Source: Datnioides undecimradiatus (Eukaryota > Chordata > Actinopteri > Lobotiformes > Datnioididae). From it: a DNA stretch of 64,000 bases. A program made the translations under genes and the position numbers. Positions 1-64,000 of the stretch are shown here, piece after piece. Within the stretch, counting starts at the first letter, position 1. Each line of letters begins with the position of its first letter. The stretch lies in the NCBI GenBank assembly GCA_008933995.1, contig WARS01000034.1, forward strand, positions 1,627,501-1,691,500, written 5' to 3'. The notes beneath the pieces are model-generated. The model had not been told where the DNA came from. It worked only from the letters and a program-made list of their open reading frames with translations, and did not search any database.

Positions 1-475
1 CCACTGTTTGAGTTGTTTCACAACTGCAACAAACGGAGTGCCTTTATCCTCGTGTGGTGTTAACATTGAGCTATGTTCTTCTCATTACTGAAGATTATCG
101 TCCCCGACCTTAGTACCGTAAATCAAAATGAAAGCAGCATTCCAAGAAGATAAACCTCCACAGGTTCATCGGGAACCAAGAATATACTGTAGGACTTCAA
201 AGCAAAATCAAAATGTACTATTTTGTGTCTTAGCAACATTCTCTGTGACTGTCACCAAATGGATGTGTGTATATCTGTGATTATTTATGAATACAGTATA
301 TAATATGTACAGCATGATTTTTATTTCAGCGTATTTGAAATGTACTTTTGCACTTTCCAGGTACTAAATTGTAACAAATTGTTTTAACTTGGCTCCCTAA
401 TCTGTACAAACTGCTTTGTATACACCAGTGGAAAATGATCATTAAAGTCTTGTCTAAATTTAAACAGGTCTTATG
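1..475 (+). other. Probable 3' UTR end of an upstream + strand gene
   Basis: AT-rich non-coding sequence with no sustained ORF. It carries an ATTAAA poly(A) signal at 441-446 followed by T-rich sequence, which fits the last exon of a gene lying to the left. In human, RDX (radixin) sits beside FDX1, so an rdx 3' UTR is a possible identity, but nothing in the sequence itself proves it. Confidence 0.4.
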
Positions 476-691
476 AACTGTGTTTGTTTTTCTGTCTGAG
501 GTTTACTGGGAACAAGAGGAGTGAGGAGCAGCTGCCGTGACTCAGGTAAAAACGTCTTGTTTTTTCTTCAGGTTAGTTTTATTCAAGGAAACACAGACAG
601 ACGCTCATGATAGGAGCCCAAAGTAATGGAAACGGTGTGTGAGACAGATGAAGGACGTTCACACTTTTACGCTGCGTTTTCTTTGTGGTTC

Positions 692-3600
692 TCATGCAGC
701 GACTGGGTAAGAGCAGATGGACGCTCTCTTCAGCTCACAGTCGTTGGCCGTCCACCAGCTCTCATCTGCAAAAAGCAGCGGGGCAGATTTGTAAAAGACA
801 CGTTGGCTCGAGGAACATAACTCACATTTCCGAGCCAGGAGTATTTAGTAAAATTATGACTGAAGTTAATAATTCAAGATCTTATCTCTGCGTTTCAGGG
901 CCAGATGTTAATAACAGTGGCATTACACAACACGGAAAAGAGCAGATGAGCTTTAATTAACGAGCACTGCTTGTTGAGGGAGGTCAAATGGGCACATTTA
1001 ACTTATACTGTTCAGGCACAGCAGAGAAGAGTCACCAAGTCAATGGGTGAACATTCTGTTCATGAGATCTTACCATCAAAAGTTCAGTAACATAAGTTCA
1101 GATAAGTCTAAATAAGCCAGTGGTCACAACCAGGAGGTTTTTGCTGACTCATAAATCAGTCGTCATTGTGTCATTGATGTGTGTCCAGTGAGTGAGTGCA
1201 GTTCTTACCTATCTTGAACATCTCCACACAGGCAGGTTTGTCTGTGTGAATGTTGGGGTGACCCGGCATCCAGTCACTGTAGCTCCACTCTGACCCGTCT
1301 ACCCAAGATGCCTGCTGGTTCTGAGGTGTGTAACACCAACACACAGTATTTCAAAGATGTGCAAAGATGTGTGGCTTGATAACAGTTCTATTTAAAACTG
1401 AATTATAACGTCACATTGATACATATTTTAAAAATAAATCCCTTTTTTGAAAATATTGCAGCGGTATTATCAGCTTTGGCTGCTCTGTACTTTAGGTACA
1501 GAAACAGATGGCACATCTTAAAATAAAGGTTCAGAGGTCAATGTTTTACCAAGGTAAGAATAACACTATCTGTGCTGTTGATAACATATCTGATGACACT
1601 CTCCTTGGCCTCCAGTCCAAGCCACAGTACAGGACCAGACTGCTGGCGTCACGGTCAGCGAGCAAATGAATACAAATGGCGATATGAGATCGTTAGAGGT
1701 TTCTGGAAACGTCATTCTGAGATTTGAGTGCGACTCCCTTTTCTTAAAAGAGAGTACACTGTCCAGAGATATTTTTATGGGTACTGAGAGTGACAGGAGG
1801 ATGCCACTGCTGCTGCACTACACCACTCTAACTGTACATTTTCAGAAAAAAAGTCTTTCAGACCAAGCAGGTGGTTCATTGTTGATGAGAGGAACTTGCC
1901 TTGACCATGCCTCCAAGCCAGGTCAACACAGGGTTGCTCTGGCCACCCTTGGTCACCAGGGAGACCAGATGGGAATGCAGGTCACCGCTGGTTACAGAGG
2001 CAAGCTCAGCATTTGGTGCAAGAGCTCTGCATAAGGCCTGGAGATAGAGGACAATGAAAAGGGTGAGCCTCAAGCACAGACTCACCACTGATGGTTAACC
2101 TGGATGGATTGGATGTTTGTATTTGTAATGTAATGTGTCTCACCTGTGCATCCTGGAAGGCCAGCGGTGTGGGGTTGAACTCATAACAGTTTCCAAGGAT
2201 AACCTCCCCCTTACATGCCACTGTCTGTGTTTGGATCCCAGAGGTGAAGGGTTCAGTTCCCTGTCTAAAACCGTCTGGGATGGAGATAAAAGGCTCAGTT
2301 CCCTGTCTAAAACCATCTGGGATTGACATAAACGGTTCAGTTCCCTGCCTGAAGTCATCTGGGATTGAGATAAACGGCTCTGTTCCTTGTCTAAAACCAT
2401 CTGGGACAGAAATCACAGACTCAGTTCCTTGTCTGAAACCGTCTGGGATAGACACCATAGGTTCAGTTCCCTGTCTGAAACCGTCTGGGACAGAAATCAC
2501 AGACTCAGTTCCCTGTCTGAAACCATCTGGGATGGACACCATAGGTTCAGTTCCCTGCCTGAAACCATCTGGGATAGACCTCATGGACTCAGTTCCCTGC
2601 CTGAAACCATCTGGGATAGACACCACAGGTTCAGTTCCCTGTCTAAAACCCTCTGGGATGGACACCATAGGTTCAGTTCCCTGTCTAAAACCTTCTGGTA
2701 TTGACACCACAGGTTCAGTTCCCCGTCTAAAACCCTCTGGGATGGACACCATAGGTTCAGTTCCCTGCCTGAAACCATCTGGGAGACCAGGAGCAGAGGG
2801 TTCCTCCACCCGGACCCAGCCTTCACCATTCCTCTGGGCAGGAGCGTCAATGGGACCTGGAAGACAGAGGGTCTTTAGATCATACAGACTTATTTAATTA
2901 TGGTGATGTTGTATGGAGTAGATAAAAGGCAACATCAGTCTGCAGCCATGCTCAGGTGGTCAGAGTGGAGCATCTCTGGCATCTCTGCTGTATCTCAGTA
3001 CTTTCTTGTGGTTGACAAATGAAAACAGTGGAGAATAAATTATGCTTGATTTTCTATAAATTGTGACAGTTTCACACCATAGCTTCCTCACCGTCATCTG
3101 TCAGCCAGTGTCTTCGCTCCATCTCTCTGTTTCCCATAGAATGACGGATAAAATCTAGAAGAGGAAATGTCAAAATGAGAAAAATGTCCTAAAAGGAATC
3201 CTAATTACAAGTCAATAGCTCCGCATAAGGTTTGATCATGCACTCACCCACTCTCCTGTCCATCTCACTGACATGTTCCTGCACCAGGCCGGTGTTGAGG
3301 TCAACAAGGAATCTCCTGGAGGGCTCTGTACCTTGTCGGAAGCCGTCGGGAACAGGTTCGCGGTTGTCAAAATGTTCAGTGCCCTGTTGGAAGCCATCAG
3401 GGAGCTGGTTGGCTGAAGATGTCTCCTGCAAACGTCTAAGGACTGAAAGCGGGATAGCCTGGAGGCCTGTGATGAGCATAGATTGGTTGGCAGTGAGCTG
3501 GTTTTGGCTTTCTCTTTGCAGGCTGATTGAGTTTGTAAAACATCAGTTACACAAAAGATATGCATTTCTGAGAGTAACAATCTTTCAGCAGCTGGCACAT

Positions 3601-4422
3601 CCTGTTTAATCAGAAAGAAAGGCAAACCTAATGAGCACTCTCTGAGTACATAGCTTAGACTTATTAAACAATCACCCATGCCAATTGACAGATATGTGAC
3701 TGTTTAGCTTCTTACATCAATTATTAACTTGTGCCAGGGTAATATGTAGGCCACAGCTTTTCGGTAACAGTGTAATAAATCAATAATGGTTAAAGTCTAA
3801 TATCTGCACAGGTCAGCTGCTCTGATTACATTGTTGCCACAGTATTCAGTTCTGCTGATGAGGCAACAAAGATGCAATTAATTAGAACATGAAAGTCACA
3901 GAGGAAGTTACAAAGGTCATTAAAAGGAATAAAAATGTTCTGATACCATTTTTCTAATCTCAGTGATGTGCATCATCACAATAACTGTAGTCTTTCAAAA
4001 GCCTCCAATTAGCTATGGAAATGTTGATATTTTACTTTATACAGTGTAACAACCATTAACTGTCAGTCATTAAGTTAAACACATTTACACTCCCATTGTG
4101 AAGTTTGTTATGTTGAAAAACAAACCACACACAAAAAACAAGATTCTGTAATCTGCATGACAAGCTGTTAAACCCATTATAGTAAGAATAGTGTTTTGAA
4201 AAACAGCATCAGAAGAATAAATGAAATAAGGAAATGATCTTAAGTCAGACATTTAGAGACAAGGAAACAGTTATTCTGTGTTTGTGAAAGCTGGAAGAAT
4301 TGCATAATTTATCATGAGTTATTGCTAATTTTGTTTGAAACATTTGATATGAACACAACTAAAATGAAAAATGAATGGATCTTACCTGACAGTGTCAGGA
4401 ACAGCAGCACGAGCTTGAACAT
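692..4422 (-). CDS. Secreted C-type lectin domain protein with 13 tandem 14-residue repeats
   Basis: Seven coding exons in transcription order: 4422-4386, 3466-3248, 3154-3092, 2856-2144, 2037-1900, 1320-1209, 765-692. All phases agree, giving 451 aa. Residues 1-16 (MFKLVLLFLTLSGLQA) look like a signal peptide. Residues 17-130 form a polar stalk with two early repeat units. Residues 131-312 are 13 copies of a unit like IPDGFRQGTEPMVS. Residues 320-451 are a C-type lectin-like fold: paired early cysteines C321/C330, C347, a WLGG core, WVDGSEWSYSDW, and a closing cysteine pair before the stop. The intron after the WLGG exon appears to use a GC donor. A non-coding first exon probably precedes the ATG. 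The gene diverges from fdx1. The CTLD recalls fish ladderlectin/type II antifreeze-like or proteoglycan-2-like lectins, but I know no named protein with this repeat array. The domain call is firm; function is unknown, perhaps mucosal or extracellular recognition (inference). Confidence 0.85.
2240..2785 (-). repeat. Coding 42-bp minisatellite (13 units)
   Basis: Thirteen head-to-tail 42-bp units lie entirely inside one exon of the lectin gene. Each encodes 14 residues of the form [I/L/V]P[D/E]GFRQGTE[P/S]xxS. Units differ mainly at the three positions after GTE (MV, VV, MR, VI, FI, FM, FT). Because the unit length is a multiple of three, copy-number change keeps the reading frame. Two more divergent units lie in an upstream exon at about 3295-3415, so the array seems to have grown from an older repeat. 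Confidence 0.95.
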
Positions 4423-4610
4423 CCTGTGAAAACCAGAATAAACAGCAACTTTTTACTCCTTTATTATCATTCAAGCTGCTCTGTGTATCTCTCGATTGCA
4501 CTTTGCTGTATAAGAGGCTATGTGCCAGTTTGCGTGTTGCTTACCTGAGACAGCAGTGAGGAAAACTGAGCAACTCGAACACAAAAGGCTGCCTATTAAT
4601 ATGTCACTGT
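4423..4610 (-). promoter_or_regulatory. Putative 5' UTR exon and TATA-like promoter of the lectin gene
   Basis: On the minus strand a clean donor (CTCAG|GTAAGC) at 4545/4544 and an acceptor (TTTTCACAG|G) at 4424/4423 would join a short non-coding exon to the exon holding the ATG. A TATTAATA motif at about 4594-4601 lies some 30 bp upstream of where that exon could begin. This is typical of a tissue-restricted TATA promoter, but the transcription start is inferred. Confidence 0.45.
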
Positions 4611-6290
4611 CTTGGTCATAAACCCAACCCCACCAATAAGACTTTAAATGAGACAACAGATGAATATGATCAGTACGTGATGCACTTTACCCTCGCGTGG
4701 TAACCTCATAGAGGCCAATACAGCAGCTTATAAGGTGCCGGCTGCCAGAAGTTCACCTCTGATGTAAAGTCATCAGACGAACTGGTCCTGTAGTGTTTGA
4801 CATGCCGTAACACTCTACACATCCTGTTTTCTGGGTCTTGAAAAAAAGATGTTGTAGGTCAATGGCACTTGGTTTAATCAAGGGTAGCGCAATCAATATT
4901 TGTGAAAGGAGCCAGAGAGTGGAGGTTAGTGGTGTCACTAAAGGTTGCTTTGGTGTTGGGAGTAATACTAACGGTCGTTTTGATATTGTTGTTGTCACGT
5001 ACACCTCGTTAGTCCCATAAATAAATCAAATGTTCAGCAGTGATAAAGTATAAAGATACAGCATGGATTGTTCATGAAAGTGGTAAGAAATGATGTATAT
5101 CATTTAATATATCATGCCTATCTCTGGATCCACCCCCTGAACAAAACATCAGTGTATGGACTGGTAATAGATTCATTCAGATTCAGTTTTTGTTTTCTTG
5201 TATTTGACAATGCATATTTGACATGCACGTAAGGTATTCAACCCGCTCATATCATGGCCGTATCGAGAGTCTTTCTATCATCCACGGTACCTGTCGTGCA
5301 CTACTCTGCAAAAGTTCAGGGTTGTGTGTGGCTTCAGGTGATATTTTTGTTCACGTCCATTCATGGGACAGGGACTGTGTGGGTGTCCAAAATTGTGGAG
5401 GGCTTTGACCTTTGTTGAGCAACACTTTGGAGTTTCTTGGTTTTAAAATTCGGCTAAACAGCGGGGCGGTTACCCTGCTCGAGTGACCCTCCCCGTGGTG
5501 ATAAATGCTGTAACCTCGCTCCGCCGGTCTACGCGACATAACAAAACGAGCATGAAAACGCTCTCACTCCCTGATTGGTAAACTTTAAAGCACGTGTGCA
5601 GGCACGGAGCGTTTCCTGTAGCGGCATCAAGCTCGCGATGATTAACCGGCCCTCAATAGAAAAGCCGAAACCCCGGTTTTCAAAATAAAAGTTAAACAAG
5701 AACACGTTTGATAAACAACTAAAGCACGTATTTTCCGTACAACACCAACTAGTGCATTGAGTTTCTCTCATTTAATGGTTATGCAGATAGTAACTCTGAA
5801 TCTCTGGGCGGTGAAATCCCCCGGATATTTCAGCGCGTTATTTGCTAGGACTTTTATTTTTAAAGTCACGACAGGAAGTTGTCTTATCATGTCTAGTCTG
5901 ACACCGTTTTCCTGTTCAGGAAACACATCGGGTATCACATTCACTGTTTGACCACACTAATCTGGACAGTGCGACTACAGTTATTAACTTCTTTGTGTTT
6001 TGACGCAGATTATTACGAGTCAACCGACTTCGGGGCTGTAAACGACGAACTGTTGCCATAGGTTACACGTTACGCAATGAACGTGACAGTGACAGAGTGA
6101 CTTCTCGTAGATAAAACAAGCTAGCTCAGCTAGCTAGCTAGCTCCACGGGCTAAGTCAAACATCTTTGGGTCTCTCGGTACAGAAGCAAAGAGCTCGACC
6201 ACAGGGGACTGTGAAACCCAGCGTGTCTGCGCGTCCTGTCGGTCGGACAGTTTCTCAGCTTTGCCTCAACTACTTGTAACGTAACCTCAG
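4611..6290. other. Intergenic spacer between the divergent lectin and fdx1 genes
   Basis: No convincing coding sequence; the short ORFs resemble no known family. The right half, from about 5450, is richer in CpG and probably contains the fdx1 promoter. A run of overlapping AGCTAGCT palindromes at 6119-6144 lies about 150 bp before the fdx1 ATG. No clear TATA box was seen. Confidence 0.5.
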
Positions 6291-9200
6291 ATGGCTTTGG
6301 TAACAGCCTTAAGGAGACTGGCTCATGTGAAGTTACGGGAATATTCGCGGAGGACGGCGGCAGTAACTTGGGCTTCATGGATGACGGGTCAGAGGAGTTT
6401 CAGCACCGGCTCACAGTCTCTGAGGTGGGTTACACGAATGAGAGGACACTGCGTTAAGATGCAAAGCTTGAACTGAATAACTTTCACCACTGTCGTGCAC
6501 GAACAGAGCGCCACGCCAAAGTCCATTCAAAAAAACACGTAGTTAAATATGACCTTTTATGTCAGCACGTGCCTGCTACTGTAACAGGCTGAACAGGTCT
6601 GGAGTCAGGTCTTTGTTACACCTTAGATGAGACACATGAGTAGTGACTTCTATATGTGTACATACGTTCAAGTGCCACAGCTGATCCTCACAACATTGCA
6701 TAGACAGGCCGGTGGCAGAGAAGCATTTGATCAACACTGAAAGCCTTGAGGTTTCATTGAGCTGCTCAGCAAGGTTAAAGATTAAATTAACGATTAAAGA
6801 TTGCTTTATTAATCCCACACCGGGGACATTTCAATGCCACAACAGCAGGAAAACAGCCAGAAAGGACACACAGAGTAGAAACATATTTATAGAATATTTA
6901 AAAAATATAATATAACATATAAATAAAAGTAGCAGTGGGTGGAGATAATAAATAAATAAATACCAGTGGAAACAGTTAACAATCAAAAAACAAAATACAT
7001 GTATACAGTATATGTTGCTGAATCTCTCCTTCCGTTTCTGAATGGAATTTGGGGTGATCCGCTTTCCAAGTTAAATGATATGCACTGTTTGACAAATCAA
7101 CCAAACACACTTTCTGTTACACTGTAACAGCTCGACCATGTCTGGATTTTTTGTGAAAATCTGAAACTGTGTGATTTCAGCCAGTGAAAACGCGTGTGTG
7201 TGTGTGTGTGTGTGTGTGTGTCTTTAAAAAGGCAACAGAGTGACAGTTTGTAATGTCATCGTTAAAAGGGCTGAGCATTAGACTGAGGCTTCACGTGTCC
7301 ACAAGGCTAAAGCGATCCATCTTTCTCTTCAGGTACAAGGCTTAGACTAAGGCTGGGGTTTCCACAGCCAAACAACCAGTTGAGTTGCATAATGTCTGCT
7401 GACAGGCAGCAGCCCAGGTTGAAGGTTTGGTGTGTGGGACTGGCCTTAAACCAGTTAACTCTGTCCCTGTGTGCTCACGTCAGATAGGCATGGCTGACCC
7501 TGACCCTCCCTTAACTTTTTATGTATTTGATTTGATTTTATCTTATCTTATTTGTAAGAACCCACTGTTGCGATCAAAATTTCGTCATTGGCTGTTATTG
7601 TATTAAGAGGTCATGGAGTAGAGAGCTGACATATTTTAAAGCGGATTACACAGGGTTCCCTCTGGTCCGGACATTCCCAGAGGGCCATTGAGTTTAATGT
7701 TTGTGGCCGGGGGAATGGGAGATTATCATAGGACATAACAAGAACTTACTACTTGAATATTTTTGAATATTTTAAAATATTTAGTATTTTATAATAATCC
7801 ATAGTAAGTAGTGATGTATGAAGCAACGCAGCGGGTTTTTTTTTACTTTAGTTTTATTTTTTTCCAGTCGTGACAAAAGAATGACAGTGTGTCAGCAATA
7901 TTTAATTATTTAGTAGCACGAGATTTGTCTGTCCGCCGCACAGCAGTGATGCCGTTAAGGCAGCCTGTCCTGTGTACCTGTAAATAAATGAAGTGGATGG
8001 AAACATGGTTGTATAAGGCGAGAAGCAGGGAATATTATTTTAGTGCTTTTGTGCAAGTTTAATTAGAAGCTGAGAATTCCATTCCATTCCATTAAATAGT
8101 GACTTGACTGTCGGAGCTAATCACACCAGGAATGTTTATCCCCGACCTTCACGAGGCTGAACTCAAACATTAATTTGCTGAATACAGTCGGGGATTGTTA
8201 GCTCCTGCACAATGGACAAATGTGCAAGCAGTGTTTTTTAAAAATCCTTTAAGTCACATTCTGTACAATTCATTGTTTTCATATGTTATTTCATAATAAG
8301 TATATATCTTATGAAGCCACAGCTAAGCAGATGTAACGTGTAATTTGAGACAGTTCTTTATTAATTTTTAATATCTACTGTCATTTAAGTTTTTTCCACA
8401 CAAGCTATTGTGTCATCTCTTAGCCCTGGTCCGCGCTGCTTTTTCTACCTAGATCTTTGCTCGTGTTGCACTTATTCTATGTGTACGTCGCTTTGGATAA
8501 AAGCGTCTGCCAAATGACATTGTACAATTGTACAATTGTAGAACAAAGCCACAGATAAAGTTTGTTTTGTATTATTTGAACTTGAGATGTTTTTATATTT
8601 AGTCTTTAAACCTCTGCCAGACGGTGTAGTATTGCTTCTGAGTCTAATATGGTTTTATGGAGATTACACTGTTACACTGAGGATCTGAAAAATTTTGGAG
8701 CGCTTTAACATTTTTGGCCAATCAGACTGAGTTTATTACTGATCGCTGACCAGCAGAGGGCAGTGAATCGTGAGGACTGAGCCTGGCAGTATAGAATGAA
8801 CAGAAAATGCAGTGAGCAATGGTGAACTAATGCTGAGTTATGTGTGTGTGTGTGTGTGTGTGTGTGTTTCAGGTCTGACAATAAGGTGACGGTTCACTTC
8901 ATCAACAGAGACGGGGAGAAGATCACAGTGAAGGGGTCGCCTGGTGATTCCCTGCTAGATGTTGTCATTAATGAGGACCTCGACTTTGATGGCTTTGGTA
9001 CACAGACACACACACAGCTTTGGATTGGTGTCATCAGTAGCACCTTGTGACCTGCTGTATTCACACATGGGCTCAGCTGCCAGCTCCGTAGTACAAAGTC
9101 TGTTTAATGTCCAGTCAGACTCATTCAGAGAGTTTGTAAAGGAGAGCAGATAGACACTGCTGAGATTCACAGCACAAAGCCAGCTGCCTCTATGTGACTG

Positions 9201-9398
9201 AGCTGAACCTCATGCATCAGATAAAACTCTAAAAGTGGGTGTGTGTGTCTACAGGAGCCTGTGAGGGAACACTGGCCTGCTCCACATGCCATCTGATCTT
9301 TGACGAGGAAGTGTACAAGAACTTGGGGCGAGCATCAGATGAGGAGATGGACATGCTGGACTTAGCCTACGGCCTGACTGACACGTAAGGAAGACACG

Positions 9399-9441
<43 letters not shown>

Positions 9442-10167
9442 CTCCATTTTCTGCTGAGGGCCGTGCCTGTGTTGGTTTATCTATTTTTGTGATTATTTGA
9501 ATATACATTATGAATGTTAATCAGTTGAAACAGAGGAGTAGGCTGTCTGTACTGTATATTGGGTTAGTAGTTTTATGGACTTTGCTGATTTAAATGATGG
9601 GATGGACAGTGTGGACAAAGCCTTTTTAAGAAGGTGGTCTCACACACTGCATGATGCTGATCAGATAAGTCCTGTTGAGTTAATGGGATTTGTCAGGGTT
9701 GATCAGTCAGTGAGGGACAAAGTAGTAAATACAAAAGTGCCCCTCCCTTTACACCAGCATCAGCTTAGCTGCAAACAACAGTGACTCACCCTGTTCAAAA
9801 AGCTGTCAACACAACACGACACATTCAGACACCCTGTTCTGCAGCTTCACGATGATGAGTCAGCAGCAGTAATCTAAAGCTTTAAATCAAGACTTGATCA
9901 AATCACCGTTGAATACGAAAGTGGGGTTTTACCTTAATCAGATTTCCCAAATCTCTGCTGTGTTTCTAGTGATTAGCAGTTAATGGTAAAGTCCTTCAAT
10001 TAACACACATTTTAATAAGAAAAGTAACAGAATAAAGTCATACGTCTTTTTCCCACAGATCTCGTCTGGGTTGCCAGATCTGCCTGACCAAGTCTCTGGA
10101 GGGCATGGTGGCCAGGGTTCCCGAGAGCGTAGCGGACATTCGGCAGAGCAAAGATGGATCGTCTTAA
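6291..10167 (+). CDS. fdx1: Ferredoxin 1 (adrenodoxin), mitochondrial [2Fe-2S] protein
   Basis: Four coding exons: 6291-6424, 8873-8997, 9255-9384, 10059-10167, giving 165 aa (human precursor 184). The product carries electrons from ferredoxin reductase to mitochondrial P450s and supports steroid synthesis and lipoylation in the matrix. Residues 1 to about 45 are Arg/Ser-rich and lack acids, as expected of a mitochondrial targeting peptide. The mature domain begins near S46. The four cluster ligands are C89, C95, C98 and C135, with the family spacing, and the free cysteine is C138. The acidic partner-binding pair corresponding to bovine Asp76/Asp79 is D119/D122. Teleosts also have an fdx1b paralogue, so the exact paralogue is less certain than the family. 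The start was chosen because it opens the targeting peptide. The gene is convergent with arhgap20. Confidence 0.95.
6795..6855 (-). repeat. Fragment of a non-LTR retrotransposon/SINE 3' tail
   Basis: On the minus strand this reads as a GGGACATTT-free variant of the common fish tail: a CCCCGGTGTGGGATTAATAAAG-like string, similar to the 'fails-to-end in GGGATxAATAAAG' 3' ends of fish LINE/SINE elements. It sits in fdx1 intron 1 and is short and degraded. The match is from memory of the pattern. Confidence 0.4.
7194..7220. repeat. (GT)n microsatellite in fdx1 intron 1
   Basis: About 13 uninterrupted GT dinucleotides. It is a likely polymorphic marker with no other visible role. Confidence 0.95.
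8440..8521 (-). repeat. Teleost SINE-type fragment in fdx1 intron 1
   Basis: Contains the motif CGCTTTGGATAAAAGCGTC followed by TGCCAAATGACAT, which is very common in dispersed teleost repeats. The same family occurs in opposite orientation at about 53692-53758 in this window, including the adjoining AGATCTTTGCTCGTG segment, so dispersal can be seen directly. The family name was not determined. Confidence 0.7.
8841..8867 (+). repeat. (TG)n tract directly abutting the 3' splice site of fdx1 exon 2
   Basis: Thirteen TG units are followed at once by TTTCAG, the acceptor of exon 2 at 8873. The microsatellite therefore takes the place of the usual polypyrimidine tract. Confidence 0.95.
9401..9439 (+). 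repeat. (CA)n microsatellite near the donor of fdx1 exon 3
   Basis: About 19 CA units begin 16 bp after the GTAAGG donor of exon 3. Confidence 0.95.
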
Positions 10168-11085
10168 CTGGGCCCTTGTGGGTGCAGCCAGTGTGGTCAG
10201 AAGTGAGGGTACTACATGAGTAGATGGTAGGTTTACCTCTGTCAGCACTGCTGGGTTTATGAGGCCGCCACACTATCCTGTTGTCCCTCCTGTTTTAAAA
10301 ACTAAACTTCCAAATCAGACAGAGCCAGCTCTCAATAAGCAGGATGTAAGAATACAGGACTTAACTCATAAATTTATTTCAAATAGACATTAAAGTGTCT
10401 GTTATGATTCATCATGATTCATTCTCTAATGGGTAGAAACTCTAGATAAACTCTCAGCCGAGCAAACCTATGTTATCATGTCATTGTAAACTCAGCCTGT
10501 CCATTTTAATAACTGTCAGAAAAAATGTTAAAGATGACACACGAACTTCAGCGTCCATCAGACACCAGGATTGTTGACCATCATTTATTAACCCTCAGTC
10601 TCCTCAGAGGGTTAATAAATGATGTGTGTAGTTTGTGGCTGTGCCTTCGATTATCTACCTTTAGCTTATTTTTGTAACTATGACTGAACTTACACAGACT
10701 CTTGCATGAAGATGAGATTTGTGCTCACGGCGGACTCACTTAAGCTCAGGAACCGCAGAGCCGGTCTCGATGCAACATCGGACCCTGTGTCGCATGTAAA
10801 TTCGGTCATATGTCCACAACGACTAGTGACAGACAGCTGATTACGACCTGTGACTGAAACATCTGTTAACCACTGCGAGTAACAGTTCTCCACGCCATAG
10901 AGACTGAGCCGATGCTGACGCCCTCCAACATATTTTATTCTACACACATGTATACCCTCCGCTAGTGTTGGTTTGATCTTGTAACCCTATAATTTCATCA
11001 TGTGATTGTACATAGGTAGAGCACACATATCTGTGTATAGAGTGAAAAGTAATGTAATAAAAGAGTCACCTTTCTAATGGCGCGT
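10168..11085 (+). other. fdx1: fdx1 3' UTR with poly(A) signal
   Basis: Non-coding sequence after the TAA stop, ending with an AATAAA signal at 11056-11061. That gives a 3' UTR of about 0.9 kb. It contains the perfect hairpin described separately. The end point is inferred from the signal. Confidence 0.65.
10579..10624. repeat. Perfect 18-bp inverted repeat (hairpin) in the fdx1 3' UTR
   Basis: Arms at 10579-10596 (CATCATTTATTAACCCTC) and 10607-10624 are exact reverse complements, separated by a 10-nt loop. In RNA this would be a stable stem-loop. Confidence 0.95.
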
Positions 11086-12586
11086 TGAAATGTCAGTTCT
11101 TACTTGCCCAGCAGTTTTGTTTAGAGTGAAGATGTGGTACATCCCGGTCGTCAGAGCTCATTAAACCCTGCCTTTCTCTCACTACTGACAACTAATGTAA
11201 AGCAACAAGTAAAACTCCCGATAATCAGGCTTTCAATCAAAGGTCAGTTTATTTGCAAATACAGAGTTTTAGGCGTATTAACATAGCATGTGAATATATG
11301 TATAGAAAGGAGGCATAGTCACAGTAAAACGACAGTGTAGTGGCCTATTTAAACAAAGTTTTGAGCTGCGTTAAATGTATAGCTTAAAAAGACATGGTCG
11401 TACCCATTTTCCCCGTACGGGATCACATTGACATGATAGAAATAATATGAGAGGACGCATTCATGATGAATTCAAATTAATACAGGCTTGTGTGGAAACC
11501 ACAACATTTGTTGGCAACAAATAGAAAACAAGGATCCTATCTACAAAGTGAGCTGCTGCACGTATGCGCTGAAACACATGTAATTGGAAGCGCTAATGCC
11601 GGGAGAGGTTTGATATGTTTGTGCGCAATGCAAAGACACGAAGAGCAAAGACTCACTGCAGAAAGCAAAACTGAAATCGCTGTTGTATAAGACTCGTTAT
11701 GATATTCCAGTACCCGACAGACAATACAGTCGGCAAAAAGCACCTGTACGCGACCTTTAATCTACAAACGTGTTGGAGCATGTTTAAGTTAAGGATGCTA
11801 ACGGGAACATGAGGGTTTGACTTTAAGCCATAATCTTTATGTATCTGCTATCACGAACTGTTATTTTGTTATAATATTACAACTTTAGCGTGTATCGGGT
11901 AAAACAAACAAAACACCTGCTACTTATGTCCCATAATGTCTCCTGTTGTGTTGACATGCAACTACTGTGCGTTATTTTGCTACAGATTAATTACCAATGG
12001 CGGAAAACAGTGACGTGGGATGTTGCTCGGCTCCGATGAGCATTGTAGCTATTTCTTAAATGCCTTAGGTGAAAAAAACTATGAAAATTCAAACATTACA
12101 TGTCACAGTCATTATTTTAGGGGTCAAGTTAGCTAAGATAATTGTGGACTGTTGATCATCAAAGGCAACATAAGGTAGTTTTACTTGGCAGGTTTCAACT
12201 TTGGCCTACAAATAAACATTATATCAGTACGAATAAGGTGTAAATCCAACTTTGAGGAGATTTAAAGAAAAATGTGTACAGCCCCTTAATGGCAATAAGC
12301 TTTAGGTAAAGTTTAAAATGTGCTTATTTGTATGTTTGCCCTAAAAACGTACCTAGTTTTGTGCAAAACTAGTTTACTTCCTGTTTGCGCTACTGAAGCA
12401 AAGGGATTTAATTTCAAATCCTGCTACAAACTCGGCATGGGAGCATAATGCGAAACACTGAAAAACAGTCATTTTTAAAGTATAATAACTTATTTATTGT
12501 GAGGTCGAAAACAGCAGTGAAATCATATACCGGCAGAGTTGACTGGAGTTGCGCGACATGCATTTTAATCCAGGTTGCAGTCAGAA
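11086..12586 (-). other. Probable arhgap20 3' UTR and convergent intergenic gap
   Basis: No coding sequence seen. Two minus-strand AATAAA signals could end arhgap20: 12498-12493, about 90 bp after the stop, and 11253-11248, which would give a 3' UTR of about 1.35 kb. The second would place the arhgap20 end within 200 bp of the fdx1 end. Only transcript data can decide. Confidence 0.4.
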
Positions 12587-15500
12587 TCAGACGTAGGACT
12601 CTTCAGCAAACAGCAGCTGGTCAAAGTCTGGTTCTGCTGCTGTGGGATCACTGCATCTCTTCAGCCATTCCCTGCGACTCTCCACCAGGGCGAGTGCCAC
12701 CTGCTGGCTGCTGTGGGGATTACTGCAGGGGTGAGAGGAGAAATAGTCCTTCACTGCTTTGGTGGCGTAGGGGGAGAGGCAGAAACGGGCTTCTGTCGTT
12801 CCACCCTGCGAATCCACCTCTGTAACCTTCAAACCCGGGTCACTCGGCAACCGGGCTCGTGTCACTGCTCTGTCCATGACCTGCCGTCCAGGTTCAGACC
12901 CCCGCCGGTGGTAGAGCCTGGTGTTGCATTCCTCCTCCACAGAGTGAGACTTGTTTTGCCTGAACAGGGATAGAGATGGGCCGCTCTGCCTGAAAAACAA
13001 AGATGGAGACGAGTGCTTCGGCTTACTATTCACGTCGCTATCCCCTCCGGCATCCGTGACAGTTGTGGGAGAGTCTGAGGAATGGAACCAGGGAGACTTG
13101 GGAAGGTGAAGACTCCCTGTAGAGCGGTGATGGGAAGGAGGGCTGGATGAGTCGTGTTGTCTGGGTTTGTGGAAATTATGCACAGGCCTTGCTGCACCAC
13201 CACCTACTCCATCTTTTGAGGATCTCCTGGAGGACAGTTTCCTTCCCCCCTTTTCAGCAGGTTTGTGTTGAGTGACTTTGACAAGAGAGTGTGTGGTATC
13301 GCAAGTTACTCCCTGTTTGAGGGAACATAACAGACAGACAAATGATGAAACATGTGAAAATGAACAAACAGAAACACACTCATGATGAAACTATGAAACA
13401 CTCAAAAGACAGAAAAACAAAGTTAGTTGCAAAATGACTCACTCACTCACTCACTCACTCGAACCTCCGACCATCCGACCATCCGACTGCCAACCTCTGC
13501 TCAAACCCGCCATGCCATCACCGCTTCGCTTCATTCATCCATTCCACTCACGCATCCACCTCTGTTTTTGCACTGTCACTGTATCAAAGTCTTCACCATT
13601 CATTCACATACACTCTCCATTTCCTTTATTCACACCGCTCACCATTGCATTGTCCTCCTCTTCCTTCTCCAAGTTCTCTTGCTGGGTCAGTGACAGCCTA
13701 CGACCTTTCTTCAGCCACGAGTTTGGGTGCAGACCCCTGCATCCTTTCAAGGTGCCCCAGTTTAGTAACTCTCTCGGTGGTGAGCCCTTCACACATATAC
13801 CCTGCTCTGGATGTGAACCACTTGGCGCAGCATTGCAAGTGCTGAAAGTTGTGCAGTTGACAGAGGAGGGACCAGATGAGGACTTGGGGGCCACACTGGT
13901 CTTCGTTTGTTGGAGCCCCTGTGTGGTTGCCCAAGTGTGCTCGCTGCTAAGGGAGTGTAAGGAATCAAGAGAGTCGGGGGAGGAACGGGTTGGTGCAGGG
14001 GAGGTGGGGGTAGAGGACAGGCTTGAGGAACTTGCTTCTAGAGCTGCTGACCTCACGCCACAAAGGTTAAACACAACCTCACCTCCACTCCTCCTGCTCT
14101 GTCCTCTAGAGTGTGTGTGGGTGCCAGACTTTGTCAAAAGCTCATCATCACCACCAACGCCATCAGCGCAAGTACGCGGGCCAAACTTTGCTACGTACGC
14201 TATGGCCGGCTCTGACCGTCGTCGCCTTCTGTGCCGACCATCTGGGGCTGGCGAGTCCCGGGTGGGGGAGGTTTCCCCGGTCAGCGCCTCCTGCCTGGGA
14301 CTATGCAGATCTGGAACGTGTCTGCTGCCTCCTATTCCCACCAGTGGGTGTGACTTCAGGCTGTCGGTGTGGGTCTGGTGCGTATCTGGATCTGTGTCTT
14401 GGTCATAGTCACTGAATGTGAGGATGGAGTCCAGGCTGCCTTGAAGCGTTTTGGGTCTGAGCGGCCCTCTGCTGCAGAAGCCCGGTGACCCACCGCTGCT
14501 GTTGTCCAACTCGTTCTCCAGACTGTCATACGATGAGTCGGTCAGAGGGTACGGCCACAAGTCTGCCGGTCCGGGGGAAAGACAGACAGCTGAAGACAAA
14601 TCAGACAGAAGGGGAAGACTGCCAAAAGGTGTTTGCTAAATAAACTGTCATAGCTCTGGAAACTAAATACTTTACCAAGATTTTTCTCTAACCTTGTGGG
14701 AAGCGTTTCATGATGACCTTTTTAAAGAAACTATAAAATAAAATTCACGTTTAAAGTCCATTCTAACCCTGTGCATGTGTCCTTGTGTTTGCTGTGACCA
14801 GTAACAGGTACATCCACTCTCACCTTGGGTACAAAATGTTTAGAGAATTCAAACTGCCTGCAGTAGATCTGCAGGAAATAGACTGACGTGACCCTCAAAG
14901 ACCGCAGCTCTGTTTCTGTACCTGATCCTGCATCGTCAGGGTTGAGTCTTTGCGGCGGTCCGCCAAACAGAGAGGACGGCTCCTCTCCCAGAATCTGCTG
15001 ACAGTGCTCAATCATAAACTTGACCAGCTCACAGACCTGCAGCACGTGAGGAAGATTGATATTTAATAATTAACAGCTGTTTCAATGTTTTTCAGCATCC
15101 ATTCGTCAAACATTTCAAGGTTAAACTCAAGCACGCACGTTTGTAGCAGCTGCTTCTGCAACCAAACCTTCCTTCTTTCTGGAACAAAGTGCTGTTTCTG
15201 GACTTCATCTCTGCAGTTTGTTGTTTTCCATTCAGAAAATCATACGCAGGTCTAAAATTAAACATTTGACCCTCTCTCATCTTATCAGCTTATTTGAAGC
15301 GTTCCTACGAGGGAAAGCTCCACGTGGTTTTTGGGTGTTACTAAGCACTGATTAAAACAGGACTTAACAAAACACAATCGCCACATTCAGTTGACAGTTT
15401 AGGCAGTGTAGTGTATGTGACTGATTCTTGTAACACAAAACAATATACTAGGAAATATGTTCTACACAATACATTTTTAAATACTAGTCATGGTTGATGC

Positions 15501-18500
15501 AATTGTCCTGATCCCAGACCAGCAGCAGCTCATAAGGTAAACTCTGGCCATTTGCTTCTCTATTGTTTCTTGGTAATGCAACGTCTGTGCTACTTCTCTG
15601 TTATTCCTTTGGCCTGCGGACAAAAGTAACAAACTTCTCTTTGTTGTTGAGCCGTGACGTGCTCTAATTGTGTTGCAACAAAGTCGTTATAGCAGAAGTA
15701 GCCAAAGTCAAGGCAGCCAAATGTATTTAGGCCACATTGTGTCAGCTGTTCAACTGATATTCTGCCTAAAAATGCGTTGTACCTGTCAAACACTGATCCC
15801 ACATTAGGTCTTTAATCTGGCTGTGACACATAGCAATAAAAAGGACCAAAACGTCACTTTAAAGGCTCAGATCACTCTGATGTTCCATTCCAGCAGAGCG
15901 TTGAGCAGGGCTGGACTGTAACACTGCAGCAATCAAACCTTGCAAACCTTGGTGACGTTATGACTGAGAGAGATCGAACGGCAGTAAAGTGGTTTTGGTA
16001 ACATTCGCTATTAGGAGCCGTTAAAAAAAAAAGACTTTGAGTTACAATAAACTCCCACCCCTTCGCACCTTCTTAGTCCCCTCTCCCTCCACCTCAGGAC
16101 TACAAGGCGCCCCGGGAGGCCAAAGCATGCTGGGAGCGATGCACACTGACAAATTGAAACTCGTCATCTGGTTCTCCTGGGCGTTGCCCTGGATGCCGTG
16201 CAGCATGGCCAGCAGGTAGCGCAGCAGCAGGACGTTTTCTTTGGGCAAACGACAAATCATCCTGCAGGAAGACATCTAAATCATTTATTCATCTCCAGAC
16301 ACAAAGAACACACGCTTGTGGAAAATGATGATGACACTCAATTAAACTTACTCCCATCAGATGATACTTGTAACAGGTGTAAGGCCTGTAACAGTAAAGT
16401 GCATGCATGTGTCACCTCTTTATATCCTGCACTTGTTCTTCCTCCTCCTCTTCCTCCTCTAACACATCCATCCATTCTTCATGCAGTTCACAACACAACA
16501 GGCTGCCTGGGATGCTGCGCAGGAAATCCTGAAAACGTGAAAGCATCGGTAAATCGCACCGGTGTCTGCTCCTAGATTGCTCTCAGGATGTTTCGCTCAG
16601 AATAAAAAGACAAAAATCAAACTAATCATTGTTCATCTCTCGTGTTTGTCCACCACTCGGTATTTGTTGATTTCCAGGTATTGTTAGGTTTCCCATTATT
16701 GACGACGTTGGGAATTAGACTGATAAATATCCACATGTGGCAAATTTACATAACAAGCACATATATTATGCATATTTAAAGCACTCGTGCACAGAAGCTC
16801 AGTGTTATCCCTGCTGATAAGAAGAGATTATAATCCAGATCACATTAACAAGCCAATGTGAACAGCTTGTCCTGCTAACGTAGCTGCATAGTATGTGACA
16901 CACAGGCTGAGTAGGATGGAGGCAGATTAATATTGTGCTTACAGATGTGGGTCAATAAGGTAACTAACACAGTGATACTGCTCTAATACCACACACACAC
17001 ACACACTCAAAACTTGTTTCACGATGATGCCCTCAGATAAACAGTACAGTTTCACCTGAATTTCACAGGGGTGTTTTGATTTGAGGGAATCCTTCTTTCA
17101 AATCCACACACAGACACTCATGCTCTCACACCTTAAAGACTCCAGCAATGACGAAGACGTGGTCTCTCGTGAGTGGGAGTTCAAACTCCCCGCTGTCCAG
17201 AGACTCTCGCAGCTCCCTGACTGCACGAGCCCCCGCTGGTCGACGGAAGATCCCCCGTGTCCACGAGCCCTCGTAGTACAGAAATGTCAGCATGTCCTGG
17301 TGAGAGACGGGGAGTAAGAGATATGTTTACCATCATGATGCTGAGTGAGAAACAAGGTGTGACTCCCCCTTTGTTTGGTGGCTCAGCAAGTTCAGGACAA
17401 GAGGTGTTTGTGTTTGTTAGTTATTAAGTGAACTAATTCTGCATGTTAGCATTTACCCTAAAGTGCCACTGTGCACACGTGCAGCCTCACAAAGCTGTTG
17501 GCTGTTACCGTGGCAGCAGACGCTCGATCTAAACTCTCAAAATTGTCTAGTGTCAGGTGGACTTCTGTAGCGTACTCTGTATGTGTGAAGGTGTGTAACG
17601 TCTGTTTCACAGAGACAAACTGGAAAGCTGCCGTCTGAACCTGGCTGTTGCGGCGTCTCACCATGACTGGCTTTGGCAGAGCATCCTCGACACAAACGGA
17701 GCTGAGCGGTTGGCCGAACAGGCGGCCGCGGGCAGCTCCGAGGGACAACTCGTTCAGGTGAGATGAGGAGCCTCGCCAGAAGGCCCAGGTGATGAGGGAA
17801 CGCCTCCTTTTAAACGGCTTCTGAGAGAAATCTAAAAAAGAAAACGGAATGCATCGGCATTAGCGCTGGATCGTCTATGATTTATAATTCCCTTCTTTAA
17901 AGATGAATCCGCAGACGGACTCACCTGCAGATAAGGGCACTGGATCAATGGGTCGAGGCTTCAGGATGAACTGGCACTGCTTGTACACCTGCAGCTGCTC
18001 CATCTGCATGGCCCGCTGCCTGTCTTCAGGTGACGCGGTGGCGTCCCTGCCGGCATCACCTCCCTGACACATTGTGTGTCTCACGTGGCTCATCTGGATA
18101 CTGAAGGGAAACTCGTGACCTGAGACGGAGCAGAAGCGGCAGGATTACTCCCTGAAGCCTTGTTATAGTTGCTATAGCATCAGTGCCTCCGTAACATCAC
18201 ATTGTTAGTCAGCAGCACACACTCCGTGACCTCTCTGCATCCCTGCAGGAGCGATGGCACACAACGTGCAGTCTTGTCTGGGAATGAATGGCACTAGTGT
18301 GTCTGAAAAAACATCTCACCCCTGCGTGAGGGCTCAGAGCGCCGCTTTTCTAACCTTTCCGTCAACCCCTCCTGGCTGAAAACAACCATGACATACAACA
18401 ACTGGATCTGATGTGACTGTCAGACTACTCTGGACCTCCCTCACTGACCGATGAGAGGATAGGGGGTGTTGTCCCTCTTGGAGATGACCCACAGCTGGAA

Positions 18501-21500
18501 GTCTTTCACGTTTCCCTGAACCAAAACAGAGACAGAGAGAGTCAGAAAAACTAGACGCTCTGCACGGCCTCACGAAACAAACATCGGGCTGTCCCGCAGA
18601 CGGCAGAGAGAACAAAGTTTTAGGAAGCAGACACAAAGACCAGTATTCTCTTTTGGCTTTCGCGTGCTGCGTGTTGGCATCACATGTAACTTGCACGACT
18701 AAGTTGGTGAGGCCTCGGGACTGTGTGAGCATCATTGTTGTTGTTGTGTTTGGTAACAAAGTGTTGTTGCCGCCGTTAACCTTCGGTGGCCACATAAGGT
18801 AGCGTGTGATCAAGTCTGACATCGTCGAGGAAATTTACTTTGACATATGGCGACGTGAATCTGTGTGGCGATTGGTCAGCTGATCTGATGTATGGAGCAT
18901 CTTGGAAACAGCATTACTGTGTGATTCATTATGTGTGAGTTTACAGTACAATCAGTCCTGAGGCAGCGGTCATCAGATGTTTTCCTTCAGACTGCAACGT
19001 AAACATTCTGCATATTCAACAGGTAGTGACTTATCGTTCCCTTGATCGATGCTGGAGCCTTTCACGGAGGACCGATGGCTCAATCTGAAAAGCTGCCATC
19101 ACAGAAACTCTGCAGGTGTCTCACATACTAGTCTCAACTATTCAAACAAATACCATAATATACACGCACGACTAAATAATACTGCAACAACACGCACGTC
19201 ATTGTACAGTAAACATGATTAACACATTTACAGTCTTGTTTGAATCACTCTGGAGTCTCCCTTCTCTGTCCTGAACAGGAGCGCAAAACTTAGATTTACA
19301 CACGAAGAGGGTTTTGTATCCTCACTCACTATGATACTGAACTGCTGCAGGGCCAGTCGGACCACCTCATTGGTTGAATCCGAGTTGCTGACAGGAAGCG
19401 TCTTGGTCTAATAAGGGGGAGAAAGCAGTAGATGGACACATGCTGATATCACATGTTCTGCAAAGAACTACAAATACACATGAATCATTCAGTCGTTAAA
19501 GTGCTGGAGGCACAAACTCCTGTAACTTCCCCTTAAAGGCAGCTCAAAGTCATGTTTTCTATATTAAATCCTCCTAATGTTAAAATGACAGATGCACATC
19601 AAAGTACACTTACAACTGCAAAGGTGTTGATCCCCTTCCCGTACACTCTCAGAGGAATGGTTTTAGGCTCTTCTTTCTCCTTCTCGTCTTTTATCCGACT
19701 GTAGACAAGAAAAGTGAAAAGACGTGACGTGTTTCTTTGCACAAACGCACACAGACACTAAACAGGTGTAGGCGAGAGTTTACCTCTTGAGGAGGGAGAG
19801 CCATTTCTCTTTGTGTTCTGCTGAGCTGTGGGGAACACAGAGAAGAACGTCACACACCTTCGCAGTCTGTGTGTGTGTGTGTGTGTTTTCTGCCACTCTG
19901 CAGCCGTTTGCTTTGGCATTTTTAATCTTTTAATGGGTTTTATTTGCTTTAACATGTTTGAATGGGTTCTAGCAGGATTTTAACAGATTTTAATTTCAGG
20001 TTTAGCAGGAGACTGGAGAACCGGCCTTGTGTGTTTTCATTTGCATGCTGGGAGATCATTGAGTCAAGTTCACCAATATATTCACTACTGAAACAAACAC
20101 AGTTTGTGTGTGTGTGTGTCACCTAAACATAGCGACGTAGTTGTAGGTGGGCCAGCCCATGACGAAGCTCCTTTCTGGGTTTGTGCTTCCCTCACACACC
20201 TCGTCCATGCAGCCGGCCATCCACATCTCACACACGCTCACCTGGGCCTTCTGCTTGAAGTGATTGGCTGACCTGGGAACACATAAGGAGCCATTAAAAC
20301 ACACACACACACTAATTTTAACCTTCGACACAGGTATTAACCTAATTCACCTGAAGAACATGAGAAGCGGCCAAAACCTTCCTAAACTGAGGATAAAAAT
20401 ACAACACACGCACGCTCACACACGTTCTTACTTGGCTTTTGCAACAACCAGTATGTCAGTGAACAGGAAGAGGTGTCGGTCTTGAGTCTGCATCCCAGTC
20501 TTGAGCTGGGCGTGTCCATGGAGAAGAAAGGACCTGTCGGAGTTGGCGAGGAAGGACTGGACCAACGGGCAGGTGTCTGGACAAACAGGAACCAGGAAGC
20601 TCTCTCTGCAGCGCAAACGCATCGCTTATTGTATTCATTAGTACAATGACCAGAAGTCCAGCTGATCAAAAACACTCTCGCTGTGTCAGAAACTAGTCTT
20701 CTTCACTGAACAACACAAATAACTTAAATATACTGACATACTTCTGTTCAATTGATCCATCTTTAATGCCAGAGCTTCTTCTGGTTGGACATTAAATGTA
20801 ATTTGGTTTTGATTAAGTGCAAGTCCTGCATGAAGACACACATGCTCTCGCTCCAGCCTCTATCGGTCATCTCTAAATCCCTCTCAAGTTCAGGTAACGG
20901 TAACTTGCTTTGAAAGGTGGCACTGACTGGTCGTGCTAAACAGCTGCTAATTCACCAGGTCAAAGTCAAATGTTTTGAGGTTTCCAGTGTTTCTTGATCA
21001 GAGGGCAAGTTTGGTGGTGACGTCTTAGTGTAAACAGAAAGACTTAAGTCTCTTTCTAATGATCTTCTTTCATTAGATTACTCGCTTCAGATGTCTGCCT
21101 CTGCCGTCCTTATTCGCCAAAAGCACTGACATATTGAGTTTGCTTGATCTGCTTTGACTTGTGTCTTAGATTCAAATGAAATTGATGCCAGATCAAAGGA
21201 CTCAAGTCGTCTTCGTTATGTAAATCACGTTATGTCATTTTGAGTCACCGGCTGAGAGCTGAGTGCAGTGTGGGGTCAGACAATCTGAAGGTTTCTGAGA
21301 GTTAAATCTAAAGTCACAGCAGAACAACGCTCGCATCCTTAGACCGATGTTGTTCCCAGGAAACGTATGAATCTTGAATCACTTAGGTGAGAATATCAAT
21401 ATCGCCCTCATTTCTGCTGGAGCATGAAGCTACAGCCGGTTACCTTAGCTTAGCATAAAGACTAGAAACGGATGGGAGCCGGCTCAGGGACGCCGACGAC

Positions 21501-24500
21501 CGTCCAGGTGGGTGCTGCTCAGTGAGGTGAGCCGCTCCACCCTCTGCAGGAGCTTTTTAATGAGGTTGTTTCTTCCTCACTTTCCCAGTCCGCACACTCA
21601 GAGGCAGAGCTATTAATAGACGCCTGATCCTCTGATAAGTCTAGCTACAGGAGGATTATCTATCCGAGTGGATTCAACACCTCACTCAGGGTTGTGCCTG
21701 GGTCGTGTGAGTGTGTGCGTTCGTGCACGTGTGTGAGAGTGTGGCTCCCTGACATCTGTGACCCCTGTGTTTTAGACAACTGGGTGAGGTCTCGCTGTTT
21801 CTGAGGATGTTGTAAGTGGCCTACTCGCTGTGCAGTGACACCGAGCTTCGACTACAACATGAACATCTAGGCTCACCTCTGTCAGTGCACGTGTTCACCT
21901 GTGGGCTGGGATAGAAATGTGTAGGTTCATGTATTGTGTGTGTTTCTGCGGGGAATGTGAGCTGGCTGTGAGAACAGATCTCCCTCTGAGACAATAAAAA
22001 CGTCTCAGTGGAACATTCTGGCTGCAAATTTGTTGTGAACCACGTCTCATGTCAAGCTGCATCAAACTGAGTCTTTTCATGTATGTCACAGTACCTGGAG
22101 AGAGTCTTGGACCTGGTCAGAGCCTTGGTGATGACCAGGGACGGAGCCGACTGGCGGCGATAACTCTGAGACTTCATCCGCTAAAATCGACAGACACAAT
22201 ACAAAGTTACTGCAAATAAAAAAGTATTGTCTGACAAATGCATTATCAACACACAGGTATGACATTTACTTAATCAGGGTGAGACAGGAAGTCGACTTTA
22301 CTCTCTTCACTCCTCTGTTTGGTGGGAAAACCTTAAGTTTTATTCTATTTCTTTTTTTCCCAGAGCAGATACTCACACTACAGGGAAAAAGAAAAGTTAG
22401 ATAAATAGTTTCTCCTGTGTACACTTCACACTCACCTCCTTATTAGTCTCATGTAACAGATAAATGGATGGATGTCTCCACTCAAATTTGCCACACACAA
22501 CACAAAGCTTTACAATAACCCTAAGGCACAGTTAAACACTGTCAGCCTCACAGTAGACCACACTGGCCGGGATCTCCAAATTCGATTTCGCGAGGACAGG
22601 TGGACTGAGTTTACTCCGTGCGCGTGTCATGTTCACACTTTCCTCGTTTGTTACATAAGCAAATGTTCAACACGTAACGTTGAGCACATTTATCACGTCG
22701 CTGGGACCGTGGCCTCCAAAAGGACAGGAGCGGCCGTGACACTCCTGACCTTTCTCACACCTCCACTGCTCGGTAACAACCAGCGAGACATGCACTTGTT
22801 TTTAGTCAAGTCTAAGTTTTGCATGCTTGCGCTGCTACATTAAAGAGATATTTAAAAGAACATAATGCCATTTTCAGTCCTACGCATAAATTATGCCTTT
22901 GATTTGAAATAGACTCTGAACAAAAACACTTCAATACTGAATTAATCCACTGTCCCCATTGTGCTGCCCCCCCACCAGCTGCTGCTTGCAGCATATTGAG
23001 ATCCTGTTTTTCTTTGCTGGATCCTATTATCCCAGTTTCCCCACGAGGATCATTAAACTTTCATTTAATCTAATTGTGGAAGGATTTGTGAGTGAGAAGC
23101 AGGCAGACAAACAGCCATTACATAACCGCAGTTCTTTAATTGTATGTCAGATAAACACAGTTTGTGGCCCAGTCACCCAATGGTTATTGTGTTGAGTTTG
23201 GTTGTTGCTGGCTGGATGGGTGGACAGGTTGATGGGTGATGTCACGGTACCCACGGTGATTAACTAGAGTAGAGAAATGACAAACTGCAAAACATGAAAT
23301 CGTCTTTATGAATTTAAACAGTGCATGTGAGGATCAGTTGTTTACACAATTGTTTAAACATCATGTTGTTGGTTTGATGAGTCTTCCAGAAAGACAACTC
23401 TGCAGCTGTGCCGGCGGCTCTGTGAGGCTCTGCGTGGCTCTGCGTCAACAGGACATCATTTATGAATGGACGCCACTTTTGACATTTTAGATTTTTATTT
23501 AACGTCATTTCATCCTCTGCTCTTTTTCTTCCTTACTGCAAGGTGCTTAGTGTGGATATGTGATAATGTAACTTTACATTATCTGTAGACTCCACGTTGA
23601 GAAGATCGATCCCCCTGCAGCCGATACCTGCTCCACGTCCGCACATTTTTGACATTTCACGGTGTATTATGATTGATTTAGACGGGTCACGCAGTGGTGA
23701 AACATTCCTTGCACCTTTCACTCCTAAAAATAAACTCACGTACACAAACGTGGAGATACAGGTTTTTGTGCTGGGAACTAATCTGCTAACCTCGCCGGCC
23801 CGGCTCCTATATTACTCACTATTTCAACATAAAGCAGCTTAAGAGGAAACTCATTCACAGAGACTGGCTCCACGCGATCATGCTGCCAGCAGCTGCCACG
23901 GGTCTGGAAGATGAATGTTGATGCTCTAACTGTCGGCTGTAAACTTTTAGTCAAACCCTTGTTCTCAGCATACAGAGGCAGCAGCCAGCATTGGGTCCAT
24001 ACCAGGTGGAAGTGTCCGTCTCCACAGTTCACTGTTTACTCACACTGTCAGAAGCTTTCTCTCTACCCGCAGGGATCAGTGGCGCTGATCAACTGTTCTT
24101 GGACCTCTTTAAATCAGAACGTACAGGTGAGGAGAGGGAGCCCATGTGGCATCAAACATTAATGAGAACAAGGACGCAGCGCGCACCGAAGCCTCCGCAG
24201 CGCTGTCCAACACCATTTTTCACTCTGACGAGCAGCACATTCAGTTTACAGAGAGAAGAGACGAGAAGCTGCAACAAACAAATGTTAAACTTTATGCCCA
24301 GCTGATGTCCGCTGAAACCTGCAGCATTTACAGATATGTATGTAGTCATAAACAGCAACCAACACAATTAATTATACAAATGCAACATCAGTAATTAAAG
24401 TGACATACTACAGTAGTTCCCCATTTAATTGCAATGGCAGTTGTTGAGGGGCTCCAGACAGATTTGGGTTCATTGGGCTCAAATCATCTAATTACAGTGA

Positions 24501-25471
24501 AGTATGAGTTTGTCAGTACATTGTTAGAAACAGTCCACATGTGACACAAAGTCTCAAATCAGTAGTTCACTTGGCAAAACTTCATTCCAGCCCCCTTTAT
24601 GAAGATTTAGAGGACATATGATAGTTAAACGGTTATTAAAACACAACATTGATATGAACACATTTAGTGGCATTTAATTTATTAATTTACTATTAATTAA
24701 TAATATGACCCCAAATACTTTGTGTCATTAAGTGTTTAATGCACTGTTAATCAAGACACATTATGAGTATACACTACATTATATTATGCTGCCAAGCATT
24801 CATTGTATGTTTACAGATTAAGAACAGATTCAAGCCAGTGTTCATAAATGTTTTTAAATGAAATATGTTTAGACGCTAAAATACATTGATATGCTTTGTT
24901 GTCATTTAATTGCTCGCTACTGATTCTACTTTTGGAGTTATTAATGATATGATCTTGCAGTGAGATACTTCCTGTTGGCCAGTGTTTTACCTCAGAGCAT
25001 TTTGCAGCCAATTAGTTTGGAGAAACAAACACATTAATCACCGGCGTATTTCATCTCACGGGTTTGCAAACAATTCATCAGCTCTTCCCATTAGAGTACT
25101 GCTGTTACTATGGAGGAGAGGTAGAGGAGACACTTGGGTAAAAGCCCTGAACTCTGAACTCACCTCTCACCCAACAGGAGCGCCTTTACAATCCACTCAT
25201 TCATGTCCGTTACCTCTGAGGAAACCAGGAGTCTGAGTGAAACACTGACAAATAAACTAAAACTAACAGGATCGTCCTAAACTGCACCGGCTGCAGACAA
25301 ACTGACCGTGATGGAGTTAATTTCACCAGAGCCAATACAGAAATGTCCCCTCCAGCCTCTGCTCCACTATGATTGGAAAGTATTACAGAAAGTTCATACC
25401 CGTTTGTTTTCCTGCTGCCCACCGCCTCGGCCGACGCTGTCCTGCTGCTGTTGTGGAGACATGTTATCCAT
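12587..25471 (-). CDS. arhgap20: Rho GTPase-activating protein 20
   Basis: Sixteen coding exons in transcription order: 25471-25400, 22180-22095, 20605-20432, 20272-20123, 19825-19784, 19698-19614, 19407-19330, 18515-18449, 18119-17925, 17831-17662, 17296-17132, 16528-16416, 16261-16069, 15036-14922, 14589-13643, 13312-12587. All phases agree, giving 1125 aa (human about 1190). Order of parts: MDNMSPQQQQ N-terminus; PH domain at about 55-180; Ras-association/ubiquitin-like region at about 190-290; RhoGAP domain at about 352-550; then a long Ser/Pro-rich tail. R391 in GIFR is the expected arginine finger. NxMTxxNLxVCIAPSxLWPP near the end of the GAP domain is classic. The protein ends in ESYV, which fits a class I PDZ-binding motif. 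It stimulates GTP hydrolysis by Rho proteins, and in mammals it is linked to Rap1 signalling and neurite outgrowth. fdx1 is its neighbour in human too. The GAP middle holds an unusual run of glutamates (exon 16528-16416). Confidence 0.94.
13437..13460. repeat. (ACTC)n tetranucleotide microsatellite
   Basis: About six ACTC units in the short intron between the last two arhgap20 exons. Confidence 0.9.
22181..25399 (-). other. arhgap20: Intron 1 of arhgap20
   Basis: The largest arhgap20 intron. No exon of another gene, RNA gene or clear transposon was recognised. Short ORFs on both strands match nothing known to me. Confidence 0.7.
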
Positions 25472-28195
25472 CAGCCTCCAGACGCTGTAGCGCTCACTGA
25501 CCGACTGTCCTCAGGTGGTGCAGGAGAGAGCGAAATCCCATTAATAACCTCCGGCTTCGGGAGAAATAAACCATCTCAACTCGCGTCTGAAGGAAGTCAC
25601 GGAAAACTTTTCGTCAGAGAGTTGAGCGCGACTGTGAAAATAAAACGCGACTTGCGGCGGGGGAGGAAAATCTGCTCAGTGAAGAAGAACCAAAAAGAAG
25701 CTGAAAAGAAATCAAACTCAGCTGATCCACAGAGCTCTGTCTGTGTCTCTCTCTCCTCACCATCAATGAAAGACTGTGCTGTAACCAAAAGCACGTCCTG
25801 TCTGGATTATCAGCTGCTGCGCCGCTTCTTAACGCGCCTTTACGCGCAGAAGGGAGGCGGCGCAGACACGCTGCAAAAAATAGGTCCGTCTATTTTTAAC
25901 CACGTTGCTCCATTCATTCAGCAATCAGATGTAGCCTGAAAACAGACAATGAAAAGAATAAGATTAGGCAAGAACAGATGTTTGTGGATGACACTGACGC
26001 CAAACTCCGTCAGAAAAATTATTTTAAGAAGCTGAACTTCGTGCGAGTCTTCCAAACGCTCTACTGCTCCACTACATTTCAGACATACATATTGGTATTT
26101 TGATTCAAATCCAGTGTTTTGATATAATTTAGGTGACACATCGGATCAGGCAGTCACATGTAAAAATATGTTCTTATACTATGTATAAATATTTGATAAG
26201 CCAATCAATCAATGGACAAAATAATTAGGAAATCATTTGAATTCCTATAAAAATAGTTCAAAGTGAGCTCCAACTTATCCAGCTTAACCATGAATCCATC
26301 AGTGACAATAATCCTTTAATAAGTAATGTAAAATATTCACATAGGAACATTTTTATGCATCACTGAATACATCTGACATTTAAGGTCAGTTTTTCTGATT
26401 ATACAAGGATGTCTAATCAGCTTGGTGCTGGTACTTTTATTCAAGGGTCTCAATATTTCCTTTACCACACGTTTGAGGCTCTGGAGAACTCCAACTCTTC
26501 CCTAGAAAACAGTAAAACATTGTTTTATCTGCTTAATATTTCAGGACTTTTCCCAATTTTAAGCCATGTTTCAGAAGTTAGCTAAAGAGAACGACCCCCT
26601 GGGCATTCATACACACTCTGTGTATGTAGATGTGTTTTTATGACCTGCAGTTTGGGTCCTGGGACCATTTACTACACTAAAAGAACTTATTCAGATCCAA
26701 CAGACAAATGTTATTGGATTATGGGTCATCGGCGCGGGTGTGATGCTCACTGTCAGTGCAGTCGCTCCAGGCTCTCCATCAGTCTGAAGCCACATTATTA
26801 GATTCCAGTGTCTCTGGGAAACAGTCGTGAATAGTACTGACTGCAATCTAGGCCATAAGGTTGTAATGTAGGGCACATTCAGACCTTAAATGAAGCAATT
26901 CTCCACAAAAAGATGCCGTCTTTGGTTCGGGAAGCAGATATTAATGTTATTAATGATATTAATGTTCCCAATATGTAAGAAAACAGACAGTTTTCTTACA
27001 TCTTGGGAACATTGAAAACTGAGGTCTATATCCAAACTGGATACAAGTAAACACCTGATGATGAAGTGGGGAGGGGTGGGATTACAAAACAGAAAAATGA
27101 CTTTTGCCCCCAAATCAATTGTCCTTCTAGAAACAGAAGTGGGCCACAAACTGGGCTAGGAAGAACCAGGCCAGACAGTGAAGAACAGACGCAGAGTATT
27201 CATTCCCCAAATTGGCCACAATCAGCCCCGTTAAAACTGGATCACTTCAATGATTACCTTCCCTCGTGTTGATAATGAACAGCCTTGGGCATGGCAAAGA
27301 AAAGCAACACCCCCACCCTCGCCAGCTCTCAACCTTCCTGCTACAAACACACTTTTTCCACCCTAAAAGCATCAATCACTTTTATTTGATTGTCTCACAG
27401 AACTGGTGCAAACGTTGGAGGCAAAAGTGATGCTTCACATCACTGTGACTGTGTTCAGTCATCTGGCCAGGAGCCCAGTGAGTCTGACAGATGAAATGCC
27501 TATTGATTAAATGAAACCAAAGACAGATGGTTGGTGATCTCAGCTGGGATCGATAACCTTCACAGACAATGTCTGTTGTCCCAAATACTTTTAGAGCCCG
27601 TGTTAGTGTTTCCTCTTGTTCTGTTTCACTACAAGTGGCCCAGAACATCTGAAAAATACAAAACAATTATCTTTGTGCATCAATTACAGACATGACCCAG
27701 TTAACAACTTAGTATTTGATGTTGCAATCTATTGGACTGTAACATAGTCTGACCCCATCTATAGTTTCAGTTTGAGCAGGAAAGGCAAAACTTATGTAAC
27801 AGGTAAAGCCCGACCAGCCGTCCCTTATCAGGAATAAATAGATGACGTAGAGGCTGGCGATGGCTGATTATTGACACCTCAAAGGACATTTCCCTGCTTC
27901 TAATGAGGTCACTTCCCACTTTGTTTTCTCTTTCTCTTTGTTTTCCTGCAAATGCCTGAGGATTTGACTAACTCCTGGACCATCCTTACCATCCTGTAAG
28001 GTTCTTATGCAATGGAAATGATCAGTGCTCCAGTAAATAGGAAGACTTTTAGATACTGTAACTGCTGGGGCATTATAACAGATACAACCTGGCAACAGGA
28101 GACATCTGTAGTTCAGTTCAGCTCAGAGAACCACATGTTGACAACATTACAGAGACTTAAGCAGTGAGTTAAAGCGATCCGAAGTATCGGGACGT
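25472..28195. other. Non-coding region upstream of arhgap20
   Basis: The first few hundred bases are CpG- and GC-rich and probably hold the arhgap20 promoter and 5' UTR. The remainder is AT-rich with no recognised gene. A minus-strand AATAAA at 27386-27381 could serve as the poly(A) signal of a gene ending at the orphan ORF near 28200. The region contains the 24-bp hairpin listed separately. Confidence 0.5.
26961..27013. repeat. 24-bp near-perfect hairpin
   Basis: Arms 26961-26984 and 26990-27013 are reverse complements at 23 of 24 positions, around a 5-nt loop (AGACA). It could be a miRNA-like or structural hairpin, or a palindromic remnant of a small transposon. The loop is shorter than usual for a miRNA precursor. 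Confidence 0.9.
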
Positions 28196-28306
28196 TCAGA
28201 CGGGCAGTGGACTCCTTGGAGGCTGAGGCCCTGGTTCGTCACATTTCTTCATTTTCTTTTCAATTTCTCTCTCTTCAGCTGCATCCATCATCCAAGTTGC
28301 CATATT
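28196..28306 (-). CDS. Possible orphan terminal coding exon (low confidence)
   Basis: On the minus strand an acceptor-like TTTTTGGAG|AAT precedes an open stretch of 36 codons ending in TGA. It contains MATWMMDAAEEREIEKKMKK and then a Pro-rich end (SPLPV). The Glu/Lys pattern looks like the charged helix at the end of a real protein, but I do not recognise it. A 35-nt candidate exon with a strong acceptor and donor at 29353-29319 would splice to it in frame. An alternative reading is chance ORF in non-coding DNA. No function is proposed. Confidence 0.2.
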   Translation of the reverse strand, partial: NMATWMMDAAEEREIEKKMKKCDEPGPQPPRSPLPV

Positions 28307-30963
28307 CTCCAAAAAGGTTCAAAGTAAGACACTCGTTGTTGTAGAAATCATCTTTATTAAAGGTAGAAACATTTTTTTGAAATATACTACATATTTTGCA
28401 TCAAAAGCAGCAGAAGTCAAAAATGTCTCTGATTTGTGACGATTTCTTGTATCAAAAATGTCAAAGACAAAACTGTTTTGACTTGAATTTTTCAAAGACA
28501 GTATTCAGCTCTCACCCACTGACCCCATTTCTATTCAGCACCTACTTAAGCTCAAGCAAAACCATTGCACAAGTACTGAGCCTCGAAGTTTTGGAGATAC
28601 TGTTGTGGCCGCAAAAAAAAGAAAAAGAAAAAGAAAAAAAGAAATGGCTTTCTTAACTCCGTTCTCTATATTTTGGAGACTCGCATAAAGGTCTGCATAA
28701 CAGAAACATGCTCCTGAAGATGTTCTGGCTTCAGTGAAACTCTACTATGTTCTCAGCCATTGTCAGGGGCATTGTCAGTTTGCATACATACTGAACACAA
28801 AGCCATTTCAATTCAACCGACTCCTACATGTACTTCAGTGTACTGGTTTATTAATCAGTGTAAAAGAAATTGAAATAAATAATTTTTGCCAGGAGCAGGT
28901 CGAAGCTGCATGAAAAGCTTGGAGGTGGATCAGGACTGAGGTTTAAGGTGGTACTGTTATGAAAAGTATATGAGGATTTAATCGCATCAGCTGTTTAACT
29001 TAACCTGCTAAACTCAAAAATAAATGATTTGCATTCACTGTTTTCAACAGTGAAATTGGCATTATCCTAAGTCATTGTTTTCTTTTTGTTTATTGTTTAC
29101 TGTTGCTTATATTCATTGCTATCTTAGGCTTGTGGTCCATAAATGCAGTTTCTGATTAAGTTCAGTCACTGACTGTACTCTTCAAACGCATCATAAATAT
29201 ATCTATAATTAAAAATACCTATAGCTGTGATATTTTAAAATATAATACAATAGACACGCAGCATAGACACGAGACTGGGATAACACACATTCAAATCTGT
29301 GTGTGTGTGGGGATTTACCTTTTCCGTCACTGGATGCACTGCGCAAACTGGACCTGTGAGAGACGACAAAGAAGAATATTTCACACAGATATTCTGCGTC
29401 GCAAGGCGTACAGCTTCAAGTAGCATTTCATAAACTGTGTGATATTTCATGTAGCCTCTGAAGTATGGGTGCAAAATACAGATGAACTAGAAGACAGTGG
29501 ACATGTGGAGTTAACAGCAGTGACAATCTGTTGACAAGCAGTAACAAAGGTTGGATGAACAAAGGATGATTTCTTCATTCCCTAAAATAGATCTCAGCAT
29601 CTATCTGGCATCGCACTGGGCTTTTCAGTGTTTTCACCTCAGATGACAACAACAGCCAATTAGATCAATCCGCACAGTGGCTGGCATCCCTCAGAAACTA
29701 GACAGTCCTGAATGTGACATGAAATTAATTCATTGCATTTCAATATTTTCACATCACAGTCAATACAACAATACACACACACACACACTATTGCATCAAT
29801 ATGTGCCCTGGCACCTTGTGAGTGCCCGAGGGAAAACACTCTACTGTCAATGCTAATGCTGTAGTTCAGTGGGCAACATAAAAGCCACAGTGGAAAAACA
29901 GATAATGTGATCTGCAATACCTGCCAACAGATGAATCTGGTGCTTGTGGAAACGAATGCTCTCCATTAGGAAACCACACTCAAATCTGCAGCAGGTGTTT
30001 CAGTTTGAGCCCTTCATTACATGCTGACATCCTAAAAAGTATCCAGTCAGAAAAACTTTGAGGACCACTGGTGTTTATTGGGTTTTGTTAAGAACCATTT
30101 TATCTCACCTGCTCCATCACACCACACCCTTCATATCATCATCACATCTCCCCAATAACAGCTGACATATGCTCTGTGATCATCAGTCATCGTGAATACC
30201 ACCCAATCACATGCAGTTGAGTACTTGAATATAAACCTGTATGAGATTCTTGCTAGAACGTGGCCTGCTAACTTCGAGCTTACAACCTAGCCGCATAGAG
30301 AGCACTAAATTAAACACCTGAGGCCATCTTTCTAATGTTATTCATGGTTTGATGACTATTGTCCTCCCTAAATATAAGGCATTCAACAAAGGTCATACAA
30401 GCTAATGGATAAAACCCATGAACTGCATTTAGAGTCAAAATAACTGTAGCGCCCTTAAATGATCCTGATGTGACCCAGCTGCTGGACTGTCATGGGTGTA
30501 TCTCAGACACTGACACGCTCTTTGCTGTACAGAAATCCCAGAGAAACATTAGAAGTTAAACATGCATATAGACACATGTATGCCTGCACATGCACAGGTG
30601 TTTTTCATAGTTCAGACTTGACAGTCTGCCTCACATTAGCTGTGGTGAAAGTGGGTGATGCATGACATCAATACTGATGCATTGCATTAAAACAGGAGTC
30701 ATCACATAGACTTGATACACAGAAAATCAGATTATATGGGTATTTCAAGTAAAATATGCACAAGTAGTGCACTTGTGTGTTTTACAGAAAATAAATTGAT
30801 TTACCTGTAACAAACTATGCTTTAGATTCCTGGTCGGGGTATTTCACAGTTTCCAAATCAAGTTAAATGAAGAAAGTGCACAGAGAGCGAGCGTGTTTGC
30901 TTATACATGCACACACAGACACGCGCGCACGCGCGCACACACACAGACGCAGACGCAGACGCA

Positions 30964-31003
<40 letters not shown>

Positions 31004-31821
31004 AACATCAGCTTTCTTGCATCTGACATTAGGTCTTGCAATTGGCCCATGCAAAGTTTGTCAAGAGCATTATTTTCCACAAAGGTGGAAAGCTGCTTCC
31101 TTTGTTGAGCTATGTTTTAACCTGCAAACTGTAACTCGTAGCTGTATTTTAATGTCGACTTTGTGGAGAAAAGAAAACCCACACAACTTCCTACAAAAAA
31201 TTTATTTCTCTTAACCATCAAACACAGGATGCACTGAAGCTGCAGAAACACCTACTTAATGACTGGACATCTAATTTCACAGTTAGAGCAGCAGTATGTT
31301 TAAAAGGGAGGAAAACATCTACAAACTAAGGCATCTGTGACTGAATGTAGATTTTAATAAGACTTTCTACTCCCAGGAACTTTTGTTACGGTTCAATTTG
31401 AGGGGTCAATCTAAAAGGCAAATCTAATTCCTATTTGCTTAAATTCATCACTCCCATAGAGCAACTTAGGATAATGTATTTAACACCATAGCGGCCGCAG
31501 CAGCTGTAAAGAGGCTTTCTCAACATGCTATGAAACTTGTCTGCACGCTTCATCTTCAGCACACAGGAGAGCACAAACCCTTTCACTTGGAAAACAGGAA
31601 AAACAAATGCTGTGAAAAACATTATGTATAAACATCGCAGGCAAGTGAAAATACAAAGCTTTATCCTGTAGTTTCATCAATCACAAAATATGCCCCAGTC
31701 TAGAGACAACTTGTGCTGCAGGGAAAAGTCACAGAGGGTCAACGTAAAACAGAAAAAAATCATCGTGATGGAGCCGCCTCACAGGTCCATATCCCTCTTT
31801 TTCTCCACAGTCAGAGAGAAG
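28307..31821 (-). other. pspc1 3' UTR and downstream non-coding region
   Basis: After the pspc1 stop, minus-strand AATAAA signals lie at 31206-31201, giving a 3' UTR of about 0.6 kb, and at 28358-28353, giving about 3.5 kb. The second is followed by GT-rich sequence and looks canonical. The stretch contains an A/G simple repeat at about 28613-28645 and the compound microsatellite at 30908-31001. Apart from the candidate 35-nt exon at 29319-29353, no coding sequence was seen. Confidence 0.5.
30908..31001. repeat. Compound CA/CG/CAGACG microsatellite
   Basis: Alternating purine-pyrimidine tract: CA repeats, a CGCGCACGCGCG block, several CAGACG units, then about 20 CA units. Such CG/CA alternation is prone to Z-DNA and length change. 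Confidence 0.95.
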
Positions 31822-31971
31822 TTAGTATCTACGCCGTTTGTTATTTGGCCCATCAAAGACTCCCCCTACTGGACTCCCCCTGCCAAATCCTGGGGGAGGT
31901 CCTACCTGAGGACCGAGTGGTGGCTGCTGCTGCTGCAGCGATGGCTGCAGTGGGCTCTGTTGCTGTTGTTG

Positions 31972-32009
<38 letters not shown>

Positions 32010-35000
32010 GGGACTCAACCTCTGGTCGCCCCCCAATTGATCCACCCGGCAGGTATCGATCGTTTCGCTGTGGTTTCGTGTGGTCAGCAATACGACAGTG
32101 GTTGGGGTTGAAATAACAGTTATATTCAAGACGTGGGATCATTTGGGGGGGTCAGACATGAGTACAGGGTGTCCAGAAAAAGTGATGGTGGTTTCAAAGT
32201 CCATCAGTGATCAGGGAGTGTTTAGTTTGATCCAAGTGTTGCCGTCCAAGAATAAAAGGGAGAAAAGTGAATCAAGCAGACAAAGGGAGAGAGAGGAATG
32301 AGACTATTAGTCTATAGTTTCCAGATCAATTTTAAGTCCTACAAATCTTAATCTTTAAAAAGCTTTTGTATTTTTTCATTTGTAATACAGCTTCTAAAGG
32401 TGTATGATCAATTCAGGCAATCAATATTTGACTTTCATTTTCTGTTTTTTTTAAAACAGTTTGAGCCAAAGCACTGTGTTTAGGCAAAGTTCTCGTAGTA
32501 TACTTTAAGGAAAAAGCTTCAGTGTCAAATTAATTTAGATCGACTTTAATTTCTTGTTCCTGATACATTACCATAGCTCCATTCTCAGACATCATTGGTG
32601 TCCCCATATTTGTAGTTCCCTCTGGGCCAATGGCTCCTCCCCTTCCACTCATGCCCATCATTTGACCCTGGTTACCACTGGGCCCTGGAGAGGCCTGGTT
32701 AAAGCCATCTACACGCAAAACAACGAAGTATTGGTAGTCATTTGGTGGGTCGTGCACCCAACGCCACTCAAGAACTGTAGCTGTACGCTAGAACTACTCC
32801 TTAGTGACCTCCAAGTAGAAGTTAACGTTGGTTTTTGGTCATCAGATGAGGAAGATAACTGGTATAACTTTAAAAACAAAAGCTTCTTTATGAACCTTAA
32901 ACAAACTTAACACCTTTACAAACAATCCTATAATCAAGCAAAATGCTGTTTTTTCATTTAAATCAATATGGCATCAACAAAACCAAAAGCCAACGTTAAT
33001 TCAAAGTGGGCATCAGGTGCTACATTATGTTAAAGTACACGTTAAAAGTCACATTTAGCATGTAGAGTACAGACAGACTCAGACAGACAGACAGCAGATG
33101 GTGTAATCAACAGACTGAGAGGTTCTCACTTTAACACTGAAGTCTGAGGCCAAGAGCCACATCTTTTCACCACTAAACCTTGGATTGCACATCACCTTTG
33201 TCATGGAGCACTCAGTTACTGGAAAACAACCATGCACCGTTTCAAAAAGGGTTCAGGTTCAGCCCCAATCAAATCTAAACCCTGGTCACAGAAACCTCCA
33301 ATATGACATAGATAAGTGCAGAAAAGACACAAAAGTACAATCAGACGACTGACTTTTGCACTATGATGACTGATGTAAACTGTATGCAGCTTGGACATGC
33401 CAAGGAAAAACTGTTAAGTTGCTGTTATCACCTTTTGACAGCTTAGCTATCGATGCAGTATTACGAGCAGCTCCCTGGGGGAAAACAACCTTCATGTCTG
33501 TCTCCAACTTGACATTTTATAGTAGGTGATATCAGGAGTCGGTGGCACTGATAATATCTCTCACTTATCTTACTGACTTTACTGCACATGTCCATTCAAT
33601 CATCCAGACTCCCCTCCTTCTACCTTACTTCAATGCTTCCATAGATATGAACAAATTAAGCAATATGATTGAAACTAGAGAATTCCCTCATGACATGACA
33701 GGTCTGCCTGAGGACATGTGGGTGAGGAACAGGGAAGCAGGGCAGTTGTCGTTATGCTGTGTGTATTACAGAAGTAAAAGGAAGGGGACACGATACACAG
33801 GTGACATTAACAAGGTGTAATCAGAGTAGCTGGGCTATATGGAGACAAACCCCACAGTGTTCGCAAACACTGACGTGACCAGCACTGTCCGCTATCCCAA
33901 GCAAGATTTCACACTGAAGCAGCTGTTGATCATTTGCAGCCTCTCCCAGCTGGTGAAGAGGAAAACCAAAGGCTGATTAAACTGTCAAAATATGTTTTTT
34001 TAGATTTCTGAATCACAACAACCATGAAAGGTCTGCCAACACAGTGCAGACAGTGAAATGTGCAGAAAATATATTGGCTGGTGAGTCGAGTAGCATGCAG
34101 GAGACAGGGTTGAAATGAACCAGTAGCTGTGTTAACGCGAGCATATGTAACATATGAGTGGAAACGCCTAAAATACCAAAACAAACATTTAAAATAAGGT
34201 TTTCAGACTTGGGTGAGGCGGACAGGTCTCTAAGAAGTGTGATCAAATGGAATGGAACTTATAATGACACACATACTACATGGACACAGGTATTATGTTC
34301 TGGGTTGGCCATCAAACTCTTAATAACACATCCCTTCAAAATCCACCTGCATTATATATTGTTAGGACAGAAAATGGGTGTAAAATGCAACTTATTGGAC
34401 TGCTGGCAGCGCACAACTGCCAGGTGGCACTTCCAGTTCAAGATATACTGTGTATGCATGTCATACATATACAGTCTACACTGACATGCTGCAGGTGCAC
34501 ACACACGCACAGACATACAAAAGTACTACTACAGACAGAACAGTTCAAACATTACATTAAATACTGCCATTGTACATCATTAAGCAATGTTCTCAAATTA
34601 CTGACCCCCCGCTGCTGTCGCCCCAAACAGTCATGTGATGCAACTGTGGATGCCATTGCATTAGAAGCAAAAAGCAGTTATGTTTATGAGATGATGTGCA
34701 ATCCTAGGTTATAATCTTTAAATGGTGGAGAACCACCATGAACCTCCAACACTCACATTACGGATACAAAAGGCCAGTCCCTGGCCCCTCATCCTGTGCT
34801 CAGCACAACATTTCTTTATTAAATCATTTACCTGCTGATTTCTAATAATGCCATGATTCCCCTAAAAAAGATCAGAAGCAAAACAAGCGCAAACTCTGCT
34901 AATTTGTGCTACATGAGGATGAGAGCTCAGGGACCAGGTAGTTTTCAGACTATAAAATGTCTCCAACAAAACCCCCACTCAGTACTGTATATCACTTTAG

Positions 35001-38000
35001 TATAGACATCACGTAGTCATGTGGTGCATTACTTTTTTCTCCTTTGCATTGCATCCCAAGGAAGTTCATTTACACCAAATAGTGTACCACACTTTACAAA
35101 TCCAGATATGCTGTTGGAAAGGAGACACTTGGGATGCAAGACAAAAAAGTGCCATTAAGACGTCATAACTCACATCATCACTTCTGGTTAGAGTTTAAAC
35201 CACTCGTTATACAGACATGCCCGTACCTCCCATATTAATGGCTCCGCGAGGGCCCAGTTCACCCACTCTCATTTCCTTTTCCCTCTGCAAGAAGTGAAGA
35301 AGAGCCTTCAGAACAAAACTCCACTTGAGTGCAAACCTTCAGCAAAAAGCTTACCACGCAAGTCACACTGTAAAGGCACTCATTTCCACACAAAACTGAT
35401 GACAGCTGCAGTAACTGCTCTAACGCAATATAATTCATAGTCTTATTATTAAAGTAAAAAGTGAACTTGAGGTTTAGCCTCACGTTTTCTTGCATCTATT
35501 GAAATTATGGCAGTGCATAACAACATTTTCCATCCTCCTCTGTAGATGTAGCAGTCACAGTGCAAATCTCGGGTGCAACTGAGCCGACATAATCGTGTCC
35601 AAGCAAAACATGCAACATTAAATGGCCTCTGGGTCATTTCATTCTCCAGTGTTTTTATGCTTTTTGAGTTTAAACAAAGTTAAAAGTTATATCGCAAAAC
35701 TTTGCTTCGTTCACTCGTTCACACAGAGCCCTGACTCACCAAGTCAGCCCAGATATTGGCAACAAAACATACACAGTCACTGCTGATAAGAGCCGGCTGT
35801 TGGTAAATGTGCTGAGCATTAAGCGCCTGGTTGACAGTGGTCAGCTTGGTGTGTCAGGGCCCAAACACACACACACACACACACAAAAGATGCTTCATTA
35901 GCTATATACTCATACATGGTTTCATACACACAGTCGCATGCTCCGACACACACACACCGACACACACACAATCCTCTCTCTCGCTTTATTTCAAAGATTA
36001 TCTAACAAACACACAAAGTGATTCATATTCAACAATGACAGATTTCACTGACCTGGACTGTTTCTGAATTAAGGTTAAAGATCAGGACAACGCTTAATCC
36101 AGCTCAGTGAAACCAGCTGCACATTGATGACCAAATTATATTTTCTTATAAAACATAAACTATAAAATCAGCTATAAAACACAGCCAGATATACATGTAC
36201 TAGTAGCCCAGCAGTGTGTGCTTAAACTATAAAGCTACAGCAGAGGCTGAATTTGTTCAACATCAATAAAACGGAGGAAAACATGTTCAACTACTAATAC
36301 TAAAAATACTAAAATACTAAAACATTTAACCGTTGTATTCTTCATGTACTTACCTGTTGAATAGCTAATATGTTTCAGTTAGAACAAGTTATAAAGTGAA
36401 CAGTGATGGATGAACTGCAGCTAATTTAAGCAGTAGATGGCAGCAGATAGTCTATAACAATAATCCTCTCAGCAAACAAAGGTATAAACCAGAACAGAAA
36501 GTGAACACCTCAGTAGTTTGGAGTAAAAAGACTAACATCCTATAGTTTATAATATGCCTCAGTTTAACAAAGTGGTCTACCAGTAATCATATAATAAAAC
36601 CTTAATGTTTATTCAATGAAAGCTGTCAAAGGGAGATTAAAAGTTCAGACTGTTATTTCTAGGGAAGTTTTTCTGTGAGCTGCACACCAACTGGATGAGA
36701 ACACACATGCCTGCCTCAGTTTAAAGTAAAAATTCACTACTTGTGAAAATGACACATGTTCACTGATGAGACTAACTGTTGGTGTTGTAGTAAGCGATGT
36801 ATGGTCAACTACTTTGGTGCTGAAAGGACTATTTGTTGTTGCAGACTGCACGGACAGCCCTGCTGCAAGTTCTGAGTGTGTGCTTATGTTACATGCATAA
36901 AGATGTAGCCTCCAACAGGAACCTCTAAACAGACCAAAGGATTTGAAGAGAAAAGTTATGGCATAATAAACAACATGGCACACCAACAGACACTCACACT
37001 GACAGTTAAGGCCCTAGAAGATGCTGAGGTTTAGTCACCTTGTACCAGAGAACACTTCTTTTACTTTTCATTCTTTAAAACCTGCTCAGTGCCAGCCCCA
37101 CTCATGTGTGTTACACAGACAGATCATATATTGTCTACACTGTCTCTCAAATGCTGCATGTTCACAAAGCCTGACTCCAAAGCAGTGACACACACTAGTA
37201 TTAGACCGGCCAGACTGTTCACCTTCTATTGTCACCCAAATGAGCCACGCTCTATTGATTTTGCTTCCTTACTTTAGGGATATCTGTTGGACAGGCTACT
37301 CATATGTCCAACTGTGCACTTAAAACCATTGACCACTTCTACTCCAGTTTAGGTGTCAACACAAAGGATCTCTACTGTACTTATAATACTTTATTTATTT
37401 ATGTTTATGACTTAAAGAAAGCTCTGGATGTCATAAAGCAAAATGATGATGAATAAAGATTTCATGAACTTAAGATAAACATTCAGAGTTACTCTATACG
37501 GTGCACAGTCACACCACAACTCACGTCATGCATTTACGCAGCAGAGATGACAAAACTGCACACAAAACTGTTGAGTCGTTAGCGATTACTGTCCTGTTGT
37601 ACCGACAGTACAAAGGTATTCAGTTAATGCAGTTATATTCAACATTTTGCTGCAGGGCATTGTGCTGGGTTTCATCACATCGTTTTTGTTTACTTTGTGA
37701 CTTGGCATGCATTCAGTTTGGAAAGAGATGGATCATGACCACAAGTAGCTACATGAGAAAGGTTTGAGCGTTATTTCAGTTACAGGTAAGAGTGATGATA
37801 CATAATAAAAATGGTACAAGTGAAACAAGCGGTTAATATCACATCGTATTTACTGCTTATGTAGTTTGATGCAATGAACCACAGTATTAGACTGATGTGT
37901 AACCATGGGAACGTGACTGTTACTATTAGAATACAGGAAGTCTTTACAATGCAGCAAAAAGATAAAAAGAGTGCATCTATGAGCATTAAGCTTAAAGCTG

Positions 38001-41000
38001 CTACAACTGGATGGGGAAATAAGAAAATGCACAGCAGCAAATTCAGTCCCGATGCTGCTTAAATGCAAAAGATTTAAAAGTGAAGGGAAAGTTTGCTGCC
38101 AAACAAAACTGGGCTGTGGACTGAGTTAAAGCCTCTTAGTATTTATTTAGGCATTTCCTGCAAATCATTCCTGTGCAACTAATCTGTCCTGTCCTGACTG
38201 ATCCTAAACCGGCATGAAAAGTGCTAGAAAAACTTCTTCTGTAATACAAAAGGCCAGAGCAGATGATGAGGCGGCAAATTATGACAAATACTATAAAATG
38301 TGTTTCTCCTTTCTGTTGATTTCTAGGCTGAGTTTAAGAGAACTGTGCGTTAAGATGATGACAAAAGAGAGTGAGAAGTGTTGTGTAAGAATTTGAGGAT
38401 AACCCCACAACCTTTGCTGAACTCTTTGATTTAGTTTCATTCTTGATTGTGAGGTGAGGTGTACTCACATTGTCCAGGTAGTTTGGCTTGAAGCCATCTG
38501 GGTGGCGTCTCAGGTCCTCCTGTTCTCTATGTCTCATCATCTCCTCCTCTCGCCTCCTCCTCTCCTCTTCATGCCTACAGAAAATAAAAGGATGAAATGA
38601 GTCCAACAAAATATCAACCAAAACACAAAAGAAAGAACAGCGCCCAAATTACTTTACAATAAAATTCCTTGACCTGAAGTAAATTGAATCTATTGGAATA
38701 AGCAGCATTGAACATGGTGATAGTTGGGCTCTCTCACTCTGTTCTCATAGTTTACTGTTAAGAGGTCACACACCTCATCTCTATCTGCTTTCGTCTCTGC
38801 AGCTCCTGGTTGCGGAGCTCCTCCAGTCTCCTCAGCTCCTCCTGACGCCTCATTAGATCTGAGGATGAACAAAGACAGTGTAAGTAAGAAAGAACAGTCA
38901 GGCAATATGGTGCAAAAAAAAAGTAAAAACAATAATCAAAAAGGCACCATGAATGACTCAAAGCACCATTCCTTTAACTCAGTGATCAGTCTTTAGTCAA
39001 CAAACATATATTTGCCTCAGCTGAAGCCTTACTCGGGCCTTTCTTTTAAGACAAGCTATTATTGAGGGACAGGTTTTAATTCCCCCATGTGAGCAAATGT
39101 ACCAACTACATCACAGTGAGGAAAGCAGGCCAGATCTAATCTTCTTTTAAAAACAAACAATACAAGCAGTAAACAGACACAGAGGCTGGTACTGACACCA
39201 ATCCACCAAGGGCATTAAAAGCCACAGCTCCTACCTTGTCTCATTAACATGAGCTGATGTTCGTGTTTGGCTGACTCCAGCTCAGCCTCCAGTTTCTCTT
39301 TGGCTTCTTTAATGTTCCTGTCCACCTGCTCTCTTTGCTGCTTCTCCATCTCGTGAAGAGCTTTCCAGCGAGACGAGTATTCAAACTCAAATGTGCCCGG
39401 CTGAGCAAAATGTGGCAGCTGCTCTCGTTCCCTGCGGAAAAAATAAGATCACTACAATAAAACGCTACAGCTCCGGTGGTTTGCAGACACTGAATGGGTC
39501 AACTAGGGTCACTCACTTATGGTACTTTGGGATCTTCTGCAGCATTTTTTCAGGCAGTCCATCCTCATCGTCAAAGTGCTCTGAGGGCTCCACAATGGCT
39601 GGACAGGGCGTGCTAAAGAGATGGAGGACAATGGTCCAGGAATGTGTTGAAAAAGACTTATCTATGAAAGAAAGATGGCACTTCATTCACTGGCAAAACC
39701 CTGCCTGATGTCTGTTCATAAACCTGTGGCGTTTTACAGGCAGTAACTCCACCTTGCTAGGCTCAGAAACATCTGGCTTTTGTGAATTAGATTCTGGACT
39801 GTTTCATCACTGTGGGTCTGCACACAGCTACAGAATGCATGGGCATCTCACCACTCAATCCTTCAAACGTCTAAATGATGTGATTATGAAACTATATCAC
39901 TGATAAATCGCTTGCTTTTGCACAAACTGAAGGTTGATATGAGGTGAGCAGATTTCTTTGTACAATTACTAATTTACAACTTCTCACATGATGCAACTAC
40001 AAACAGAATCCGCACCCACTCGCTCTCTGTGTGCACCCCTCCAAAACCACTTCACCCTCACACTCCTTACGTGGTGAGCAGCAGTGCGCCCTCTGTGCAG
40101 CGCTCCAGGGCTTTGCGTGCAGCTGCTTTGTTTGCAAATTCCACAACGCCTCTTCCAGTGGGACGGCCGCGGTCATCTGTCACAACAATAGCCCGTTCCA
40201 CCGGCCCGAACTGGGAAAACGCCTGATGGGAGACGTTTTTCCAGGTTAAAAGACAGAGCAGGAGACACAGAAAGCAAAACTGAATCCACGAGATTTTAAT
40301 TACAAGAGGGATTTCAAAGCTCTGGGACAGTTTACCTGTTCCAGCAGCTCATTCGTTACTACTGGCAATAGGTTGCGAACTGTGAGCGCAGCACTGTGAG
40401 TGGCAAAGCGGATCCTGATTGGTCGATTATTCAAAATAGTCCCATCCAGCTCTGCTTTAGCAATCTCTGCCAGTGTCCGGGTTTCCTGGAAGAGAAAAGA
40501 GATGAAAAGGGGCCGGGTGATCATACCCCTTCATCAGGGGCGGAGAATAAACTCTTTTAAACATTATGCATCTACATGACAATCGAGGATTTGCATCTGG
40601 GTCTGAAACAGTCTATCACTGTATCATTTGCTTTATAACATATGTTGTTGTTGCAATACAATGTCACAGAGGTGAAGACAAACAAGGTATTCCGGTTACT
40701 GTCAATCCGATTTCTATAACTGCACTTGTTAAATATACTGGTCATAACCTGTTGACCTACTCTCTAATATGTGAAATGTAACACCTGCTGGACTTGGGTA
40801 TAATTACAACAAACATACAACTGTCGCGTACAGTAATGTATAACTGTTAAATGTAACACACTGTAAGAAATGAATGGCACCTGTGCTGATGCTAACACAG
40901 CAGCTAGCTCTGCAATCCACTGTCCTGCACGTTTAGGATGTTTACCTGCGCCAACACACCTGAGTCAAAGGCATGAGTCGTTATGAGGCTTCCGCGGAGA

Positions 41001-41532
41001 TGATGACGAGCTCTTCGCGATAATCAGGTGTGTCGGAAGAGGGAACAGCTCAAAACCATGCAGGACAGCAGTGCATGCAATGTTTACTGTACCTAAAACA
41101 CAAACTTACAACAGAGGTGAAACAAAGTAAACAGGACTGTGTACGCACCAGGCGGACGAAGCCGAACCCCCGGTCTCTGTTGATAAACACCTCGTTAACG
41201 TTTCCGTATTTAGCGAACATGTTTTTGAACTCCTCCTCCGGGATGTCCAGCGGGAGATTCCCGACAAAGAGACGGGAGCGCTGGGTGAACGTCTTTTCCC
41301 CGGGCTTTCGAAAACTCCGAATATCCAGAGTCATTTCTGCCGGCCCTTCCTCGCTTCCCTTCGCGGCTCCTTCCGCCTGCTCGGCCGCGGGTGACTGCTG
41401 CTGCTGCGCCGGCGCTGGGCTGCCTTTGTTCGCCGGTGCCTGCTCCGGAGCCGGAGAGTCGGTCCCGGGTTTCGCTGGTTGAGGAGAACCACTGGTCTGC
41501 ATGTTCGCTTGTTGCATATTTCGATTAGCCAT
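31822..41532 (-). CDS. pspc1: Paraspeckle component 1 (DBHS RNA-binding protein)
   Basis: Ten coding exons in transcription order: 41532-41149, 40485-40336, 40222-40071, 39612-39517, 39431-39235, 38858-38774, 38574-38469, 35284-35227, 32708-32572, 32067-31822. They give 536 aa (human 523). The protein belongs to the nuclear DBHS family with NONO and SFPQ, forming dimers in paraspeckles and acting in RNA retention, transcription and splicing. Order of parts: Pro/Ala/Gln-rich N-terminus to about 65; RRM1 at about 86-155 ([15 protein letters not shown]); RRM2 from about 160; NOPS segment; a long charged coiled coil ([20 protein letters not shown]); Gly/Met/Pro-rich tail; and the C-terminal nuclear signal [25 protein letters not shown] and FKPNY in the tail separate pspc1 from nono and sfpq. 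The odd feature is 16 consecutive glutamines at about residues 477-492. The gene lies head-to-head with lypd6. Confidence 0.95.
31957..32004 (-). repeat. pspc1: CAG/CAA repeat encoding 16 glutamines in pspc1
   Basis: Eight pure CAG codons are followed by a mixed CAA/CAG run in the last coding exon. Together they encode an uninterrupted polyglutamine tract between ESPK and SPLQP. Human PSPC1, as I remember it, has none here. Confidence 0.95.
35860..35970. repeat. CA-rich microsatellite region in a pspc1 intron
   Basis: Two clusters of (AC)n/(CACACCGA)n inside the 2.5-kb intron between pspc1 exons 8 and 9. Nothing else was recognised in that intron. Confidence 0.85.
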
Positions 41533-43310
41533 GCTCGGACAGACTACTTAATGTAACGCTACCAATATTAAACTAACTTTGTGGACAAGGCTCGCGGACC
41601 GGTGATGAGGGTGCACACCTCCTGACATTCAAAGATGGCGTCAGTTGCGCGCGCAACTTTTGGTGTTCAGGGGCGTAAACCGAAAATCCAACTGGGGCAT
41701 ATGTGACCCCATCCCCCTTACATCTGTGGGGGGTTTAAGGAACCAACTTCCACCCATCCACATTTTTCATCATCAACAAATGTCTCTTTTTTAAACTCAA
41801 TTTATCGTTATGCTGATACATTTTGGAAAAAAAAATAAAAAAGCTCTAATGACTCCAGAACCTAGACTCATGTCTTCAAATTGCTTATTTTATATGACCA
41901 ACAGTCCAAAACAAAGATATTTCTGACAATGCGTTGTGAGCAGTCACAGCGGTAGCACTGGAGCTGAAAACCATTCAAGGCATTTGTGATGTACATCACA
42001 GCGATGTAAAACAAACAAAAGACATTTTTTAAAAAAGCGTATCTTATCCTGCTTGGAAATGCAACCTGCTTGGAAATGCAATCAAATGGTTTGCATTCAT
42101 GCCTTAAAAACTGGAAATGTTGAATGACATATTAACAAATAATTATTATTTTAATAATTAAATAATTATTAAAATAGTTTAAAATATTGTGATAATTAAA
42201 CAATTATTAAAATAGGCGAATAGGCTCAAACACTGCATCCATGCATGCCAAGTGCTTGTATGTGTCTGTCCACATAGGCTGCATTGCATGTGTTTCACTC
42301 AGTGAATAAGCAAGCCGTTTGTAGGGCATGCATAGTTTTGGAGGGTCTTGTTGTAATTAGCCTCCAGATATAATGAATGCTCATTACAGTGCAGAGAAGG
42401 GCTGCTGTTTGAACTCTTTTGATCCTGAGCCCTTAAGCACCCATTTTACATATCTGAAAGACACTGATCTCAGTCCTAATTAAGTTTACGTTTGTTAAAT
42501 GTGCATTGGTTGCACATTGCACATAGCATGCGTAGAAGAGGTGAATCGCTGCTATGTTACTCTGACGGCTGTAAAGCAGTAAAGCTACTCTGCTGGTCAG
42601 TGCAGCACTGATGGATCACCTGATAGAAACACAGAAAGCTTTTTAAAGTATATTTTTATTTGTATTTTAAGCTTCTGAACATGTGCAGTCATGTCAGCTC
42701 TATTGTCCATAGTGCTGTAGGAGGATAGTTACAATAACTAATTATTACTAATTTGTGATTTGCTGATCATATATTATGTTAGGGGATGGTTAACACCGAT
42801 GAATTAATTTGTTAGCGGTACTTTGATGTTATAGCTGAAAGCAGTGGGGCTAATTTAAAATAAATGCATACACTGCTGGTTTAATAAAAAATGCAGTGGT
42901 GGAGGAGCTACTATTCAGACCTCTCACTTAAGTAAATACACTGATACAACAGTGTGGAAATATATTTTCAGATCTTTACTTGAGTCAAAGTGCAGAAGTA
43001 TTTGTGTCAGAATGCACTTGAAGTACCAAAGTATAAGTGTTCACTATGCGGAAAGAATTATATTAACATTATGGAATACAAAACTAAACCAAAGCAGGCT
43101 ACAGTAATTGAGTAAATATACTTAGTTACAATCCACCACTACATTATAACCATAAAGCCGCTTCACTAACGTTCACTAGTGACTGATCATATAAATCTCT
43201 GCAATTTATAAAGTGATTAGAAAATAAAACCGTATATCGTCCGTGGCCCAGCTGTTGTGTTGCTGATTGGAGTAGTAGTGACGTATCAGTGACGCTGCAG
43301 CACCCTCCTC
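41533..43310. other. Head-to-head intergenic region between pspc1 and lypd6
   Basis: The left edge, to about 41690, is CpG-rich and is probably the pspc1 5' UTR and TATA-less promoter. The rest is AT-rich and includes a near-perfect AT palindrome around 42150-42178 and a 17-bp tandem duplication (CCTGCTTGGAAATGCAA) at about 42048-42081. The right edge, with a C-rich block (CCCTCCTCCCCC), is probably the lypd6 promoter. No ORF was recognised. Confidence 0.5.
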
Positions 43311-43339
43311 CCCCAGTTTTACTGAACAGCGCAGGAGTG

Positions 43340-43400
43340 TTTTTGATTTTTATCCGTGGACAGTCAAGCCTCCTGCAGACTGACCGAGAACAAAAAGCCG
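43340..43400 (+). other. lypd6: Putative non-coding first exon of lypd6
   Basis: A sharp donor (AAAGCCG|GTATGT) at 43400/43401 follows GC-richer sequence. On the other side, an acceptor (CCCAGACAG|AAAA) at 47821/47822 lies just before the lypd6 ATG. This implies a 5' UTR exon and an intron of about 4.4 kb. The exon start is not determined. Confidence 0.5.
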
Positions 43401-46400
43401 GTATGTTGTCTTTTATTTATATTAACATATTTCATATTCAAGTTCAACTTTTAGTGTGCGTTTAAGTGTCGTGCATTAGTGTAGCTAAGCTGTAACGGCG
43501 CTAATTTAAATAAACTAAGGGATGTTAGGCTATAGCCAGGCTTAGACTGATAATCGCAATGTATTAAAGTGAGAAATACTGCAGCGCTCTTGCAGACAGC
43601 ATGCAGTCTTTCATTGCTTCGATCCTTGGAAGTCTATCATACTGCAGCGTGTGTGTACAGTAGTTTCATAAATAGGCTTTTTAATTATTAAGGCCGCTTT
43701 AATTAATATGCACGGGCTGAGATCTGAAGCTCAGTTTGAATTGGCATCTTTAACCACATGTAAGCGTGCACAGAGTTTTATCTGTCATATAAAATAATGT
43801 CATTTAACTCAAGTCTATGGTGTCCACAGCTTTGTCTCCATGTAGCTGCACATTTTCACTGTGCGTTGACTGTGATTGTCAAGAAAGCTGAAACCTGTTC
43901 GTGTAATTTTACACATTACACAATTTATATATATTTTTTTACACCACTACTGTAACTTAACAACAACAGAAAGTGACTTTTTACTTTATGCGGACACATG
44001 CAGTTTATAGAGGAAAAGGATGTAATTCAATAAACTACCCAAATGACTTAATGGGAGCTTCCACTCCCTCAGTAATACATCAAAATACACCATAATCCAT
44101 CAGTGATAGATTTCCAGTAACATAGTATGAAAAATAATAAGTTAAGCATAAGTTTTGATACTTTAAGTAAATGCTGATTTGGACTTTCTGTATGATTTTT
44201 CATTCAGGTTTTTACTTCAGTTTTTACTTTGAACTATGCTTCTTTCACCCAAGTTAGGGATCCAGGTACTCCCTGTCTTGCTGCATGAGGAATAAAGTGC
44301 TGCACAAGACTTTCTGAACTAAAAAGAAAGTGGAGAATCTTCAGTTTGTTAATTACATTCACATTTTTTTCAGCAGCTGCTAAATTACCAGAAGTGCAGC
44401 TGTCAGTCACATCAGCTGGTTTGAAGTCAGTTAAGTCACTCGATACATTAAATCAGAGTTGGGTTACAGGTTACAAAAAAACAGTGATCAGACGCTGCAC
44501 TTTGATGTTTCAGTCAAGAGTGAAGCGTTAAACAGCTGAAGACGTGAGAATTCAGCAACACTCACTGCGATTTCTCTGGTGCAGTCATGCATCTCCGACC
44601 AAAAAACACAGGCAGTGGTATGACAGGAGTTAAGCCCCTGCCATATGTGTCTGGTCGATAGAACCGAGCTGCTGGATATCGGCTGAACTTCAAAGACAAC
44701 CCTGGTGGCCTAAATCTTAATAGAGTATTCGTTTGACACACATGACCACTGTGGAGCAATTATCCCTCATCTAAGGAATTAAAAAGTTCTCATCTGACGT
44801 TTTGTTTTACCAGCAGCCCAGACTAGACTCTCTGATTATTCTGGTCAGCTTCTTAACATATAATTTGGTTTTGTCTGAAATGAAAATGCCTTTTTAAGCA
44901 TTTATATTACATACGCAAATTATGAAGTGTGCTTATATAAGCTGCAGCTGACAAATTTCGACCAGTGCTGTCACATCCACCCATCAATCAGTCTCCAGCC
45001 TGTAATGGCATGGAGCTGAAGGAGTTTGCCATCTCAAACCCCATCAGAAATACGTTACAATACTGAGCCTGTATACACCTGGAATACTGTTCCATCTGGA
45101 CTAATTATTCACATTTAAGCAAAAAGAACTTTAATACAAAAGCTTCTTTTCTACAGAGCCACAATGAGTTAGACAATATGCACACCCGCTACCTAATAAT
45201 CTCCAAATTCATGTACGCATCACAAGCTATGTAATCCACAGACTCACTTTAACTATTGGTTGCATCGCAGTTTGGATAAAGATTACTTTACCCGTGAGAT
45301 TTACAATGTGTTAGGTCATACATGTGTGCTTGAGTCATAAATATGATTTCTCTGACAGCGCTTCAAGGCAGTTGCCTCTGGAAAGAAGGTGAAAAGTAAT
45401 CCATTAACAGTTTGTCCCTTTTTTAAGAAAAATAACATTTGCAGAAAACAGAATGTACCCTCTGAACTTCTCTTGGCTGATTTACAGCACTCGACTGAGC
45501 AGATCAACCCAACTTATCTCTGGTATGAAGAGGTCACAAGCAGGGTCATGAGTCAAACAGTATTTTGAATGTTAATCTTTTGTTTAAACTTCTTTTTCCT
45601 AAAAGAAGAGAACAAAATGTGACTCTCTTGATACTACTAAGAGTAAGAAACACACAATTTTGGAATACTGTTGCAACAGTAATGTCTGCAAAACAGGTGG
45701 TGGATGTGTCTGATAATATATTGCTAATAATATCACCGTGACTACAAAGCTGCACAGTTCATTTACTTTTACAGTCACAATCTGCAAACTTCATCCCCTG
45801 TTGTCATGGGAGACAGAAAGATTTAAAATTGGCTCTCCTTCGGATTCTTTCAGCCTTGCGTGGCCTTTTAACTCGGACCTGAAGGAGTTGGTCGGAGCTG
45901 ATTGAAGCCACAGTGATATAAACCCTCTCCATCCCTCTCCAGTTGTAACAGGGGACCATTGTACCTAATCCCCACACTCTGGCCTCTGAGACTCGACCCA
46001 AATTTTACTCCAAGCATCCGTCAGACAGCTCAAAGCTGAAGAGGCAATCTCACGTTTTCCTTTCAGCGTGCTGCATATCATTCTGAGCTGTACTGTAGCA
46101 CTGGTGCTTTAATGAATGCAAGCCCATGGACCAACTACTCTTTCATGCAATTATTCCAAGTGTCCACAATTTCTCTGGTGAAAGCTGGGTTTAAACCAAG
46201 ACAATGAAACAATAGTCTAAAAACCCAAAGATATTCACTTTACTGTCAACATGGAACTGTGAGAAACCAGCAAACCAGCTTCCCATTTCAGAAACTAAAA
46301 CCAGCAAAAATGTGACATTTTTGCCTTAGGCTGCAGTTCCTATATCAACTTCCTGTAAATACACACTAGTTTTCTGTTTTCATTATAGTTTCATAAAATA

Positions 46401-47821
46401 TCTAGAACTCAAACACGAATACTCGATACTAAGAGCCAGACTACGCTATGTGTAGTATGGTACAATATGGTTGTACTGTCCGTGCGAAAGGCATGAATCA
46501 GTTTTATTGGGGCATGAGTAATGCAAAGAAAACAGGCATTTACAACTACACAGCCAGCACAGAGCCTGGGGATAAAATATGAAGAGGAGTCAGAGGCATC
46601 TGAACTAATCGCTGATCTTACACAAATCTACTGAACTCAGTTCAGGACTAAAACCAGGTCAGGTGGTATTTAATCAATTGACTGACATCTCAGTGAATGT
46701 AAGAAGAGCATTTGTTAGAGAGCGCACTCCTCAGACTGTAATTGAAAACCATGAGATGCCATGGAGGACTCATATCGTCAGCATATCCTCTGTATGTATA
46801 AGTTTCTTCTTGCATAGCGTTACTTTTTTTTTTTTTAATCAACCAATCAAGTATCGCCTCTCTTACATGAATACTCCCTTCTTCAAGTTGATTTGATCTT
46901 CTGGCTTCTTGAAATCATACAGTTCACAGCATCATCGTGCCCTCTTTGACGTAAAAAGCAGTCAGATATTCGAAATGTGGTTCAAATCTTAAGGATATGG
47001 AGAAACAAACATGTTGAGGAGTTACTTTCTATAACAGCCATGTAAAGGAGCTGCTAAACAGCCAAAAAAACATGTTTTGTATGTCGTACCAGGTGGTTTT
47101 GGTTTTTTTTTGTGATATTGCTCAGATCAATATTTCTATGTACATTTGCTGCATAAATGTGGTCTAGTGGGCGCCAACCTGTTGTTGGCTGCTGTATCTC
47201 CAATTTAAATGAGTCAGAGTACCTCGGTTTTACAAATGAACGACACGTTGCACAACAGTTTAAAAAACGTTTGGCAAAAAAGGACAAATGACCAAAGCCC
47301 CAGATGGCAAAGGTGGCTTGGAATTAAAATATAAATAATGTTTATGTCACAATGTTCACAGTTATACTAGATCTTTTAATCCTTTTTTATGCAAATATTC
47401 AAAGGGATGAATGCAGAGTGGGAGGGTTTCCTTTTACATTTAAATAATAAAACAAGCTCACAGCATGAGCCGCGTGCTCAACTGATCAATATTATAGACT
47501 AATTCCTTCCATTATTAGACTTTAACCTTTCTTTTAAAAAGAGATTTGTTTTGGCAAATATGAAACAATATCACAGCCACTTTTGTTAAATTTGTTTTAT
47601 GTTATAAACACTGAACATCTACAGGTTGAGAAAAAGAGGCCAAAGAATGAGAGCAGCATTTTTGTGTACTCATTCTATACAGCAAATAGATTAAACCTGT
47701 CACTGAACTCATTCATAGATATTTTACCTATATTTTCTCTTCCTGTGGATTTACCATCTAATCAGTATCTTTCAGCTGCTTATGGTCCCTTCACTCCCAC
47801 AGTGTTTTCCTACCCAGACAG
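43401..47821 (+). other. lypd6: Putative intron 1 of lypd6
   Basis: About 4.4 kb of AT-rich sequence with no exon, RNA gene or classifiable transposon recognised. Short poly-T runs occur at about 46827 and 47101. Confidence 0.45.
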
Positions 47822-47843
47822 AAAAGTGCATGACAGTATTATG

Positions 47844-49417
47844 ATGGAGGCCTGGCCAGCAGTGGCCTGGGTTCTGCTAATGACCAACGTTGCTGATTGG
47901 CTGGACGCTGTCCAGTCACGGGACTTCACCATGAAGGATATCATCCTGCTGCATCCCTCAAGTAGGAACATATTATTACTCTTTGATTAATGTTGGTGTA
48001 TAACCATGTTTCATTGCCATATATATAGATTTGTCAGTCCACAACTTTGGTTCACACAAATCTACAGCTACTGGAGGAATTTCAATAAGATTTGGTACAG
48101 TAAAATTTCTCTTTGTTCAGTGGTTTAGTAACATTCTCATCAGCCTTGGCAGTGTTTTGTAATTGCACCAGGCCGCATACTTAGATTTTCAGAGTTATTG
48201 CTTTTAGAATTGCATTAACAGAGAATAGAGGAAACAACACTGTGACTGACCACTCACTACCCCCAGCTGGAAAAGACGAGCAGCTCACCACTAAGATTTT
48301 TACACGTGCAGTATGAAGACAGAGGTGTGACTGAGGTGGAACTGATGAATTTAGGTTTTCCCAGCCCTTGAAACCAAATGCTTGTCAGACTCTGCATATG
48401 TGTGCAGGCTGCACAGTGACCATGAAGTGCAATAATAAAACACAGCTTCTTAAAATTAAAAGACATTTGGTGCACATACCTGCACAGCTTTGTGTTCTAT
48501 TGTTTGTGCTGCTTAAAAACAGCAACCCAAACGATTGTTCTCGGCAAGGTCAGATTCATCAATTTCTCAGATGCATAAAACTAATTGAAGATTGACAACT
48601 AAAACTATGTGTTAATGAATCCTGAAAGCAAAACTGCTCAGCGTTTCAGTGAAGATATGACACCTGTTTAAAAAGTAATCAAACCCTGAATGTTATTATC
48701 AAACATCAACAAACTCTGCAGTGTTTCTGTCTGTCCTCCACAGCTACACCTCATCCTGGTGGCTTTAAGTGCTTCACTTGCCAAGATGCTGCAGATAACT
48801 ATGAGTGTAACCGCTGGGCGCCAGATGTTTACTGTCCGAAAGGTATATTGGCTTATTCTAATATGCTCCCAACAAACCTTGTTTGGCATGGTATTGGAAT
48901 TTTGGGAGCTTAAATGCTACAATCCTTCTAAAAAAAATGAAGGAGAGTGGAGATAATAAAGAAATGTAGGACACAAAGGTGCATCATGTCTTCCAGATGC
49001 CAGATACTGTTACACAATTCACATGATGGACAACCACGGGGACAGTGTGTCTGTGACCAAGCGCTGTGTGACCCTGGAGGACTGCCTGTTTACTGGCTGC
49101 ACTGATGTCACTGATAATGGCTATCAGGTATACATGTGGAGTCACTGAATTAAAATAAATCAGAATCATCAACCTGATGCTCAGATGATCTCAATCTCAT
49201 CCGTTAGGTGTGCTCATCCTGCTGCGAGGGGAATATCTGTAACGTGTTGGTGCCGAGAAATGAAAGCAACGCCGTTTTCTCTTCCACTTCTCCACTGGTC
49301 AGCTCAAGCAGGAGGATTAGTCCTGCAATGCTGAGCTACATCATAATCATCAGCATCATCAACATCATCACTGTGACAGACGGACATGTCTGTTATGGAA
49401 ACTCTCCAGCTGTGTAA
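47844..49417 (+). CDS. lypd6: LY6/PLAUR domain-containing protein 6
   Basis: Four coding exons: 47844-47961, 48744-48842, 48997-49127, 49208-49417, giving 185 aa (human 171). Family role: a GPI-anchored cell-surface Ly6/uPAR protein that enhances Wnt signalling through LRP6 and modulates nicotinic receptors. Residues 1 to about 22 form a signal peptide ([20 protein letters not shown]). [10 protein letters not shown] and [13 protein letters not shown] match LYPD6 closely. Cysteines of the three-finger fold run from FKCFTC through CNRW, YC, RC, DC, GC to [11 protein letters not shown]. The C-terminus has a hydrophobic stretch ([14 protein letters not shown]), probably a GPI signal, but it is followed by an unusual polar tail [12 protein letters not shown]. 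The in-frame ATG at 47841 is an alternative start; 47844 was chosen for the better context and the match to human. LYPD6B was considered, but the N-terminal and [11 protein letters not shown] matches favour LYPD6. Confidence 0.94.
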
Positions 49418-49700
49418 CTTTATCGGAGACACAAAGCAACTTGACAAAGGACACTTTTTGAGGAGGCTCATCAGTCATGCAGTTTGTTTGTATTGTATTC
49501 TGCTCAGATTGACTGAATGATGGCTGATGAAATTAATTTCAGAAAACTAAAAACGTGCATCCAAGCCAAGTCACCACTGCATTATCCATCCTTAAAGGAC
49601 CTTTATGTCTTCCTACACCCTGTTTTAGCTTCTGGGGTTATTTATTTGTGATGTAATTATAAATGTTCTTCTTTCAATAAAACAACAATAAAATAAAAAT
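49418..49700 (+). other. lypd6: lypd6 3' UTR with poly(A) signal
   Basis: Non-coding sequence after the TAA, ending with AATAAA at 49676-49681 and a second overlapping signal just after it. Confidence 0.7.
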
Positions 49701-50769
49701 TTAAACTGTGAATCTCCAGAAGCTGATATCAATGTTTTACATTTTACCAGAAACAACTGTAATACAATAACAGTGGTATTAATAATGTTCCTACTACTAA
49801 CTATAGTAATATGGGACTCATATAGGTCTGTACATCAAGAGTAGCAATATGATAGCAACATCAATCACGATAAAAAATAATTCTGGCAGCACACACAAAA
49901 CGCACTGATGCTCACGTCAATTAGCAATACATTTAAACCACTAAATATGCAACAAACACCAAACCTTGACTTATCTCAATACAATGCACAGACACAAAGA
50001 AAAATCACACACAACAGAGAATCCAAAAACATGAGAGAAAACCCACACTGAGGGAGACATTCAGCTGCTGAATCATAGATGGAGCACAGGATTCCTAATA
50101 CATCCCTTATGATAAAGATCATAAATAAAGATCCAGGTATGAAAAGCAGCGCAGACAAGTGCTAAAAAATGTTTAGAGTGCGGTAGGACCAAGGAGTCCA
50201 CAGGTAGCACATTTTTTAAGTCCTTATTATGAGAGAAGATGTTTAGAAAACAATAATTGAATACATATTCACATATAACGATTTTAAAAAGGAATAACTG
50301 TAATAATTGTAGCAACACACACAGTATAAAATGCAGAACTTGAACCACAATATATGCTACAAACACCAAACCTTGACCTATTCCATAATAAGAATTACCC
50401 ATAGACACAGAAAAATCACACAACAGAAAATCCAAAAACACTGGAAAGGGGGATTATTTACAGAGAAATGGACTAACTACAGATTGAGAAACATGTGCAT
50501 CACAACTGCTCACAACCTTCAAGTGAAACAAGCTAAAACCATCCACTCAACGTTTTTACATGGTAATATTTGATCTGAGTTCTGAAGTATTCTGTGTGTG
50601 CGTGCATGTGTGTGCCTGTGGATGTGTGTGTGTATCACTTAGAATGTTACAAAGTTCCGTTTGTCTTTGACGTGTTCCGTTCTAAAGTTATTTATCCAGC
50701 TCCACAAAGACACAGTGAACAGATCTACAAAGACCTTTGAACAGGAAACACTCCCGACGACTTGGATAC
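49701..50769. other. Intergenic, with a diverged direct repeat
   Basis: Segments at about 49940-50048 and 50344-50449 resemble each other. Shared strings include CAAACACCAAACCTTGAC, AGACACA and AATCCAAAAACA. This suggests an old local duplication. No coding sequence was recognised. Confidence 0.5.
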
Positions 50770-52435
50770 ATGGAGAACGTAGCGGATTGTCCTTCAATGG
50801 ATCAACAACTACACAACATGGAAAACATAGTAAGATATAGTTGTTGCTACCACAAATGAACTCAACAGCTTTTGAGATCACCTTTTAATCATGTAATGTA
50901 ATTTAAAATGAAGAGAAAATAATGACTTAAATTTAAAAGTTTAAATTCTATCCCAAAGTCTTTAAAGGATGCTTGGTTATCTTATCTTATTCTGTTTTTC
51001 TTTCTAGATTCCATCAGATGAACTTGGAGAATTCAAGTGCAGCAGTTTGGACATGCCTCTGTTTACATTTGAGGACTTGGAACCAGTAATCACTGTATAT
51101 TTGAGTGATATCACAAATGAGTACGTATGCACTGTCAATCTGTCCATCAAAACCAAATCAGACATTGTCTTAGTAAACTTAATCACAGCAGTCATAGGTT
51201 CCAGGTGGTGCAAACTTGTTATTGAGCTGTTACCGTGTTGTGTTTAGGTATAACAGAGACAGCAACAGTGTTTCAATGTACTGATTGTTTTTTTGCTTCT
51301 GTTTTTTTTGTTGTTTTTTTTTTGGTATTGCTTTGAGCTGTGCTAGTTAAAATTTTGTTTTCATTAACCATTCCTAATCTTTTCTTCAGGCAGGAAATTG
51401 ATACAGACACCATCATTCTGCTGTCTGACATGATCCATGAGCTCTTAGATTTACTTAGTGCCTCGATCTTGGAAACTGTGGCACCTCAGGTTCAAAGTAG
51501 GATGCGTGCTCCCAAACTACTCAGGAGGATGCCACAAACACTTTTGTGACAGAGTAAGTCAAAACCTTCTAACACGCAAGTTCACTTGTCCTTCTCATTT
51601 TAAGCAATGCGAATGAAACACCAGGAAAGAACCACTATTCTTACAATGTGACAAAGGAAGATATTCAGGCCAGCCTTGGGGATTCCCTTCACTGCTGTTT
51701 TGGTACTGCACTGGGCATTGAACAGGACAAGTCTTACGAGTCTGAAAAACTCCTGGAATTCTTTGCAGCAGAATTAGCAAAGAGGGTGAACTGGTCACTA
51801 GATATCAGCCACTCAATGTCAAGCGCGCAGACAGCAGAATCTGCTAATTCACTAACTTCAACAGCTTCCCATACTGACGACATGATTGGCTACATTGGCT
51901 ATATATTTAGGGATCTACTCAAACGGGACCTTCAATCACCTGACAGTGGGAAATGTCTGGACAGTGAATACTCTGAGGTTTCCTCTCCAGATGAGGTGTC
52001 AGATGTTGAGCCGTTCGTTTCAGAGGATGCAGAAACAACCAGCCCTCTACATGAACCGCCAATATCAGTCCTCTCAGTTGGAGGTGACATCGAGTCACCC
52101 AGTGATTCCTGCTGCTAGCTGCCATGATGTCTGGTGATGGGTCCTTTGAGGACGCTGTTATCAGGACATTAAAAGCGCAGCAGCAGAAATCTTCAAGAAA
52201 GAGAAGCAGCTTTGCAACCAAACTGAGGAGGGTTTTTACCAGGAAAACAAGCAGAGTTACACCAGCCTGTGAGACTAAAACATCAGTGTCTCACACTGAA
52301 GCCAGGGAAATGGAGAATGGATTGACGGCACCATCGCAGAGGAAACGGTGCTCGACCATCACAAGGGTGTTTTCTACTGCTGCTAGGATGCTGAGGGAGA
52401 CGTTCAGCTGCTGCATTGGATCACAGGAGTCCTGA
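50770..52435 (+). pseudogene. Unrecognised gene, reading frame disrupted
   Basis: Good splice signals link 50770-50829 (ATG, 20 codons), 51008-51120, 51390-51553 and 51605-52435. The first three join in phase: MENVADCPSMDQQL..., then EFKCSSLDMPLFTFEDLEP, then EQEIDTDTIILLSDMIHELL. Within the third exon the frame that splices correctly into the fourth differs from the incoming one, and the incoming frame stops at 51547-51549. The fourth exon reads on (TKEDIQASLGDSL, EFFAAELAKRVNWSLDI) to a TAG at 52116-52118. A further 104-codon ORF, rich in basic residues (TKLRRVFTRKTSR) and ending FSCCIGSQES, continues in another frame. Two frame breaks suggest a decayed member of a fish gene family I cannot name, or a missed exon structure. 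It has no homology I recognise and no function is proposed. Confidence 0.5.
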
Positions 52436-52477
52436 TGCACGCAGGATCGGTCATCCGTCTCAGTTCTATCCTCAATT

Positions 52478-52634
52478 TGTATTCATCTTGAAAAAGCAAA
52501 CATCACTGGGCATTTTTCAAGATGAATACAGACTCTAAAAAAGTTTGTGTCAGAAGAGGTTTGGGGAACAGTCTGGATTGATAGTTTGACAAAGTAGAGC
52601 TGAAACCTGTGAGCTTCAGCTCTACCTTGTCAAA
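52478..52634. repeat. Two stem-loops (copy 1)
   Basis: Hairpin A: arms 52478-52495 and 52513-52530, a perfect 18-bp stem with a 17-nt loop. Hairpin B: arms 52585-52604 and 52615-52634, 19 of 20 bp paired with a 10-nt loop. Both lie just after the last ORF of the disrupted gene. Confidence 0.95.
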
Positions 52635-53088
52635 GAAATCTGGTATGTCCTCAGAAAGACTTGCTTTATTCGTACATGGACTCATCCTTTTCAATTGGAA
52701 ACTCTAAATTCTCAAATTACCATATGAATCATATGAATCTTGATCTAGACTTTGACACAATTGGCATAATATTCAAATTCATGGACACATCCTTTTTAAG
52801 AGTCAGGGCAGCATGGTGGCTCAGCGTGACCTATGTTAGTGTGGATTTGCTCCGAGTGCTCTGGTTTCCTGTCGCCTTTCAAAGATGTGTAGTTCAGTTG
52901 GAAACTCTAAATCATAATAAGGCACATGCATCACTGAGGAAATGTAAGTGCCCAACTGTCATGACCATGTTTTCTTCTCTTGCCAGGTTTCTGGATAAGC
53001 CATTGTGCTGCTGCATCAAGATCACAGAATTATCAGGACATACAAGCACATGGTGCCCAGTCATCTGCCCCAGGTTTATACTCAAATT

Positions 53089-53230
53089 GTATTCCTCTTG
53101 AAAAAATAGAAACCACCAGGCATTTTTCAAGATAAATACAAACTCTTAAAAAGTTTGTGTCAGAACAGTCTGGACTGATAGTTTGACAAAGTAGAGCTGA
53201 AACTTGTGAGCTTCAGCTCTACTTTGTCAA
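53089..53230. repeat. Two stem-loops (copy 2)
   Basis: The same pair as in copy 1. Hairpin A: arms 53089-53106 and 53123-53140, with two mismatches. Hairpin B: arms 53182-53200 and 53212-53230, fully paired over 19 bp. The order and spacing of both hairpins are kept. Confidence 0.95.
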
Positions 53231-53684
53231 GCGGGTTACACGTACGTCCTCAGAAAGACCTCTCTTATAGTACATGGACACGTCCTTTTCAATTGGAAAC
53301 TCTAAACTCTCATATTACCATCATATGACTCTTGATCTAGACTTTGATACAATGGGCAGAATATTCAAATTCATGGACACATCCTTTTTAAGAGTCAGTG
53401 CAGCATGGCGGCACAGCATGACCTATGTTAGTGTGGGTTTTCTCCGGGTGCTCCGGTTTCCTCCCACCTTTCATAGACATTAAGTTCAATCTGCAACTCT
53501 AAATCATCATATTGTCTTTATTTGATTTTTACTGTGAACTTTAATAAAATATTAAAATTCCTTGTTATAGTTGCTATCAGTTGTAGAATAAAAGAGTTGT
53601 AGTACTTGAGTCAGGCTGTCTACAATCTCTCTGCTTTCTGCTGGAAGACACTATTGTATGCTCTACTGTCCTACAATTAGACAA

Positions 53685-53830
53685 TACTACAATGTCATTT
53701 AGCAGATGCTTTTATCCAAAGCAATGTACACAGAGTAGGTACAGCACGAGCAAAGATCTATCAACATTGAAATTTCCCAATTTGGGATGAATAAAGTTTA
53801 TCTATCTTCATCTATCTTTCTATCTACAGT
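53685..53830 (+). mobile_element. SINE-type fragment plus LINE-like 3' tail
   Basis: 53692-53758 contains ATTTAGCAGATGCTTTTATC and matches, in reverse, the repeat at 8440-8521. It is followed at 53763-53828 by a GGGATGAATAAAGTTTATC-type tail and degenerate TCTA repeats, the usual 3' end of many teleost LINEs/SINEs. Whether this is one element or two abutting ones is unclear. Confidence 0.7.
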
Positions 53831-54372
53831 TACACGGGGGGACACATACGCAGACCAGGTTTAGTGGTTGTAGATTAAATAACATGCGAAATGACACAAA
53901 TGTTTTACTGGGCAAGTCTTGATAGAACAGTGCAGGCTTTAAGTGGAGCAGTGCTGCTTTAATATACAAATAATAACAGAGGACCATATTACACAGTGAA
54001 CTTTAACTGAAAAGTGAACATACAAACATTTAGCAGTCTGGACAAGGAAATTGCTAACAATACAATATGGCTTACCTCTCCCAAGAAGTATGCTAGCATA
54101 AGGGGGCCACAAAACCACAAAATGTGTAGGGTACAAAGCTGAACTTTAATGCATGTCAGGTTAAAAACACTACATTTATAACTATACATTTAACATTATT
54201 GTAAATATAAATGCGGCACATTTAACCCTATTACACATACTCAAAGGGTCAAAACTGAAACTCAACTCAAAATTCCCTTCTACTGTCAGTGTGTGGAGTT
54301 TTTGTGACACTTCTCACTTTCTTGATTAATTCAGAAACTGCTTGAGTCAATGACTTCCAAGTGGAAAACCTC

Positions 54373-55403
54373 TCAAACCCATGACGTCTGCAGACCCTCT
54401 GACACCTTTGTACTGAAGGCTCTCAACTCAGGACGAATCTCCTGATCCATATTTGGATGTACAAACTCAAAGTTATTAGCTTTGGTATTGTGCTCTCTCT
54501 GAGGTTTTGGCAGAAATGATGGTCTAGAAAACCAATTGGTGCCTTTGAGAACTGCAGCAGTCACTGGTCTGGGCCATGGTCTGGTTCCATGGTTTGCAAG
54601 ATTTTCCTAAGTGTTGATATGCCACTGGTGTGGATGAGAAGACTTCCTGATGCGTGTGATTCTGTTGTAGACAAAGATGTAAAATTGCTGTGAGGTGTTA
54701 TGAATGTAGCCCAACACAATTTTGCTGTGTAGAAATTCACTGAGTGAAAGTCAATGTTCATTTTCATATCTTTGATGAAGTCAGCCATCTCAACTGCCAA
54801 GACAGAAACACAAAGTTCAAGAGGGACTGTCTGAGGGGATGTCTGCAGGATGTTTATGGCTTCTGCTTCACTAGGGAAGGATGCAAGTCCATTGTTCACA
54901 TCAAGTTGCATGTGATAAACTCTGTTGAATTGGTGCTGGAACCTACAGCTTCCACAGCAATAAAGGGCAACCGCTGCCGATGGACTGTTGCCAAATACAT
55001 GCACCATCATTCTGAACTCTCTCACAAACTGTGAAACAATGAAGTATCTGTTACACATCTGCAGTAATGTGATAAGTTATTTTCGGAAACAAAGTACAAC
55101 TCCAACAAGAGTGTTGCTCAGATCAGGTCATTCAAAGAGACCCCTTCATGTTTGGCACTTGAGTCAAACACGAGTCTTATTTGGTCTGCCTTTTGGGGAT
55201 GGTAAACACCAAATATTGGTCAATACCAATACTGTTACTTTCAGAGGTGGAGCAGGCTTCGCTTCCTTAGCATCAAACATCTTTTGCATGAACACAATGA
55301 AATGATGTTTCATCTGTGGTCTAAAGTATGCCATAGGGATGGAAGACACTTTGCAGCTTGAGGTCCGTTTGGAAGGAGATTCCTTGGGGTCCGAAAAAGT
55401 CAA
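54373..55403 (-). mobile_element. Degenerate BEL/Pao-type LTR retrotransposon pol fragment
   Basis: Minus-strand pieces in pol order. 55403-55164 resembles the start of the reverse transcriptase region (APPLKV..., LPSPKGRPNKTRV). 55058-54561 contains VREFRMMVHVFGNSPSAAVA, then SFPSEAEAINILQ, then PLELCVSVLAVEMADFI and NFYTAKL, recalling the RT and RNase H parts. 54564-54373 contains KGTNWFSRPSFL and IRPELRAFSTK, recalling the region before integrase. The RT catalytic aspartates appear lost (VNNG where VDDG is expected), and frames break between pieces. No LTRs were located. It is an inactive remnant. Confidence 0.75.
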
Positions 55404-55709
55404 GGGAGCAACCCAGGTGTTTGAACTGGCTTTGAGGAGGACTTTACATTTAAGAATTTACATTGTTTTGATTCTACAGACTGATCCTGGCCTGGTCCTG
55501 AGTGAATCAGGGCTGAAAAAAAACAAAAAAAAAATGTACCAGTGACTTGGATGCAGCTTTAATGGGCTACAACTTGTACAGCGTTGCAAGTAGAAGAGGG
55601 GTGGTTAATAATGTCAGATGATCTTCCTCTGTGTCAGGTCTGGTGCAGCGAGCACAGAAACCGCCGGAGCTGTTAACACTAGCAGTCCCGGTCCGAGTAC
55701 GAACAAGAT
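55404..55709. other. Flank of the retroelement remnant
   Basis: No gene recognised. The minus strand contains a short Cys-bearing stretch (FCARC) that may continue across the hAT insertion, so this may be further retroelement sequence, though that is uncertain. Confidence 0.35.
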
Positions 55710-55717
55710 GTGTCGGC

Positions 55718-56348
55718 TAGTGGTGGGAGGATCGATCCAAATATCGATATTATCGATACCAACGGTACTGACATTGATCGATACCAGTGTAATGAGATCG
55801 ATACTTTGCTCTTTCATCAAAGAGGCGACCTGACTGTCTGTGTAAGTGTTAGTGCTGCTCCTGTCACAGTAGCAGGAGCAGGTGCACTTTGCTCCTTTGT
55901 ATTGTAGTTTCTGATCATTCTACCTGGAAAAAAGAATTTGTTTTAATTTGTCCTCGAGTGATAATTTTGTGCACTGTTTGATTAATAAGAAAAATCCAGA
56001 CATGACAATGTTTGGGGGAAAATTGTTTTGTTACTGTTCTATTGTTTCTGAGCAAAAACTTTTGATAATAAAATATTTTCTATTTACCTATAAACTTCGC
56101 CCAAATTCTATCCTGGGTTTAACTAATTAATAATCCAAAGGGGAAGAACCCCCCCCCCCCAAAAAAAAATAAAATAAAAAAAAAAAAAAAAATCACAAAA
56201 ACGCTTAAAGGTCATGAAAATTCATTCAGATTTAACATTTGATGATGCATCCACCTTAATTATTAAAAAGTATCGGTATCGGCAATATTGGACCTGTATT
56301 TACTTGGTATCGGATCAATATCAAATCTTGCAGTATTGCACACCACTA
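55718..56348. mobile_element. Non-autonomous hAT-type DNA transposon, 631 bp, with 8-bp target duplications
   Basis: Terminal inverted repeats TAGTGGTG (55718-55725) and CACCACTA (56341-56348) are flanked by identical 8-bp direct repeats GTGTCGGC at 55710-55717 and 56349-56356. Eight-bp duplications with TIRs of this kind are diagnostic of the hAT superfamily. The interior has GATCGAT/TATCGATACC motifs near both ends and a poly-C/poly-A stretch at about 56150-56190. There is no transposase ORF. Confidence 0.85.
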
Positions 56349-56574
56349 GTGTCGGCAGCCCAAACTTGATCAAATGACTGGCTTCAGGACCAAAATTAGT
56401 AAGTGTTACAGCCTAATATACAAAATAATTTGTGCTAAGGGTACTTGGAGTTTAAAGGAGATTTAAGCCTGTCAAATGAGCATTTATATTTCTAGTTGTT
56501 TTACCAGAAGAAGTAGAAATTGCACTTTATGTTGAATTGTTGGGGTTTTTTTTTTTTTAACCATTTAAAGTCAA

Positions 56575-56667
56575 TACTGGTCTGAAAAAGTACTGCGATC
56601 TTGCGATTAATCAATTACAAAGCCTCTAATTAATTAGATTAATTTTTTTAATCGAGTCCCACCCCTA
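56575..56667 (-). mobile_element. Terminal fragment of a second hAT-type element
   Basis: On the minus strand it begins TAGGGGTGGGACTCGATT and runs into TTAATC/GATTAATC-rich sequence. That is a familiar teleost hAT end. The partner end and target duplication were not found, so it is probably truncated. Confidence 0.55.
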
Positions 56668-57127
56668 GTTTCAACTGAAAAAGTATCCATGTTTCTACAT
56701 ATTGTGTGCAACAGAAAAAAAATACTGTGCATTGTCATGTGAAAAGTTATTCACTTGATAGTCAACTAGAATCGTAAGGCCTTGTTCAAGTCTTTTTTTT
56801 CCCCACTTGGAAGGATTTTCATTTCATATTCATCTAAACAGCATCAATATCTTGAAAAGCCTTTTATTTCTAGTTAAAACCCTTGCCCCTGCAATGTGCT
56901 TCTCCCTGGATGAAATGCAGGAGAAGCTGGGTTGTCTGGCTCAGCATAGAGGTCTACATTAGGGTCTGTGTCAAATCCTTAGTACAGTAAGACAAACTCT
57001 GGACCTTTCACTGAAACAGCCATGTGACAACACTACATCTTACATGAAGTTTCAAGCTTCTTCAAACAATAAATAGAGGCTGTGCGTTTGGATTTAGTTC
57101 TTTGAAATATATATATTACAAAGATGA
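56668..57127. other. Spacer containing the probable mmadhc 3' UTR
   Basis: No coding sequence seen. The minus-strand end of the mmadhc transcript should lie here. A candidate AATAAA lies near 57073-57068 on the minus-strand reading but was not fixed with certainty. Confidence 0.35.
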
Positions 57128-59458
57128 CTAATCCTCATCATCAAGTCCATTTGAAAGTCCTTGTAGTCTTGCGATGGCGGTACTCTGAGTAGGTGCATTA
57201 GTGAAAACAGTCCCCACAAATAAAGGCGTTCCTCTCAGGATGTGGCGAATAACTGTGCAGGAGCCTGATGCTTCAATGTGGAAGCCCAAATGTCTGAGCT
57301 CATCCTCTGTCCGCAGTGTGGTTTGACTTGATGGAGATGCAAAGAACTATTGGGGAACAAAACAGGCGATTACATTTTTGTACTAGATTGCATTATATTC
57401 ACAGGTGCTTATAATGGAGGGCTATGACGTCCATTAAGTCAGTTTAGGCTGAAATAGCAGGCATGACAATCATTGATGTTCACTGTTAATGTTTCTAAAA
57501 TAAGAAATCACAGGAAGAACTCACAGCTGCTCCTGTTGTTGGGTCAATGAAGTCTGCCCAGTAGCCTGCGGTCCACAGAGAAAAGCACATTTCCTTTGCC
57601 CCGCTCACAAACTGCAATGGAGGAGAAAACGCAGTCCGTAGCTGTTCCAATATTATGTCACAAATCCAAACTTGTACCAAAAACAATGTTGTGACTCACT
57701 CTGTGAAGTAGCTGCTCTTTGTCCTGCTCTGATGCCTCCTCACACCGACTGCCCCTCTGTGTCACTGTCACAACTGTGATAGAAGTGGTGGGTGCTGAGG
57801 GGAATAATAGCTCAAAATCTGACACATAAGCACACACATTTGTTAAATCAGCTGGAAGTTATGAACTGATAATACAAATTCATGAAAATTTTGTTCAAAG
57901 TGAGTTCAGGTTCTTACCTTTCTTTAACAGCTCAGGGCAAGAATTTACAGAGCAGTCTGTACCCGTCTGACTGAAATACTGTTCAGCTTTGTGGACCCTT
58001 GTAGATATAGGACCTAGTTTTCCCTGGTGAACAAACACATGCACACATTGCTGAAGGAGCTTTTAGACCAGAAAGTCATTATAAATATGGATTTCTTTGT
58101 TATTTTGATGTCACAGATAATGGCTGCATATTTTACTTTTCATCATAAGGATGTAAACAGTAATTCATAGTCTTCTAGTCACTGCCAGGAAAAAATGATG
58201 GGAAGAAATTATATATAATCATATAGACTTTATTCGTTATCGTTTTATTAGCCTACAAATAGTCAAATGTCAACACATTGAGCCAGAAAAGCTAGAATCA
58301 AGCTAGGATCAGCTTGTAGAAACCCTCACGTTTAAAATACGTAGTCAGCAATAAATTGAACAACACAGAGTGTCCTTAGATACTTACAGCCTTGCTGCTA
58401 ATGTAAAAGAGAAAAATAACACTTACATGGAACTCATTCACAAACTGGGCCAGTATGAACTGCTGTCTCTCTGAGTTGCTTGGGGCCGTCAGTACATCAG
58501 GCACTGTCCTGTGGACTGGAGTCTTCTTTTGGTCCTCAATGCCCTCCAGGTGGCAGTCAAACCCAACATTACCCGGTAACTGAAAGCGCTGGTCCTGAGG
58601 TCCAAATGGTCCCATGTTCTCATCAGGCCACACAGTCCTGGGGCCTGGTAGGGATGTGACAAGTATATTTGAGGACGTCTTTATGTTTTGTTTGCCATCA
58701 TTTTCCCTCTGATTTACTTCAGTGATGAAAAGTACATCTATATACAGCCTGATGACATGTTTGACACACCACCTTGTCTCCATGTGATGTTTGGAAACAC
58801 AATCCAACGGACCGTCAAACTGTAAGCTATTGATCGTGGCTGCATTTTCTGCTTGGCTCACCTGAGTCTGTGGGTGATACAGCTATGTAAGGTTCATCTG
58901 AGCTTGCAGCAGAGAAGGTCCTGGTTCTGCTAACACTGAGACCAGCTAGCGCTCGGTATCCAGTGGTCTTGGAGAGGACCAACCTTCCTCGACCACAAAG
59001 TGCCTACAAGGACACACAGGCATCGGTTAACAGCCAGCAACAATTTTACATTTAATATGTAGCAGTACACTGATAAAATGTTTGTGGTTAGCATTATTTA
59101 GTGCTGGTAAACATGCGTTGATCCTGTAAAACAAAACATCACTTTGGGGCATTTGGCATCTGAGTGATTTAACTAAATTTAGGAGTATAAACTGCAATGA
59201 GTGTGATCAACTCTGGGAAAATTAAAAAAGCGTAAAAGCTACAGAACAATTAATATTTGATGTACTGGACAAATACCATGCTAACAGTGACACGATGGCT
59301 TGTGTATTAATTTTAATAAGTAATCTGCATTCAACTGGGGCTATAAATAGTATTCTGAGAAAAGCCTGATTTTAAATGAAGTTCTGGAGGCACCGCTCAT
59401 GCAATAACAAGGTTTAACTCAGGCACGTAGCTGTTATGTCACTTACACTGCTGGACAT
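57128..59458 (-). CDS. mmadhc: Cobalamin trafficking protein CblD (MMADHC)
   Basis: Seven coding exons in transcription order: 59458-59447, 59003-58862, 58644-58427, 58023-57918, 57818-57700, 57611-57525, 57346-57128, giving 300 aa (human 296). The product receives cobalamin processed by MMACHC and directs it to mitochondrial methylmalonyl-CoA mutase or cytosolic methionine synthase. The N-terminus ([20 protein letters not shown]) is basic and suits mitochondrial import. [19 protein letters not shown] and [13 protein letters not shown] match the family strongly. M62 aligns with the human internal start Met62 used for shorter forms. The C-terminal half carries [15 protein letters not shown] and VGTVFTNA, typical of the nitroreductase-like fold. 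A non-coding exon probably precedes the ATG exon. In human it also neighbours LYPD6. No disruption was seen. Confidence 0.96.
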
Positions 59459-59474
59459 TGTGGTTCGTCTCCGT

Positions 59475-59885
59475 CCACCTTAAACGTAAACCTTTTGAAG
59501 AAAAAACAACATTTAAAGGCAACATATGATAGCTATTGTTTGTCTTCAAAGTGAAAGAAGCCTTAATATACTAACTCATGCTAATAAATATAGCCGACAT
59601 GATGCAATAGCTACACCTAACATGTGCTAACGTCACGTTTCACAAAGTAGCAAAAGCAGCAAGGTCGAATCGGTCTTACCATTTCTCTAAAAGTAAAACT
59701 CAACAACAGTAAGCGAGCCACTGAATCACAACACGTATCATGTTTAACACAAACTGTCAGAAACAAGCCCAGTTCAACACAAACAAAAAACTAACCAGCT
59801 AACCGCTAAAGTTAGCACCGTAGCTATCGCTGTTTGCTAACGTTAGCCCAGTCAGCTGATAGCTTACTTGACACTTTCCCTCTTT
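59475..59885 (-). promoter_or_regulatory. mmadhc: mmadhc 5' UTR intron and promoter region
   Basis: On the minus strand an acceptor (TTTCTTCAAAAG|GTTTACG) at about 59494 and a donor (GAGAAATG|GTAAGA) at 59680/59679 imply a non-coding first exon upstream of 59680. The following sequence carries several TAGC/GCTAACGTTAGC-like palindromes often seen at fish promoters. The transcription start is not determined. Confidence 0.45.
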
Positions 59886-62800
59886 CAGACAGTGTTGTAC
59901 AGTTCCTGATTAAAAATCACCTTGTACAAAATACCTGATGTTCTGCACAATGAACGTCTTAAAAGTCTTTATGATAAAATGCCCTTTATGAGTCTGATAA
60001 TGGTATTACAGTATGAAAAGTACATGTTGTTCTTACCTGTAATCATGCACGTCCACAACCTCACTTTCGCAAAACAACGACGGGAAGTGACGAGGGACAA
60101 AATACTCATGCGCGCTGAAGCGTTTGTGAAACGGTTACGTCAGAGGGCTTGTGATATAAGCAATAACGGGGACTTTGAAAAAGCGCTTTGACCCTTTGCA
60201 TTTGTCAGTCTAAAATTGTATTTTTTCTGGGGCAATATCATTTTTTAATAACACTGGCTTTTGTCCTTTTAACGAGAGCACCTCAGATATCGTATTTGTA
60301 TGTTTTGAAATACTTTACCGCAAGATGGCAGCAAATTAACAGTTAATCGCACCAAGGATTTGACTACAACACCGATACCGTTTCCTTGTAAAACGTTGCT
60401 TCCAAGCATTTGAATGTTAACTGGTGTTGCTAACTTTTAACTCTGCATTTACAGTTTTCATCATGTTGAATTGTCATATTGATATTTGTTCTCAAGTATC
60501 ATTTTAAATGCAAAAAACCCCAATGGTATTAGGACATAAAAACAAACAAGACGATAAATAGTGTGTTCATAATGTTCATCGTGAACCTGTCTCAAGGGTA
60601 CAACAACCTACTTTTGTTGATTTTTTTTCTGGGTTCCAGCATGATGAAGAGCCTCATCTTGGGTTAATCAAGTGACCAGAAGTTTCATGGATAACTAAGA
60701 AGCGTCGCTGTAGAGTTACTCCAAAAACGTTAAACCCAAAGCTTGAAACATCCATCACAGCAGGCCATGGTGGTAGGAAACAACAGCTAATTAATATCAG
60801 GTGTGGCAGTTCATCCCTCAGGTGCACTGGGCATTGCCCAATCAGGACACACCTCCTTAAATGTGATTTCACAGTTTTTCCTATTTTATATGACTTTTTA
60901 AAATTAAAAATATTGTCATTATATTTCTATAACTTCCATGTCCTGTGACCAACTGACTCCAAAATTCATATCAGATATCACTGGGCACTGCCCAATCAGG
61001 ACACACCTCCTTAAATCTTATTGTATTTGTTATATATATATACATATATATATATATGTTATTTGTTATGGTATGCTATTGAAATATAATGACAATATTT
61101 CCATAAAAAATTCAAACATGGTAATTTTACTTTAAGGAACATGGTAGTTGCTGGTCTACCACTGCCTTGATCACTTAGTTTATATGTTTGATCAATTTCC
61201 TATTGGAAAGGGCTGTATCATGGAAAAGTAAAGAGGTGAAAATATACAGTATATGTTGATATACTGTATGTTGATATATGTTGCTGATATGTTTTTATGC
61301 TACAATATATTTTGCAACGGACCTCATCCACAGCATACATTGCTTTGCCCCCACACTGGTAGTCCTGCTGCTTCTCCAGGCAGGGTGTGACTACTACGAT
61401 TTACTGTAGTTACTACCCTGACTATGGAGGACATGCCTTATAAATCCTACCTCCAAAGAACCCCAGAACTATCCCTTTACCTGCACTTCCCTTAATTTTG
61501 TATAACTCCTTTATTTCTATTGAACTTTACCTTGGCTACCCTCTAAATAATCAAAGGCTGAGCGTGTTTGTAGTGGGCAGCTCCCAGGTGAGGACTGTGA
61601 AGAAATTGTACACATGCTCAGCAAAATCCCCTCTTTTGATCAATAAAGTTTAAAAACTAAAAAAGAGGAATTGTCCTAGCAAGAACAGTGTTATTTGCTG
61701 TCAGAAGTCAGTAGGGACAAGGACAGCTAGTAAAGTACATTTTGCTGGCGTAGACACATCTCTTTAGCTGACTTGGACATGCTGATTGACACTTTCTCTG
61801 AGCTGACAGGATATGCAGTGGGAGTTTACCCTGGGACCAACATGCTTCACTCACCGTGGGCAGCTGCAGCAATGTGATGTGTGTGCGTGTGCGCATGTGT
61901 GTTTGCGCCTGATGATGAGACATGTGGAGCTGCACAGAGCTGCACTGTCAGTGAGTCTCCCACAGGATCATTTGTAACAGCAACACAGCATCTACCCAGA
62001 TAGAGCCCCTGTGGGATGTACACACACAGACACACACAAACATACTGCACACACAAATACACTCGTATGCACCAGCATAGGCAGCTACCAAATGGATTCT
62101 TCACCTCAGGCTCTCTCCACAGTGGTGCTGCTGTTTGGATGTGTAGAGCGTTAAAGAATAGGCCGAATCAAGATCAGTTGGTGGATTTTAAAAGATCTAC
62201 AGACATTAGAGCTGCACTTAAAAATTAATTTTACCATCATTTACCTCAATGTGTTAAAAATGTTCTAATATGAAAGTAAATCATTGGAAAATTGTAAAAC
62301 TCTTTTTCACATTGCTTTTTTTGTCCAACCACCAGTCTGTATTCATAGATATTTAATTATTTTATAAAAGCCCCTTAAAGACAGTTTAGACAAAGAAATA
62401 ATAAAAGTACTGAAATACCCTCACGACATGCAGCTCTTTGAAGATCTAGTTTGACGGTTTGACAATTATATTCATACCTGCTGCTGAGGGTTAGATGAGA
62501 AGACTGCTAAATATGAGGCTGCAGCCAAAACCTTAGCTTAGCTTAGCGTATAGAAGCCTTTAGCACCTCTAGTTCACTGATTAACACACTGTATCCTATT
62601 TAATCAATCAATCAATACAATTTATATAAAAATCCAATTCACTGTGTTCTTGGGTGTCATCACTGAGGAATCTTAATCATTTCAGCATTGATTTACCATC
62701 ACCCTTGGCAAAATCAAAGCCCAGTATCTGGCTCTAATTGTTTCTGTGAGACTCTTGTCCCTGGACAGCAGTGACTGGTTTTGTGAGTGGAATTCCTAAG

Positions 62801-64000
62801 TGCAGCAAAGCCTTGGGACCTCCGGACAAAGCCATGAGTCAGTGGAGGCCTGTTTTTATTGCTGCGCTGTCAGGCCACGCAGGATCTTGTCCCGAATCAG
62901 CACATTTCTGTTGCCATTTCATCCGAGGTTGAAAACCACATTTCCATCTCACACATTCTGGGCCACCTGCCTGTGTCAGCACACTATTAACTGCACTCAC
63001 TCTTCCTAACTGATTTAGTGAGAGCCATCAAAGATCTATCCTCCATTTCCTCACCATGAGTGGATGACAAACCTGTTAGTACTGCACGGTTCAGGAGTTG
63101 TATTTGCCACCCACCTCCACCTCTACTTGATTGTTTATCCATGAAATGGTCTCACTGTTCAAGAACATCCTTAATTATAAACAGCCACAAAGGTCAACAC
63201 ATGGATTAGAGATCAGAACTTGCTACTGTCTACAGAAGCTTCACCATCTGGACACCAACTGCCTGCTAACATCACAGTGGATGCAGTCCCAACTGACAAG
63301 AGGAGAAATGCATGAAGTGTCCTGATTTTTGTCATTGAACCGTTCAGTCGGACCTGTTACTGTTTTTGTGATGTATCTTTCCCTTAGTTTATTGATTTCG
63401 CTCAGACTTTATCTGGGTAAAAGTGAAAAAAATGCATGTCTGGGAGGATTATACTGCATTTTATTACTGCTCATTTTCAAATTTTTCATGGTATGCATAC
63501 TTATGACAGAAAGGAAAATTAGGTATACCATTAGAATATGCCACTGACAAGAAACCACTTTGAGAGTAAGTTTGGACAAGTTGGTCTCCACAGACCACTG
63601 GGAGCTGTCAGTACCTCCCAGCAGCCCACTGTTTTTTTCCACTCAGACTAACCAAAGACAAGGATAAAGAAAACGACTAGAAAGAACACCACCAGAATAA
63701 TGTGACAAAGTAAAACATCTATTACATTTAGGGTTTCCAGCTCATTTGTGTTTTTTTCTTTCAAGGACATTAAAACAACTAGTACCATTTGTTACATCCC
63801 TGCTGTCATTGCCAGTTGTCTACTGCAGCTCTACCATCAGTGTCAAGGCCTCATCTAGAGCTCTCCAGGGTGGAATCTCAGTTTTAAATGATGGGTTTGA
63901 TCTCATATTAAACCCAACACCCAGTTTCTAACTTGTGGTGCCTCTCGTGATTGACCTAACTTTGTTAACACAGTCACAGTGGGCACTGATACAAAATGCA
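59886..64000. other. Intergenic region with no recognised gene
   Basis: No ORF here resembles a known protein. An AATAAA at 61642-61647 on the plus strand follows non-coding sequence and could be a chance signal. The region has the direct/inverted repeat cluster at 60825-61100, a (TA)n tract at 61029-61059, CA/TG-rich sequence at 61880-62060 and an ATCAATCAATCAAT string near 62600 that recalls a common teleost SINE tail. Confidence 0.5.
60825..61100. repeat. 38-bp direct repeat nested with a 20-bp inverted repeat
   Basis: CACTGGGCATTGCCCAATCA and the 18 bases after it (60825-60862) recur at 60979-61016 with one change. Each copy contains the palindrome TGGGCAnTGCCCA. A separate perfect 20-bp inverted repeat (AAATATTGTCATTATATTTC) has arms at 60908-60927 and 61081-61100, so one direct copy lies inside it. 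This resembles a small palindromic (MITE-like) insertion. Confidence 0.85.

Follow-up and report, generated by a model that had tools for sequence, protein, structure and literature searches.

The window, by which we mean the whole 64,000-nucleotide stretch analysed (C486:1627501-1691500 of a 581-Mb assembly), carries the gene close to its left end, on the minus strand. Seven predicted coding exons (Table 1) join in phase into 1356 nt, which translate into 451 amino acids followed by a stop codon, and the start and stop codons fall exactly on the ends given by the initial annotation (4422 and 692), whose seven-exon chain was thus borne out. Five of the six splice junctions are GT-AG, and the remaining donor, after position 1900 at the end of exon 5, is GC, in a context (AAG/GCAAGT) that looks like a consensus GC donor; the initial annotation had not noted it. 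A single short hydrophobic stretch was visible in the 451-residue translation, at its N-terminus, and the lectin-domain protein is probably secreted. The start had been described as a signal peptide with a polar stalk behind it; the signal-like start was retained on a by-eye reading, but the stalk is not merely polar, as it holds two repeat units. Exons 2 and 3 are both in phase 1 at each end, and either could therefore be skipped without breaking the frame. In addition, an optional in-frame, exon-like stretch carrying a second WLGL-like motif was observed inside the intron after exon 5. It was left out of the gene model, since without it the C-type lectin-like domain (CTLD) aligns with that of a relative on contig C468 with gaps of only 1-2 residues, and since a Pfam search of the insert with short flanks gave no match. 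Its alignment score with exon 5 was equalled in 16 of 500 shuffles, and it is perhaps a decayed copy of that exon.

Table 1. Features of the gene, its relative on contig C468 and the surrounding DNA (window positions unless a contig is named)
Feature	Coordinates	Strand	Description
Candidate polyadenylation signal AATAAA	578..583	-	About 110 bases beyond the stop codon; pattern match only
Coding exon 7	692..765	-	Final CTLD part, ICSYPVAA, then stop
Coding exon 6	1209..1320	-	Phase 0 to 1; WVDGSEWSYSDWMPGHPN segment of CTLD
Exon-like stretch, outside the gene model	1642-1550	-	Phase 0/0; 31 residues
Coding exon 5	1900..2037	-	Phase 0 to 0; CTLD as far as WLGGMVK; GC donor
Coding exon 4	2144..2856	-	Phase 1 to 0; neck, 13-unit array, N-terminal part of CTLD
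Tandem array, 13 x 14-residue units	2237..2782	-	aa 132-313; consensus PDGFRQGTEP-MVSI
Coding exon 3	3092..3154	-	Phase 1 to 1; 21 residues without repeat unit; based on splice sites and phase only
Coding exon 2	3248..3466	-	Phase 1 to 1; polar neck, two dispersed repeat units
Coding exon 1	4386..4422	-	Contains the start codon; MFKLVLLFLTLS(G) is signal-like, with a hydrophobic start on a by-eye reading; phase 1 at its end
Candidate 5' non-coding exon	4545..4575	-	Ends CTCAG/GTAAGC at 4545; pattern reading only, 5' bound guessed
TATTAA upstream of candidate 5' non-coding exon	4601-4596	-	Pattern reading only
UnaL2 LINE 3' element	8470-8523	+	Rfam RF00436
ORF with 16-glutamine run	31825-32151	-	
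ORF with RRM match	41053-41547	-	
ORF with MMADHC match	58379-58882	-	Pfam PF10229, 1.6e-33
ORFs outside the window edge (L024)	C486:1617600-1627500	+	Presumed neurobeachin-type WD40 gene
CTLD gene on C468 (L023)	C468:6589561 to about 6593890	+	Exon reading, TRF, Pfam

The repeat array was recovered by TRF with a period of 42, 12.7 copies and 83% matches. Exact GFRQGTE is present in 11 of the 13 array units, with unit 2 reading GFRRGTE and unit 11 DFRQGTE. The thirteen contiguous 14-residue repeats of the initial annotation were found, but the count was incomplete, as exon 2 adds unit A (PDGFQQGTEH, aa 35) and unit B (PDGFRQGTEP, aa 52), bringing the total to 15. A search of the whole genome (581 Mb) with a back-translated GFRQGTE pattern gave 12 matches, every one of them within this gene, compared to one match for the reversed control pattern, and a genome search with the N-terminal neck gave 10 matches, in this gene alone. 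Units 1 and 6 are identical in DNA and units 7 and 9 differ at 2 of 42 bases, which points to some local copying between units. Searching the PDB with the repeat revealed no convincing relative, the matches being a designed TIM barrel (E 0.00028, with no stretch passing alone) and hapalindole cyclases (0.14-0.32). The Pfam families 40S_S4_C and SH3_VIII-1_N barely passed their cut-offs on the array, through pieces of 11-12 residues, and were taken as chance, as were three further matches below the cut-offs.

Judged by its codons, the repeat peptide is under selection. Across the array units, the third codon position is variable at 12 of 14 codons, compared to 4 of 14 for the first and 4 of 14 for the second, and comparing the 13 units pair by pair gives a pooled dN/dS of 0.21, a value that possible sequence exchange among the units may blur. 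The selection on the core peptide is deduced from two observations. Firstly, the nine residues of the core, PDGFRQGTE, have a pN/pS of 0.08 over the 13 units, versus 0.60 for the five-residue spacer. Secondly, nine of the ten codons of unit B in exon 2 differ synonymously from the array consensus, while the decapeptide PDGFRQGTEP is unchanged; compared to each of the 13 units, unit B shows 5-9 synonymous codon differences and 0-2 amino-acid differences. For unit A the signal is weaker (2-7 synonymous codon and 2-4 amino-acid differences from the array units).

The neck as a whole (aa 17-313; 3466-2237 on the minus strand) contains no lysine and no cysteine, together with 29 arginines and 19 glutamines. 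The array has a pI of 4.40 (15 K+R versus 27 D+E), aa 107-316 a similar one of 4.39, and no N-glycosylation sequon was found. An AlphaFold model of units 1-8 displayed no secondary structure (mean pLDDT 34.9, pTM 0.10), which is weak evidence given that the input was a six-row self-alignment. By charge-hydropathy, the array falls barely on the ordered side (0.438 versus a boundary of 0.437), and disorder is indicated for aa 17-131 (0.395 versus 0.432). The AlphaFold result is in keeping with a neck that is probably disordered. The earlier proposal that the array acts as a multivalent spacer or ligand is compatible with the selected core peptide and, weakly, with the lack of modelled structure; that it binds a partner is something we infer. 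More speculatively, a lysine-free, glutamine-bearing neck could be a transglutaminase donor substrate that is cross-linked into mucus or a coat.

Pfam Lectin_C covers aa 338-446 with an E-value of 3.7e-11, in agreement with the complete C-type lectin-like domain annotated earlier. The domain has a pI of 4.98 and contains the WxGG motif (TWLGGMVK). Of its three introns, one precedes C1, one follows WLGG and one separates the next two cysteines. In calcium-dependent, sugar-binding C-type lectins, the ligand set for calcium and sugar consists of EPN or QPD together with WND. At the positions that we take to be the canonical ones, the window head reads H-P-N, P and T-A in an alignment with the C468 head, which reads E-P-N, E and N-D, and four of the five ligands are thus replaced. 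Since so few are kept, the product is probably not a classical lectin, and to speak of a lectin head, as had been done, is doubtful. When the whole head was searched against the PDB, multi-CTLD receptors led the matches, the top single-CTLD chain was a type II antifreeze protein (AFP; 2py2, 2.1e-8), and eosinophil major basic protein (EMBP) was not among the best 60 of 123 matches. The C-terminal 68 residues of the head, searched similarly, placed EMBP at rank 33 (1h8u, E 0.013).

With its matching CTLD introns and W-L-G-G motif, the window head fits the known antifreeze-like, EMBP-like and lithostathine group of soluble CTLD proteins; the intron layout is common to groups XII, VII and AFP and does not discriminate between them. 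To our knowledge, type II AFP and AFP-like proteins have no long repeat neck, and the window gene differs from them by two extra neck exons and the repeat array. The likeness to these proteins (sea raven, herring and Fugu AFPL) lies in the single soluble CTLD, the three introns and the glycine in the WIGL motif, the AFP-like introns, according to PMC514892, preceding C1, following WIGL and separating C2 from C3. The intron layout and WxGG motif are hence those of soluble fish CTLD proteins (AFP-like and EMBP-like) already described there, and the suggestion of an undescribed system was too strong. Because its nearest relative among the matches within the genome bears another type of repeat neck, the gene appears to be an unusual variation on a known family and not a system of a new kind. 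DC-SIGN and DC-SIGNR (CD209 and CLEC4M) have a transmembrane segment between cytoplasmic tail and neck and 23-residue helical repeats that form tetramers, in contrast to the signal-like start and the proline-bearing 14-residue units of the window gene. What they have in common with it is a repeat neck bearing a C-type lectin domain, as stated for DC-SIGNR in PMC2797785. A partial literature search, covering titles and abstract starts, returned no description of this protein and no paper matching the repeat motif strings.

The best match of the window CTLD in the genome, outside its own gene, was the CTLD gene on contig C468. This consists of a signal-like exon ending in phase 1, a 1719-nt neck exon and four CTLD exons (Lectin_C, 1.6e-11), and encodes 724 residues, of which 567 form a neck with a pI of 4.18. 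The neck is built from 15.8 copies of a 36-bp unit (TRF) encoding 12 residues of the VEPEVKAEPE(D/I)K type. The two CTLDs share 35% identity across 130 residues, their three introns are the same in position and phase, and both genes have a signal-like exon ending in phase 1 and a long acidic repeat neck, so the architecture that the initial annotation failed to recognise is not unique to the window gene. The C468 gene differs in that EPN is kept, an intron divides neck from CTLD, the repeat unit is another one and the neck is rich in lysine (51 lysines and 11 arginines, versus none and 29 in the window neck). The motif of the window neck is not clearly present in the C468 neck, and tests for an ancestral motif common to both did not show one: with 2000 shuffles per test, 35 did as well as the best match to the core, NGMKQGTL, 756 as well as that to the decapeptide and 199 as well as that to a version of twelve residues, the alignment of the N-terminal necks was equalled by 61 of 500 shuffles, and the best BLAST E-value between the necks was 0.18.

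The window and C468 genes are not clean reciprocal best matches. In the reverse search with the C468 head, places on C480, C466, C38 and C307 outscored the best exon of the window gene (4.0e-6, 38 residues), though exon splitting in such a search favours unsplit genes over this one. A tree of 31 in-genome CTLD rows, comprising both genes and 29 of the best 30 Lectin_C loci (L052, whose core was not read, was dropped), paired the two at 93/90, and addition of a gene on C5 as a 32nd row gave 86/84; neither value is decisive. The branch of the window gene is long, with 1.95 changes per column in the 31-row tree. In the underlying Lectin_C search, 150 of 317 candidates were scored, with at least 123 matches; extraction was confined to the best 30 of these, and relatives closer than C468 may thus have been missed. 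On a by-eye reading, the CTLD exon phases of the C5 gene equal those of the window gene, and the 3 kb read upstream of it contain no long repeat neck. Of two further places from the genome search with the window CTLD, one on C65 looks like a multi-CTLD receptor, and one on C483 contained no CTLD on reading. In the PDB, CD23 chains led the matches to the C468 head, and EMBP was not among the best 60 of 172.

The reading that we tentatively favour is that of an intact gene whose product, a single-CTLD protein of AFP-like, EMBP-like or lithostathine type, is probably secreted and has a long neck bearing 15 selected peptides. The neck would have grown into a long, mildly acidic and probably disordered chain free of lysine and cysteine, which may present PDGFRQGTEP many times to a partner and keep the head clear of a surface, while the CTLD could anchor the protein by a contact outside the canonical calcium/sugar site. 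Binding tests have a defined target in the selected decapeptide. A wider, less probable reading is that fish have a small family of secreted CTLD proteins with independent, fast-growing necks of selected peptides (DGFRQGTE here, the EPEVK type on C468), in which the neck and not the head does the work. With two CTLD genes of one head type and different acidic repeat necks in a single genome, neck elaboration may recur in this class. Moreover, the loss of most of the usual sugar site in the window protein calls for caution in naming such genes lectins.

The main rival to the favoured reading is an EMBP-like granule role, in which the protein would be the fish counterpart of EMBP (group XII) and the array an enlarged acidic pro-piece that serves granule packing and is removed on release. 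We consider this unlikely. EMBP and Fugu EMBPL resemble the window protein in having an acidic neck ahead of one CTLD, the WxGG motif and the CTLD introns, but the window neck is approximately 300 residues long and contains repeats. Mammalian EMBP has a strongly basic CTLD, whereas the window head is itself acidic and there is consequently no basic charge for a neck to shield. The gene SSRP1, which we take to be a neighbour of human PRG2, is located on contig C482 and not on C486, in a synteny test with one marker, and the low or absent rank of EMBP among the listed PDB matches for the window and C468 heads likewise speaks against this role. Support comes from Fugu EMBPL, which also has an acidic neck, of 30 residues, and a neutral CTLD of pI 7.1 (PMC514892), meaning that a basic CTLD may not define fish members of group XII. 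Similarly, PMC10821951 gives eslec, a predicted C-type lectin, as a zebrafish eosinophil marker. In pipefish, a cluster of 12 cells called eosinophils expresses nattectin-type lectins, according to PMC8828949.

It is rather improbable that the neck is a passive spacer grown by repeat slippage, the exact sequence of which is unimportant. Tandem arrays do grow easily, the unit of the C468 gene is quite different, and the near or full identity of units 7/9 and 1/6 shows that copying has occurred locally; on the other hand, a passive spacer would explain neither the low pN/pS of the core nor the retention of the decapeptide in another exon despite synonymous changes in nine of ten codons. A calcium-dependent, sugar-binding defence lectin carried on a spacer, akin to ladderlectin or nattectin, would account for the Lectin_C match and for the type II antifreeze protein, itself a CTLD, as top single-CTLD chain in the PDB, but is very doubtful in view of the HPN motif, the second Glu replaced by Pro and the N-D pair by T-A. 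Finally, a pseudogene or assembly artefact, which the unusual repeat, the one GC donor and the long branch might suggest, is hardly credible for 451 codons without stop or frameshift, with exons in phase and third-position variation as in coding DNA.

Some further features surround the gene. Plus-strand ORFs just outside the window edge presumably belong to a neurobeachin-type WD40 gene, and a UnaL2 LINE 3' element is present within the window. Two minus-strand ORFs, one with a run of 16 glutamines and the other, alone of the two, with an RRM match, resemble the opposite ends of what we take to be an RNA-binding gene of NONO/SFPQ type, and a third minus-strand ORF matched MMADHC.
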